From: an uncultured Gemmiger sp. | GTDB lineage: Bacteria; Bacillota; Clostridia; Oscillospirales; Ruminococcaceae | Length of the DNA stretch: 38,061 nt | Direction of reading: 5' to 3' | NCBI GenBank assembly: GCA_947631565.1 | Contig: CANRLV010000019.1 | Location: 1-38,061, forward strand | Part shown: piece by piece, positions 1-38,061 of the stretch | Position numbering within the stretch: position 1 is the stretch's first letter | Layout: every line of letters begins with the position of its first letter | Translations under genes and position numbers: made by a program | The notes under the pieces: model-generated | Databases searched by the model: none | Told to the model about the DNA's origin: nothing | Seen by the model: the letters and a program-made list of their open reading frames with translations, nothing else

Positions 1-62
1 GAAAGGCGACCGCTTGTCTGCACTCTTTCGTCTCTATTTGTGCCGACAGCTTTGCGGTCGGC

Positions 63-404
63 ATGGTGATTAAAATGGAGCACGTTGTTTTTGCGGTCTA
101 CAAGGACGCCGAATTCTACAACCGCCGACCGCCCGCCATCTACCCCACGGAATACCGGGCGCAGCTGCATTTGAACGATGCCGACTTTGACGCGCTGCGG
201 CGGTCGCTGGATGCAAGCGGTAAGATCTCCATAGGCACGGTAAAGGACATTGACGCGCTGCAGGGCACACAAATCGGCGCGATAATCGACCAGGTAAATC
301 TGGCCATGGTTACGGACAGGTTCGCCCGGAGCCCCGCCGACCGGCTCGGCAACGGTGTATTTGGCATAAGGATAGACCTGGACGGAAAGGATGTGGGCCC
401 ATGA
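63..404 (+). CDS. Hypothetical phage protein, possibly 5'-truncated by the window edge
   Basis: I do not recognise this 113-residue protein. It is a mixed alpha/beta soluble protein with no signal peptide, membrane segment or cysteine motif. The frame stays open back to base 3, so the true start may lie outside the window. ATG 63 and ATG 75 are internal candidates, and neither has a good ribosome binding site. The stop overlaps the next gene's ATG (ATGA at 401), so the two are probably translated together as part of the same rightward operon. Function unknown. Confidence 0.6.
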   Translation: MVIKMEHVVFAVYKDAEFYNRRPPAIYPTEYRAQLHLNDADFDALRRSLDASGKISIGTVKDIDALQGTQIGAIIDQVNLAMVTDRFARSPADRLGNGVFGIRIDLDGKDVGP

Positions 405-1099
405 AAAACGGTCTTTACCTTGTGTTCCGCTGCCGGATGTGCGGCTCCCTGTTCGAGGAAAAATACGACCGCCCGAAGGACTTGAACGGCAACCGCAAGA
501 CGCCGGAAGAATTCATTGAGCACATCGGGGCGCAGTCGAGTTGGATTGTTTCAACGCACAACTGCACCCCGGACAGCGGCAGCAACCCGGACACCTACGG
601 CTGCGGGCAGCTTGTCGGCGCCCGCATCTACAAGGTCGCCGAGCGGGAAAGTTCCAACGATTCGGTGGGCAGCCCGGCTGCTGACGGTCAGGAAGAAAAG
701 GCCGACGCCCCGCCGAGCGTGGCCGAGGTCGCCAAGGCTGCCACAGACGCCGGCATGAGATACGGCCGGTATGTCCAGATGATGCAGCAGAAGAAAGCCC
801 AGGCGCAGCCGCGGCCGCCGGTGACAACCTGCTGCGCACCCGCGCCGAAACAGCCGGAGATCTCGGAGGAAGAATGGAACCAGATCGGCCAGGACGAGCC
901 GGAAGAGCCAGCGCCGGAACCGATGCCAGCGCCGGCCCCCAAACGCAGATGCTCCAAGTATTCGCCTGAGACCAGAGCCGACGCCGTGCGGCTGGCCGTG
1001 GAGAGCGAGGGCAGCCTAAAGGACACGGCCGAGCGCATCGGCATCCCGTACGCCACGCTATACAAATGGGTCTGTGATTTCCGCGAATCGCAAAAATAG
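401..1099 (+). CDS. Zn-ribbon-like protein fused to a transposase-type helix-turn-helix
   Basis: This 232-residue protein has three parts. Residues 1-75 hold Cys residues in a zinc-ribbon-like spacing (CRMC at 11-14, Cys55, Cys68). Residues 90-180 are a low-complexity linker rich in Ala, Pro and Glu. Residues 187-228 are a helix-turn-helix of the kind found in IS3/IS630-type OrfA proteins and related phage regulators (key stretch ADAVRLAVESEG, then IGIPYATLYKWV). A DNA-binding regulatory role is inferred. No transposase catalytic domain follows, so it is not an intact IS. It starts inside the previous stop and is followed by AGGAGGT for the next gene. Confidence 0.7.
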   Translation: MKNGLYLVFRCRMCGSLFEEKYDRPKDLNGNRKTPEEFIEHIGAQSSWIVSTHNCTPDSGSNPDTYGCGQLVGARIYKVAERESSNDSVGSPAADGQEEKADAPPSVAEVAKAATDAGMRYGRYVQMMQQKKAQAQPRPPVTTCCAPAPKQPEISEEEWNQIGQDEPEEPAPEPMPAPAPKRRCSKYSPETRADAVRLAVESEGSLKDTAERIGIPYATLYKWVCDFRESQK

Positions 1100-1113
1100 G
1101 AGGTGCCGCCACA

Positions 1114-1629
1114 ATGGCAGAACTGTACACGCCCGAGGACGTCCTTGCTCACTGGAAAGCGGGCCGGAGCCAAAAGGCCATGGACGAAGAAGCCGAGGTT
1201 GAGCAAATCGAAAGAGACCTTGACACGGCCACCAAGTTCTTGAACGATGCCATAGACCGCTACCGCAAGAAAAAGCTGCGGGCAAAGAGCAAGGCGGCGG
1301 CAACGACCAAAGACCCGTTTGCGGAGATCGCGGAATACGGCAGCCGAACCGAGATCCAGGATGCCTATGGCTGGGGTTTTATCACCGAGAGCCGTATGGA
1401 CTACCTGCTGAATCTTTGGGATATCCGCGCGGACCAGGCGCAGAAGCAGGCCGGCCCGTACACTGACGGCGTGACTGAAATGCTGGAAAGGGCAAAAGGT
1501 CACTTCCTCAGCGCCGAGCAAGATGAAAAGCTGATGGCCTACTACAAGAAGTGCCGCGAAATGCGGGCCGCTGCGGAGCAGATTGCCAAAGAGAATATTG
1601 ACCGGGCCCGCGCCCGGACGCGGATCTGA
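1114..1629 (+). CDS. Hypothetical phage protein, charged and helical
   Basis: This 171-residue protein has a strong ribosome binding site (AGGAGGT, 9 bases before ATG 1114). It is almost entirely alpha-helical and highly charged. A Glu/Lys-rich predicted coiled coil spans about residues 25-65 and a second Arg/Lys/Ala-rich helix occupies the C-terminus from about residue 145. The middle part (YGWGFITESRMDYLLNLW) looks folded. No enzyme motif is visible. It sits in the early-to-middle rightward operon between the HTH fusion protein and a small membrane protein. Function unknown. Confidence 0.65.
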   Translation: MAELYTPEDVLAHWKAGRSQKAMDEEAEVEQIERDLDTATKFLNDAIDRYRKKKLRAKSKAAATTKDPFAEIAEYGSRTEIQDAYGWGFITESRMDYLLNLWDIRADQAQKQAGPYTDGVTEMLERAKGHFLSAEQDEKLMAYYKKCREMRAAAEQIAKENIDRARARTRI

Positions 1630-1643
1630 CAGGAGGACCTAAC

Positions 1644-1946
1644 ATGTGGCAAACAGTGTATTACATCATCGGATCGGTTTGCACGGTTGCCCTGACGTGG
1701 TACGGCATTTCTTCGCTTTCCCATGAAAAGGTGCGAAAAGACCGCGTTCAATGCGAGAGGTGCAAATTCTGCGTGGAGGTTTACTCCGACAACAGAACGA
1801 GATGCGACGAGTATGGCGTTTTCAGCTATAAATACCGACCAAGGTACTGCAGGCATTTTTTACCTAAAGACAAGAAAGTTGAAAGTAACTGCAAACCTGT
1901 TGAGAGTAGCGCGAAAAGCGAGGCGCAGCATGATACCAGAGTATAA
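1644..1946 (+). CDS. Small membrane-anchored Cys-rich protein
   Basis: This 100-residue protein begins with a single hydrophobic segment (about residues 5-23) that could be a membrane anchor. A basic stretch (HEKVRKDR) follows, then a small domain with CERCKFC, a further Cys in RTRCDEYG and RYCRHF, a pattern that could bind one zinc. The start has AGGAGG upstream (bases 1631-1636). The basic residues after the hydrophobic segment suggest the Cys-rich domain is cytoplasmic. The 3' end overlaps the next gene's start. Function unknown. Confidence 0.65.
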   Translation: MWQTVYYIIGSVCTVALTWYGISSLSHEKVRKDRVQCERCKFCVEVYSDNRTRCDEYGVFSYKYRPRYCRHFLPKDKKVESNCKPVESSAKSEAQHDTRV

Positions 1947-2157
1947 AGCCGGCGATCTGGTCCAGCCATGGGGCACCAAGCGCGCCCAGGCCGGCCGGAG
2001 AAAACGCCGGAATGGCATCACCATCGGCGTGATACTGCAAGTCTACCTCGACATGCTGCAGATACAGTGGTCGGTCGATGGCAAAGAGAACGGTGAGCCG
2101 GTCTGGTGTATGTCGTTTACCGTGGAACCGGCCGACGATACGGGCCGGAAACAGTAA
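1930..2157 (+). CDS. Small hypothetical protein, SH3-like beta fold possible
   Basis: This is a 75-residue protein starting at ATG 1930, inside the end of the upstream gene. The sequence alternates beta-like segments (KAGDLVQPWG, GVILQVYLDMLQIQWS, GEPVWCMSFTVEP), reminiscent of small SH3-like or KOW-like phage proteins that begin with a GDLV-type motif. A longer reading from base 1723 is possible but would overlap the membrane protein gene across most of its length and lacks a ribosome binding site. Function unknown; the fold suggestion is inference. Confidence 0.5.
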   Translation: MIPEYKAGDLVQPWGTKRAQAGRRKRRNGITIGVILQVYLDMLQIQWSVDGKENGEPVWCMSFTVEPADDTGRKQ

Positions 2158-2194
2158 ATCAGGAATAAACAATTTTGTTGAAAAGGAGCCGAAC

Positions 2195-3145
2195 ATGAAT
2201 ACATTTTTACCGGAATGTATGTACCCCGACGCGGGCCGCATGGCCCTTGGCGAGGTCATGAAGCGCATCGAGCGCGGCGAAATCCTCCAAAGCACGGCGC
2301 TGTCGCTCGACGCAGACAGAACCTTGCATTTTGAAATCGGCGGTATGCCCGCCTTTATGCCCTATGACAGATGCGCCCTTGTGCCCGCCGGGCAGGAAAT
2401 GAAGCCAGTGGTCGCGATGACGCGGGTCGGGCAGCCGACGTGCTTTGTGGCCATGAACACCGCGAAACAAATCGTGCCGGCAGCATCGCAGATCGCCTGC
2501 ATGGTGTCGCGGGCGGCGGCGCAGGAGTTGTGCCAGACCGAATACCTGGACAAGCTGAACCTCGGCGATATCATCCCGTGCGTGGTTACAAGTATTGCGC
2601 CGTTCGGCGCGTTCTGCGACGTCGGCTGCGGGATATCGGGCCTGCTGCCCATCAGCTATATTTCCGTCTCGCGCATCAGCAGTCCCGCCGAGCGCCTGAC
2701 CGTCGGGCAGCAGATATGGTGTGCGGTCAGGCGGCGCGACGATACCGGGCGGCTCATCCTTTCCATGCGGGAACTGCTCGGCACATGGCAAGAGAATGTG
2801 GCCCACGGTGGTTTTGAGCCAGGCAAAACGGTGGTCGGCATCGTGCGCAGCGTGGAGACCTACGGCATCTTTATCGAGATCGCGCCCAACCTTGTGGGCC
2901 TTGTCGATACCGACGAAAACGACGATCTGACCGTTGGGCAGACGGTGAGCGTGTTCATCAAGAGCGTCGTGCCGGAAAAGGCAAAGATAAAGATGGCCAT
3001 CGTCAACAAGAATATCCCCGGCCGCACGATGTTTGAGCCGCACTTCTTCCTCACATCCGGCAATATCCAGCACTGGAAGTTTACCCCTGAAGGATGTTCA
3101 AAGACCATCGAGACTGTTTTCAATGACGCAGCGCCCACGGCATGA
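2195..3145 (+). CDS. Phage protein with two S1 RNA-binding domains
   Basis: This 316-residue protein starts at ATG 2195, preceded by AAGGAG; an upstream in-frame start at 2078 has no site. Residues 1-110 form an N-terminal domain I cannot place. Residues 121-191 are a clear S1 (OB-fold) domain (LGDIIPCVVTSIAPFGAF, then ISGLLPIS). Residues 208-270 are a second (PGKTVVGIVRSVETYGIFIE, then LVGLVD). S1 domains bind single-stranded RNA, as in ribosomal protein S1 and PNPase. Here the protein is likely to act on mRNA or translation. It is not ribosomal S1 itself, which usually has four to six repeats. Its exact role is unknown. Confidence 0.75.
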   Translation: MNTFLPECMYPDAGRMALGEVMKRIERGEILQSTALSLDADRTLHFEIGGMPAFMPYDRCALVPAGQEMKPVVAMTRVGQPTCFVAMNTAKQIVPAASQIACMVSRAAAQELCQTEYLDKLNLGDIIPCVVTSIAPFGAFCDVGCGISGLLPISYISVSRISSPAERLTVGQQIWCAVRRRDDTGRLILSMRELLGTWQENVAHGGFEPGKTVVGIVRSVETYGIFIEIAPNLVGLVDTDENDDLTVGQTVSVFIKSVVPEKAKIKMAIVNKNIPGRTMFEPHFFLTSGNIQHWKFTPEGCSKTIETVFNDAAPTA

Positions 3146-3179
3146 GCGCTGACATATACAGAAACAGGAGGACGGCACC

Positions 3180-3599
3180 ATGACGCTTGAGGAATTGAAC
3201 ATCCTGTTCCAACTGAAAAAGCAGTTGGAAAAGAATGCTGAAATGCTTGAATCTCTGCGGGCAGCAGCGGGGCCATCATCGCCGATCTTGACGGGAATGC
3301 CCCATGCCCCAGGCGTCAAAGACAAGGTGGCTGACCTGGCCATCGAGATTGCCGACCTCGAAGAAAGGATACGCTATTTACGGGAAGAGATACATAACCA
3401 GGAGCGGACCATCGGCGCGTGGATAGAAACCATCGAGAGCGACCAGACGCGCTTGATATTCCGGCTCCGGTTCATCCGGGCATTCACATGGGCGCAGGTG
3501 GCCGCGACGATCGGCGGACGCAATACCGAGGACGGGGTCAAGTCCGTGTGCTACCGCTATCTGGAAAGTTGCAACGCGCCGACACGGCCTGACGCTTGA
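3180..3599 (+). CDS. RinA/ArpU-like probable late transcription regulator
   Basis: This 139-residue protein has an N-terminal coiled coil (residues 1-30 and 50-85, Leu/Glu/Lys heptads). Its C-terminal sigma-70 region-4-like helix-turn-helix spans about residues 92-130 (RLIFRLRFIRAFTWAQVA, then a basic recognition helix ending in VCYRYLES). This layout matches the DUF1492/RinA/ArpU group, known in Gram-positive phages as activators of late gene transcription. AGGAGG lies 8 bases before ATG 3180. It sits just upstream of a terminator and the late operon, the usual place for such an activator. Assignment is by pattern, not by search. Confidence 0.6.
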   Translation: MTLEELNILFQLKKQLEKNAEMLESLRAAAGPSSPILTGMPHAPGVKDKVADLAIEIADLEERIRYLREEIHNQERTIGAWIETIESDQTRLIFRLRFIRAFTWAQVAATIGGRNTEDGVKSVCYRYLESCNAPTRPDA

Positions 3600-3653
3600 A
3601 GTTTCCCATCCTGTGGGTGTATGGTTAAACTCGTAAAATTCTAATCAGCCAGG

Positions 3654-3682
3654 CGGCCCCTGCAAGGGGGCCGTCATTCTTT
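3654..3682 (+). terminator. Rho-independent terminator closing the regulatory operon
   Basis: A 7-bp perfect stem (CGGCCCC 3654-3660 pairs with GGGGCCG 3667-3673) with loop TGCAAG is followed by a T-rich tract (TCATTCTTTT). It lies between the putative late regulator and the membrane protein cassette. Confidence 0.7.
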
Positions 3683-3735
3683 TGGGAAAGGAGGATTTTG
3701 GCCCCGCGTTTCTCCTTTGCGCGGCGGTCTGGTCC

Positions 3736-3888
3736 GGGCCGGCGTTGGGTCGCCACCAACAAGGGCAGCGGACACAACACAGAAAAGGAGAACCCCTATG
3801 TTATCAAACATTGTCCGCAAATTCAAAGAGAGCCCGACCGCCTATTACGCCATGAGTATCGCGGCGTCGTGGGCCGGCGTTGGGTCGC
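3736..3888 (+). repeat. 18-bp direct repeat, leader and 5' end of membrane protein gene
   Basis: GGGCCGGCGTTGGGTCGC occurs at 3736-3753 in the untranslated leader and again at 3871-3888 inside the membrane protein gene. The two copies are 135 bases apart, a multiple of three. It may be a partial duplication of the gene's 5' end or a protein-binding site. No function is evident. Confidence 0.6.
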
Positions 3889-4796
3889 TGATGAATTTCC
3901 GTACCCTCACCTATGACAACGGCCTTATCCCGGCGATCATCTGGGGGCTGGGCAATTCTGTTGCGTGCATCCTGTTCGGACTGATCGCACAGCACCTGCC
4001 CACCGTGCGCGGCATCATGCGCACCAAGGTCATCACCTATATCCTCGGTTTCCTGACGCTGTTCCAGACCTGGACGAACATGAACGGCATCCGGGAGATC
4101 TTCGAGGACACACCAATCGGCACCACCGGCGGCACGGTCATCGTCTACGCGGTGTGTGCCTTTTTCATTGTGCTGCTGCTCCGCTACGGCATGATTCGCA
4201 ACGTCCTGACCGACAGCGCGTCCTGGTACGCGGTCTATGGCCTCATCATCCTGTTGACAGTGCTGGCCTACATCACGTCGGGCGGCGCCGTCAAGAGCGT
4301 GCCGATGGGCACAGACTGGGCCAACCTCAAAGTCGGGCTCTGGAAGGGCTTTTTGCTCCTGCCCGGGCCGTTCACCTACGCCTACTTCTTCGAGCTGCTC
4401 GACTACAACGACAGCAACAGCGACGCCACCGAAAAGGTCAACATCACCGCATCTTTTACGATGGGCGGCCTGATGTTCGGCTTTTATATGCTGTTCTCCT
4501 GCGCGCTGGCCCTTGTGGACTTCACGCCGGCACAGAACATCATCAAGGCCGTGCTGATTACCATCGTGGCGATCTCGAGCATTTCCAGCTTTCTCTACTC
4601 CGAGTACATCCTGTTCGGCAAGAAGATCGGCCTTGTGGTCGATATCTTCATCACGCTGTTTTGGCCGCTGGTCGTGCCCTTGGGCGTGATGGGCGTCTGG
4701 ACGCTGATGAGTGAGATCCGCATCTATCTGGTCGCCGCCCTGCTGGTGGTTGCGCTCATAAAAAGAGCGCTGGCCAGAAAGGGGGCGGGCGCATGA
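3798..4796 (+). CDS. Multi-pass integral membrane protein (about 10 TM), unknown function
   Basis: This 332-residue protein has roughly ten hydrophobic segments, near residues 16-35, 43-65, 78-95, 113-133, 144-160, 182-199, 216-239, 247-272, 275-302 and 306-325. ATG 3798 follows AAAAGGAG; earlier in-frame starts lack a site. The glycine-rich early helices (AASWAGVGSLMNF, WGLGNSVACILFGLIA) resemble transporter cores of the SSF/LeuT kind, but I cannot identify a family. Its stop overlaps the start of the first PP-loop gene (ATGA), so it is translated with the PP-loop/ParB cassette. That makes it a plausible sensor, transporter or membrane partner of the cassette. Such a large transporter-like protein is unusual next to packaging genes. 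Confidence 0.7.
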   Translation: MLSNIVRKFKESPTAYYAMSIAASWAGVGSLMNFRTLTYDNGLIPAIIWGLGNSVACILFGLIAQHLPTVRGIMRTKVITYILGFLTLFQTWTNMNGIREIFEDTPIGTTGGTVIVYAVCAFFIVLLLRYGMIRNVLTDSASWYAVYGLIILLTVLAYITSGGAVKSVPMGTDWANLKVGLWKGFLLLPGPFTYAYFFELLDYNDSNSDATEKVNITASFTMGGLMFGFYMLFSCALALVDFTPAQNIIKAVLITIVAISSISSFLYSEYILFGKKIGLVVDIFITLFWPLVVPLGVMGVWTLMSEIRIYLVAALLVVALIKRALARKGAGA

Positions 4797-5575
4797 ACGC
4801 TACCCTCGGAAGAAAGCAGGTCAACAAGGGCAATGAGAGCTGGCAGCGCGTTGTCGACAACATCGAGGATCTCGTGACCCGCGAGGAATGCGACCGCGCC
4901 GCCGACGCCATGGCGGAGCGCATCGCCAACGCCACGGCCGGCAAGAAAGCTGCCTTTGCGTGGAGTGGCGGCAAGGATTCCCTTGTCCTGGCCGATATCT
5001 GCAAGCGCGTCGGTGTCACCAAATGCGCCCTGTTCATGACGCACCTGGAATTCCCGGTTTTCGAGAAATGGCTGCTGGAACATAAGCCGGACGGCTGCGA
5101 GGTCATCCAGTTGCCGTATGATCTCGACTGGATGGCCCAACACCCGGAAATGCTCTTCCCCAAGGGGAAGGAAATGCAGCTCTGGCACAAGCTGGTCCAG
5201 CGCCGCAGCATGATCGGCTACTTCAACAGCGCCCACCTCGATATCCTGATGATCGGGCACCGGCGCATCGATGGGAACACCTGCGGCAAAGAGGGCTACA
5301 CCAGGCGCAAGACCGGCGAGGTGCTGTATGCCCCCTTGTACGACTGGCCCCATGAGCTGATTTTCGCCTACATCCACTACCACGGCCTGGAAATGCCGCC
5401 CATCTACGGGTGGGAAAAAGGCTACTTCAACGGTACGCACTTCTGGCCGTCGCGCATCTGCGACAGCGTTGAGCAGGGCTACCGGGAGGTCTACGCCATC
5501 GACCCGTCCATTGTGGTCGCGGCCGCCGAGAAACTCGACAGCGCCCGCACCTTTCTCGAGGGGGTGAGCGCATGA
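4793..5575 (+). CDS. PP-loop ATPase, PAPS-reductase-like (first copy)
   Basis: This 260-residue protein has the PP-loop nucleotide-binding signature SGGKDS at residues 58-63, after a helical N-terminal extension. Further family-like features are GHRRIDGNTCGKEGY (about 155-169) and YDWPHELIFAYI (about 183-194), the segment in PAPS-reductase-like proteins that closes over the nucleotide. The fold activates a substrate with ATP or handles adenylyl-sulfate. DndC, which takes part in DNA phosphorothioation, belongs to the same superfamily. It overlaps both neighbours by 4 bases (ATGA), so translation is coupled. Its actual substrate is unknown. Confidence 0.8.
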   Translation: MNATLGRKQVNKGNESWQRVVDNIEDLVTREECDRAADAMAERIANATAGKKAAFAWSGGKDSLVLADICKRVGVTKCALFMTHLEFPVFEKWLLEHKPDGCEVIQLPYDLDWMAQHPEMLFPKGKEMQLWHKLVQRRSMIGYFNSAHLDILMIGHRRIDGNTCGKEGYTRRKTGEVLYAPLYDWPHELIFAYIHYHGLEMPPIYGWEKGYFNGTHFWPSRICDSVEQGYREVYAIDPSIVVAAAEKLDSARTFLEGVSA

Positions 5576-6159
5576 ACGTCGTGGTAAAGAAACTCTCCGA
5601 TCTGCACGAGCCGGAAAAGAACGTGCGGCGCCACACCGACAAGCAACTGGCCGAGTACGTCCGCTCCATTGAAATGTTCGGCCAGATAAAGCCGCTGGTC
5701 ATCACCGAGGACGGTGAGATCCTCGCCGGCAACGGCCTGTACCTCGCCCTCAAACAGATGGGCCGCGAGACCGCCGACTGCTACGTCATGGCGGGCCTGA
5801 CCCCGGCGCAGCGCAAGAAGGTCATGCTGGCCGACAACCGAGTGTTTGAGCTCGGCATCACCGACACGGATATCTTCGATGAGATCATCAAGGAGCTTGA
5901 CGGCGACGTCGACGTTCCCGGCTGGGATGCTGACCTGCTCACGATGCTCAATTCCAGTGTGACCGATGCCACCGGCATGGTCGAGGAATACGGTGCCTAT
6001 GACGCGGATGCTGTGAGCGCCATCAACAGCCGTGAGCGCGTGGACCATTCACAGCCGCTTGCGCCGGCCGCGCCCGCTGCGCCTGAGAGCGCCGGCCCCG
6101 ATGCCCCGGTTGAGCGGTTTGTGATCTGCCCGAAATGCGGTGAGCGGATATGCCTATAA
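5572..6159 (+). CDS. ParB/sulfiredoxin-fold protein with C-terminal zinc knuckle (first copy)
   Basis: This 195-residue protein has an N-terminal ParB-like domain: SDLHEPEKNVRRH at about 9-21, then the core phosphate-binding stretch GEILAGNGLYLAL at 48-60. Family members use this region to bind or hydrolyse nucleotides. A helical segment follows (about 77-120), then an Ala/Pro-rich linker and a C-terminal CPKC (186-189) with Cys194, a likely zinc site. Phage proteins of this type are often annotated as ParB-like nucleases or methylase-associated proteins. It overlaps the preceding gene by 4 bases and the following one by 10. It is not a segregation ParB: there is no ParA or parS context. Confidence 0.75.
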   Translation: MNVVVKKLSDLHEPEKNVRRHTDKQLAEYVRSIEMFGQIKPLVITEDGEILAGNGLYLALKQMGRETADCYVMAGLTPAQRKKVMLADNRVFELGITDTDIFDEIIKELDGDVDVPGWDADLLTMLNSSVTDATGMVEEYGAYDADAVSAINSRERVDHSQPLAPAAPAAPESAGPDAPVERFVICPKCGERICL

Positions 6160-7283
6160 GAAAGCTGGAAAGCACCATCGATGTGCTGGAGGCGGCCAAG
6201 CGGCGTATCAAAAACCTGTTCGACAGCGGCGCCAAGGTCTACCTCAGTTTTTCATCGGGCAAGGACAGCCTGTGCATGTCGTCCATCACCTACGACCTCA
6301 TCCGCTCCGGCCAGATAAACCCAAAGCAGTTGACGGTCACGTTCATCGACGAGGAAGGGCTTTACCCCTCCATGGTGGACGCGGCCGAGCGGTGGCGGCG
6401 CCTGTTCAACGGCGTCGGCGTACCGTTCCAGTGGTTTTGCCTGCCCTTCAAGCAGGTCTCGGTCATCGACCACCTTTCCAGCTCGGAAAGCTGGATAACG
6501 TGGGAGCCGGGCAAAGAGGATGTATGGATGCGCAAGCCGCCAAAAGGCGCCATCATGCACAGCCCATATCTGCACTACCCGGGCGAAATGAACTACCAGA
6601 CCTTTTGCACAAAGGCATTCGCGGACGGCGTCCAGATGGTCGGCCTGCGCACGGTGGAATCTGTGACGCGGCTGCACGCCATCGCAAGGACGGACATGCG
6701 CACGCCAGGCGGCAAGTTCTATCCGATCTACGACTGGAAGGATAGCGATGTCTGGCTCTACATCAAGGACCGCGGGCTTGAATTCCCGGAGATCTATATG
6801 CGCCTGTACGAAGCCGGCGTGCGGAAGAACGCACTCCGGCTGTGCGCCTTTTTCGGGGACTGCGGTACGCAGGGCCTGCGCTGGATTGCGGAGACCGACC
6901 CGGAGCTCTGGGAGAAAATCGAGCGCCGGGAACCGAACGCCTACCTGGTGCTGCTCTACTGGGACAGCGAAATGTTCCGGCGCTCCACCTCAAAGCGGCG
7001 GGAACTCGAAGCCCAGGAAGGGCCGAAAGACTACCGTGCCCTGTGCAAGGATATCCTGTTCCTGCACCCGGAGAACTACACCATAGCGAAGGACACCAAA
7101 AAGAACCTCGACCAATGGCGGCACCTGTTCATCAAGACCTACGGCGTCGCCACCCAGAAGCACTACAAGACCATGTACGAGGGCCTGCTCTACGGCGACC
7201 CGAAAATGCGCATACTCCGCATCCTCTGGACGACGATCTACACAGACTACAATTCGTCCACGAAAAAGGGGGTGAGGAAGTGA
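6150..7283 (+). CDS. PAPS-reductase/DUF3440-like PP-loop protein (IbrA/YbdN-like, second copy)
   Basis: This 377-residue protein has a PP-loop motif SSGKDS at residues 35-40, GLRTVESVTR at 165-174 and YPIYDWKDSDVW at 191-202. A long C-terminal region follows (MRLYEAGVRKNALRLCAFFG and beyond), of the sort seen in DUF3440 proteins such as E. coli YbdN and IbrA. It is immediately followed by a ParB-like gene, as IbrA pairs with IbrB and YbdN with YbdM. IbrA/IbrB are known from a prophage-like locus as regulators of surface-protein (Eib) expression; the biochemical reaction is not settled. The start overlaps the upstream gene by 10 bases. Confidence 0.8.
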   Translation: MPIRKLESTIDVLEAAKRRIKNLFDSGAKVYLSFSSGKDSLCMSSITYDLIRSGQINPKQLTVTFIDEEGLYPSMVDAAERWRRLFNGVGVPFQWFCLPFKQVSVIDHLSSSESWITWEPGKEDVWMRKPPKGAIMHSPYLHYPGEMNYQTFCTKAFADGVQMVGLRTVESVTRLHAIARTDMRTPGGKFYPIYDWKDSDVWLYIKDRGLEFPEIYMRLYEAGVRKNALRLCAFFGDCGTQGLRWIAETDPELWEKIERREPNAYLVLLYWDSEMFRRSTSKRRELEAQEGPKDYRALCKDILFLHPENYTIAKDTKKNLDQWRHLFIKTYGVATQKHYKTMYEGLLYGDPKMRILRILWTTIYTDYNSSTKKGVRK

Positions 7284-7807
7284 GCGAGATGGATATCTTC
7301 GCACCCTTGTCCTCGCTGCAGTGGGTGGACAGGGGCAAGCTCCATGCCAACGACTATAACCCGAACAAGGTCAGCGAAGATAATTTGAAACTTCTGGAGC
7401 AATCCATCCTTACCAATGGCTGGACGCTGCCCATCGTGGTAAGGCCCGACTATACCATCATCGACGGATTCCACCGCTGGACGGTGTCGGGCCGTGAACC
7501 TCTGAAAAGCAAGCTCGGCGGCAAGGTGCCGGTCGTCATCGTGGACCACCATGGAGACGACAGCGCGGATGTGTACGGCACCATCACGCACAACCGCGCG
7601 CGTGGTACACACCTGCTTGAGCCCATGAAGGCCATTGTCAAAAGGCTGCTGGACGAGGGTAAGGAAATAGAAGAGATCGGGAAACAGTTGGGCATGAAGC
7701 CCGAGGAAGTATTCAGGCTGTCCGGCTTTACCCGTGATGAATTCCTTGCTCTTATGACCAAGGACCACAACACATACAGCCGTGCTGTTGTATACACGCA
7801 TATATAA
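7280..7807 (+). CDS. ParB-like protein with HTH (IbrB/YbdM-like, second copy)
   Basis: This 175-residue protein has a ParB N-domain: DYNPNKVSEDNLKLLEQSI at about 25-43, PIVVR at 51-55, and the core motif IIDGFHRW at 60-67. A conserved THNRARGTH follows (103-111), then a helix-turn-helix-like region (EEIGKQLGMKPEEVFRLSG, 131-149). GTG 7280 overlaps the upstream stop (GTGA); ATG 7289 is the alternative. Together with the preceding DUF3440-like gene it forms an IbrA/IbrB-type pair. The HTH suggests nucleic-acid binding. It is the last gene before the packaging genes and is followed by a 275-base non-coding gap. Confidence 0.75.
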   Translation: MSEMDIFAPLSSLQWVDRGKLHANDYNPNKVSEDNLKLLEQSILTNGWTLPIVVRPDYTIIDGFHRWTVSGREPLKSKLGGKVPVVIVDHHGDDSADVYGTITHNRARGTHLLEPMKAIVKRLLDEGKEIEEIGKQLGMKPEEVFRLSGFTRDEFLALMTKDHNTYSRAVVYTHI

Positions 7808-8082
7808 CGCATGGTGTATGGCCTATCACAGCCTCTCTCGGCCCCTCTGTGAGCGCGTGGAGCTTTGGCAAGGTCACACCAACCTACAAGGCAAAGGACG
7901 CCCACAGAGGACGCCAGAGGCGTTGCAACCGACGACGACGGCCGGCAAGGTACTGTGAGACCCCCACCCCTACGGTCGCGGGCTCTTCGACCCCAAAACG
8001 TGCGTAGTCAGTAGCGGAAAAATAGCTAATTTCAGTTCCTGTTTTTGTGCAGTTTTACAAGAAATAGAAGGGGGCTTGTTGG
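7808..8082 (+). other. Non-coding gap upstream of terminase; possible packaging site
   Basis: No credible gene is seen in these 275 bases. The left part is GC-rich and contains a short direct repeat (AGGACGCC twice near 7895-7916) and a weak hairpin (GGTCG 7974-7978 with CGACC 7988-7992). The right part (about 8015-8075) is distinctly AT-rich. In lambda-type phages the cos site lies directly upstream of the small terminase gene, so this is the logical place for cos or pac, but I see no sequence that proves it. Confidence 0.3.
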
Positions 8083-8655
8083 ATGGTTGGAACAGAACGC
8101 GCGAGAATCACAGCGGACACCGATGTAACCGTTGCGGAATTGGCGGTCGTTCTGGGCCTGACCTCTCGCAGAATCCGGCAGCTTGCCGATGAGGGCATCA
8201 TACAGGCGGTGGACAAGAATGCCTACAACCTCGCCGAATCCGTCCAGCTATACAACAAGTTTCTTTCCAAGAATCTGCCCGACGCCGAGGACACGAAAAC
8301 CGAGCGGGCGCGCCGGAAAGCTGAAGTCCAGCTCAAAGCATCCAAGGCGGCGATCGCCATGATGGAAGCGCAAGAGCTCCAAGGCAAGATGCACCGCTCC
8401 GAAGATGTTGCGGCCATGACCGCCGACCTTATTTTCGAGATCCGCAGCGCGCTGGCCGCTCTGCCCGGCAGGCTTGCCGTCAACGTCACGGCGGCGACCA
8501 GTCCGGCCGAGGCGTCGAGCATCATTCAGCGCGAGGTCAACAAGGTCATGTCCGAACTGGCGCGCTATGAGTACGACCCGGCCAGATACCGGGAGCGCGT
8601 GATGAACCGCATGGACTGGAACGGCCTGCGGGAAGGTGCTGATGATGATGGCTGA
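8083..8655 (+). CDS. Terminase small subunit, lambda Nu1-like
   Basis: This 190-residue protein starts with a winged-helix DNA-binding domain (about 12-60: VAELAVVLGLTSRRIRQLADEGII, a MerR/Nu1-like recognition helix). A charged helix (about 75-115) follows, then a C-terminal domain that would contact the large subunit. It recognises the packaging site and recruits the large terminase. GAAGGGGG lies upstream of ATG 8083. The 3' end overlaps the large subunit gene. Gene order Nu1-A-W-B matches phage lambda. Identification rests on the HTH, the length and this synteny. Confidence 0.85.
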   Translation: MVGTERARITADTDVTVAELAVVLGLTSRRIRQLADEGIIQAVDKNAYNLAESVQLYNKFLSKNLPDAEDTKTERARRKAEVQLKASKAAIAMMEAQELQGKMHRSEDVAAMTADLIFEIRSALAALPGRLAVNVTAATSPAEASSIIQREVNKVMSELARYEYDPARYRERVMNRMDWNGLREGADDDG

Positions 8656-10621
8656 GGCCAAAATCAGCAAGGCAGAGGTCGACGCCCGCTCCGAGGGCAA
8701 GCGCACGCGCCGGCTGAACGCGGCCATAAGGAACGCGATTGCCGGCATGATGCCGCCCGACGACCTGACCGTCAGCCAGTGGGCGGCGAAGAACCGCCGC
8801 CTTTCCTCGGAGAGCAGCGCGGAGCCGGGCCCGTGGCGGAACGAGCGGACGCCGTACCTTGTCGAGCCGATGGACGCTTTCACCGACCCGCGCGTCTGGC
8901 ACATCGTCATGGTGGCCGCGTCCCAAGTTGGCAAGAGCGAGTTTCTCAACAACTGCATCGGCTACATCATCGACGAGGACCCCGGCTCCATCCTGTTTGT
9001 CCACCCGACCACGGTGGACGCAAAGGAATACAGCAAGCTCCGCATAGCGCCCATGGTGCGCGACTGCCCGACGCTGCAGCGGAAAGTCGCAGACCCCAAA
9101 AGCCGGGATTCCGGGAACACCATACTGCAAAAGACCTACCCCGGCGGCATCTTCACGATGTGCGGCTCCACCGAAGCGCACAGTCTGGCGTCAAAGCCCA
9201 TCCGCTATGTGTTCGGCGACGAACGCGACCGCTGGGCCGTGAGCGCCGGCAAAGAGGGCGACCCGTGGGATCTGGCAATGGCCAGGCAGACCACGTTCTA
9301 CAACCGCAAGGCCGTCGAGGTATCGACGCCGACGATCAAGAGCGCCAGCGCCATTGCCGACGCTTATGCGACCGGCACAATGGAGCGGTGGAAAAGCCGC
9401 TGCCCGCATTGCGGCCAGTACCACGAAATACAGTTCGCGGATATCCGCTATGAGTATGAGACGGTCACCACCTCGAGCAAGAAGACCTACAAGGTCAAAA
9501 GCGTGTGGTATCTGTGCCCCGGCTGCGGCTGCATTTCCTCTGAGCAGGAAATGAAAAGCGCCCCGGCCCGATGGGAGGCCGAGAACCCGGACGCCTACGA
9601 GAACGGCGAACGTTCCTTCTGGCTCAACGCTTTTGTCAGTCCGTGGGCAACGTGGAAGAGCATCATCCTAAAATACCTCAACGCCATCGGCAGCGCGACC
9701 AAGCTGCAGGTCGTCTACAACACCTGTTTTGGTGAGCTTTGGGAGAACCGCGGCGATATCGAGGATGAGGATACCATGATGGCCAGGCGCGAGGACTACG
9801 GCCGCCGCGAGGACGGCACGGACATAGAACTGCCTGAAGGTGTCCTCGTTCTGACGGCCGGCGTCGATACGCAGGACGACCGCTTTGAATATGAGATCGT
9901 CGGGCATGGCCATTTCGGTGAAACGTGGGCCATCAAGAAGGGCGTCATACTCGGCCGGCCGGATGACGGAAAGACCTGGCGGGCGCTGGACGCGGCCGTC
10001 ACCGACAAGGTTTTCCACTTCCAGGACGGCCTTGGCCTGCGCGTGAGCTGCACCTTCATCGATGAGGGCGGTCACTTTACCCAGGATGTTCGGCAGCGGT
10101 GCCGTGAACGCCTGGGCAAAAAGGTGTTCTGCATAAAGGGCCTGTACGGCCAGGACAAACCTTTCACCGGCCCGCCGAAAAAGGTCAAGATCGTCGTGCA
10201 TGGCAAGACCATCGGCGCGTGCTGGCAGTATCAGATCGGCGTTGACGCCGGCAAGCAAATCATCATGGATAACCTGTCCGTCAGGACCATCGGCTCGAAA
10301 TACTGCCACTTCCCCAAGCGGGATGACTACGGCAGCGAATACTTCAAGGGCCTGCTGTCCGAGCATCTTGTCTACAAAGAGGGCAAGCAGAATCCGTGGG
10401 TATGGGAAAAGATTCCCGGCCATGAACGAAACGAAAATCTCGACTGCCGGAACTACGCCCTCGCGGCGATGAAGGCAATGGACGTCAACCTTGACGCCAT
10501 CGACCTGCGTCTGAAAATCGCCCGCGGCAAGACGTCGGCGCCATCGGTGGCACGGCCGGCCACGCCGCCCCGCCCGAAGCGCAGCGGCAAGGCCGTTGAT
10601 AAATACTACAACGACTGGTGA
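8642..10621 (+). CDS. Terminase large subunit, lambda gpA family
   Basis: With ATG 8642 the protein has 659 residues, close to lambda gpA. A Walker A-like loop is at 92-100 (AASQVGKSE) and FGDERDRW at 191-198 fits the Walker B acidic pair. A CxxC pair at Cys254/257 and another at Cys292/295 form a probable zinc site typical of the GpA group. The C-terminal half carries the nuclease domain that cuts concatemeric DNA (DTQDDRFEYEIV, near 414-425). It powers DNA packaging into the prohead. Starts at GTG 8636 and ATG 8645 or 8648 are also possible after GGAAGG. Confidence 0.93.
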   Translation: MMMAEAKISKAEVDARSEGKRTRRLNAAIRNAIAGMMPPDDLTVSQWAAKNRRLSSESSAEPGPWRNERTPYLVEPMDAFTDPRVWHIVMVAASQVGKSEFLNNCIGYIIDEDPGSILFVHPTTVDAKEYSKLRIAPMVRDCPTLQRKVADPKSRDSGNTILQKTYPGGIFTMCGSTEAHSLASKPIRYVFGDERDRWAVSAGKEGDPWDLAMARQTTFYNRKAVEVSTPTIKSASAIADAYATGTMERWKSRCPHCGQYHEIQFADIRYEYETVTTSSKKTYKVKSVWYLCPGCGCISSEQEMKSAPARWEAENPDAYENGERSFWLNAFVSPWATWKSIILKYLNAIGSATKLQVVYNTCFGELWENRGDIEDEDTMMARREDYGRREDGTDIELPEGVLVLTAGVDTQDDRFEYEIVGHGHFGETWAIKKGVILGRPDDGKTWRALDAAVTDKVFHFQDGLGLRVSCTFIDEGGHFTQDVRQRCRERLGKKVFCIKGLYGQDKPFTGPPKKVKIVVHGKTIGACWQYQIGVDAGKQIIMDNLSVRTIGSKYCHFPKRDDYGSEYFKGLLSEHLVYKEGKQNPWVWEKIPGHERNENLDCRNYALAAMKAMDVNLDAIDLRLKIARGKTSAPSVARPATPPRPKRSGKAVDKYYNDW

Positions 10622-10632
10622 GGTGTTGAACC

Positions 10633-10890
10633 ATGGCAAGCAAGACCACCATTGAGCGGCGCCTGCAGTTCCGGCGCTCCACGCTGGAACGCCTGTACGA
10701 AGCCTATGACAAGCTCCTGAAAGGCGGCGTCAAAAGCTACACCATCGACGACCGGGAACTGACCCGGTTTGACCTTCCCGACCTCAAAGAAGAGATCGAG
10801 AAGATGGAAAAAGAGGTCGACGAGCTGGAAAACCTGCTCTCCGGCCAGCGCCCGCGCAAGGCCGTTGCGGTCGTTCTGCGCGATTGGTAA
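10633..10890 (+). CDS. Small head-tail joining protein, gpW/DUF6148-like
   Basis: This 85-residue protein lies between terminase and portal, the exact position of lambda W. It is built as a helical hairpin: an N-terminal helix (LERLYEAYDKLLKG), a beta-like turn (SYTIDDRELTRFDLPDL) and a long charged coiled coil (residues about 50-72). Proteins of this size and pattern in Gram-positive phages are grouped as gpW-like or DUF6148 and join the portal vertex to the tail. The start is 11 bases after the terminase stop. Confidence 0.65.
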   Translation: MASKTTIERRLQFRRSTLERLYEAYDKLLKGGVKSYTIDDRELTRFDLPDLKEEIEKMEKEVDELENLLSGQRPRKAVAVVLRDW

Positions 10891-10923
10891 GGGTACGGTC
10901 CGAAATGGGCTTTACCACGGACG

Positions 10924-10955
10924 CGGCGGCAGCTTTACTCCTTTCGCTGCCGCCG
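10924..10955 (+). repeat. Inverted repeat in the gpW-portal gap
   Basis: A perfect 10-bp inverted repeat (CGGCGGCAGC 10924-10933 with GCTGCCGCCG 10946-10955) has a 12-base loop. No T tract follows, so it is not a typical terminator. It sits about 30 bases before the portal start and could shape portal translation or mRNA processing. Confidence 0.5.
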
Positions 10956-10986
10956 TGCCCGTTATTTGATACAGGAGGTGATAGAT

Positions 10987-12636
10987 TTGAGCGAACCCGT
11001 ATCCGCGAACAAGTCTCCCGCACCCAAAGTGAGGGGCTACGACGACGCCGGTGCAAGTATCACCAAGCGGTCTCTCAAAGGTTTTACGGCTACGAGCGGC
11101 GCCCCCACCGAGGATATCGACCGCAGTAACCTGACCCTGCGACAGCGCTCCCGCATGCTCTACATGTCGGCGCCGGTCGCCACATCCGCCATCAATACCA
11201 GCCGCACCAAGATCGTCGGCAGCGGCTTGACGCTCAAAAGCAGCATTGACCCCGATATGCTCGGCATCACCAAGGAGGCCGCCAAGGAATGGCAGCGCCA
11301 TGTTGAGGCCGAGTTTCGTTTGTGGGCCGGTAAAAAGCAGTTCTGCGACGCCACGGGCATGAACGATTTTGACGGCTTGCAGCAGCTTGCTTTGAAGTCC
11401 TGGCTTATGAGTGGCGACGTTTTCGCGGTCCTCAAGCACGACAAGGGAACGCGGAACAATCCCTACAGTCTGAGGGTGCATATCGTCGAGGCCGACCGCG
11501 TCCGTACTCCGCTCTCCTACGTCGGCGGCAAGGCCATAACCAGCATGACAGAGGGCGTCAATCCCGACAACAACAACGACATCCATGATGGCGTTGAGGT
11601 CGACAAGAGCGGCCGTGCCATTGCCTACCACATCTGCAACTGCTATCCGTTCCAGTACACCGGCGAAGAGGAAAAGTGGACGCGCGTGGAGATCTACGGC
11701 GCAAGGACAGGTCTGCCCAACATCCTGCACGTCACGGAATCCGAGCGGCCGGACCAGTACCGCGGCGTGCCGTACCTGGCGCAGACCATCGAGACCATGC
11801 TGCAGATGCGCCGGTACACCGAGAGCGAGATCACCGCGGCGATCATTCAGTCTTTCCACACAGCATGGGTGGAGACCGAGGCCGACACGTCGGAAATGCC
11901 GTTCAACGAGGTTGGCACCGGCGATATCGACGGTGAGCCAACCGCAAGCCCGCATGAGGATAACATTTCGCAGAGTGAAAACGAGTACGAAATGGGCCCC
12001 GGCACCATCAACGTGCTGGCCCCGGGCGAAAAGGTGCAGTTCGGCAATCCGAACATCCCGACCGCGGGCTTTGAGACGTTCATCAAAACGCTGTGCCGGC
12101 TGCTCGGCGCGTCCTTGGAAATTCCCTACGACGTGCTGGTTAAGGAGTTCAACAGTAACTACTCGGCCAGCAGAGGCGCCCTGCTGGAAGCGTGGGAAGC
12201 GTTCAGAATGCGGCGCAAATGGTTCGTCAACAGTTTCTGCCAACCGATTTATGAGGTCTGGCTTTCTGAGGCCGTCGCCCTCGGCCGCGTCAAGGCTCCC
12301 GGCTTTTTCACCGACCCGCTCATCCGTGCCGCCTGGTGCGGCGCCAAGTGGATCGGCCCGGTCCAGGGCTCCCTTGACCCGAAGAAGGAAACCGAGGCTG
12401 CCATTCTTCAAATCGAAAACGGCTTGAAGACCCACGAGCAAGTCACCCTGGAACAGGGCGGCGGCGACTGGGAGGCCAACGTCACGCAGCTTGGCTATGA
12501 GAGCGACGCCCTCGATGCCGCGGGCGTAACCAAAAAGGCCACTTCCGCCCCGGCCCAGACACCGCAGGACGACCAGGACGACCAGGACGATGACAACACC
12601 GACAACGAGGAAGGAGACGACAATGAGCAAACCTAA
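10987..12636 (+). CDS. Portal protein, lambda gpB family
   Basis: This 549-residue portal monomer would form the dodecameric ring through which DNA enters the head. The start is a TTG at 10987, placed 8 bases after AGGAGG at 10973-10978; TTG 10966 and GTG 10978 have no usable site. Family-like segments include RQRSRMLYMSAPVATSAINTSR near residues 46-67, the long helical region LAQTIETMLQMRRYTESE, and SLEIPYDVLVKEFNSNYSA. The C-terminus is an acidic Asp-rich tail. It overlaps the protease start by 14 bases. Order and length match lambda B. Confidence 0.92.
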   Translation: MSEPVSANKSPAPKVRGYDDAGASITKRSLKGFTATSGAPTEDIDRSNLTLRQRSRMLYMSAPVATSAINTSRTKIVGSGLTLKSSIDPDMLGITKEAAKEWQRHVEAEFRLWAGKKQFCDATGMNDFDGLQQLALKSWLMSGDVFAVLKHDKGTRNNPYSLRVHIVEADRVRTPLSYVGGKAITSMTEGVNPDNNNDIHDGVEVDKSGRAIAYHICNCYPFQYTGEEEKWTRVEIYGARTGLPNILHVTESERPDQYRGVPYLAQTIETMLQMRRYTESEITAAIIQSFHTAWVETEADTSEMPFNEVGTGDIDGEPTASPHEDNISQSENEYEMGPGTINVLAPGEKVQFGNPNIPTAGFETFIKTLCRLLGASLEIPYDVLVKEFNSNYSASRGALLEAWEAFRMRRKWFVNSFCQPIYEVWLSEAVALGRVKAPGFFTDPLIRAAWCGAKWIGPVQGSLDPKKETEAAILQIENGLKTHEQVTLEQGGGDWEANVTQLGYESDALDAAGVTKKATSAPAQTPQDDQDDQDDDNTDNEEGDDNEQT

Positions 12637-13843
12637 AGCTCCGGCCAAGGTGACCGGGGTAAACATCAAGCGCCCGTTCTACACGATGGCGCAGGTCGAC
12701 GGTGAGAATGCCGAGATTACTATGTACGGCGATATCGTCGAGAGTCAACCGGTAGACCCGTGGACCGGGGAGCCCATACCCGGCAGCTACATCATTGAGA
12801 GCGAATTTCTCGAAGATCTCCAGAAGGTCTCCGGCTGCAAGGCGCTCACGATCAGGATGAACAGTCTCGGCGGTGATGCCGGCGTTTCTATCCTGATTCA
12901 TAACCGCCTGCGTGAGCTTTCGGCCGCCGGCTGCCACATCACCTGCATCGTGGACGGTGTCGCCATGTCTGGCGGCTCCCTCATCATGTGCGCGGCCGAT
13001 ACCGTCAAGGTGAACCCGTCCAGCCTTGTGATGATCCACAGGTGCTGGACGTTCCTCTTCGGCGGCTACAACGCCGACGAAATGCGGCAGCAGGCCGCGC
13101 AGAACGATGCCTGGGATAAAGCCCAGGTGTCCATCTACAACCGCAAAACCGGCCTGTCGGAAACGGTGCTCATCCACATGATGGGAGATACCACCTACAT
13201 GACCGGCAAAGAGGCGGTCGAGAAAGGCTTTGCCGACGAGCTCTTGGAGAACCCAGAGCCGCTCGACATTGCCGCCAGCGCCGACGGGCGCTCTCTGTTT
13301 GTCCGCGGCAGAAAGGTCGCCCTCACGAGCGGCCTGTTCGCCCCGGACTTCATCCCCACCCAGGCTGACGCCGGCGCCGTGCCGGCCGAGGTAAATAAAA
13401 CGTCGGATGAACCCGACCAAGAAGGAGGACAAACCCCTATGGCAAATTCCGTTGAGGAACTCAAGAAGGAGTACCCGGAGCTGGTCAGCCAAATCGAGGC
13501 TGCTGCCAAGTCTGATGCCATCGACGGTGAACGCAAGCGGCTCAAAGACATCGACGCTGTGGCCGGGCTGTTCGACCCCACGATGGTGGAGGACGCGAAG
13601 TATGGCGAGACCGCCTGCAGCGCCGCCGATCTGGCCTACCGCGCTGCCCAGCAGGCGGCCAAGAACGGCAGCAAGTTCATGGCCGATCTCAACGCCGACG
13701 CCGAGAGCTCCGGCTCCGCCGACGTTGGCTCTGCGCCGGCTGACGACGAGTACGACACCACCACCCCCGACGCCGATGCCACGCCGGAGCAGCGCATGGC
13801 CGCTGCCCGTGCCACCATCAAGGCGCTCTACAACAACAAGTAA
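12623..13843 (+). CDS. Prohead protease (ClpP/S14-type) fused to scaffold, lambda gpC-like
   Basis: This 406-residue protein has two parts. Residues 12-215 are a ClpP-like serine protease: the nucleophile is probably Ser116 in DGVAMSGGS, the His is His139 in VMIHRCW, and the GDTTYMTGKEAVEKGFADEL region fits the third-residue loop. Residues about 273-406 are a charged helical scaffold followed by an acidic, disordered part. The protease matures the prohead and normally cleaves itself. ATG 12623 follows AAGGAG. An internal start at 13439 would give the scaffold alone. Confidence 0.88.
   Translation: MSKPKAPAKVTGVNIKRPFYTMAQVDGENAEITMYGDIVESQPVDPWTGEPIPGSYIIESEFLEDLQKVSGCKALTIRMNSLGGDAGVSILIHNRLRELSAAGCHITCIVDGVAMSGGSLIMCAADTVKVNPSSLVMIHRCWTFLFGGYNADEMRQQAAQNDAWDKAQVSIYNRKTGLSETVLIHMMGDTTYMTGKEAVEKGFADELLENPEPLDIAASADGRSLFVRGRKVALTSGLFAPDFIPTQADAGAVPAEVNKTSDEPDQEGGQTPMANSVEELKKEYPELVSQIEAAAKSDAIDGERKRLKDIDAVAGLFDPTMVEDAKYGETACSAADLAYRAAQQAAKNGSKFMADLNADAESSGSADVGSAPADDEYDTTTPDADATPEQRMAAARATIKALYNNK
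13439..13843 (+). CDS. Nested scaffold protein from an internal start (Nu3-like)
   Basis: ATG 13439 lies in frame inside the protease gene, after GAAGGAGGA at 13421-13429 with about 9 bases of spacing, as strong as any gene start here. It would give a 134-residue protein: charged helices (EELKKEYPELVSQIEA, then KSDAIDGERKRL), an Ala-rich middle, an acidic Asp/Thr stretch and a basic end (ATIKALYNNK). In phage lambda the scaffold Nu3 is made in exactly this way inside gene C. This is a prediction from the site and the analogy. Confidence 0.7.
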   Translation: MANSVEELKKEYPELVSQIEAAAKSDAIDGERKRLKDIDAVAGLFDPTMVEDAKYGETACSAADLAYRAAQQAAKNGSKFMADLNADAESSGSADVGSAPADDEYDTTTPDADATPEQRMAAARATIKALYNNK

Positions 13844-13854
13844 GGAGGATAACC

Positions 13855-14247
13855 ATGCCCGAACTGAGCAAGAAGATCGGCGAGATGGAGTATGACGGCC
13901 TTATCTCCGGTCTGTTCCCCAAGACCCTCGTCGGTGGCGGCACCATCGCCAAGCTCGAGGGTGCCAGTGAGACCTACAAGCGCGGTACCGTGCTTGGCTT
14001 CAAGTCTGCCGCCAACGACGGCAAACTGTACATCATGGCTGCCGGCGGCGACCTCACCCCGAGCGCCGTGCTGTGCGACGATATCGAGATCGGCACCGAG
14101 GCCGACGTCACCACCGCCGTCTACATCGGCGGCTGCTTCAACCCGGCCAAGCTCATCACGAAAGAGGATTACGCCCTCACCGCGGGCGACCTCGACAACC
14201 TGCGGATGCGCGGCATCATCACCAAGGCCGTCGCACCCGCCCTGTAA
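13855..14247 (+). CDS. Head decoration protein, lambda gpD-like
   Basis: This 130-residue protein matches the gpD/HDPD decoration family in size (lambda gpD is 110 residues) and in its conserved core: KRGTVLGFKS, then GDLTPSAVLCDDIEIG and the closing GDLDNLRMRGIIT. Such trimers bind the outside of the expanded head and stabilise it against packaged DNA. AAGGAGG stands 6 bases before ATG. It sits between protease and major capsid protein, as in lambda. Confidence 0.85.
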   Translation: MPELSKKIGEMEYDGLISGLFPKTLVGGGTIAKLEGASETYKRGTVLGFKSAANDGKLYIMAAGGDLTPSAVLCDDIEIGTEADVTTAVYIGGCFNPAKLITKEDYALTAGDLDNLRMRGIITKAVAPAL

Positions 14248-14267
14248 GGAGTAAGGAGGAAAAGACA

Positions 14268-15350
14268 ATGCCCGCTGTGCTGAATTTCTTCGACACCTAC
14301 ACCCTCATTGCCATCCTGGAAGAGATCGTACCCAAGCAGACCTTCTTCCGGGATCGCTATTTCCCGACCGGCGAGGGCGATATCTTCGCGTCCGACAAGG
14401 TGCTGACCGAGTACCGCAAGGGCGACCGCAAGATGGCCGCGTTCGTCTCTTCCCGCGCCAGCGACATCCCCATGGAGCGCCGGGGCTATGCCATCCATGA
14501 ATACCAGCCGTCCTTCATCGCCCCGTCCCGTCTGCTGACGATGGACGACCTGCAGAAGCGCGGCTTCGGCGAGGCTCTCTATCCCGGCATGAACAAGGCG
14601 CAGCGCGCCGCCCGGCTGCAGGCCGATGACCTCAGCGAGATGGATGCCCGCATCGTCCGCCGTGAAGAGTGGATGTGCGCGCAGACCATGATTCACAACG
14701 CCTGCTCCATGCAGACCTACATCGACAACGAGACCAAGGGCGAAGTGCTCGACGTCAAGTTCTTCGATGAGGTGTCCGAGCACACCTACACCGTCGCCAA
14801 GAAGTGGGATGCCGACGGCAACATCCGCGGCGACGTGACCGCCATGTGCCGCATGCTGTCCCGCCGCGGCCTGGCCGCTGCCGATCTGCTGCTGGGCACC
14901 GACGTCGCCGAGGTCGTCCTTGCCGACAAGGAGATGCGCGAGCTGCTCGAAAAGACCAGCGGCATCATCATCGGCGAGGTCAACCAGCAGCTGACCCAGT
15001 ACGACGGCGTGGTGTTCATCGGCCAGCTGAACTTTGGTGGTTTCCACCTGAATGTGTTCAGCGTCGACGAGCGCCTTGTCGACGACGACGGTGAGGACAA
15101 GCCGGTGTTCCCGGCTGACAGCGCCATGGTCACCGCTCCGGCCTGCGGCCACCTGATGTACGGTCAGATCACTCAGATCGACTTCGGCTCCACCGAGTAC
15201 ACCACCTACGCCAAGAGCCGCGTTCCCAAGCTGATCGTCGACCAGCCCAACGATGCCCGCAAGCTGCGCCTGGCGTCCCGCCCGCTGGCTGCGCCGAAGA
15301 ACTACTGCCCGTACATCTTCGCGGAAAAGGTCATCGGCGTGGACCCTTGA
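14268..15350 (+). CDS. Major capsid protein, lambda gpE family
   Basis: This 360-residue protein belongs to the Phage_cap_E group: an N-terminal FFDTYTLIAILEEIVP, then TFFRDRYFPTGEGDIFASDKV, IAPSRLLTMDDLQKRG and the central ARIVRREEWMCAQTM helix that forms the HK97-fold spine. ATG 14268 is preceded by AAGGAGG. Its codon choice is very biased toward C/G-ending codons, fitting high expression. The final TGA overlaps the possible TTG start of the next gene. Confidence 0.93.
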   Translation: MPAVLNFFDTYTLIAILEEIVPKQTFFRDRYFPTGEGDIFASDKVLTEYRKGDRKMAAFVSSRASDIPMERRGYAIHEYQPSFIAPSRLLTMDDLQKRGFGEALYPGMNKAQRAARLQADDLSEMDARIVRREEWMCAQTMIHNACSMQTYIDNETKGEVLDVKFFDEVSEHTYTVAKKWDADGNIRGDVTAMCRMLSRRGLAAADLLLGTDVAEVVLADKEMRELLEKTSGIIIGEVNQQLTQYDGVVFIGQLNFGGFHLNVFSVDERLVDDDGEDKPVFPADSAMVTAPACGHLMYGQITQIDFGSTEYTTYAKSRVPKLIVDQPNDARKLRLASRPLAAPKNYCPYIFAEKVIGVDP

Positions 15351-15715
15351 TCGCCTCCATGCCGGCTGACGCCGAAGTGTACGGCGTGGAGGTAAAGAAG
15401 CTGCAATCGAACGTCACGGTTGACGGCGACAATGTTCTTCACGGCACCCTGCATTATGTGAAGGACTACGACGGCTATGCCAAGGGCGCCGAGGGCAACT
15501 TCGTCGCCATGCGCCTTGCCGCTGCCCCCGACGCGGAGGTCACCTACAAGACCGATGCTGTGCCGAACGGGAAACTTGCCCCGGACGACCGCCTGCTGGT
15601 CTGGCGCGTGCCTGACACCGACAAGACCCTCACGGTCACGGTGAAGCGCGGCGAGGAAACGGCTACTACCGAGTACAAGGCAAGCGGCTTGGTGCTTGAG
15701 CCCAAAGCCGAGTAA
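15347..15715 (+). CDS. Hypothetical head-module protein
   Basis: This protein has up to 122 residues and is mainly beta-like (YGVEVKKLQSNVTVDGDNVL, HGTLHYVKDYDGYA, LLVWRVPDTDKTLTVTVKRGEE), suggesting a small Ig-like or jelly-roll capsid accessory. TTG 15347 overlaps the capsid stop; ATG 15359 is in frame and may be the real start, but neither has a good site, so translation is probably coupled to the capsid gene. No lambda counterpart exists at this exact place. Function unknown. Confidence 0.6.
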   Translation: MIASMPADAEVYGVEVKKLQSNVTVDGDNVLHGTLHYVKDYDGYAKGAEGNFVAMRLAAAPDAEVTYKTDAVPNGKLAPDDRLLVWRVPDTDKTLTVTVKRGEETATTEYKASGLVLEPKAE

Positions 15716-15725
15716 GGAGGATTCC

Positions 15726-16199
15726 ATGAAAGTCAAAATCACCTGTGGCGGCTACGGCTACGTCGCGCCCGGTTCCAAGTCTGTCCGCCTGGCCTATATG
15801 GGCGATGTCGTTGACGTGCCCGAAGCCGAGGCCATGCGCCTTTTCAAGCGCGGCGCGGCCGTTCCGGTCAAGGATGTGACCCCCAAGGCGGTTGCAACGC
15901 CCGCGGAGGGCTCCGACGATTCTGCGGCCAGTGTCAACATGACCGGGAGCTCCGACGCCCCTGAGGGCAATTCCGAGGCCCACGGCGAGGATGGTGCGGA
16001 TGGCGCCGATGAGGACGCCGCCGGCCACCTCGACGCGGAGCAGCTTTCCAGCATGACCATCGCCGATCTCAAGAAACTGGCCGGCGATATGGGCGTTGAT
16101 GTTTCCAAGTGCAAGGTCAAGGCCGACTATGTTGCGGCAATCGCCGCAGCCGAGGTCGAGCCCGGCCCCACCATCAACGCGCAGGGGCCTGTTCTGTGA
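15726..16199 (+). CDS. gpFI-position head protein with SAP/HeH-like C-terminus
   Basis: This 157-residue protein has three parts. Residues 1-50 are a small beta domain (MKVKITCGGYGYV, then AYMGDVVDVPEAEAMRLFKRG). Residues 55-108 are an acidic, disordered linker rich in Ala, Ser, Gly and Asp. Residues 110-145 are a helix-extended-helix (IADLKKLAGDMGVDVSKC, then KADYVAAI) like SAP/HeH DNA-binding motifs. It occupies the place of lambda FI, a DNA-packaging helper, between capsid and FII. AAGGAGG precedes ATG 15726. The link to FI is positional only. Confidence 0.6.
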   Translation: MKVKITCGGYGYVAPGSKSVRLAYMGDVVDVPEAEAMRLFKRGAAVPVKDVTPKAVATPAEGSDDSAASVNMTGSSDAPEGNSEAHGEDGADGADEDAAGHLDAEQLSSMTIADLKKLAGDMGVDVSKCKVKADYVAAIAAAEVEPGPTINAQGPVL

Positions 16200-16564
16200 G
16201 CGCGTTCAAGGACATGGTCGCCGAGGATATCCACGGCGTGTTCTTGAACACCGAAGAGTTTGCCGAAATCAGGACGATAAAGTACGATGGGGATACCTAC
16301 ACGGATATCCCCATCGTGCTTACCGGTCTCAAGGAGCAAGATCGCAGCCAGTCGGTAAGCGACCACATGGAGGGCATCTACCGCGTGACGTCGGTCCTTC
16401 ACTGTGCCTTGACGGATCTCGGCGGCAAGCGGCCTGAACAGGGCATGAGAATCTACATCAACGACGAAGAAGGCGGCGGCGGATTCTTCAGGACCTACTA
16501 CGTCGCCACGTCCGTGTGTGAGATGGGTATGCTGCGCGTTGAATTGGAGGCCTACGATGAGTGA
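16196..16564 (+). CDS. Head-tail connector, gpFII-like by position
   Basis: This 122-residue protein starts at GTG 16196 and overlaps the upstream stop (GTGA). Its beta-rich body (IKYDGDTYTDIPIVLTGL, YRVTSVLHCALTDLGG, GMRIYINDEEGGGGFFRTYYVATSVC) is consistent with the small connector proteins that close the head-to-tail joint. It lies where lambda FII would be, before the Z-like gene. Assignment rests on size, predicted fold and synteny; I do not see a diagnostic motif. Confidence 0.6.
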   Translation: MSAFKDMVAEDIHGVFLNTEEFAEIRTIKYDGDTYTDIPIVLTGLKEQDRSQSVSDHMEGIYRVTSVLHCALTDLGGKRPEQGMRIYINDEEGGGGFFRTYYVATSVCEMGMLRVELEAYDE

Positions 16565-17168
16565 CGTTTCCAGCGGGCAAAGCTCCCATGCCATCTACGG
16601 CGGCATCATCGTCGATGTTGCAGAAGAAAGTCTCGATCGTGCATCAAAGCTGCTGGCCGGGGTAAACGGCGGCGTGTACAAGGCTGTGGGCAGCGCGCTT
16701 TCCCGCGCTGCTGCCGCCGGCCGCACGCACGCCAAGAAGCCCATCACTGAGGAATATTCCATCAGTCAAAGCCAGTTTTTGGCCAGCACCAAGAATATCA
16801 ACCATTTTCAGAAAAGCAACGGCGGCAGCATTTCCGTGGTATTCGGTTTCCGCGGGAATGTGATACCGCTCTTGAAGTTCAATACCTCGGTGGACGGCGG
16901 CGGCCGTGTCGTGACGCAGGTCAAGCGCTCCGGCGCCCGCGCCGCTCTCGATAAAGCGTTCCGGGCAAGCATGGGCAGCCATACCGGCATCTACGAGCGC
17001 GTCGGCGATGCCCGGCTGCCCGTCCGCGAACTGTTCGGCCCGTCCACTCCGCAGATGATGTATTCCAACGAGGAAGTCCTTGACAGCATCGAAGAAAAGA
17101 TGGCCGATACCTACGAAAAGCGCATTGAGCATGAGATCGATGCGCTGCTCAATGGATGGAGACGGTGA
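16557..17168 (+). CDS. Minor tail protein Z-like
   Basis: This 203-residue protein has the pattern of the prophage minor tail protein Z group: an N-terminal helix with NGGVYKAVGSALSRAAAAGR, a basic THAKKPITEEYSISQSQF segment, a beta region (NGGSISVVFGFRGNVIPLL), then FRASMGSHTGIYER and the LPVRELFGPSTPQMM stretch that is typical of the family. It acts in joining and completing the tail. ATG 16557 overlaps the previous stop by 8 bases, after TTGGAGG. Confidence 0.8.
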   Translation: MSDVSSGQSSHAIYGGIIVDVAEESLDRASKLLAGVNGGVYKAVGSALSRAAAAGRTHAKKPITEEYSISQSQFLASTKNINHFQKSNGGSISVVFGFRGNVIPLLKFNTSVDGGGRVVTQVKRSGARAALDKAFRASMGSHTGIYERVGDARLPVRELFGPSTPQMMYSNEEVLDSIEEKMADTYEKRIEHEIDALLNGWRR

Positions 17169-17170
17169 CG

Positions 17171-17668
17171 ATGAACAAAGTTTTGCTACTCCAAAAGCTG
17201 GGCGCTTTCACGGCCCGCACGGTCAAAGACCTTATCTTACCGGTTCAGCCGCAAAAGGTTTGCCCCAACCCCGCGCCGCGGGCTGCCGAGGTCTACCTTA
17301 TGCGTCTCCCGGATTCAAAGGCGGCAAAGCAGAAAGCACCCTATATTATCCACCAAGTCATCACCGGCTCCGACGGCCAGAACCCAGGCGAACTGACGGA
17401 ATCCCGCTGCACCATCCGCAGCATTTTCTGCACCTATAACCCCGACGAGCAAGAGGGCTCTCTCGAGCTTTTGAACCTCATGGAGCGGGTGCGAATCGCA
17501 CTGCTGGAGAACATGCTGTTTGAGCATCAGTTCCAGCTTGATATCAAGAGCACACCGCTCGAAACGATGGTCTATCCAGAGGACACCGCGCCCTTCTACG
17601 CGGGCGAGATGGTGAGCACTTGGATTATTCCGCGCGTTCAGAGAAAAGAGGTGGATTTCAGACTGTGA
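17171..17668 (+). CDS. Tail terminator, gpU-like by position
   Basis: This 165-residue protein follows the Z-like gene, the place of lambda U, and ends in the WIIPRVQRKEVDF type of strand often seen in tail-completion proteins. The segment RCTIRSIFCTYNPDEQEGSLELLNLMERVRIALLE fits the alpha/beta core of terminator proteins that cap the tail. ATG 17171 follows GGAGACGG; ATG 17156 is in frame but overlaps the previous gene. Its stop overlaps the next gene's GTG. Moderately sure. Confidence 0.6.
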   Translation: MNKVLLLQKLGAFTARTVKDLILPVQPQKVCPNPAPRAAEVYLMRLPDSKAAKQKAPYIIHQVITGSDGQNPGELTESRCTIRSIFCTYNPDEQEGSLELLNLMERVRIALLENMLFEHQFQLDIKSTPLETMVYPEDTAPFYAGEMVSTWIIPRVQRKEVDFRL

Positions 17669-17958
17669 AGAAAACTGCCGCAAAGGCAAAAGCCCCCGCT
17701 GACACCAGCGCGGGCTTTTGTGTTTACATCGGCCCCGCCATCCTTGGGGCCATCGGCCGCAACACGATCATCCCCGGCACCAAAGAGGAAGTCCTTGCGA
17801 CCCCCGCCGTCGTCCATGCCCTGAGCATCGAGCCGGAAATCAAGAGCCTCATCGTTGACGGCTCCGTTCTGGCGCAGTCGCGTATCAAGGCGAGTACGCC
17901 GGGGACCTACCTCTACCGCCAATACCAGAAGATCGCCAATCCGAAGAAGGAGGATTAA
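17665..17958 (+). CDS. Small tail-module protein before the sheath
   Basis: This 97-residue protein starts at GTG 17665 (GTGA overlap) after GAGGTGG. It has a basic, Ala/Pro-rich N-terminus and a compact body (FCVYIGPAILGAIGRNTII, then EIKSLIVDGSVLAQSRI). Small genes at this spot before the sheath are common in contractile-tail phages, but I cannot name the family. Codons 9-20 are encoded by a terminator-like hairpin (17688-17725), listed separately. Confidence 0.6.
   Translation: MKKTAAKAKAPADTSAGFCVYIGPAILGAIGRNTIIPGTKEEVLATPAVVHALSIEPEIKSLIVDGSVLAQSRIKASTPGTYLYRQYQKIANPKKED
17688..17725 (+). terminator. Terminator-like hairpin inside a coding sequence
   Basis: Bases 17688-17700 pair with 17707-17719 in a 13-bp stem with one C-C mismatch and a 6-base loop (GACACC), followed by TTTTGTGTTT. 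It looks like an intrinsic terminator but lies within the start of the small gene before the sheath, at the boundary of the head and tail modules. It may attenuate transcription. Confidence 0.45.
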
Positions 17959-17961
17959 ACA

Positions 17962-19392
17962 ATGCCCACAATTTACACGCACGGTATCAATGTCACCGAA
18001 CAGGGCACTGCCATCAGCACCCCCGTCGTGGCGCAGAGCGGCATTCCTTTCGTCATTGGTACTGCCCCCATCCAGAGCGCGGAGAGCCCCGCCAAGGTCG
18101 GTATTCCCGTGCTCTGCACGAGCTGGAATGAGGCGGTGTCTCACTTCGGCTACTCCGATACCGACTGGAAGAACTACACCCTCTGTGAGTTCATGTACAG
18201 CCACTTCAAGCTGTACAACTGCCAGCCGGTCATCTTCTGCAACATCATGGACCCCGCCAAGATGAAGGAGAACGTCGACGCCGCAAGCGTCGCGGTCGTG
18301 GACCATCAGGCTGTGCTTCCCTTCGAGACCATCAACGACGAGACCCTCGTTGTCAAGGCCGAGGCCGAGGGCGACACGCTGACCAAGGACACTGACTATG
18401 GCGTTTTCTACGAGGACGGCAAGTGCATCGTGGAAGTGCTCGAGGACGGCAAGGCCTACGCCGCGCAGAACCTCAACATCGCCTACAACAAGGTCAAGCC
18501 CGACCAGGTCGACGCCAAGGCCATCGCCACCGGCATGGAATCCATCGACCTGTGCATGTCGCAGTTCGGCACCATCCCGGACCTGATCTGCGCTCCCGGC
18601 TGGTCGCACACCAGCACCGTCGCCGCCGTCATGGCTGCCAAGGCCGACGGCATCAACGGCATGTTCCGCGCCAAGGCGCTCATCGACATTGACTGCAGCG
18701 AAACCACGGACTACACTGCGGCCATTGCCGCCAAGGCCAGCGCCAACATGGTGGACAAGACGCAGATCCTCTGCTGGCCGATGATGGGCCTCGGCGACTA
18801 CGTTTTCCATATGTCCACGCAGTTGGCCGGCCGGATCGCGTCCACCGACACCGAGAACGGCGGTGTTCCCTACGAGAGCCCGTCCAACAAGACCTACCAG
18901 TGCGACCGCATCATCCTTGCGGATGGCACCGAGGTCACTATGTCGCTGACGCAGGCCAACATCCTGGACAGCAACGGCATCACCACCGCGGTCAACTTCA
19001 TGGGCGGCTGGGTCACCTGGGGCAACTACAACGCCTGCTATCCGACCAACACCGACGTCAAGGACTACTTCATCCCCGTGAGCCGGATGTTCAACTGGTG
19101 CGCCGGTACGCTCATCAAGACTTTCTGGAGCTACCTGGACAAGCCGATGAACCGGCGTCTCATTGACACCATCATCGACACCGCCAACATCTGGCTCAAC
19201 GGTCTTGTCGGCGCCGGCTATCTGCTCGGTGCCCGCGTCGTGATGGACGAGAGCGAGAACACGCTCACCAACCTCATGGCCGGCATCATCAAGCTGCACC
19301 TGTACCTGACCCCGCCCAGCCCCGCCAAGGAGCTGGATTTCGTGCTGGAGTACGACACCAGCTATGTCACCGAAGCTCTCCAGGCGTCCTAA
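17962..19392 (+). CDS. Contractile tail sheath protein
   Basis: This 476-residue protein belongs to the phage tail sheath family. Its start YTHGINVTEQGTAISTPV with SGIPFVIGTAP is the typical sheath N-terminus. The central part (IPDLICAPGWSHTSTVAAVMAAKA) and C-terminal part (INGLVGAGYLLGARVVMDE, then KLHLYLTPPSPAKELDF) match the conserved core that lines the tube. The sheath contracts to drive the tube through the envelope. AAGGAGG precedes ATG 17962. It proves a myovirus-type tail. Confidence 0.95.
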   Translation: MPTIYTHGINVTEQGTAISTPVVAQSGIPFVIGTAPIQSAESPAKVGIPVLCTSWNEAVSHFGYSDTDWKNYTLCEFMYSHFKLYNCQPVIFCNIMDPAKMKENVDAASVAVVDHQAVLPFETINDETLVVKAEAEGDTLTKDTDYGVFYEDGKCIVEVLEDGKAYAAQNLNIAYNKVKPDQVDAKAIATGMESIDLCMSQFGTIPDLICAPGWSHTSTVAAVMAAKADGINGMFRAKALIDIDCSETTDYTAAIAAKASANMVDKTQILCWPMMGLGDYVFHMSTQLAGRIASTDTENGGVPYESPSNKTYQCDRIILADGTEVTMSLTQANILDSNGITTAVNFMGGWVTWGNYNACYPTNTDVKDYFIPVSRMFNWCAGTLIKTFWSYLDKPMNRRLIDTIIDTANIWLNGLVGAGYLLGARVVMDESENTLTNLMAGIIKLHLYLTPPSPAKELDFVLEYDTSYVTEALQAS

Positions 19393-19408
19393 CAGGAGGT
19401 GAACAGTC

Positions 19409-19918
19409 ATGGATCAGAGCATTATCAATTTTGCGGTCTATGAGGACAGCGTCGAGTACGCCGGCATGGCCAACGCCACCTTGCCCGATTTGACCTATCT
19501 GACGCAGACCATCGCCGGCGCCGGCATTGCCGGCAACATCGAGGCCCCCATCCTCGGCCACATCGATGTGATGACCCTCAGCCTCGCTTTCCGCACGACC
19601 ACCCCGCAGAGCATCAAGCTGGCCGAGCCGCGCCGGCACACCATCGACCTGCGCGCCGCCGTGCAGAACGAGAACCCCGTCAACGGTCAGATCGAGGTGA
19701 CCCGCGAAAAGCACCTGATGGTCGTGGTTCCCAAGAACACCGTCGGCGGTACCGTCACCCCCGCGCAGCCGACCAACGGCTCCGGCGAGTACAGCGTCCG
19801 CTACTGGGCGACGTACATCAACGGCGAGAAGGTCCGCGAGATCGACCCGGTCAACTTCATTTGCTACATGAATGGCGTTGACTACCTCGCCCCCGTCCGC
19901 AAGGCCCTCGGCAAGTAA
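19409..19918 (+). CDS. Major tail tube protein
   Basis: This 169-residue protein fits the P2 FII-like tube family: an N-terminal IINFAVYEDSVEYAGMANATLPDL, a central GNIEAPILGHIDVMTLSLAFRT and a C-terminal NGEKVREIDPVNFICYMNGVDYLAP. It polymerises into the rigid inner tube within the sheath. AGGAGGTG lies upstream of ATG 19409. A strong terminator directly follows its stop, so tube and sheath transcripts probably outnumber those of the later tail genes. Confidence 0.93.
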   Translation: MDQSIINFAVYEDSVEYAGMANATLPDLTYLTQTIAGAGIAGNIEAPILGHIDVMTLSLAFRTTTPQSIKLAEPRRHTIDLRAAVQNENPVNGQIEVTREKHLMVVVPKNTVGGTVTPAQPTNGSGEYSVRYWATYINGEKVREIDPVNFICYMNGVDYLAPVRKALGK

Positions 19919-19928
19919 CCCACCATAC

Positions 19929-19961
19929 CCCCGGAGCAGCAGCCCTGCTCCGGGGCTTTTT
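19929..19961 (+). terminator. Strong intrinsic terminator after the tail tube gene
   Basis: CCCCGGAGCAG (19929-19939) pairs perfectly with CTGCTCCGGGG (19945-19955), an 11-bp stem with a 5-base loop, followed by CTTTTT. It interrupts the tail operon between the tube gene and the chaperone gene. Confidence 0.85.
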
Positions 19962-19982
19962 GATACGAAAGGAGATTACACC

Positions 19983-20339
19983 ATGGCAAACAATGTTGAC
20001 GCCCGTGAGCTTGAGGCGGCCGAGAGCGAGGCCAAGGCCAGCGTCGCCGTCTACAACCACACCTTCGGCAAGCCCTTTTCCTACGAGGGCAAGACCTACG
20101 AAACCCTGCACTTCAATTTCGGCAACCTCACCGGCCGCGACGCCATCGCCATCGAGGACGAACTGAACGCGCAGGGCAAGGCGGTCATCGTACCGGTCAT
20201 GTCCGGCGCGTACCTCATCCGCATGGCATCGCGGGCGTGCGAGGAGCGGCTCGGCTCCGATGCGTTCGAGGCAATGCCCATCAGCGACTACAACAAAATC
20301 CGTTCGGCTGCCCGCTCTTTTTTACTAAGATCGGAGTAA
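19983..20339 (+). CDS. Tail assembly chaperone, short form (gpG/gpE-like)
   Basis: This 118-residue protein starts at ATG 19983 after AAAGGAG. The core FSYEGKTYETLHFNFGNLTGRDAIAIEDEL and MASRACEERLG is that of the small tail assembly chaperones encoded just before the tape measure gene. They coat the tape measure during tail building. Near its 3' end the zero-frame codons TTT TTA, preceded by T, form a -1 slippery site (20318-20324), leading to the extended form. Confidence 0.85.
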   Translation: MANNVDARELEAAESEAKASVAVYNHTFGKPFSYEGKTYETLHFNFGNLTGRDAIAIEDELNAQGKAVIVPVMSGAYLIRMASRACEERLGSDAFEAMPISDYNKIRSAARSFLLRSE

Positions 20340-20518
20340 AGGGCGGCGACGGTGGCGCATGGCTGCGGCGCCAGTGCCTTGTGCTGGCCCGCACCAACAA
20401 CACCCCTGTTGACTTTTGGCTGTCTGAACCGCTCTGCTCTTTGGTCCGCTGGATAAGCGCAAGCAACCAGCTTGTCAAGGAGCGGGAGCGGGCTATGGCA
20501 CAAAAACGCAAAAAGTAG
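19983..20518 (+). CDS. Tail assembly chaperone, -1 frameshift long form (gpGT-like)
   Basis: At 20318-20324 the bases T TTT TTA are in exactly the frame needed for -1 slippage. After the slip, reading continues at ACT (20324) with TKIGVKGGDGGAWLRRQCLV and ends at the TAG at 20516-20518, giving about 178 residues. The extension is a basic, Trp-containing domain with no start of its own. Lambda G/GT and P2 E/E' use the same design and slip only in a fraction of passes. The downstream tape measure starts 17 bases later. Confidence 0.82.
20318..20324 (+). promoter_or_regulatory. Programmed -1 frameshift slippery heptamer
   Basis: T TTT TTA is aligned to the zero frame of the chaperone gene as X XXY YYZ. 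The overlap of the two frames spans 20237-20339. I did not identify a clear pseudoknot downstream; the GC-rich segment 20338-20380 could form structure. Confidence 0.8.
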
Positions 20519-20534
20519 GTAAGGAGGCCCATCT

Positions 20535-23500
20535 ATGGCAAGCAGAAAAGAATATGAAATGCTATTTTCGCTGAACGCCAAAATGGGCAGTTCTTTCAGC
20601 GGCACCTTCAAATCTGCGCAGAGTACGATTGCGTCCATGCAGAAAGAGATCCAGGCGCTCTCGCAGACCCAAGGTGATATAGCTGCCTACCAAAAGCAGC
20701 AGCAGGCGGTAGAGGCCACCCGTCAAAAGCTGTCCATGCTCCAGCAGCAGTATGACAACATCCAGCGGGAGATCCAGGAAACCGAAGGATTTTCCTCTTC
20801 CCTTGAAAACAAGCTGCTTTCCAAGCAAGCGCAAATCGATAAAACCTCGGCCGCGCTTGCCGAGCATACCGCCCGGCTGGACCAGACCGGCGCGGCCTTG
20901 AACGAGGCGGGCGTCGACACCAACAATTTGCAGGCGGAGAGCGCCCGCCTTGCAAACGAGATCGGCGATCTCAAAGAAAAGCAGGTCGAAGCCGCAGAGG
21001 GCGCCAAGTCCTTTGGTGATAAATCTGTCGAGGCCATCGAAGCGACGGCGGCGGCTCTGGCTGCCGCCGGTATCGCCAAGGCCTTTGATGAGATCTACCA
21101 GGGCTACATGAAGACCGTCGAGGCGGCCGGCAACTTTGAAGAGGCCATGTCCAACGTCGAGGCCCTTTCCGGGGCCAACGCCGAGGAATTGGGCCAGCTT
21201 TCCGACATGGCCAAAGAGCTTGGTGCGACCACCAAGTTTACCGCCAAGGAATCGGCCGACGCCATGGGCTACATGAGCATGGCCGGTTGGGATGCCGAAC
21301 AGATGCTTGCCGGCATGCCCGGCGTGCTGCAGTTGGCAGCCGCGTCCGGTGAAGACCTGGCAATGGTGTCCGATATCGTCACGGACAGCCTTTCCGCTTT
21401 TGGCCTGACCGCCGCTGACAGCGCCCACTTTTCCGACGTCCTTGCCGCTGCCGCCACCAGCTCGAACACGAACGTCTCCATCATGGGCGAGACGTTCAAG
21501 AATTCCGCATCGATTGCCGGCGCCCTCGGCTACAGTATCGAAGATGTGGCCGTCGCCGTCGGCCTTATGGCCAACAGCGGCATCAAAGGCAGCGTTGCCG
21601 GCACGGCCCTCAAAAACACCTTCAACGGCTTGTTGGAGGGCGTCACGCTCACCAGCGCGGCCTTCGGCGAGTATGAATTCTCGGCCGTGCAGGCGGACGG
21701 TACGATTAAAGATTTCAGCAGCACCATCGACGAGCTGCGCGGCTATTTCAGCCAGATGACCGACGCCGAAAAGGTCGCCAACGCCCAGGCTATTGCCGGG
21801 CAGCGTGGGTACAATGGCTTGATTGCCATCCTCAACGCGACCGGCGAGGACTACGCGAACCTGACGGCCAAAATCAACAACTGCACCGGCGCCGCGCAGA
21901 AGATGGCGGATATCAAGCTGGACAACATGAACGGTGAACTCACCATCATGGAATCCGCTTGGGATGGCCTGACCATCGCTGTCGGCGAGAACTTCACGCC
22001 GATCATGCGTGAGCTGTACGGCGTTTTCGGTGATGTATTCGGCTACCTGACGGATTTTGTGCAGCAGAACCCCGCGCTCGTGAAAGCGGTCGCTGCCTTT
22101 GTCGCCGTGCTCGGCGTTGCAACGACCGGCCTGACTGCGTATGCCGCGATCGCCAAGGTCGTCAAGCTGCTGGATATGGCAACCATATTCACCGGCCCGG
22201 TCGGTGCAATCCTTGCCGGCGTGACGGCCGTGGCCGCTCTGACCGCCGCCGTTGTCGGCCTGGTCTCTTCCGCTGACAGCGCCGTGCCGTCCGTCAATGA
22301 GCTTGCCGAGGCCGCCCGCGGCCTTGATGAATCGCTCGGCACTGCCAACGAAACGCTTGAAGAATCCATGGCCGCTACAATGGCAACTGCCAATGTGGCG
22401 GATATGTATATATCCAAGCTGGAGCAGCTCAACGAAAGCAATGACGCCGGCACAAAGCACAGCAAAGAATACCTCAACGTCCTGCACCTGCTCGTCGACG
22501 CCATGCCGGAGCTGGCTGACTCTATCAACCTGCAAAACGGCGCGATCAACGGCGGCACCGAAGCCCTGCGAGAGCAGACCAAGGCGTGGGAAGAGAACTC
22601 AAAAGCACAGGCATATCTCGAATACAAAAACTCGGTCATGTCGGAGTATAACGACATACTGACCGAGGCGGCCGCGAACGAGATCAAGCTCACCGAGGCC
22701 CAAATCAAGAGCGAGAATGCCACCAAGGGCATGAAGGATACCTACCAGCAAATCCTTGACGTCCTTGGCCTGACGGAAAAAGAGTTTACCTGGATGTTCG
22801 GCTCGGTCTATGACCTCACCCCGGCCACCGACGAGCTGCGCGAACTGCGCGACCAGTATATCCAGTTCTCGGAAGATGCCAGCGACGCGAACGCCACGCA
22901 GCGCAACCTGACCGCGGCCATGGAAGAAGACGCCGAGGCCGTCGCCGAAGCGCAAGCCGCGGTCGAGTCCGCACAGGCCGCCTATGACGAGCTGACCGGC
23001 TCGACCGACGAGCTGGCCGCGTCCGAGAATGAGGCCGCCGCGCAAGCTGCCGCCGTCGGCCAAGAGCTCTCCAACGCTGCCGAGCAGATGGCCCCTCTCA
23101 TTGAGGCCTACAACAACGCATACCAGGCGGCATACGACAGCATCAACGGTCAGTATGAACTTTGGGATAAGGCCTCCGAGGTCGTTGCAACAAGCGCTGA
23201 GAGCATCAACGCGGCCATGGAGAGCCAGATCACATACTGGCAGGATTACAACTCGAATCTGCAAGCCCTCAACGAAAGGGCCGCCGACATCGACGGTCTG
23301 AGCGAGGTCATTTCCTCTTTTGCCGACGGCAGCGAGGAATCCGTCAATGCCATCGCCGGCATGGCAAGCGCAAGTGATGAAGACCTTGCCGCGATGGTGG
23401 AGAATTGGCGGAACTTGCAGGCCGAACAGGAAACCACATCCGCAAGCCTGGCCGATCTCGAGACCGGATTTTCTGAAAACATGGCAGCCATAGCCGAGGA

Positions 23501-24134
23501 CGTGAGCGCCGCCGTTGCCGATATGAACGTGAGCAGCGACGCCACCGCCGCGGCACAGGCCACGATTCAGGCCTACATCGACCAGGCGAACAGCATGCTG
23601 CCGCAGGTCCAGGCCGCCTACAAGAGCATTGCAGACGCGGCCAGCAGCGCCCTCGGCAGCACAAGTGTCGGCGGCAGCGGCGGCAAGAGCAGCGGCCGCG
23701 GTTCCGTCCGCGCCTATGCCGGCGGCACTGAATCCGCAGAGCCCGGCTTTGCCGTCGTCGGTGAGGAAGGGCCGGAGCTTATCTACTTCAACGGCGGCGA
23801 ACGTGTTCTCGATGCGTCCGAGACGGCCGCAATGCAAGAGAACATGGCCGCGTCTCCCGACGCCATGAATGGCACGGAGTACACCGCCATCATGCCGCAG
23901 GCCGTCGCCGCCATGGCAGCCTATGGCAGCAACGACGCCATCGATGCCGTTGACGGTGGGGCCACCTACGGCGGCTCCGAGATCCTCTTCCAGCCCGTCT
24001 ATAACATTTCCGGCGTATCCGACGCCCAGGGCATTGAGGCTGTGCTGCAGCGCCAGGACGCCGATCTCCGCGACTACATCCTCGATGTTGTGAATGAAGC
24101 CGATACTGACAACAGGAGGGGCCGGTACTCATGA
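20535..24134 (+). CDS. Tape measure protein
   Basis: This 1,199-residue protein sets tail length. An N-terminal coiled coil (about 25-165) precedes the TP901-type core, which runs from EEAMSNVEALSGANAEELGQ through FTAKESADAMGYMSMAGWDA. Hydrophobic segments at about 510-580 could insert into the host membrane on ejection. A second long Ala/Glu coiled coil spans about 770-1020, then a Gly/Ser-rich stretch and a C-terminal region with FAVVGEEGPELIYFNGG, common at tape measure ends. TAAGGAGG precedes ATG 20535. The stop overlaps the tail X gene (ATGA). Confidence 0.95.
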   Translation: MASRKEYEMLFSLNAKMGSSFSGTFKSAQSTIASMQKEIQALSQTQGDIAAYQKQQQAVEATRQKLSMLQQQYDNIQREIQETEGFSSSLENKLLSKQAQIDKTSAALAEHTARLDQTGAALNEAGVDTNNLQAESARLANEIGDLKEKQVEAAEGAKSFGDKSVEAIEATAAALAAAGIAKAFDEIYQGYMKTVEAAGNFEEAMSNVEALSGANAEELGQLSDMAKELGATTKFTAKESADAMGYMSMAGWDAEQMLAGMPGVLQLAAASGEDLAMVSDIVTDSLSAFGLTAADSAHFSDVLAAAATSSNTNVSIMGETFKNSASIAGALGYSIEDVAVAVGLMANSGIKGSVAGTALKNTFNGLLEGVTLTSAAFGEYEFSAVQADGTIKDFSSTIDELRGYFSQMTDAEKVANAQAIAGQRGYNGLIAILNATGEDYANLTAKINNCTGAAQKMADIKLDNMNGELTIMESAWDGLTIAVGENFTPIMRELYGVFGDVFGYLTDFVQQNPALVKAVAAFVAVLGVATTGLTAYAAIAKVVKLLDMATIFTGPVGAILAGVTAVAALTAAVVGLVSSADSAVPSVNELAEAARGLDESLGTANETLEESMAATMATANVADMYISKLEQLNESNDAGTKHSKEYLNVLHLLVDAMPELADSINLQNGAINGGTEALREQTKAWEENSKAQAYLEYKNSVMSEYNDILTEAAANEIKLTEAQIKSENATKGMKDTYQQILDVLGLTEKEFTWMFGSVYDLTPATDELRELRDQYIQFSEDASDANATQRNLTAAMEEDAEAVAEAQAAVESAQAAYDELTGSTDELAASENEAAAQAAAVGQELSNAAEQMAPLIEAYNNAYQAAYDSINGQYELWDKASEVVATSAESINAAMESQITYWQDYNSNLQALNERAADIDGLSEVISSFADGSEESVNAIAGMASASDEDLAAMVENWRNLQAEQETTSASLADLETGFSENMAAIAEDVSAAVADMNVSSDATAAAQATIQAYIDQANSMLPQVQAAYKSIADAASSALGSTSVGGSGGKSSGRGSVRAYAGGTESAEPGFAVVGEEGPELIYFNGGERVLDASETAAMQENMAASPDAMNGTEYTAIMPQAVAAMAAYGSNDAIDAVDGGATYGGSEILFQPVYNISGVSDAQGIEAVLQRQDADLRDYILDVVNEADTDNRRGRYS

Positions 24135-24346
24135 ACACCTACCGCACCAAGCAGGGCGACATGTGGGACAGTATCGCCTATACCCAGATGGGCGATACCG
24201 CCTACACTGACCGCCTGATGAACCTTAACCGACAGTATAAGGATCTCTACACACTCCCGGCCGGCTTGATCTTGACCCTTCCGGACGAGGACCCCAAAAT
24301 CATTGAGACGTTGCCGCCCTGGAAGAAGAAAGTGGTGATCGTATGA
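24131..24346 (+). CDS. Tail protein X, LysM-like
   Basis: This 71-residue protein has the P2 gpX pattern: YRTKQGDMWDSIAYTQMGD, then DRLMNLNRQYKDL and LPAGLILTLPD, a LysM-type fold. In P2-like tails it links the baseplate hub to the tube and may contact peptidoglycan. It overlaps the tape measure stop and the gpD start by 4 bases on each side, as in P2-like operons. Confidence 0.87.
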   Translation: MNTYRTKQGDMWDSIAYTQMGDTAYTDRLMNLNRQYKDLYTLPAGLILTLPDEDPKIIETLPPWKKKVVIV

Positions 24347-25761
24347 GCGACAGCGCTATTGCCCGCCGCGCCACCATGCGCCTGTCGTTTGATGGCGCGG
24401 ATATCACCAACGACATTGCACCCTACTTCTTGTCGGCCACCTATACCGACAACGAGGAAGACGCCAGCGACGACCTGCAGATCGTGTTACAGGACCGGGA
24501 TAAAATCTGGCTCTGCTCATGGCTTGAAAAGATGGTCAACGCTGTGCGGTACGAAGAATCCGAGGTAACAGTAAAGACCACGGAAGAGGTCTCGTCGGGC
24601 GGCGGCGGTAGTGGCGGCGGCGCCGGCGGCGGTTCTTTCAAGGTCGGCGACAAGGTGCAGTTCCTTGGCGGGCCACACTATGTTTCCAGTACCGCCAAAA
24701 CGCCGCCGAACTCTCCCGGCCCCGGGCCGGCAAAGCTGACCATCATCAAGAACGGCGCCCTGCACCCGTACCACGTCATTCACACAGACAGCACCACCCG
24801 CGTCTACGGCTGGGTCAACATGAACCAGATCGCGCCGCTCGGCGGCGGGGCCGGCGGCGGCAGCCAGACCGTGGAGGTGTACACCACCAAAAAGGTCTCT
24901 ACGTCGACCGGCCTGAAAATCCGGGCGACCATCGACGTCATGAACTGGAACAGCGATGGCGGCGACAGGTCCCTCGGCTGCGGGGAATTTGAGCTTGATT
25001 CCGTGAAGTGCAGCGGCACGCCGAACAGCGTCACGGTAAAGGCAACCTCGCTGCCGTTCACCAGCCGCATCCGGCAAACGAAACAGTCAAAAGCGTGGGA
25101 GGCCTACAACCTGTCCGGCATAGCCAAGGAAATGGCCGGCTTGAACGGGATGCGCTGCGACTACCTTGCCGGTGATGACCCCTACTACAGCCGCGTTGAG
25201 CAGTACCGCGCAAGCGATATCGACTTTCTCTCAAAGCTGTGCCACGATGCCGGCCTTTCCCTCAAAGCCACCGACAACACCATTGTCATCTTCGACCAGC
25301 GGGAATATGAGGCCGGATCTCCCGCCATCACCGTTACCAACGGCGATGGCAGCTATTTGAAGTACAGCCTTGATACCGGCCAGGCAGAGGTGCAGTATTC
25401 GTCATGCCGGGTGTCCTACAATGACCCGTCCAAGGGCTATATCGAGGGCACAGCCTATGTCGACGACTTCGACCCTGACGCATCGAAAACCAACCAGCAG
25501 TTGGAGATCTACGCCCGCGTCGGCAGCGTCGCCGAGGCCAAGGAGCTGGCCGCGAAGAATCTGCGCTTGCGGAACAAGTTTGAACGCAGCGTGTCCTTCA
25601 CCTTCCCGGGGAATCCCGCTCTTGTGGCCGGCGTCACCTTCAACGTGGCCGGCTGGGGCCTTTGGGATGGCCGGTACATCATCAAGCAGGCCAAGCACAC
25701 TGTTTCCGGCAGCGGCTACACGGTACAGGTAAAGGGCCGGAAAGTATTGGAGGGATACTGA
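24343..25761 (+). CDS. Baseplate hub protein, P2 gpD-like, with an inserted SH3-like domain
   Basis: This 472-residue protein resembles late control protein D: beta-rich N-terminus (RLSFDGADITNDIAPYFLS), then SLPFTSRIRQTKQSKAWEAY, DYLAGDDPYYSRVEQYRASD and DFLSKLCHDAGLSLK, with the closing VAGVTFNVAGWGLWDGRYII. It forms the trimeric hub above the spike. Residues 85-98 (GGGGSGGGAGGGS) and 167-174 (GGGAGGGS) are Gly/Ser linkers that flank a small domain (99-166, FKVGDKVQFLGG to YGWVNMNQIAPL) with the look of a bacterial SH3 domain. This is absent from the P2 protein and makes the hub longer than usual. Confidence 0.85.
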   Translation: MSDSAIARRATMRLSFDGADITNDIAPYFLSATYTDNEEDASDDLQIVLQDRDKIWLCSWLEKMVNAVRYEESEVTVKTTEEVSSGGGGSGGGAGGGSFKVGDKVQFLGGPHYVSSTAKTPPNSPGPGPAKLTIIKNGALHPYHVIHTDSTTRVYGWVNMNQIAPLGGGAGGGSQTVEVYTTKKVSTSTGLKIRATIDVMNWNSDGGDRSLGCGEFELDSVKCSGTPNSVTVKATSLPFTSRIRQTKQSKAWEAYNLSGIAKEMAGLNGMRCDYLAGDDPYYSRVEQYRASDIDFLSKLCHDAGLSLKATDNTIVIFDQREYEAGSPAITVTNGDGSYLKYSLDTGQAEVQYSSCRVSYNDPSKGYIEGTAYVDDFDPDASKTNQQLEIYARVGSVAEAKELAAKNLRLRNKFERSVSFTFPGNPALVAGVTFNVAGWGLWDGRYIIKQAKHTVSGSGYTVQVKGRKVLEGY

Positions 25762-26099
25762 TGGCAGAAATGAACGATATTGTCCGCGTCGGCACCGTGA
25801 CCGCCGTTGACGGCGGCAAGATGGCCGTGCGCGTCAAGTTCAAGGATGCTGGCATCACTTCCGGCTGGCTCCCGGTCTTGCAGCACATAGGCGGGCAGGT
25901 GGACGTCGAGGACGCCGGCGAACACAAGCACGAGGCGAAGGATTCGGTCGACGGTGACTGCACTGTCGAAAAGGACGGCGCGCACACCCATTCCGCGACG
26001 CTGACGTTCTGGCTGCCCAAGATCAACGATACCGTCATCACGCTTTATGTGCCTATGTTCAACGGCGACGGATTCGTCTTAGGAGGTCTGAAAGCATGA
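25761..26099 (+). CDS. Baseplate spike protein V-like with paired HxH motifs
   Basis: This 112-residue protein starts at ATG 25761, sharing one base with the previous stop. It holds an OB-fold-like N-terminus (NDIVRVGTVTAVDGGKMAVRV and SGWLPVLQ), as in gpV-type spikes. Residues 55-57 (HKH) and 75-77 (HTH) are two HxH motifs within EHKHEAKD and GAHTHSAT. HxH at the tip of phage spikes binds iron in the known P2 and phi92 examples. The protein is shorter than P2 gpV (about 211 residues). Confidence 0.75.
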   Translation: MAEMNDIVRVGTVTAVDGGKMAVRVKFKDAGITSGWLPVLQHIGGQVDVEDAGEHKHEAKDSVDGDCTVEKDGAHTHSATLTFWLPKINDTVITLYVPMFNGDGFVLGGLKA

Positions 26100-26491
26100 T
26101 TGTCGGATGCCTGGGCGATATTGTTTTCACGGTCTCGGATTCCGCGGTGAAGACGATCAGCAACTATTCCCGCAGCGGTTCCGCCCGGTTTGCAACGCAT
26201 GACCTTCACCTTGCAAAAAGCCTGCTGGAATTCACCGGCGCAGACCCCGAAGACCTTTCTTTCGATATCGAAATGTTGGCCTCGTTCGGCGTTGACCCTG
26301 ATACCGAGGTGGCCAAGATCGCAAGCTATACGGAAAGCGGCAGAACACTTCCTTTTGTGCTGGGCAATAAGACCATCGGCGCCTACCGCTGGGTCATCAC
26401 CAGTTTCAAGGAAAAGGGCAACCACCACGACGGCCAGGGCAATGTGATCGCCGCGACCGTGAGCATCAGCCTGAAAGAGTATGTAAAGTGA
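26096..26491 (+). CDS. Tail protein U-like (P2 gpU)
   Basis: This 131-residue protein begins with GDIVFTVSDSAVKTI and contains ATHDLHLAKSLLEFTGADPEDLSFDIEM and EVAKIASYTESGRTLPFVLG, the recognisable core of the gpU family. It ends in a beta strand typical of the group (VIAATVSISLKEYV). It takes part in tail completion. It overlaps the V-like gene by 4 bases. In P2 the gene lies next to D; here it lies one gene later. Confidence 0.85.
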   Translation: MIVGCLGDIVFTVSDSAVKTISNYSRSGSARFATHDLHLAKSLLEFTGADPEDLSFDIEMLASFGVDPDTEVAKIASYTESGRTLPFVLGNKTIGAYRWVITSFKEKGNHHDGQGNVIAATVSISLKEYVK

Positions 26492-26501
26492 GGTGCGAAC
26501 A

Positions 26502-26816
26502 ATGCCCCATCTTGTAGAAGCGGCGGATCTCACAAAGCTGCTGCTGGTCGATGACAGCAGCCGGGCATCGATTCTCCAAAACGTCGCCGTCATCCTGGGC
26601 AGCGTCAAAGGCACGATACCCCTCTACCGCGAGTTTGGCGTCAGCGCAGAGTACGTTGACAAGCCCATCCCCGTTGCCAGCGTGATGGTCATTTCCGCCG
26701 TGAAAGAGGCCATCGAGCAGTTTGAGCCGCGTGTCAAGGTCATAAGCGTCTCCTGCAGAAGCGACCCGGCCGAGCCGGGCCGTCTTATCCCGTCCGTGGA
26801 GGTGGATATCAGATGA
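26502..26816 (+). CDS. Baseplate wedge protein, gp25/gpW-like
   Basis: This 104-residue protein is of gp25-like (P2 gpW) type: a short helical start, LQNVAVILGSVKGTIPLYREFGV with the key Pro-Leu-x-Arg-x-Phe-Gly pattern, and SVMVISAVKEAIEQFEPRV. These proteins nucleate the sheath at the baseplate. ATG 26502 follows GTGAGG; GTG 26493 is an alternative. It overlaps the J-like gene (ATGA). Confidence 0.87.
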   Translation: MPHLVEAADLTKLLLVDDSSRASILQNVAVILGSVKGTIPLYREFGVSAEYVDKPIPVASVMVISAVKEAIEQFEPRVKVISVSCRSDPAEPGRLIPSVEVDIR

Positions 26817-27988
26817 GCAGAAACACAGAACACCAATTCATCAGCACCGATACTGAGGAAGTAAAGGCCACCGTCGTCGCGCTTTGGGAACGATTCGCAA
26901 ACACAAAACTCCATGCGGCAGACCCGATGATGCTGCTGTCGATGTGGGTCGCCGATCTGTTTGTGCGGGCGCGCGCCGACATCAACTTTACCGGCAATCA
27001 GAATTTGCCCTCTGCCGCCGACGGTGAGAACCTCGACGCCCTCGCCGATCTGTACTACCTTGTCGACCGGCCCGACGCCACCCCGGCCACCTGCACGGTG
27101 CGGTTCTACATCACCGAGGCACAGAGCACCCCGACGCTGGTTCCGGCCGGCACCCGCTGTACCGACCAGAACCAGACGCTGTACTGGGTGACAGAAGAGG
27201 ACGCCTACATCGAGGCCGGCAGCATGTATGTGGATCTCCCCGTCGAGTGCCAGACGGCTGGCGAGGTCGGCAACGGCTGGACCGCCGGCAGCATCAATAC
27301 CATTGTGGACGTCTACGACTACTACGACCGCTGCGAGAGCTTGACAGATAGCTCCAACGGCAGCGACCGTCTCACGGATGACGAATTCTATGAGGTGATG
27401 AGGGCCAGCCAGGACGCCTACTCCACGGCCGGCCCGCACGGCGCCTATGAGTATTTCGCCAAGATCGTATCGCCGGATATCGCCGACGTAGTTGCCAACA
27501 GTCCATCGCCTGGCATCGTCGCCATCCATGCGCTGATGAACGATGGCCAGCCGGCCGGTGAGGAAACCAAAAGGGCCATCTATGAGGTGTGCAGTGCCAT
27601 TGACCGTCGGCCGCTGACGGACTTCGTCAAGATGGCCGACCCCGAACAGGTGGACTGCGAGATCGAGTTTACCTACTGGCTGACCCGCGACGGGCTTATG
27701 TCTGCCAGCGACGTTGCCGACATGGTACAGGTTGCCGTCGATGAGTACATCCTTTGGCAGACCGGCAAGCTGGGCCGCGATATCAATCCGTCCTATCTGC
27801 ACAGCCTGCTGATGGGTACCGGGGCCAAGCGCATCGAGATCACCAAGCCGGTGTTTACGCACCTCGAGGACGGCCGGCCGGACTACAAAAACTGGCAGAA
27901 CCCGGACTATGCCGAGCGGACGCCCCAAGTCGCCAAGATCGACCGCGACAAGGTCGTGATTCACGCCGGGGGGTATGAGGATGAATAG
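26813..27988 (+). CDS. Baseplate protein J-like
   Basis: This 391-residue wedge protein resembles Mu gp47/P2 gpJ. Diagnostic parts are FTGNQNLPSAADGENLDALADLY, VPAGTRCTDQNQTLYWVTEED with PVECQTAGEVGNGWTAGSIN, and LTDDEFYEVMRASQDAYSTAGPHGAYEYFAK. It connects the hub to the outer baseplate and fibres. ATG 26813 overlaps the gp25-like stop and its end overlaps the I-like gene. Confidence 0.92.
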   Translation: MSRNTEHQFISTDTEEVKATVVALWERFANTKLHAADPMMLLSMWVADLFVRARADINFTGNQNLPSAADGENLDALADLYYLVDRPDATPATCTVRFYITEAQSTPTLVPAGTRCTDQNQTLYWVTEEDAYIEAGSMYVDLPVECQTAGEVGNGWTAGSINTIVDVYDYYDRCESLTDSSNGSDRLTDDEFYEVMRASQDAYSTAGPHGAYEYFAKIVSPDIADVVANSPSPGIVAIHALMNDGQPAGEETKRAIYEVCSAIDRRPLTDFVKMADPEQVDCEIEFTYWLTRDGLMSASDVADMVQVAVDEYILWQTGKLGRDINPSYLHSLLMGTGAKRIEITKPVFTHLEDGRPDYKNWQNPDYAERTPQVAKIDRDKVVIHAGGYEDE

Positions 27989-28991
27989 CCACGCCTACAC
28001 CGTAGAGAACATCATGAGCACATTCCCGGATGTGCTGCGGCATGACCCTCAAATGCTGGCCATGGGCAAGACCATCGCCACGCTCATGGTGCGGTACCGG
28101 GCCGATCTTGAATCGGCGCTGCACATTCTCACCAACATCGACAACCTGCCGGAAGATGTTCTCGACAGCCTTGCCTATGATTTCAAAGTCGACTGGTACA
28201 ACTACGATTATCCCGTGAACGTGAAGCGGGCGCTGCTGAAAACGTCGCCCTACGTTCACCGGCACCTTGGCACGAGGGCGGCGGTCGAGACGGCCGTCCA
28301 TGCACTGTACCCGGATTCCATTCTCGAAGAATGGTTTGAGTACGGCGCCGACCCGTACCACTTCCGCATCCTGGCAGACATAAACAGTCCGCAAGCGGCC
28401 GTCGACCACGGCGAGTTGCTCTGGGCCGTTTATTTCTACAAATCCCTGCGCTCCCGGCCGGACGGCGTCTTTTACAGGTCGCACGTCACTTTCTGCATCA
28501 GATGCACGGCGGGATGGACAGCTTACTCCGGGCGGCTGTGCGGCACCTACCCATACGCCGCGAAGTATGGCTTTATCAACCGCGAGGGCATCGAGATCGA
28601 GACCGCTGCGCATGGTGCCGGGTATACGTCGCCGCTGACTGATATGCTCGACGCCGGCACATATCCGGCGCCGGCCACCTACGGCGATATTTCCCATGAG
28701 GGAATCGGCGTCAAGGTCGATGCCCAGGGCGCAGGCTACGCAGCGCCTCGCACAGACACCCTGGACGCCGGTACGCATCCGGGCATATCGAGATATGGCG
28801 AGATCTCGGCAGCGGGCGTGGACGTCGCTGTGAGCGCTGAGGGCTATACCCACGGCTCAACACCGGCCGGGACCGTGCCCGGCATCGCAACAGAGGGCTC
28901 TATCGAGGCTGGCGGTTTTCATGCGACGGCTGACGGCTTCGGTTTTGGCTACAATGCGCCGCTGTGTGGCAGCACTCCGGGCAGCCTTTGA
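27975..28991 (+). CDS. Tail protein I-like with four C-terminal GTYP repeats
   Basis: This 338-residue protein has a P2 gpI-like domain (about 10-175): LPEDVLDSLAYDFKVDWYN, then LKTSPYVHRHLGTRAAVETAV and EEWFEYGADPYHFRI. P2 gpI is about 175 residues. Here the protein continues into four tandem repeats starting GTYP, GTYP, GTHP and GTVP at residues 190, 228, 266 and 299, each about 33-40 residues, with shared YGxI and EGI/AGV segments. The repeats could be a fibre attachment platform. ATG 27981 is an alternative start. Confidence 0.83.
   Translation: MRMNSHAYTVENIMSTFPDVLRHDPQMLAMGKTIATLMVRYRADLESALHILTNIDNLPEDVLDSLAYDFKVDWYNYDYPVNVKRALLKTSPYVHRHLGTRAAVETAVHALYPDSILEEWFEYGADPYHFRILADINSPQAAVDHGELLWAVYFYKSLRSRPDGVFYRSHVTFCIRCTAGWTAYSGRLCGTYPYAAKYGFINREGIEIETAAHGAGYTSPLTDMLDAGTYPAPATYGDISHEGIGVKVDAQGAGYAAPRTDTLDAGTHPGISRYGEISAAGVDVAVSAEGYTHGSTPAGTVPGIATEGSIEAGGFHATADGFGFGYNAPLCGSTPGSL
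28542..28988 (+). repeat. Tandem protein repeats in tail protein I
   Basis: Four repeats (residues 190-227, 228-265, 266-298, 299-338) share the frame GTxP, YGxI, a Gly-hydrophobic strand, then GAGY/GYT and LDA. The first two are 38 residues long with the closest match (GTYP to LDA). DNA identity is low, so the duplication is old or diverged. Confidence 0.7.
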
Positions 28992-29007
28992 GAAAGGAGG
29001 ACTTTGG

Positions 29008-29322
29008 ATGATAGACAATGTTGGCTTTCAGGATATGCGGAACTACGTCAAGAGACGTATCTCTTACGGGCGGTACCGCGTTGGCAGCACCTTCTACGAT
29101 GTGCCGCTGTCTAAGATCGAACTGCTCCCCAGTGGCGTCGTCCGTGCGCAGCTGTCGATTCCGGCGTCGGGCAACGTCGTCGTGAACCGCGTCGAGCTGC
29201 TCAACGGCGACCGCCAACTGTGGGCCCACCAGGACTGCAATATCGCATTGCAGACCGGCCAGACCGGTATTCTGTACTGGTTTGACTTCAACATCCACGA
29301 ATGCGAATGTGAGGAGGATTAA
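29008..29322 (+). CDS. Hypothetical tail or fibre-associated protein
   Basis: This 104-residue protein starts at ATG 29008, 7 bases after AAAGGAGG. It is beta-rich (YGRYRVGSTFYDVPLSKIELL, GVVRAQLSIPASGNVVVNRVELL, GILYWFDFNIHECECEED) and ends in an acidic Cys-containing tail. It lies between the I-like gene and the fibre-type proteins, as small adaptor proteins do. I do not recognise a family. Confidence 0.65.
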   Translation: MIDNVGFQDMRNYVKRRISYGRYRVGSTFYDVPLSKIELLPSGVVRAQLSIPASGNVVVNRVELLNGDRQLWAHQDCNIALQTGQTGILYWFDFNIHECECEED

Positions 29323-29325
29323 AGC

Positions 29326-29802
29326 ATGTACATTCCGACGTTCTGGCTCGACCATGTTATCACCCCGCCGAATCACTACACCATCACCGACAACCACGAC
29401 GGCACCTATACCATTCTCCCGTCCGGTGAGGTGATGCAGCAGGGCACCCCGCAAGACCAGGCGCACTTCAACAACATGGAGAACGGCATCCTGGATGCCA
29501 GTCTCGCCGTTGGCCTTTTGGCAAACGCTGTGCGGCAGAACCTTTGGGTCATCCAGCGCGGCACGGTGGAACTGACGAACACGCTGCAGTTCCCGTTCAA
29601 CAACAGCGCCAAAACCGTGGCGCTCACGTCCGGCGTTGAGAGCCCGGCCTACGTCGTGGTGGTCGACGTCGTAAAATCCACCGGCAACGTCGGCGAGGTC
29701 GAGGTCACGAACCAGCTTGCCAACGGTTTCAAGATCGGGTTTACGGGCAGCGCACCGCGCGCGACCGTCAGCTACACTGTGATTGGAGGTTATCTGAAAT
29801 GA
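29326..29802 (+). CDS. Short tail fibre-type protein
   Basis: This 158-residue protein has HYTITDNHDGTYTILPSGEV and GTPQDQAHFNNMENGILDA, a segment I know from the N-terminal attachment parts of tail fibres in Firmicutes phages. A beta-rich C-terminus follows (VGEVEVTNQLANGFKIGFTG to SYTVIGGYLK). GAGGAGG precedes ATG 29326. It overlaps the next gene by 4 bases. It probably builds the stalk or collar for the DGR-varied tip protein two genes on, which is inference. Confidence 0.7.
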   Translation: MYIPTFWLDHVITPPNHYTITDNHDGTYTILPSGEVMQQGTPQDQAHFNNMENGILDASLAVGLLANAVRQNLWVIQRGTVELTNTLQFPFNNSAKTVALTSGVESPAYVVVVDVVKSTGNVGEVEVTNQLANGFKIGFTGSAPRATVSYTVIGGYLK

Positions 29803-30131
29803 TCGTCATTGACAAGAATCCCGGCACCAAGGTCGATTACACCGTCGAGGGCACGCATATCACCTTCGGCGACGATCTCGGTCTCAACCTCGCCGTCCGT
29901 GAACAGGACTGGCCCGTACACATCGATATCTGCCGCGACGCCAACAACGAGCTGGTCATCGGTACCGCCCAGGGCCGCGCCTATGTTGCGGAGATCGACA
30001 TCCCGGCCCGGAAGTACAAAGAGGTCCCCGTCGAGCCCGCGCCCGCGGAGGGTGAGCCGACCGGCCCCAACCTCGTGCCCGTTCCCCTGAACATGGACGA
30101 CGTCACCCTGACCCTCTGGGCCATCGAGTAA
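29799..30131 (+). CDS. Hypothetical tail-tip accessory protein
   Basis: This 110-residue protein starts in the previous stop (ATGA). It is beta-rich (VDYTVEGTHITFGDDLGLNLAV, WPVHIDICRDANNELVIGTA, YVAEIDIPARKYKEVPVE) with a Pro-rich stretch at residues 70-90. It is followed 12 bases later by the DGR target gene with its own AAGGAGG. The close position suggests it helps attach or fold the target protein. No family recognised. Confidence 0.6.
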   Translation: MIVIDKNPGTKVDYTVEGTHITFGDDLGLNLAVREQDWPVHIDICRDANNELVIGTAQGRAYVAEIDIPARKYKEVPVEPAPAEGEPTGPNLVPVPLNMDDVTLTLWAIE

Positions 30132-30143
30132 GGAGGATATACC

Positions 30144-31247
30144 ATGCCTAATTTTGACCTTTCCGCGCTGGCCCTTGCCAGCGTCTGCCCCGGCAACGAG
30201 ATTCTCTATGACGACCGCGGCCTGCCGAGCGTCATGGTGAAGATCCCGAAGATGACCCATGCCCAGTTGGGCATGGGCGCATCCGAAGCGACGCACCCGG
30301 CTTTCATCATCAACGGCCAGGAGGTCGATGCGATCTATATCTCCAAATTCCAGAACGTCGTCCAGGACGGCCGCGCCTACTCGCTGCCCGGCGTTGACCC
30401 CCGCGTCAACGTCAACTTCGACCAGGCGGTGCAGTATTGCCAGGCCAAGGGCGAAGGCTGGCACCTCATGACCCGCATGGAGTGGGGCGCAATCGTCCGC
30501 TGGTGCCAGAAGAATGGCGTCATGCCGAAGGGGAACAACAACTACGGCAAGCACAACACCGAGACCGTGTACAAGGCCATCCCGACGTGCAAGGTGCTGG
30601 ATACCTGGAATGACCCGAGCCATGTCGGGCAGACCGCCCGCATCGCCACCGGCACCGGCCCGCTCACCTGGAGCCACGACGGCACCCCGTCCGGCATCTT
30701 CGACCTGTGCGGCAACGTCTGGGAATGGACCGGTGGCATTCGCATGGTTCATGGCGAGCTCCAGATGCTGGCCAACAACAACGCCGCCGACAGCGCCCAT
30801 TCGCAGGGTGCGTCCAGCGTCGACTGGAAAGCGATCAGGGGCTCCGATGGTGAGCTCGTCACGCCGGACGGCTCTGGCACCACGTCCGGCACGGTCAAGC
30901 TGTACTGGCAGTCCAGCGCCATCCATGTCGGCCTCACCGTGCCCGAGCAGGACACCTACCACAACTGCGCCATCAAGAACATCGTTGTGGATTCCGGCGT
31001 CGAAGACAAGGCCAAGGCCATCCTGCAGAACCTCGGCATGATTCAGTACGGCGAAGGGCCCGAACTCTTTGCCGATCATCACGGCTGGATTAACGCTGCC
31101 GAGGCCGAGCGGCTGTTCTCCTCGGGTTGCCTCTGGAGCCATTCCGCGACGGGCGGCGTCGCGTCGTTCGACGGCCACGGCCGCGGCCACTCGCTCGTCT
31201 ACTTGGGCTTCCGCTCCGCTTTTGTGAAACTGCCCGCTGAAAGCTGA
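30144..31247 (+). CDS. DGR target protein, C-type-lectin/FGE-like fold (receptor-binding tip)
   Basis: This 367-residue protein has the formylglycine-generating-enzyme-like lectin fold found in many DGR targets: AIYISKFQNVV (64-74), WHLMTRMEWGAIVRW (106-120), FDLCGNVWEW (186-195) and the closing LGFRSAF (354-360). The catalytic activity of FGE is not expected; the fold serves as a binding scaffold. Residues 323-360 are encoded by the variable repeat. Ten positions vary from the template: 326, 330, 332, 333, 335, 343, 345, 349, 351, 353. AAGGAGG precedes ATG 30144. It is probably the adhesin that picks the host receptor. Confidence 0.92.
   Translation: MPNFDLSALALASVCPGNEILYDDRGLPSVMVKIPKMTHAQLGMGASEATHPAFIINGQEVDAIYISKFQNVVQDGRAYSLPGVDPRVNVNFDQAVQYCQAKGEGWHLMTRMEWGAIVRWCQKNGVMPKGNNNYGKHNTETVYKAIPTCKVLDTWNDPSHVGQTARIATGTGPLTWSHDGTPSGIFDLCGNVWEWTGGIRMVHGELQMLANNNAADSAHSQGASSVDWKAIRGSDGELVTPDGSGTTSGTVKLYWQSSAIHVGLTVPEQDTYHNCAIKNIVVDSGVEDKAKAILQNLGMIQYGEGPELFADHHGWINAAEAERLFSSGCLWSHSATGGVASFDGHGRGHSLVYLGFRSAFVKLPAES
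31108..31222 (+). repeat. Variable repeat (VR) of the DGR
   Basis: These 115 bases align to the template repeat at 31777-31894. There are 13 substitutions and every one is at an adenine of the template. Non-adenine bases are unchanged. VR lacks one AAC codon relative to the template (a 3-base gap at about 31176-31178). The last 20 bases (TTGGGCTTCCGCTCCGCTTT) are identical in both copies and are where the initiation-of-mutagenic-homing site would be. Confidence 0.97.
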
Positions 31248-31256
31248 GGACTGTAT

Positions 31257-31276
31257 GACCCCGCGAAAGCGGGGTC
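31257..31276 (+). promoter_or_regulatory. DGR target-site hairpin/cruciform
   Basis: GACCCCGC (31257-31264), loop GAAA, GCGGGGTC (31269-31276): a perfect 8-bp stem with a GRNA-type tetraloop, 9 bases after the stop codon and 34 bases after VR. In Bordetella phage BPP-1 a hairpin of the same stem length and loop type downstream of VR marks the retrohoming target. Confidence 0.85.
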
Positions 31277-31284
31277 CGTTCTCT

Positions 31285-31320
31285 CGGCTCCGCGCTTGCG
31301 CGGAGCCGTAAAATTTTTTT
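31285..31320 (+). terminator. Intrinsic terminator after the DGR target gene
   Basis: CGGCTCCGCG (31285-31294) pairs perfectly with CGCGGAGCCG (31299-31308), a 10-bp stem with loop CTTG, then TAAAATTTTTTT. It ends the tail transcript and separates it from avd and the reverse transcriptase. Confidence 0.8.
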
Positions 31321-31322
31321 GC

Positions 31323-31345
31323 AAAATAACGAATTTCGTTATTTT
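31323..31345 (+). promoter_or_regulatory. AT-rich palindrome upstream of avd
   Basis: AAAATAACGAA (31323-31333) and TTCGTTATTTT (31335-31345) form an 11-bp perfect inverted repeat around a single T. It sits in a sharply AT-rich island (31310-31395) in a GC-rich genome, before a TATAAT at 31380-31385. It could be an operator, a bidirectional terminator arm or a recombination site. No -35 at good spacing is visible. Confidence 0.5.
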
Positions 31346-31411
31346 AGAACAAAAACGGGTAGGTTCGACAAAAGCAGACTATAATTCTTCAAAGGGAAGG
31401 GGGCGCCCGCC

Positions 31412-31777
31412 ATGGCTGAAGAACTGAAAATCATCCAAAAGCTGGATGAAATGATGGACTACGCCGACGCGGCTTTAGACCAATTCCCCAGGACGAAAAA
31501 GGTCAGCCTCGGCGCGAAGATGCAAGACCAGATGGACATAATGCTCACGTCCTGCATCCGCGCCCGGAAGGGCTATAACACACTGGCTGCCTTGAAAGAC
31601 TTCGACGTCGCCATCATGGTGCTGCAGATTTATATCCGGCAAGCGTTCAGGCGCGGGTATCTGTCGCCCAAGAAGTACGAGGTCTGGTCCTCAAAGGTGG
31701 TCGAGATCGGCAAGATGTTAGGCGGCTGGATGAAGTCCGTCAAGCCCAGCCGGCCCGGCATGGGGAGTAGGCCGTAA
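31412..31777 (+). CDS. avd: DGR accessory variability determinant (Avd)
   Basis: This 121-residue protein forms the four-helix bundle known for Avd: EELKIIQKLDEMMDYADAAL, FPRTKKVSLGAKMQDQMDIM, AALKDFDVAIMVLQIYIRQA and the conserved YEVWSSKVVEIGKMLGGWMK near the C-terminus. Avd is a pentameric basic protein that binds the reverse transcriptase and the template RNA and is needed for cDNA synthesis. GGGAAGGGGG precedes ATG 31412. The stop TAA ends at 31777, the first base of the template repeat match. Confidence 0.92.
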   Translation: MAEELKIIQKLDEMMDYADAALDQFPRTKKVSLGAKMQDQMDIMLTSCIRARKGYNTLAALKDFDVAIMVLQIYIRQAFRRGYLSPKKYEVWSSKVVEIGKMLGGWMKSVKPSRPGMGSRP

Positions 31778-31894
31778 GCGGCTGTTCAACTCGGGTTGCA
31801 ACTGGAACAATTCCACGACGGGCGGCGTCGCGTCGTTCAACGGCAACAACGGCCGCGGCAACTCGAACGTCAACTTGGGCTTCCGCTCCGCTTT
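31777..31894 (+). repeat. Template repeat (TR) of the DGR
   Basis: These 118 bases start at the end of the avd stop codon. In the VR reading frame they hold eleven Asn codons (ten AAC, one AAT), which are the varied sites. It has 23 adenines: 13 substituted in VR, 2 within the deleted codon and 8 unchanged. TR is transcribed to RNA and copied by the reverse transcriptase with adenine-specific errors. Confidence 0.97.
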
Positions 31895-32063
31895 GCCTCC
31901 AAGCCTGACATTACAAGCTCAAGGGCTTGTTTTCCGTGCAGAGGTGATAAAGGGGCCTACTTCCGTGGTCAACACTGTTGGCCTATAAACACTATCTGTT
32001 TTGCCGGCGTTCCGACGCAGACCGCGCACGGCGCCTGTGGGGCAGACTTCGAGGTGTAGGCGT
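31895..32063 (+). ncRNA. TR-RT spacer, probable 3' part of the DGR template RNA
   Basis: No credible gene is seen in these 169 bases between TR and the reverse transcriptase. In BPP-1 the equivalent spacer is part of the template RNA and is needed for priming of cDNA and Avd/RT binding. A short stem (CAAGC with GCTTG near 31915-31931) is visible. The ncRNA role is inferred from the DGR layout. Confidence 0.6.
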
Positions 32064-33194
32064 ATGGAAAAGCACAGGCATCTCTTTGAAAAGTTCGTTA
32101 CTTTCAACAAGATGTATGACGGATATATCCTGGCACGGCAGCACAAGCGGTACCGGGGGAATGTGCTCGACTATTCTGCCAACCTCGAAGAAAATTTGAT
32201 TGACGCGGTAAACCGCTTGCAGTGGAAGATGTACAAGCCGGGGCCGCTCTGCCAGTTCTATGAGTATTTCCCCAAAATCCGCCTCATCAGCGCCCAGCCG
32301 TTCTATGACCGCGTCATCAACTGCGCGGCATATCTGACGCTCTGGCCGATCTACGAAAGGTCGTTCTACGAGCACAGCTACGGCAGCATACCGGGCCGCG
32401 GGCCGATTAAGGCCATCGACTGTTTGCAAGGATGGATGCGCAAGGCGCAGAGCAGCGGGCAGCAATGGTACATGGGCAAGGCGGACGTCCTCAAATTCTT
32501 CTTCCGCATACCGGTCGATGTGCAACTGCGGGAGCTTGGCCGCCCTATCGATGACCAGGATATGATGTGGTTCTTGGAGACGGCCATCCGCTGTGACGGC
32601 CGGCCGCTGGGCTTGCCGCTCTACTGCACCGACGTCACGACCGCCGAACGCATCGCGGGGATCGGGATGCAGGTTGGCTCTCTCATAAGCCAGATGACCG
32701 CCAATGTCGTGCTGTCGCCGTTGGACCATTACATCAAGCGAGAGCTGAAAGCGCCGTACTACATCCGCTACATGGATGATATGCTTGTGATGGCCCCATC
32801 AAAAGCAGAGGTATGGGATATCCTTTGCGGCATTGACGGATATCTGCGCGACAACCTCGGCTTGCAGCTTAACGACAAAACCGCCGTCGTTCCGGTCGGC
32901 CGCGGCATTGAGTACATCGGCAAGCGCGTCTGGCCCAACAAAGTCGAGCTCCGGCGATCTACCACGCTGCAGATGAAGCGGCACCTGCGGTTCGTCAAGG
33001 AAAAATACTCCGAGGGGAAACTTCCGCTCGAGTATTGCCACAGCGTCATGTGCAGCTACCTTGGCCTGATGAAATACTGCAACAACAACGCGCTGCGGAA
33101 CCAAATGCTCGAGGACTTCGTCCTTATCCGCGATTCCGAAAAGGCCGACCCAGCAAATGACTTTTTGACGGACGAACAGGATTTACCGTTCTAA
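32064..33194 (+). CDS. DGR reverse transcriptase
   Basis: This 376-residue protein starts at ATG 32064, 7 bases after GAGGTG; an upstream TTG at 32001 lies in the template RNA spacer and lacks a site. Motifs in order: SYGSIPGRGPIKAI (105-118), KADVLKFFFRI with catalytic Asp141, VGSLISQ (204-210), which is the DGR-type variant of the QGxxxSP box, and YMDD at 236-239 with the two catalytic Asp residues. The thumb follows. It copies TR RNA with adenine errors. DGR enzymes are typically about this size and lack RNase H and endonuclease domains, as here. Confidence 0.97.
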   Translation: MEKHRHLFEKFVTFNKMYDGYILARQHKRYRGNVLDYSANLEENLIDAVNRLQWKMYKPGPLCQFYEYFPKIRLISAQPFYDRVINCAAYLTLWPIYERSFYEHSYGSIPGRGPIKAIDCLQGWMRKAQSSGQQWYMGKADVLKFFFRIPVDVQLRELGRPIDDQDMMWFLETAIRCDGRPLGLPLYCTDVTTAERIAGIGMQVGSLISQMTANVVLSPLDHYIKRELKAPYYIRYMDDMLVMAPSKAEVWDILCGIDGYLRDNLGLQLNDKTAVVPVGRGIEYIGKRVWPNKVELRRSTTLQMKRHLRFVKEKYSEGKLPLEYCHSVMCSYLGLMKYCNNNALRNQMLEDFVLIRDSEKADPANDFLTDEQDLPF

Positions 33195-33227
33195 ACTTTA
33201 TAGCCTGGCAAATTACCGGCAAATAAC

Positions 33228-33262
33228 AACAGCCTCACCGTCTGGTGGGGCTGTTCCATTTT
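33228..33262 (+). terminator. Terminator after the reverse transcriptase gene
   Basis: AACAGCCTCACC (33228-33239) pairs with GGTGGGGCTGTT (33244-33255) over 12 bp with one T-G pair and loop GTCT, followed by CCATTTTG. The T tract is weak but the stem is strong. Confidence 0.65.
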
Positions 33263-33283
33263 GCGCCAAAGGGGGTGGTAGTT

Positions 33284-33706
33284 TTGACCTTGCAAGATAT
33301 TTTCGGCGGCAGCGGCGTTGCGCTCGTAGTCATCCTATCACTGATTGAGATCTCACCGATCAAGCTCAATCCGTGGAAATGGCTGGCCAAGCACATCGGC
33401 CGGGCCATGACCGGCGAACTGCTCGACAAGATGGACGGCCTTGTCAAGGACGTAAAAAAACTTCGCGAGGAATGCGACGAGCGGGAGGCCCGCGCAGCGC
33501 GTGTGCGTATCCTGCGCTTTGGGGATGAAATCTACCAAGGCATGAAACACAGTAAGGAGCACTTCGACCAAATACTCGAGGACATATCCGAGTACGATGC
33601 CTACTGCGCCACGCACAAGGAATTCAAAAACGAAATGACCGTCTTGACGGTCGCTGAAATCAAGCGTACATACCAGTGCTGCATGAGTGAGCACAAATTC
33701 CTGTAG
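33284..33706 (+). CDS. Membrane-anchored coiled-coil protein of the lysis module
   Basis: This 140-residue protein starts at TTG 33284 after AAAGGGGGTGG (GTG 33275 is the alternative). One hydrophobic segment (GSGVALVVILSLIEISPI) is followed by NPWKWLAKHIGRAMTGELLDKMDGL and a long coiled coil (about 48-75), then ILRFGDEIYQGMKHSKEHFDQIL. I know similar hypothetical proteins just before holins in Clostridia phages. It may regulate or anchor the lysis proteins; its exact function is not known. Confidence 0.7.
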   Translation: MTLQDIFGGSGVALVVILSLIEISPIKLNPWKWLAKHIGRAMTGELLDKMDGLVKDVKKLREECDEREARAARVRILRFGDEIYQGMKHSKEHFDQILEDISEYDAYCATHKEFKNEMTVLTVAEIKRTYQCCMSEHKFL

Positions 33707-33723
33707 AGAAAGGATGGTCCACC

Positions 33724-34080
33724 ATGACCGAACAGATTCACGAAATCATCACCTTGGCGATCCGGCTTGTCGCCATGTGCCTTACCCTCCTTGCGACCCG
33801 CTACGCCATCCCGTGGCTGAAAGAGCAGGCCACCTACGCCACCGTCAAAAAGCTGGTCCAGGCCGCCGAAAAGCTGGCCTGTGCCGGCACTATCACCAAG
33901 GACACCAAAAAGCAGTATGTCATCACCTTGCTGCAGCGCCGCGGCATCAAAATCGACGAGCAGATCAACGCTCTTATCGAATCGGCCGTCGAGGAACTCG
34001 ACTGGATGTCTGGCGAGATCTACAAAGAGTTTGAAAAGGACGATGACGACCCTGGGAAGGATGTTCCCGAGGATGGCTAA
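33724..34080 (+). CDS. Phage holin, LLH family
   Basis: This 118-residue protein has one N-terminal membrane helix (ITLAIRLVAMCLTLLATRYAIPWL) followed by the family-typical YATVKKLVQAAEKL and VITLLQRRGIKIDEQINALIESAV and an acidic C-terminus. LLH-family holins open the membrane to release the endolysin. GAAAGGAT lies upstream of ATG 33724. It overlaps the next gene by 8 bases, and the endolysin gene lies two genes on. Confidence 0.85.
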   Translation: MTEQIHEIITLAIRLVAMCLTLLATRYAIPWLKEQATYATVKKLVQAAEKLACAGTITKDTKKQYVITLLQRRGIKIDEQINALIESAVEELDWMSGEIYKEFEKDDDDPGKDVPEDG

Positions 34081-34327
34081 GAAGCGCGGCAAAAAGGCCC
34101 TGTCGTTCTCCAAGATCGTGGTGATAACCCTGCTGGCGTTCACCGCCCTGTTCACAGTGGCGATGACCGTCATTTTTCTTTCCTGCGGGGCCATCCCTGA
34201 TACGCTGGTGACGGCCTACTTCGCATTTGCCGGGGGCGAGGCCGGATTCCTCGGCCTCATCAAATACGCCGATAACAAGTTCTCACCGAAAAATCCCGAC
34301 GACTCCGATGACGGCGCCGCCGGGTAG
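34073..34327 (+). CDS. Small membrane protein of the lysis module
   Basis: This 84-residue protein has a basic N-terminus (MAKKRGKKALSFSK), a strong membrane helix (IVVITLLAFTALFTVAMTVIFLS) and a second weaker one (LVTAYFAFAGGEAGFLGLI), then a hydrophilic acidic tail. It could be a second holin, antiholin or spanin-like accessory. ATG 34073 overlaps the holin gene; ATG 34061 is the alternative after GGGAAGG. Confidence 0.65.
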   Translation: MAKKRGKKALSFSKIVVITLLAFTALFTVAMTVIFLSCGAIPDTLVTAYFAFAGGEAGFLGLIKYADNKFSPKNPDDSDDGAAG

Positions 34328-34339
34328 AAAGGAAAGACC

Positions 34340-35137
34340 ATGAGCTTCATCATCAGAACGTCGCTGCCGGAATCCGGCAACAAATACTACAACCGCAAGG
34401 CCACCGGCGGCTATAACCCCTGCATCGCCGGCAGTCCGACGCGGGCTGGGCTTAACGTCCTCGCCAACTGCGTCGGCTGGGCGGTTGGCCGGTTCAATGA
34501 GATCGGCGGCTATAAGGCCTGCAAGTACCTGGGCAGCCGCAACGCCGAGAACTTCATTGAGCTGGCCAAGAGCCAGGGCTTGGAGATCAGCCAGAGCCCC
34601 AGTCCCGGCGCGGTCATGTGCTGGCAGAAGGGCGCGACGCTTTCCGGCAATGACGGTGCCGGGCATGTCTGCATCGTGGAGCAGGTCATCGATGCCACCA
34701 CCGTCAAGACCTCGGAGAGCGGCTACGGCGCCAGCAAGCCCTTCTGGAGCCAGACCCGCCGCAAGGGCGCGGATGGCCGCTGGGGTGAATCCTCGGCGTA
34801 CACGTTCCGCGGCTTCATCGTGAATCCGGCGCCGTGCTGCAAGAGCGACACGACCCCGAACACCCCGGCCACGAACAAGGTCGTGGCCACCGGCATTGCC
34901 TACTTCTTCGACAAGGCGCTGGCCGGGACCTACGCCGTGACCGCATCGAGCGGGCTCAACGTGCGCAACGCCGCCGGCACGAGCCGGAAAGTCCTGGTCA
35001 CCATCCCGCAGGGCACGAAGGTCGACTGCTACGGCTACTACTCCAACTCCGCTGGCGTGAAGTGGCTGTATGTGCAGTTCACCTACAAGGGCACCCAGTA
35101 CACCGGCTTTGCCAGCAGCCAGTACCTGAAGAAATGA
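34340..35137 (+). CDS. Endolysin: CHAP domain with C-terminal SH3 domain
   Basis: This 265-residue protein has a CHAP-type peptidase/amidase domain (about 25-165): catalytic Cys44 in NCVGWA, His109 in GAGHVCIVE and acidic Glu114. After a Thr/Pro linker (about 170-182), residues 200-265 form a bacterial SH3 domain (TASSGLNVRNAAGTSRKVLV, then VKWLYVQFTYKGTQYTGFAS) for wall binding. It cuts peptidoglycan at the end of infection. GAAAGGAAAG precedes ATG 34340. A strong terminator follows. Confidence 0.92.
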   Translation: MSFIIRTSLPESGNKYYNRKATGGYNPCIAGSPTRAGLNVLANCVGWAVGRFNEIGGYKACKYLGSRNAENFIELAKSQGLEISQSPSPGAVMCWQKGATLSGNDGAGHVCIVEQVIDATTVKTSESGYGASKPFWSQTRRKGADGRWGESSAYTFRGFIVNPAPCCKSDTTPNTPATNKVVATGIAYFFDKALAGTYAVTASSGLNVRNAAGTSRKVLVTIPQGTKVDCYGYYSNSAGVKWLYVQFTYKGTQYTGFASSQYLKK

Positions 35138-35141
35138 GAAC

Positions 35142-35188
35142 GACCCCCATGCTCGGAGCTTTCGGCTCCCTGCATGGGGGTCTTTTTT
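35142..35188 (+). terminator. Strong terminator between convergent operons
   Basis: GACCCCCATGC (35142-35152) pairs perfectly with GCATGGGGGTC (35172-35182); the loop holds a nested stem (GGAGC with GCTCC). TTTTTT follows. It ends the late operon before the minus-strand genes. Confidence 0.92.
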
Positions 35189-35251
35189 GTTGTCTGGCGA
35201 TTACGCCAAATCTGGGGCCCTGTGGGGCGTTTTCCGCGCTGGGGGTAGGTG

Positions 35252-35515
35252 TTACCTTGCCCCGCGTCGTTTGGCCTGTTGCAACGGCCGTTCTGACGGC
35301 CTGCGCTGGTCTTGCGTTAGAATCCTCACGTCATGGATGACGTAGCGGTTCCTGGCACTGTCATATATCGGGCCGGCCGCGTCGGGGATGCGCTGCGGGT
35401 GATCGCCGCGGCCAAGGACAAACCGCTCGGCGTCGGCCAGCGAGGTATAGCCCTCGCCGCTTACCTTGGCGGAGCCGTCGATAAGCGACTGCACCATGAC
35501 GATGTAGGCGGTCAT
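35252..35515 (-). CDS. Hypothetical small protein (last gene of minus-strand operon)
   Basis: This 87-residue protein starts at 35515 on the minus strand after GAGAGGTGAG. The first half (TAYIVMVQSLIDGSAKVSGEGY, then SLADAERFVLGRGDHPQ) looks like a small alpha/beta domain; the C-terminus is Arg-rich and may bind nucleic acid. The start overlaps the upstream gene's stop (ATGA). Function unknown. Confidence 0.6.
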   Translation of the reverse strand: MTAYIVMVQSLIDGSAKVSGEGYTSLADAERFVLGRGDHPQRIPDAAGPIYDSARNRYVIHDVRILTQDQRRPSERPLQQAKRRGAR

Positions 35516-35730
35516 TTGCTCACCTCTCTCGTATTGGCGTCCGTGTCTATCGCTTCTGCCTTTTCAAACTGCCAGTACGGGGGCAGCCCCGCGCCGGTGT
35601 GCGGCTCGTCGCAGCTGCTCGAACGCTGCACCCCGTCCATGGTCCATCCGTCGATTGGGTCAAAGGTGATGCTTTGGCAGATGGCCCAGTAGGTTTGCCC
35701 GATCGGGCTTTTAAGCGTGCATTTAATCAT
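35512..35730 (-). CDS. Hypothetical small protein
   Basis: This 72-residue protein starts at 35730 on the minus strand, with GGAG 10 bases before. It contains IGQTYWAICQSITFDPIDGW, two Cys, and a polar C-terminus (EKAEAIDTDANTREVSK). A longer reading to 35904 overlaps the neighbour and has no site. Function unknown. Confidence 0.5.
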   Translation of the reverse strand: MIKCTLKSPIGQTYWAICQSITFDPIDGWTMDGVQRSSSCDEPHTGAGLPPYWQFEKAEAIDTDANTREVSK

Positions 35731-35908
35731 GGTGGACGATCTCCTTCCCGGTATGCCATTTGATTTTTTGCTCAAAGCACTTTCTACAGTCGGCCTTTGG
35801 GTCCAAGCCGCAAAAGGCTTGCTTTCTCGGCCAAAGACAGCCATTCGGGGATAGCAGCGCTTCGATGATGACAGCCTTTTGCCGCTTGTTGCATGTGATC
35901 TCAATCAT
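35723..35908 (-). CDS. Hypothetical Cys-rich small protein
   Basis: This 61-residue protein starts at 35908 after AAAGGGGG (GTG 35917 is an alternative). Cysteines in EITCNKRQ, NGCLWPRKQAFCG and ADCRKCFEQKIKWH suggest one zinc site. It overlaps the following gene by 8 bases. Function unknown. Confidence 0.6.
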   Translation of the reverse strand: MIEITCNKRQKAVIIEALLSPNGCLWPRKQAFCGLDPKADCRKCFEQKIKWHTGKEIVHHD

Positions 35909-35923
35909 TGTTTGCACCCCCTT

Positions 35924-36337
35924 TCAAACATCCCGCGCCATGAAGTGGTAGACGTACCACGCGCCGCGGCGCTGGAAAACCTTGTAACGAGTTGTAAATG
36001 CCTGTCCGGTGCAGTCGTAGGCGTAGCAGGGGCGAGGGATGTAGAAGTTGCGCACAAAGTGTGCGCGGGCCTCCGCCTCAGTGCCGATGCTGTCCGGCAG
36101 CTTGTCGAGCAGCATGCAAGAATCGGAATCGCAGCGAATGCAAAGGGGATATTCGGGAGTGGGGCGGTGATTGTACTCGCGGATAGCGGCTTTCTGCCGT
36201 GTGATAAGGTTTCGCATGGTTGCCAGCTCGTCATACTCGTACAGGCCGCTCAGCCCTTCGTAAACGCGGCACAGGAAGTTCAGCTCGTCGTATGCCTTGC
36301 GCAGATCGCGGCCGTTGTCGATGTCCTTGATAACCAT
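35924..36337 (-). CDS. Hypothetical protein with Cys clusters
   Basis: This 137-residue protein starts at 36337 on the minus strand after GAGAAAGGA. The first half is helical and charged (DIDNGRDLRKAYDELNFLCR, then DELATMRNLITRQKAAIREY). The second has CIRCDSDSCMLL and CYAYDCTG, then a strand-rich end (RYKVFQRRGAWYVYHFMA). The Cys pairs could bind metal. No family recognised. Confidence 0.65.
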   Translation of the reverse strand: MVIKDIDNGRDLRKAYDELNFLCRVYEGLSGLYEYDELATMRNLITRQKAAIREYNHRPTPEYPLCIRCDSDSCMLLDKLPDSIGTEAEARAHFVRNFYIPRPCYAYDCTGQAFTTRYKVFQRRGAWYVYHFMARDV

Positions 36338-36382
36338 TGCCGTGTCCTTTCTCCCCGTGTGGCCGGTAGGGCAGCCGTGTGA

Positions 36383-36619
36383 TCAGTCTACGCGCTCCAT
36401 GGCGACGATGCCCACAAAGTCATAACCTTGCAGCAGCGCGATCGTGTTGAGCGTGGCGAAGACCTGCATAACGGGCAGGTCGATGGTATCCCACAGGATT
36501 TTTTCCGGTTCATATCCCATTATGGTATCGGCGGCAGCCTTGGTCATCGGCAGTGTGATACAGGTCTCGGCGACCTCGGCCGCATTGCTCATGTGGTAGG
36601 TAAACGTGATGTGGCTCAT
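36383..36619 (-). CDS. Hypothetical small protein
   Basis: This 78-residue protein starts at 36619 after GGAGTAAGGGGGT. It has a beta start (HITFTYHMSNAAEVAETCIT) followed by helices (KAAADTIMGYEPEKILWDTI and VMQVFATLNTIALLQGY). It is a compact alpha/beta protein with no catalytic motif. Function unknown. Confidence 0.65.
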   Translation of the reverse strand: MSHITFTYHMSNAAEVAETCITLPMTKAAADTIMGYEPEKILWDTIDLPVMQVFATLNTIALLQGYDFVGIVAMERVD

Positions 36620-36631
36620 TGTGGCACCCCC

Positions 36632-36937
36632 TTACTCCTTGAACCATTTTTCGTAGTCGGCCTCCGAGCAGTAGCCGGCAGCGGCATTGAGCAGCTTTCT
36701 GACCTTGGCGAGCCTCTTTTTCCAGTCCTCGCCGTCAACCATGACGGTGGCCATGCTGTCATCCTGTTGGATGCTGACCTCCAGACCAAGCACCGGGGCG
36801 AAGTGCTCCCGGCCGGCGTCGGTCAGTTCCACCGGGCCGACGAACGCGATGCAGAAGTCATCCGTCACATCGTTGCAGACGTCAATGTCGATGTCCTGCT
36901 TGAGGAATTCCTCAACGGTCATTTTGGTACGTTCCAT
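36632..36937 (-). CDS. Hypothetical acidic small protein
   Basis: This 101-residue protein starts at 36937 after GGAAAGGTGG. It contains VEEFLKQDIDIDVCNDVTDD, VGPVELTDAGREHFAPVLGL and AAGYCSEADYEKWFKE. I recall proteins of this pattern on mobile elements of gut Firmicutes, without known function. It is very acidic, as DNA-mimic anti-defence proteins often are, which is speculation. Confidence 0.7.
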   Translation of the reverse strand: MERTKMTVEEFLKQDIDIDVCNDVTDDFCIAFVGPVELTDAGREHFAPVLGLEVSIQQDDSMATVMVDGEDWKKRLAKVRKLLNAAAGYCSEADYEKWFKE

Positions 36938-36940
36938 GGT

Positions 36941-37141
36941 TTACCACCTTTCCGACCCGCGCGGGTCTACGATTTCGAGTGAGATCATCCCGCCACGGGT
37001 CATGTAGCTGACCTCTTCGAGCGGGTCTGCGACTTTGGATTTGACGGCGTCGTCAATCTGGGCATCGGTGAGGCGCTGGTGTACTTCTTCCATGGCCAGG
37101 TCACGAACCTCACCGTCGCGGCCGTAGAATACGAACTTCAT
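36941..37141 (-). CDS. Hypothetical small protein
   Basis: This 66-residue protein starts at 37141 after CAGGAGCG. It has GRDGEVRDLAMEEVHQRLTD, then AQIDDAVKSKVADPLEEVSY and ISLEIVDPRG. Longer readings upstream cross the next gene and have no site. Function unknown. Confidence 0.65.
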   Translation of the reverse strand: MKFVFYGRDGEVRDLAMEEVHQRLTDAQIDDAVKSKVADPLEEVSYMTRGGMISLEIVDPRGSERW

Positions 37142-37157
37142 GGTGTGCGCTCCTGTC

Positions 37158-37727
37158 TCAGTGCAGACGGTAGGTATCGTTGCGGTAGTAGATGTGGTAG
37201 GTGCCGCGGTCCTTGTTGACCTTGATGAGGTTGGTCTGGATGCGGGTGCGGCCGGTCTTACGGGCAATGTAGCGGCGGGCGATCTCTTTGGCCTTGTCGG
37301 CGTCGTACAGGGCGCTGGGCTCACATTCGCGGGCGGCGCGGCGGGCCATCCGGGTGTTCATGGCGGCCTCGGCCTCTTCCTTGGTGCCGTAGTTCTTTTC
37401 ACCGTTGCGGCACTCGGCGATCTGGTAGAACTTCTGGCTGCTGATGACTTCGAGGTTCCGGAACCAGATGGTTCCCCAGGTGTCGCTGCTGTTCGGCTTG
37501 ATGTTCTCTTCCAGAGAGCGGCCAACCAAGATCTCAACACCCTGATTGAAGAAGCCCTCGCTGAAGTTGCCCAGCATGATGCGGATGATCTCTTTGCCGT
37601 CGGTCAGGTCGATTTTGGTGATCTCGCCCTGGCTGCCGCTCATCGTGGCGGTGTTGATGGTGTAGCCTTTGCTCAGCCATTCGGTGACGGTCTTGGTGTA
37701 GATGGCGTTGATCTCTGCGAACTTCAT
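37158..37727 (-). CDS. Hypothetical protein of mobile-element type
   Basis: This 189-residue protein starts at 37727 on the minus strand after AAGGAGGAACC. It has an alpha/beta N-terminal part (YTINTATMSGSQGEITKIDL, then DGKEIIRIMLGNFSEGF and GVEILVGRS) and a basic C-terminal part (AKEIARRYIARKTGRTRIQT to IYYRNDTYRLH) likely to bind nucleic acid. I recall relatives on Firmicutes mobile elements, annotated as hypothetical. It is the largest gene of the minus operon. Confidence 0.7.
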   Translation of the reverse strand: MKFAEINAIYTKTVTEWLSKGYTINTATMSGSQGEITKIDLTDGKEIIRIMLGNFSEGFFNQGVEILVGRSLEENIKPNSSDTWGTIWFRNLEVISSQKFYQIAECRNGEKNYGTKEEAEAAMNTRMARRAARECEPSALYDADKAKEIARRYIARKTGRTRIQTNLIKVNKDRGTYHIYYRNDTYRLH

Positions 37728-37814
37728 TTGGGGTTCCTCCTTGATTTCTTTGCCTTACTGTGTTATTATGGAGGCGGCCGGGGTAAGGCTCCCGGCGCGC
37801 CCTCTTTTGGGTCT

Positions 37815-37851
37815 GTGAGCGGTTGCTTTGGTAGGGGCCGCTCACTTTTTT
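37815..37851 (+). terminator. Plus-oriented terminator-like hairpin within the minus-strand gene cluster
   Basis: GTGAGCGG (37815-37822) pairs with CCGCTCAC (37838-37845), followed by TTTTTT on the plus strand. On the minus strand no T run follows, so it would stop rightward transcription. Confidence 0.6.
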
Positions 37852-37975
37852 ATGCCTTGACTTTGCTTTCTCTTACGATTTGAGCCGCCGTCTCGGCGTC
37901 CTTGGCGTTGGCCTCAATCAGCTTTGCGATATTCTCGAGGTACTGATTGAGTTCCGCGGTTGTCATTTCGTCCAT
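37850..37975 (-). CDS. Small helical protein
   Basis: This 41-residue protein starts at 37975 after GGAAGTGAGG. It is one or two helices (TTAELNQYLENIAKLIEANA, then DAETAAQIVRESKVKA). A 60-residue reading from 38032 is possible but has no site and would span the TATAAT at 37992-37997. Function unknown. Confidence 0.5.
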   Translation of the reverse strand: MDEMTTAELNQYLENIAKLIEANAKDAETAAQIVRESKVKA

Positions 37976-37991
37976 TGCCTCACTTCCTTGT

Positions 37992-37997
37992 ATTATA
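37992..37997 (-). promoter_or_regulatory. Possible -10 box for the minus-strand operon
   Basis: TATAAT reads on the minus strand 16 bases before the first small gene. No TTGACA-like box is at the right distance, so this is a candidate only. Confidence 0.3.
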
Positions 37998-38061
37998 GAG
38001 TAGTAGTTTTTAATGACCCTCTCCAAGGTCATGTGCTACACTGTAAGGGATGCTGTGGATC

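Follow-up and report, generated by a model that had tools for sequence, protein, structure and literature searches.

The window, a stretch of 38,061 nucleotides, carries what is almost certainly a complete, probably working diversity-generating retroelement (DGR) of a contractile-tailed phage or prophage within a bacterial genome bin. Every feature by which a DGR can be tested in sequence supports this identity. All parts lie on the forward strand in the canonical order proposed in the initial annotation, namely the target gene (30144-31247) with its VR (31108-31222), a hairpin (31257-31276), avd (31412-31777), the template repeat (TR, 31777-31894) and a reverse transcriptase (RT, 32064-33194). 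The host genome is that of a gut-type bacterium. The cassette itself is ordinary, a further instance, among many already known, of a phage that carries its own means of varying a tail-tip protein, and comparable cassettes have been annotated before, e.g., in Faecalibacterium phage Lagaffe. The wider value of this study lies rather in a periodic series of YTG triplets, here called the ladder, between VR and hairpin.

The 115 nt VR forms the final part of the target open reading frame and pairs with a TR of 118 nt containing 23 adenines. As had been claimed, all 13 substitutions between them fall on TR adenines (with C in the VR at 6 sites, T at 4 and G at 3), for which the hypergeometric chance is 4e-12 given 21 adenines among 115 aligned positions. 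Beyond the adenines the identity is perfect except for a single in-frame gap of 3 nt, by which the VR is one AAC codon short of the AAC-AAC in the TR. This gap is a departure from pure adenine substitution, with a comparable loss in one relative (L050); slippage at AAC repeats is discussed in the text of PMC12875486. TR and VR have their 3' end in common (the IMH region), identical over at least 20 nt and terminating in CGCTTT. A difference of a few bases between IMH and IMH*, as in BPP-1, is absent here because the TR/VR homology simply ends; identical IMH and IMH* are reported for an accepted DGR in the text of PMC7290462. At the other end, the TR overlaps the avd stop codon by a single base, the final one of the codon, and a weaker, short homology (AGGCCG, with a 2-nt gap) extends into avd. 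With the TR as query, only the TR and the VR themselves were returned from the whole assembly at E <= 0.001. Ten codons of the TR are of the AAY type, each of which gives 15 amino acids and no stop when its first two bases vary.

The SQ motif is a mark of DGR reverse transcriptases. Both the VGSLISQ and the YMDD motif attributed to the RT are present in the 376 aa protein, which matches RVT_1 (E 1.1e-16), phrog_1423 (E 5.3e-99) and the reverse transcriptase of PDB 8UB7 (E 1.8e-31). The 121 aa product of avd, the accessory variability determinant that is usual in DGRs though not universal, matches Pfam bAvd (E 2.8e-24) and phrog_3206 (E 8e-30). The 169 nt between TR and RT (31895-32063, forward strand) probably act as the spacer (Sp), by analogy with BPP-1 as described in the text of PMC12875486. 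A conserved RNA fold of Sp was considered and found unconvincing (RNAalifold on 38 relatives, SCI 0.26, 20 pairs, of which 14 were kept with at least two pair types), and an Rfam search of the whole window gave no match. If the element works as BPP-1 does, RT and Avd would bind the RNA of TR and spacer, errors opposite adenines would arise as the bound RNA is copied, and the resulting cDNA would then replace the VR in the target gene, with the stretch between VR and hairpin helping to mark the target.

Such adenine-mutagenic retrohoming is seen only indirectly, in relatives. Across 56 distinct TR/VR pairs, 721 of 757 substitutions occur at TR adenines, although some relatives carry many changes elsewhere (7/16 in L032 and 5/16 in L077). 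Related phages also possess different VRs beside the same TR. The initial annotation had suggested a search for exactly such cases with changes at TR adenines, and this expectation held for four of five pairs with the same or nearly the same TR; in the fifth, 3 of 5 differences lie at adenines (61 of 65 VR-VR differences overall). Several other pairs with the same TR have identical VRs (L085/L087, L057/L058, L044/L045 and L039/L040/L041), perhaps because the same phage was sampled twice. It is alternatively conceivable, though improbable, that the studied DGR retains intact parts but has ceased to be expressed or active, and that its VR merely records earlier rewriting. The single VR in the assembly would fit such a silenced element, as would the failure to find a sigma-70 consensus promoter on the forward strand before avd. 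The open reading frames of target, avd and RT are, however, all intact, the TR-VR identity outside adenines is perfect bar the one codon gap, and close cassettes of relatives differ in VR despite nearly or fully identical flanks. A copy of the studied phage was not found in the searches made: the exact TR stretch had no match in viral_contigs, and of a search of that set with the single RT one stretch matched and none was confirmed.

Thirty-four nucleotides after the VR follows the hairpin GACCCCGC-GAAA-GCGGGGTC, with a GC-rich stem of 8 bp, which folds better than shuffled sequences (z -5.1, 0/200 as good). It agrees with the hairpins of phage DGRs, described in the text of PMC3240598 as a stem of 7-10 bp with a GRNA loop. 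A second, terminator-like hairpin (31285-31308) with a T-run (to 31320) lies downstream on the same strand; four terminator-like sites were found against 2.7 expected, a count not above chance. The palindrome AAAATAACG-n5-CGTTATTTT (31323-31345) has no further match in the assembly at up to one mismatch, and of 44 distinct intergenic regions between target and avd in relatives, 25 have a dyad. Possibly this palindrome is an operator of the avd-TR-RT unit.

The lectin fold proposed for the 367 aa target protein is supported by its structure model (mean pLDDT 90.5), predicted as an FGE-subtype C-type-lectin fold with the VR at the C-terminal end. By far the best structural match of the model is the DGR variable protein TaqVP, whose structure has been solved, and Mtd of BPP-1 is also listed. 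The placement in a contractile-tail operon is likewise supported: the gene comes after those for tail sheath, tape measure and baseplate, and directly 3' of the baseplate genes. This position fits a tail-tip receptor-binding protein, and gene order and fold together suggest that the protein is located at the tail tip, where it would bind the host surface. The phage would then vary its receptor binding through rewriting of the VR. The target might instead be varied for another role, as a mucus-sticking decoration of head or tail or through an enzyme-like FGE activity. We regard this as unlikely: enzymes (FGE and EgtB) do share its fold family and the text of PMC5883640 reports that some DGRs of other gut phages have Hoc-like targets, but the location directly after the baseplate genes and the structural matches to variable proteins speak for receptor binding, and FGE activity in such proteins is deemed unlikely in the text of PMC6328139.

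In the interval between VR and hairpin, YTG triplets recur every 7-8 nt in phase with the hairpin loop. The studied cassette has four CTG rungs on the forward strand (31230, 31237, 31244 and 31251, together 31230-31253), 35, 28, 21 and 14 nt before the loop. YTG had been selected as the motif from the target family, and its chains were counted in a wider set of 304 sequences, from which L001-L020, L149 and L258, as duplicates of other loci, and L123-L148, with their weak matches to the FGE domain, had been left out. In 80 of the 304, no repeat pair reached the required 4 or more mismatches with 70% of them on one base, 3 were without flank or contained N, and 64 were dropped as at least 75% alike, which left 157 non-redundant flanks; some wrong pairs may have passed this filter. 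Chains of at least three YTG occur in 92/157 target flanks versus 1/157 TR flanks and about 1% of shuffles. Steps of 7 alone account for 52 of the VR flanks and steps of 8 alone for 13, the 92 being reached with 7 or 8 together, while other spacings give 0 to 5 of 157. The control triplets RAC and GTY form chains in 9 and 2 VR flanks, and the reverse-complement ladder (CAR) in none of the 157 VR flanks and in four TR flanks.

We interpret the ladder as a signal that distinguishes target from template and may help to mark the VR as target. Our wider reading, which we put forward tentatively and hold to be somewhat less probable than even, is that YTG every 7-8 nt (looser in some lineages, e.g., as ATCTT units), locked to the loop mostly at 13-14, 20-21, 28 and 35 nt before it, constitutes a general target code of DGRs. 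It would be recognised by the RT-Avd-RNA complex or a host factor, and its absence beside the TR would help one-way homing. The IMH of BPP-1 would be a short form of this code, its five IMH/IMH* differences acting partly via removal of a rung; in the BPP-1-type phage, 2 of 5 target/template differences delete one YTG triplet.

That the ladder is a by-product, whether of protein-coding conservation, of tandem duplication or of common descent among the sampled phages, appears rather unlikely to us, although several observations point that way. The first rungs lie within the coding part, the motif was picked on the target family, and the z-scores overstate independence because the sequences within each set are related. 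Only 9/46 RT-alignment-2 loci have YTG chains, with several of these flanks looking coding, and the BPP-1-type record L163 has two YTGs at a step of 7-8 nt, not three. Against a by-product stand the steps of 7 and 8, which shift the frame every time, the restriction to these spacings, the TR flanks without ladder and the presence of at least one rung starting after the stop codon in 44/46 target-family ladders. The phasing is moreover tighter with respect to the hairpin loop than to the start of the stem or the end of the VR, and the ladder also occurs alongside RTs only about 30% identical to the studied one.

Other explanations of the ladder were tried and rejected. For possible pairing with a ladder of CAR triplets in the RNA downstream of the TR there was no peak (29 and 10 at lags 7 and 8, 10 to 43 at other lags), and a stop-codon cassette, with TGA in every frame, was dismissed on visual inspection because in many rungs the TG is followed by C or T, giving TGC or TGT. 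That CTG rungs serve as primase start sites is only a thought; for altered DnaG, the text of PMC12875486 reports no effect on editing and calls the result inconclusive.

Literature searches turned up no account of the ladder, and it is unmentioned in the texts of PMC12875486, PMC4891356, PMC10743442, PMC7290462, PMC4372165, PMC11792537, PMC3240598 and PMC10053308. Figure 5 of PMC3240598 depicts such flanks according to its legend, and we make no claim, beyond these texts, that the ladder is unpublished. Within the literature texts examined, discrimination between target and template has been worked out for BPP-1. A periodic signature common to DGRs of Firmicutes, Vibrio, Aeromonas and Pseudoalteromonas phages would make this question testable, and would help to spot DGR target sites, distant ones included, from sequence.

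The closest known systems are DGRs of IMG/VR rumen and gut phages and of Clostridia bins (e.g., L052, L029 and L103), which share cassette order, hairpin and ladder with the studied element, with up to 63% identity in the full-length target and up to about 71% in the RT; they differ in the TR, at most about 82% identical. The myovirus Faecalibacterium phage FP_Lagaffe (target 44%, RT 38%) is annotated with the same succession of Mtd-like target, Avd-like protein and RT, and has 13/13 substitutions at TR adenines, but our script found no hairpin with a 4-nt loop there, and its first rung is CCG instead of YTG. The ladder is present in the distant Bacillus phage BalMu-1 (target 38%, RT 40%), where the hairpin is imperfect, and in the likewise distant Dulem virus 37 (target 49%, RT 35%). 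TaqVP (PDB 5VF4), the variable protein of a Thermus aquaticus DGR, belongs to another host and element, and its sequence match is confined to residues 19-248. The BPP-1-type DGR of Bordetella phage (record vB_BbrP_003, L163) shares the target-avd-TR-RT order, the Avd and RT families and a GAAA hairpin with an 8-bp stem, while its RT is 28% identical. Its VR/TR homology spans the 21-bp IMH and ends 4 nt short of the hairpin, as against 34 nt in the studied cassette.

The initial annotation of a complete diversity-generating retroelement (DGR) is sound, and the parts of the element could be located at 30144-31247 (target ORF), 31108-31222 (variable repeat, VR), 31257-31276 (GAAA hairpin), 31285-31308 (terminator-like hairpin), 31412-31777 (avd), 31777-31894 (template repeat, TR) and, after a spacer of 169 nt, 32064-33194 (reverse transcriptase, RT). 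The cassette belongs to a known kind of element, of which it is a new member. When the stretch from VR to avd was printed for its relatives, CTG triplets at regular steps became apparent. The window has four of them, beginning at 31230, 31237, 31244 and 31251, or 35, 28, 21 and 14 nt upstream of the hairpin loop; they form a ladder (31230-31253) whose third rung overlaps the stop codon of the target.

The ladder, generalized as YTG triplets at steps of 7-8 nt, proves robust as a sequence feature in the data analysed. Beyond the loci related through the target gene (the target family), the sample comprised 16 reference-phage regions and DGRs found by Avd and by two RT alignments, the latter being the best 80 loci of each RT search. 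Repeat pairs with an adenine bias were detected by script in 165 of 228 and 59 of 76 sequences; 221 of these 224 had enough clean flank, and 157 were left after dropping flanks at least 75% alike. In the first 45 nt after the VR, motif-free self-similarity peaks at lag 7 (0.38, with a z-score, which is not a probability, of 21.5 against base shuffles; 157 flanks), with additional peaks at lags 8 (0.33), 15 (0.35) and 22 (0.32); TR flanks reach only 0.24-0.29. Chains of at least three YTG spaced 7 or 8 nt apart are present in 92 of 157 VR flanks, compared with 1 of 157 TR flanks and roughly 1% of shuffles; these counts include related sequences. The motif was picked on the target family (36/39), so the other sets provide the fairer test: 36/51 among loci of the first RT alignment, 4/6 among genome loci found by Avd, 7/15 among reference phages and 9/46 among loci of the second RT alignment. 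Relaxing the motif to YTK raises the last set to 24/46 (shuffles 4%) and gives 3/157 for TR flanks overall. By eye, ATCTT units replace YTG after the VR at a similar step of 7-8 nt in five loci (L293, L294, L297, L298 and L301), and TCTK chains of at least three are found in 12 of the 46 flanks of the second RT alignment.

The position of the ladder is set relative to the hairpin loop. Among the 83 flanks that have a hairpin with a GNNA loop (drawn from 111 non-redundant ones), 70 place the nearest YTG at least 12 nt out at 13 or 14 nt ahead of the loop; measured from the stem start or from the VR end, its position scatters more. At least one rung begins past the stop codon in 44 of 46 target-family ladders. 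The ladder is weak or absent in the Ig/Hoc-type regions L158 and L161, likewise in L159, L162, L164, L276 and L278-L280, and YPCBV-1 (L155) has a single YTG only. The target flank of Faecalibacterium phage FP_Lagaffe (L151), in which the script found no 4-nt-loop hairpin, displays by eye an inverted repeat with a longer loop.

Between terminator and avd lies a palindrome, AAAATAACG-n5-CGTTATTTT (31323-31345), the sole match in the assembly when up to one mismatch is allowed. Of 44 distinct target-avd intergenic regions from relatives, each 120 nt or longer, 25 contain a similar dyad whose core is ACG-n5-CGT and whose half-sites measure 6 bp or more, compared with 1 of 2200 shuffles; the two arms co-vary (TAACG/CGTTA, TTACG/CGTAA, TCACG/CGTGA). 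An exact pattern matched 94 stretches of viral_contigs; among the 80 loci listed, 32 adjoin a target gene or avd, and the others may be due to chance. The palindrome may serve as an operator for the avd-TR-RT unit.

The window is the entire 38,061-bp contig C19 of a genome bin of 2.47 Mb (140 contigs, 89% complete); a search of it for terminal direct repeats of 15-199 nt was negative. It carries a contractile-tailed phage with terminase, portal, head protease, major head protein, tail sheath and tape measure, followed by baseplate wedge and Tail_P2_I, the DGR cassette, and a holin and CHAP-SH3 protein. Two phosphoadenosine phosphosulfate reductase-like genes (4793-5575 and 6150-7283) flank a ParB-like nuclease-type gene (5572-6159). 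Residues 73-163 of a tail protein (24343-25761) match the endolysin family phrog_20388 (E 7e-22), and residues 177-230 of the product of 401-1099 weakly match the transposase family phrog_151 (E 6.9e-6). Contigs C49 (L011) and C51 (L013) of the same assembly hold two more weak RT matches (E 5.9e-7 and 6.1e-5).

As initially annotated, all 13 substitutions from TR to VR fall on TR adenines (six to C, four to T, three to G), with a chance of about 4e-12 given 21 adenines in 115 aligned positions. One AAC codon of the TR's AAC-AAC is missing from the window VR. This absence of an AAC/AAT codon of the AAC repeat (31150-31190) is seen independently in L050, the one other pair with a 3-nt loss of this kind among 56 distinct pairs examined. 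Since the discussion of PMC12875486 cites earlier work on indels in multiples of three inside AAC repeats, and the same loss recurs in L050, the codon loss fits known slippage rather than a new mechanism.

The comparison with relatives covered 83 sequences (74 loci from IMG/VR, eight from genomes, and the window). The target matched in 82; 67 reach the target end with enough downstream DNA, 61 of those have a TR, and the resulting 56 distinct TR/VR pairs place 721 of 757 substitutions at TR adenines. The proposed search for one TR with different VRs succeeded in these relatives, not in this phage. Twelve pairs listed have identical TRs: six with identical VRs, four with differing VRs, and two involving L056, aligned over a 55-nt fragment only. 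In the four with differing VRs and one pair with near-identical TRs, 61 of 65 VR differences lie at adenines: all 13 in L051/L094, which show no difference across 938 nt on the upstream and 1800 nt on the downstream side, 15/15 in L029/L030, 16/16 in L080/L099, 14/16 in L037/L042, where the remaining two match differences between the TRs, and 3/5 in L055/L063.

According to PMC3240598, the BPP-1 element tolerated 3 bp of extra spacer, and its activity fell gradually with longer insertions, which speaks against a strict phase of the ladder. The same paper reports that swapping the 4 nt of this spacer was without effect, but those 4 nt contain no YTG. The BPP-1-type phage vB_BbrP_003 (L163) has YTG 22 and 15 nt and GTG 30 nt upstream of the loop, and with two rungs it was not scored as a chain of three. 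Its TR and VR differ at five positions in this stretch, two of which convert the CTG at 22 to CAC in the TR. We infer that the ladder may be the general form of the DGR target mark.
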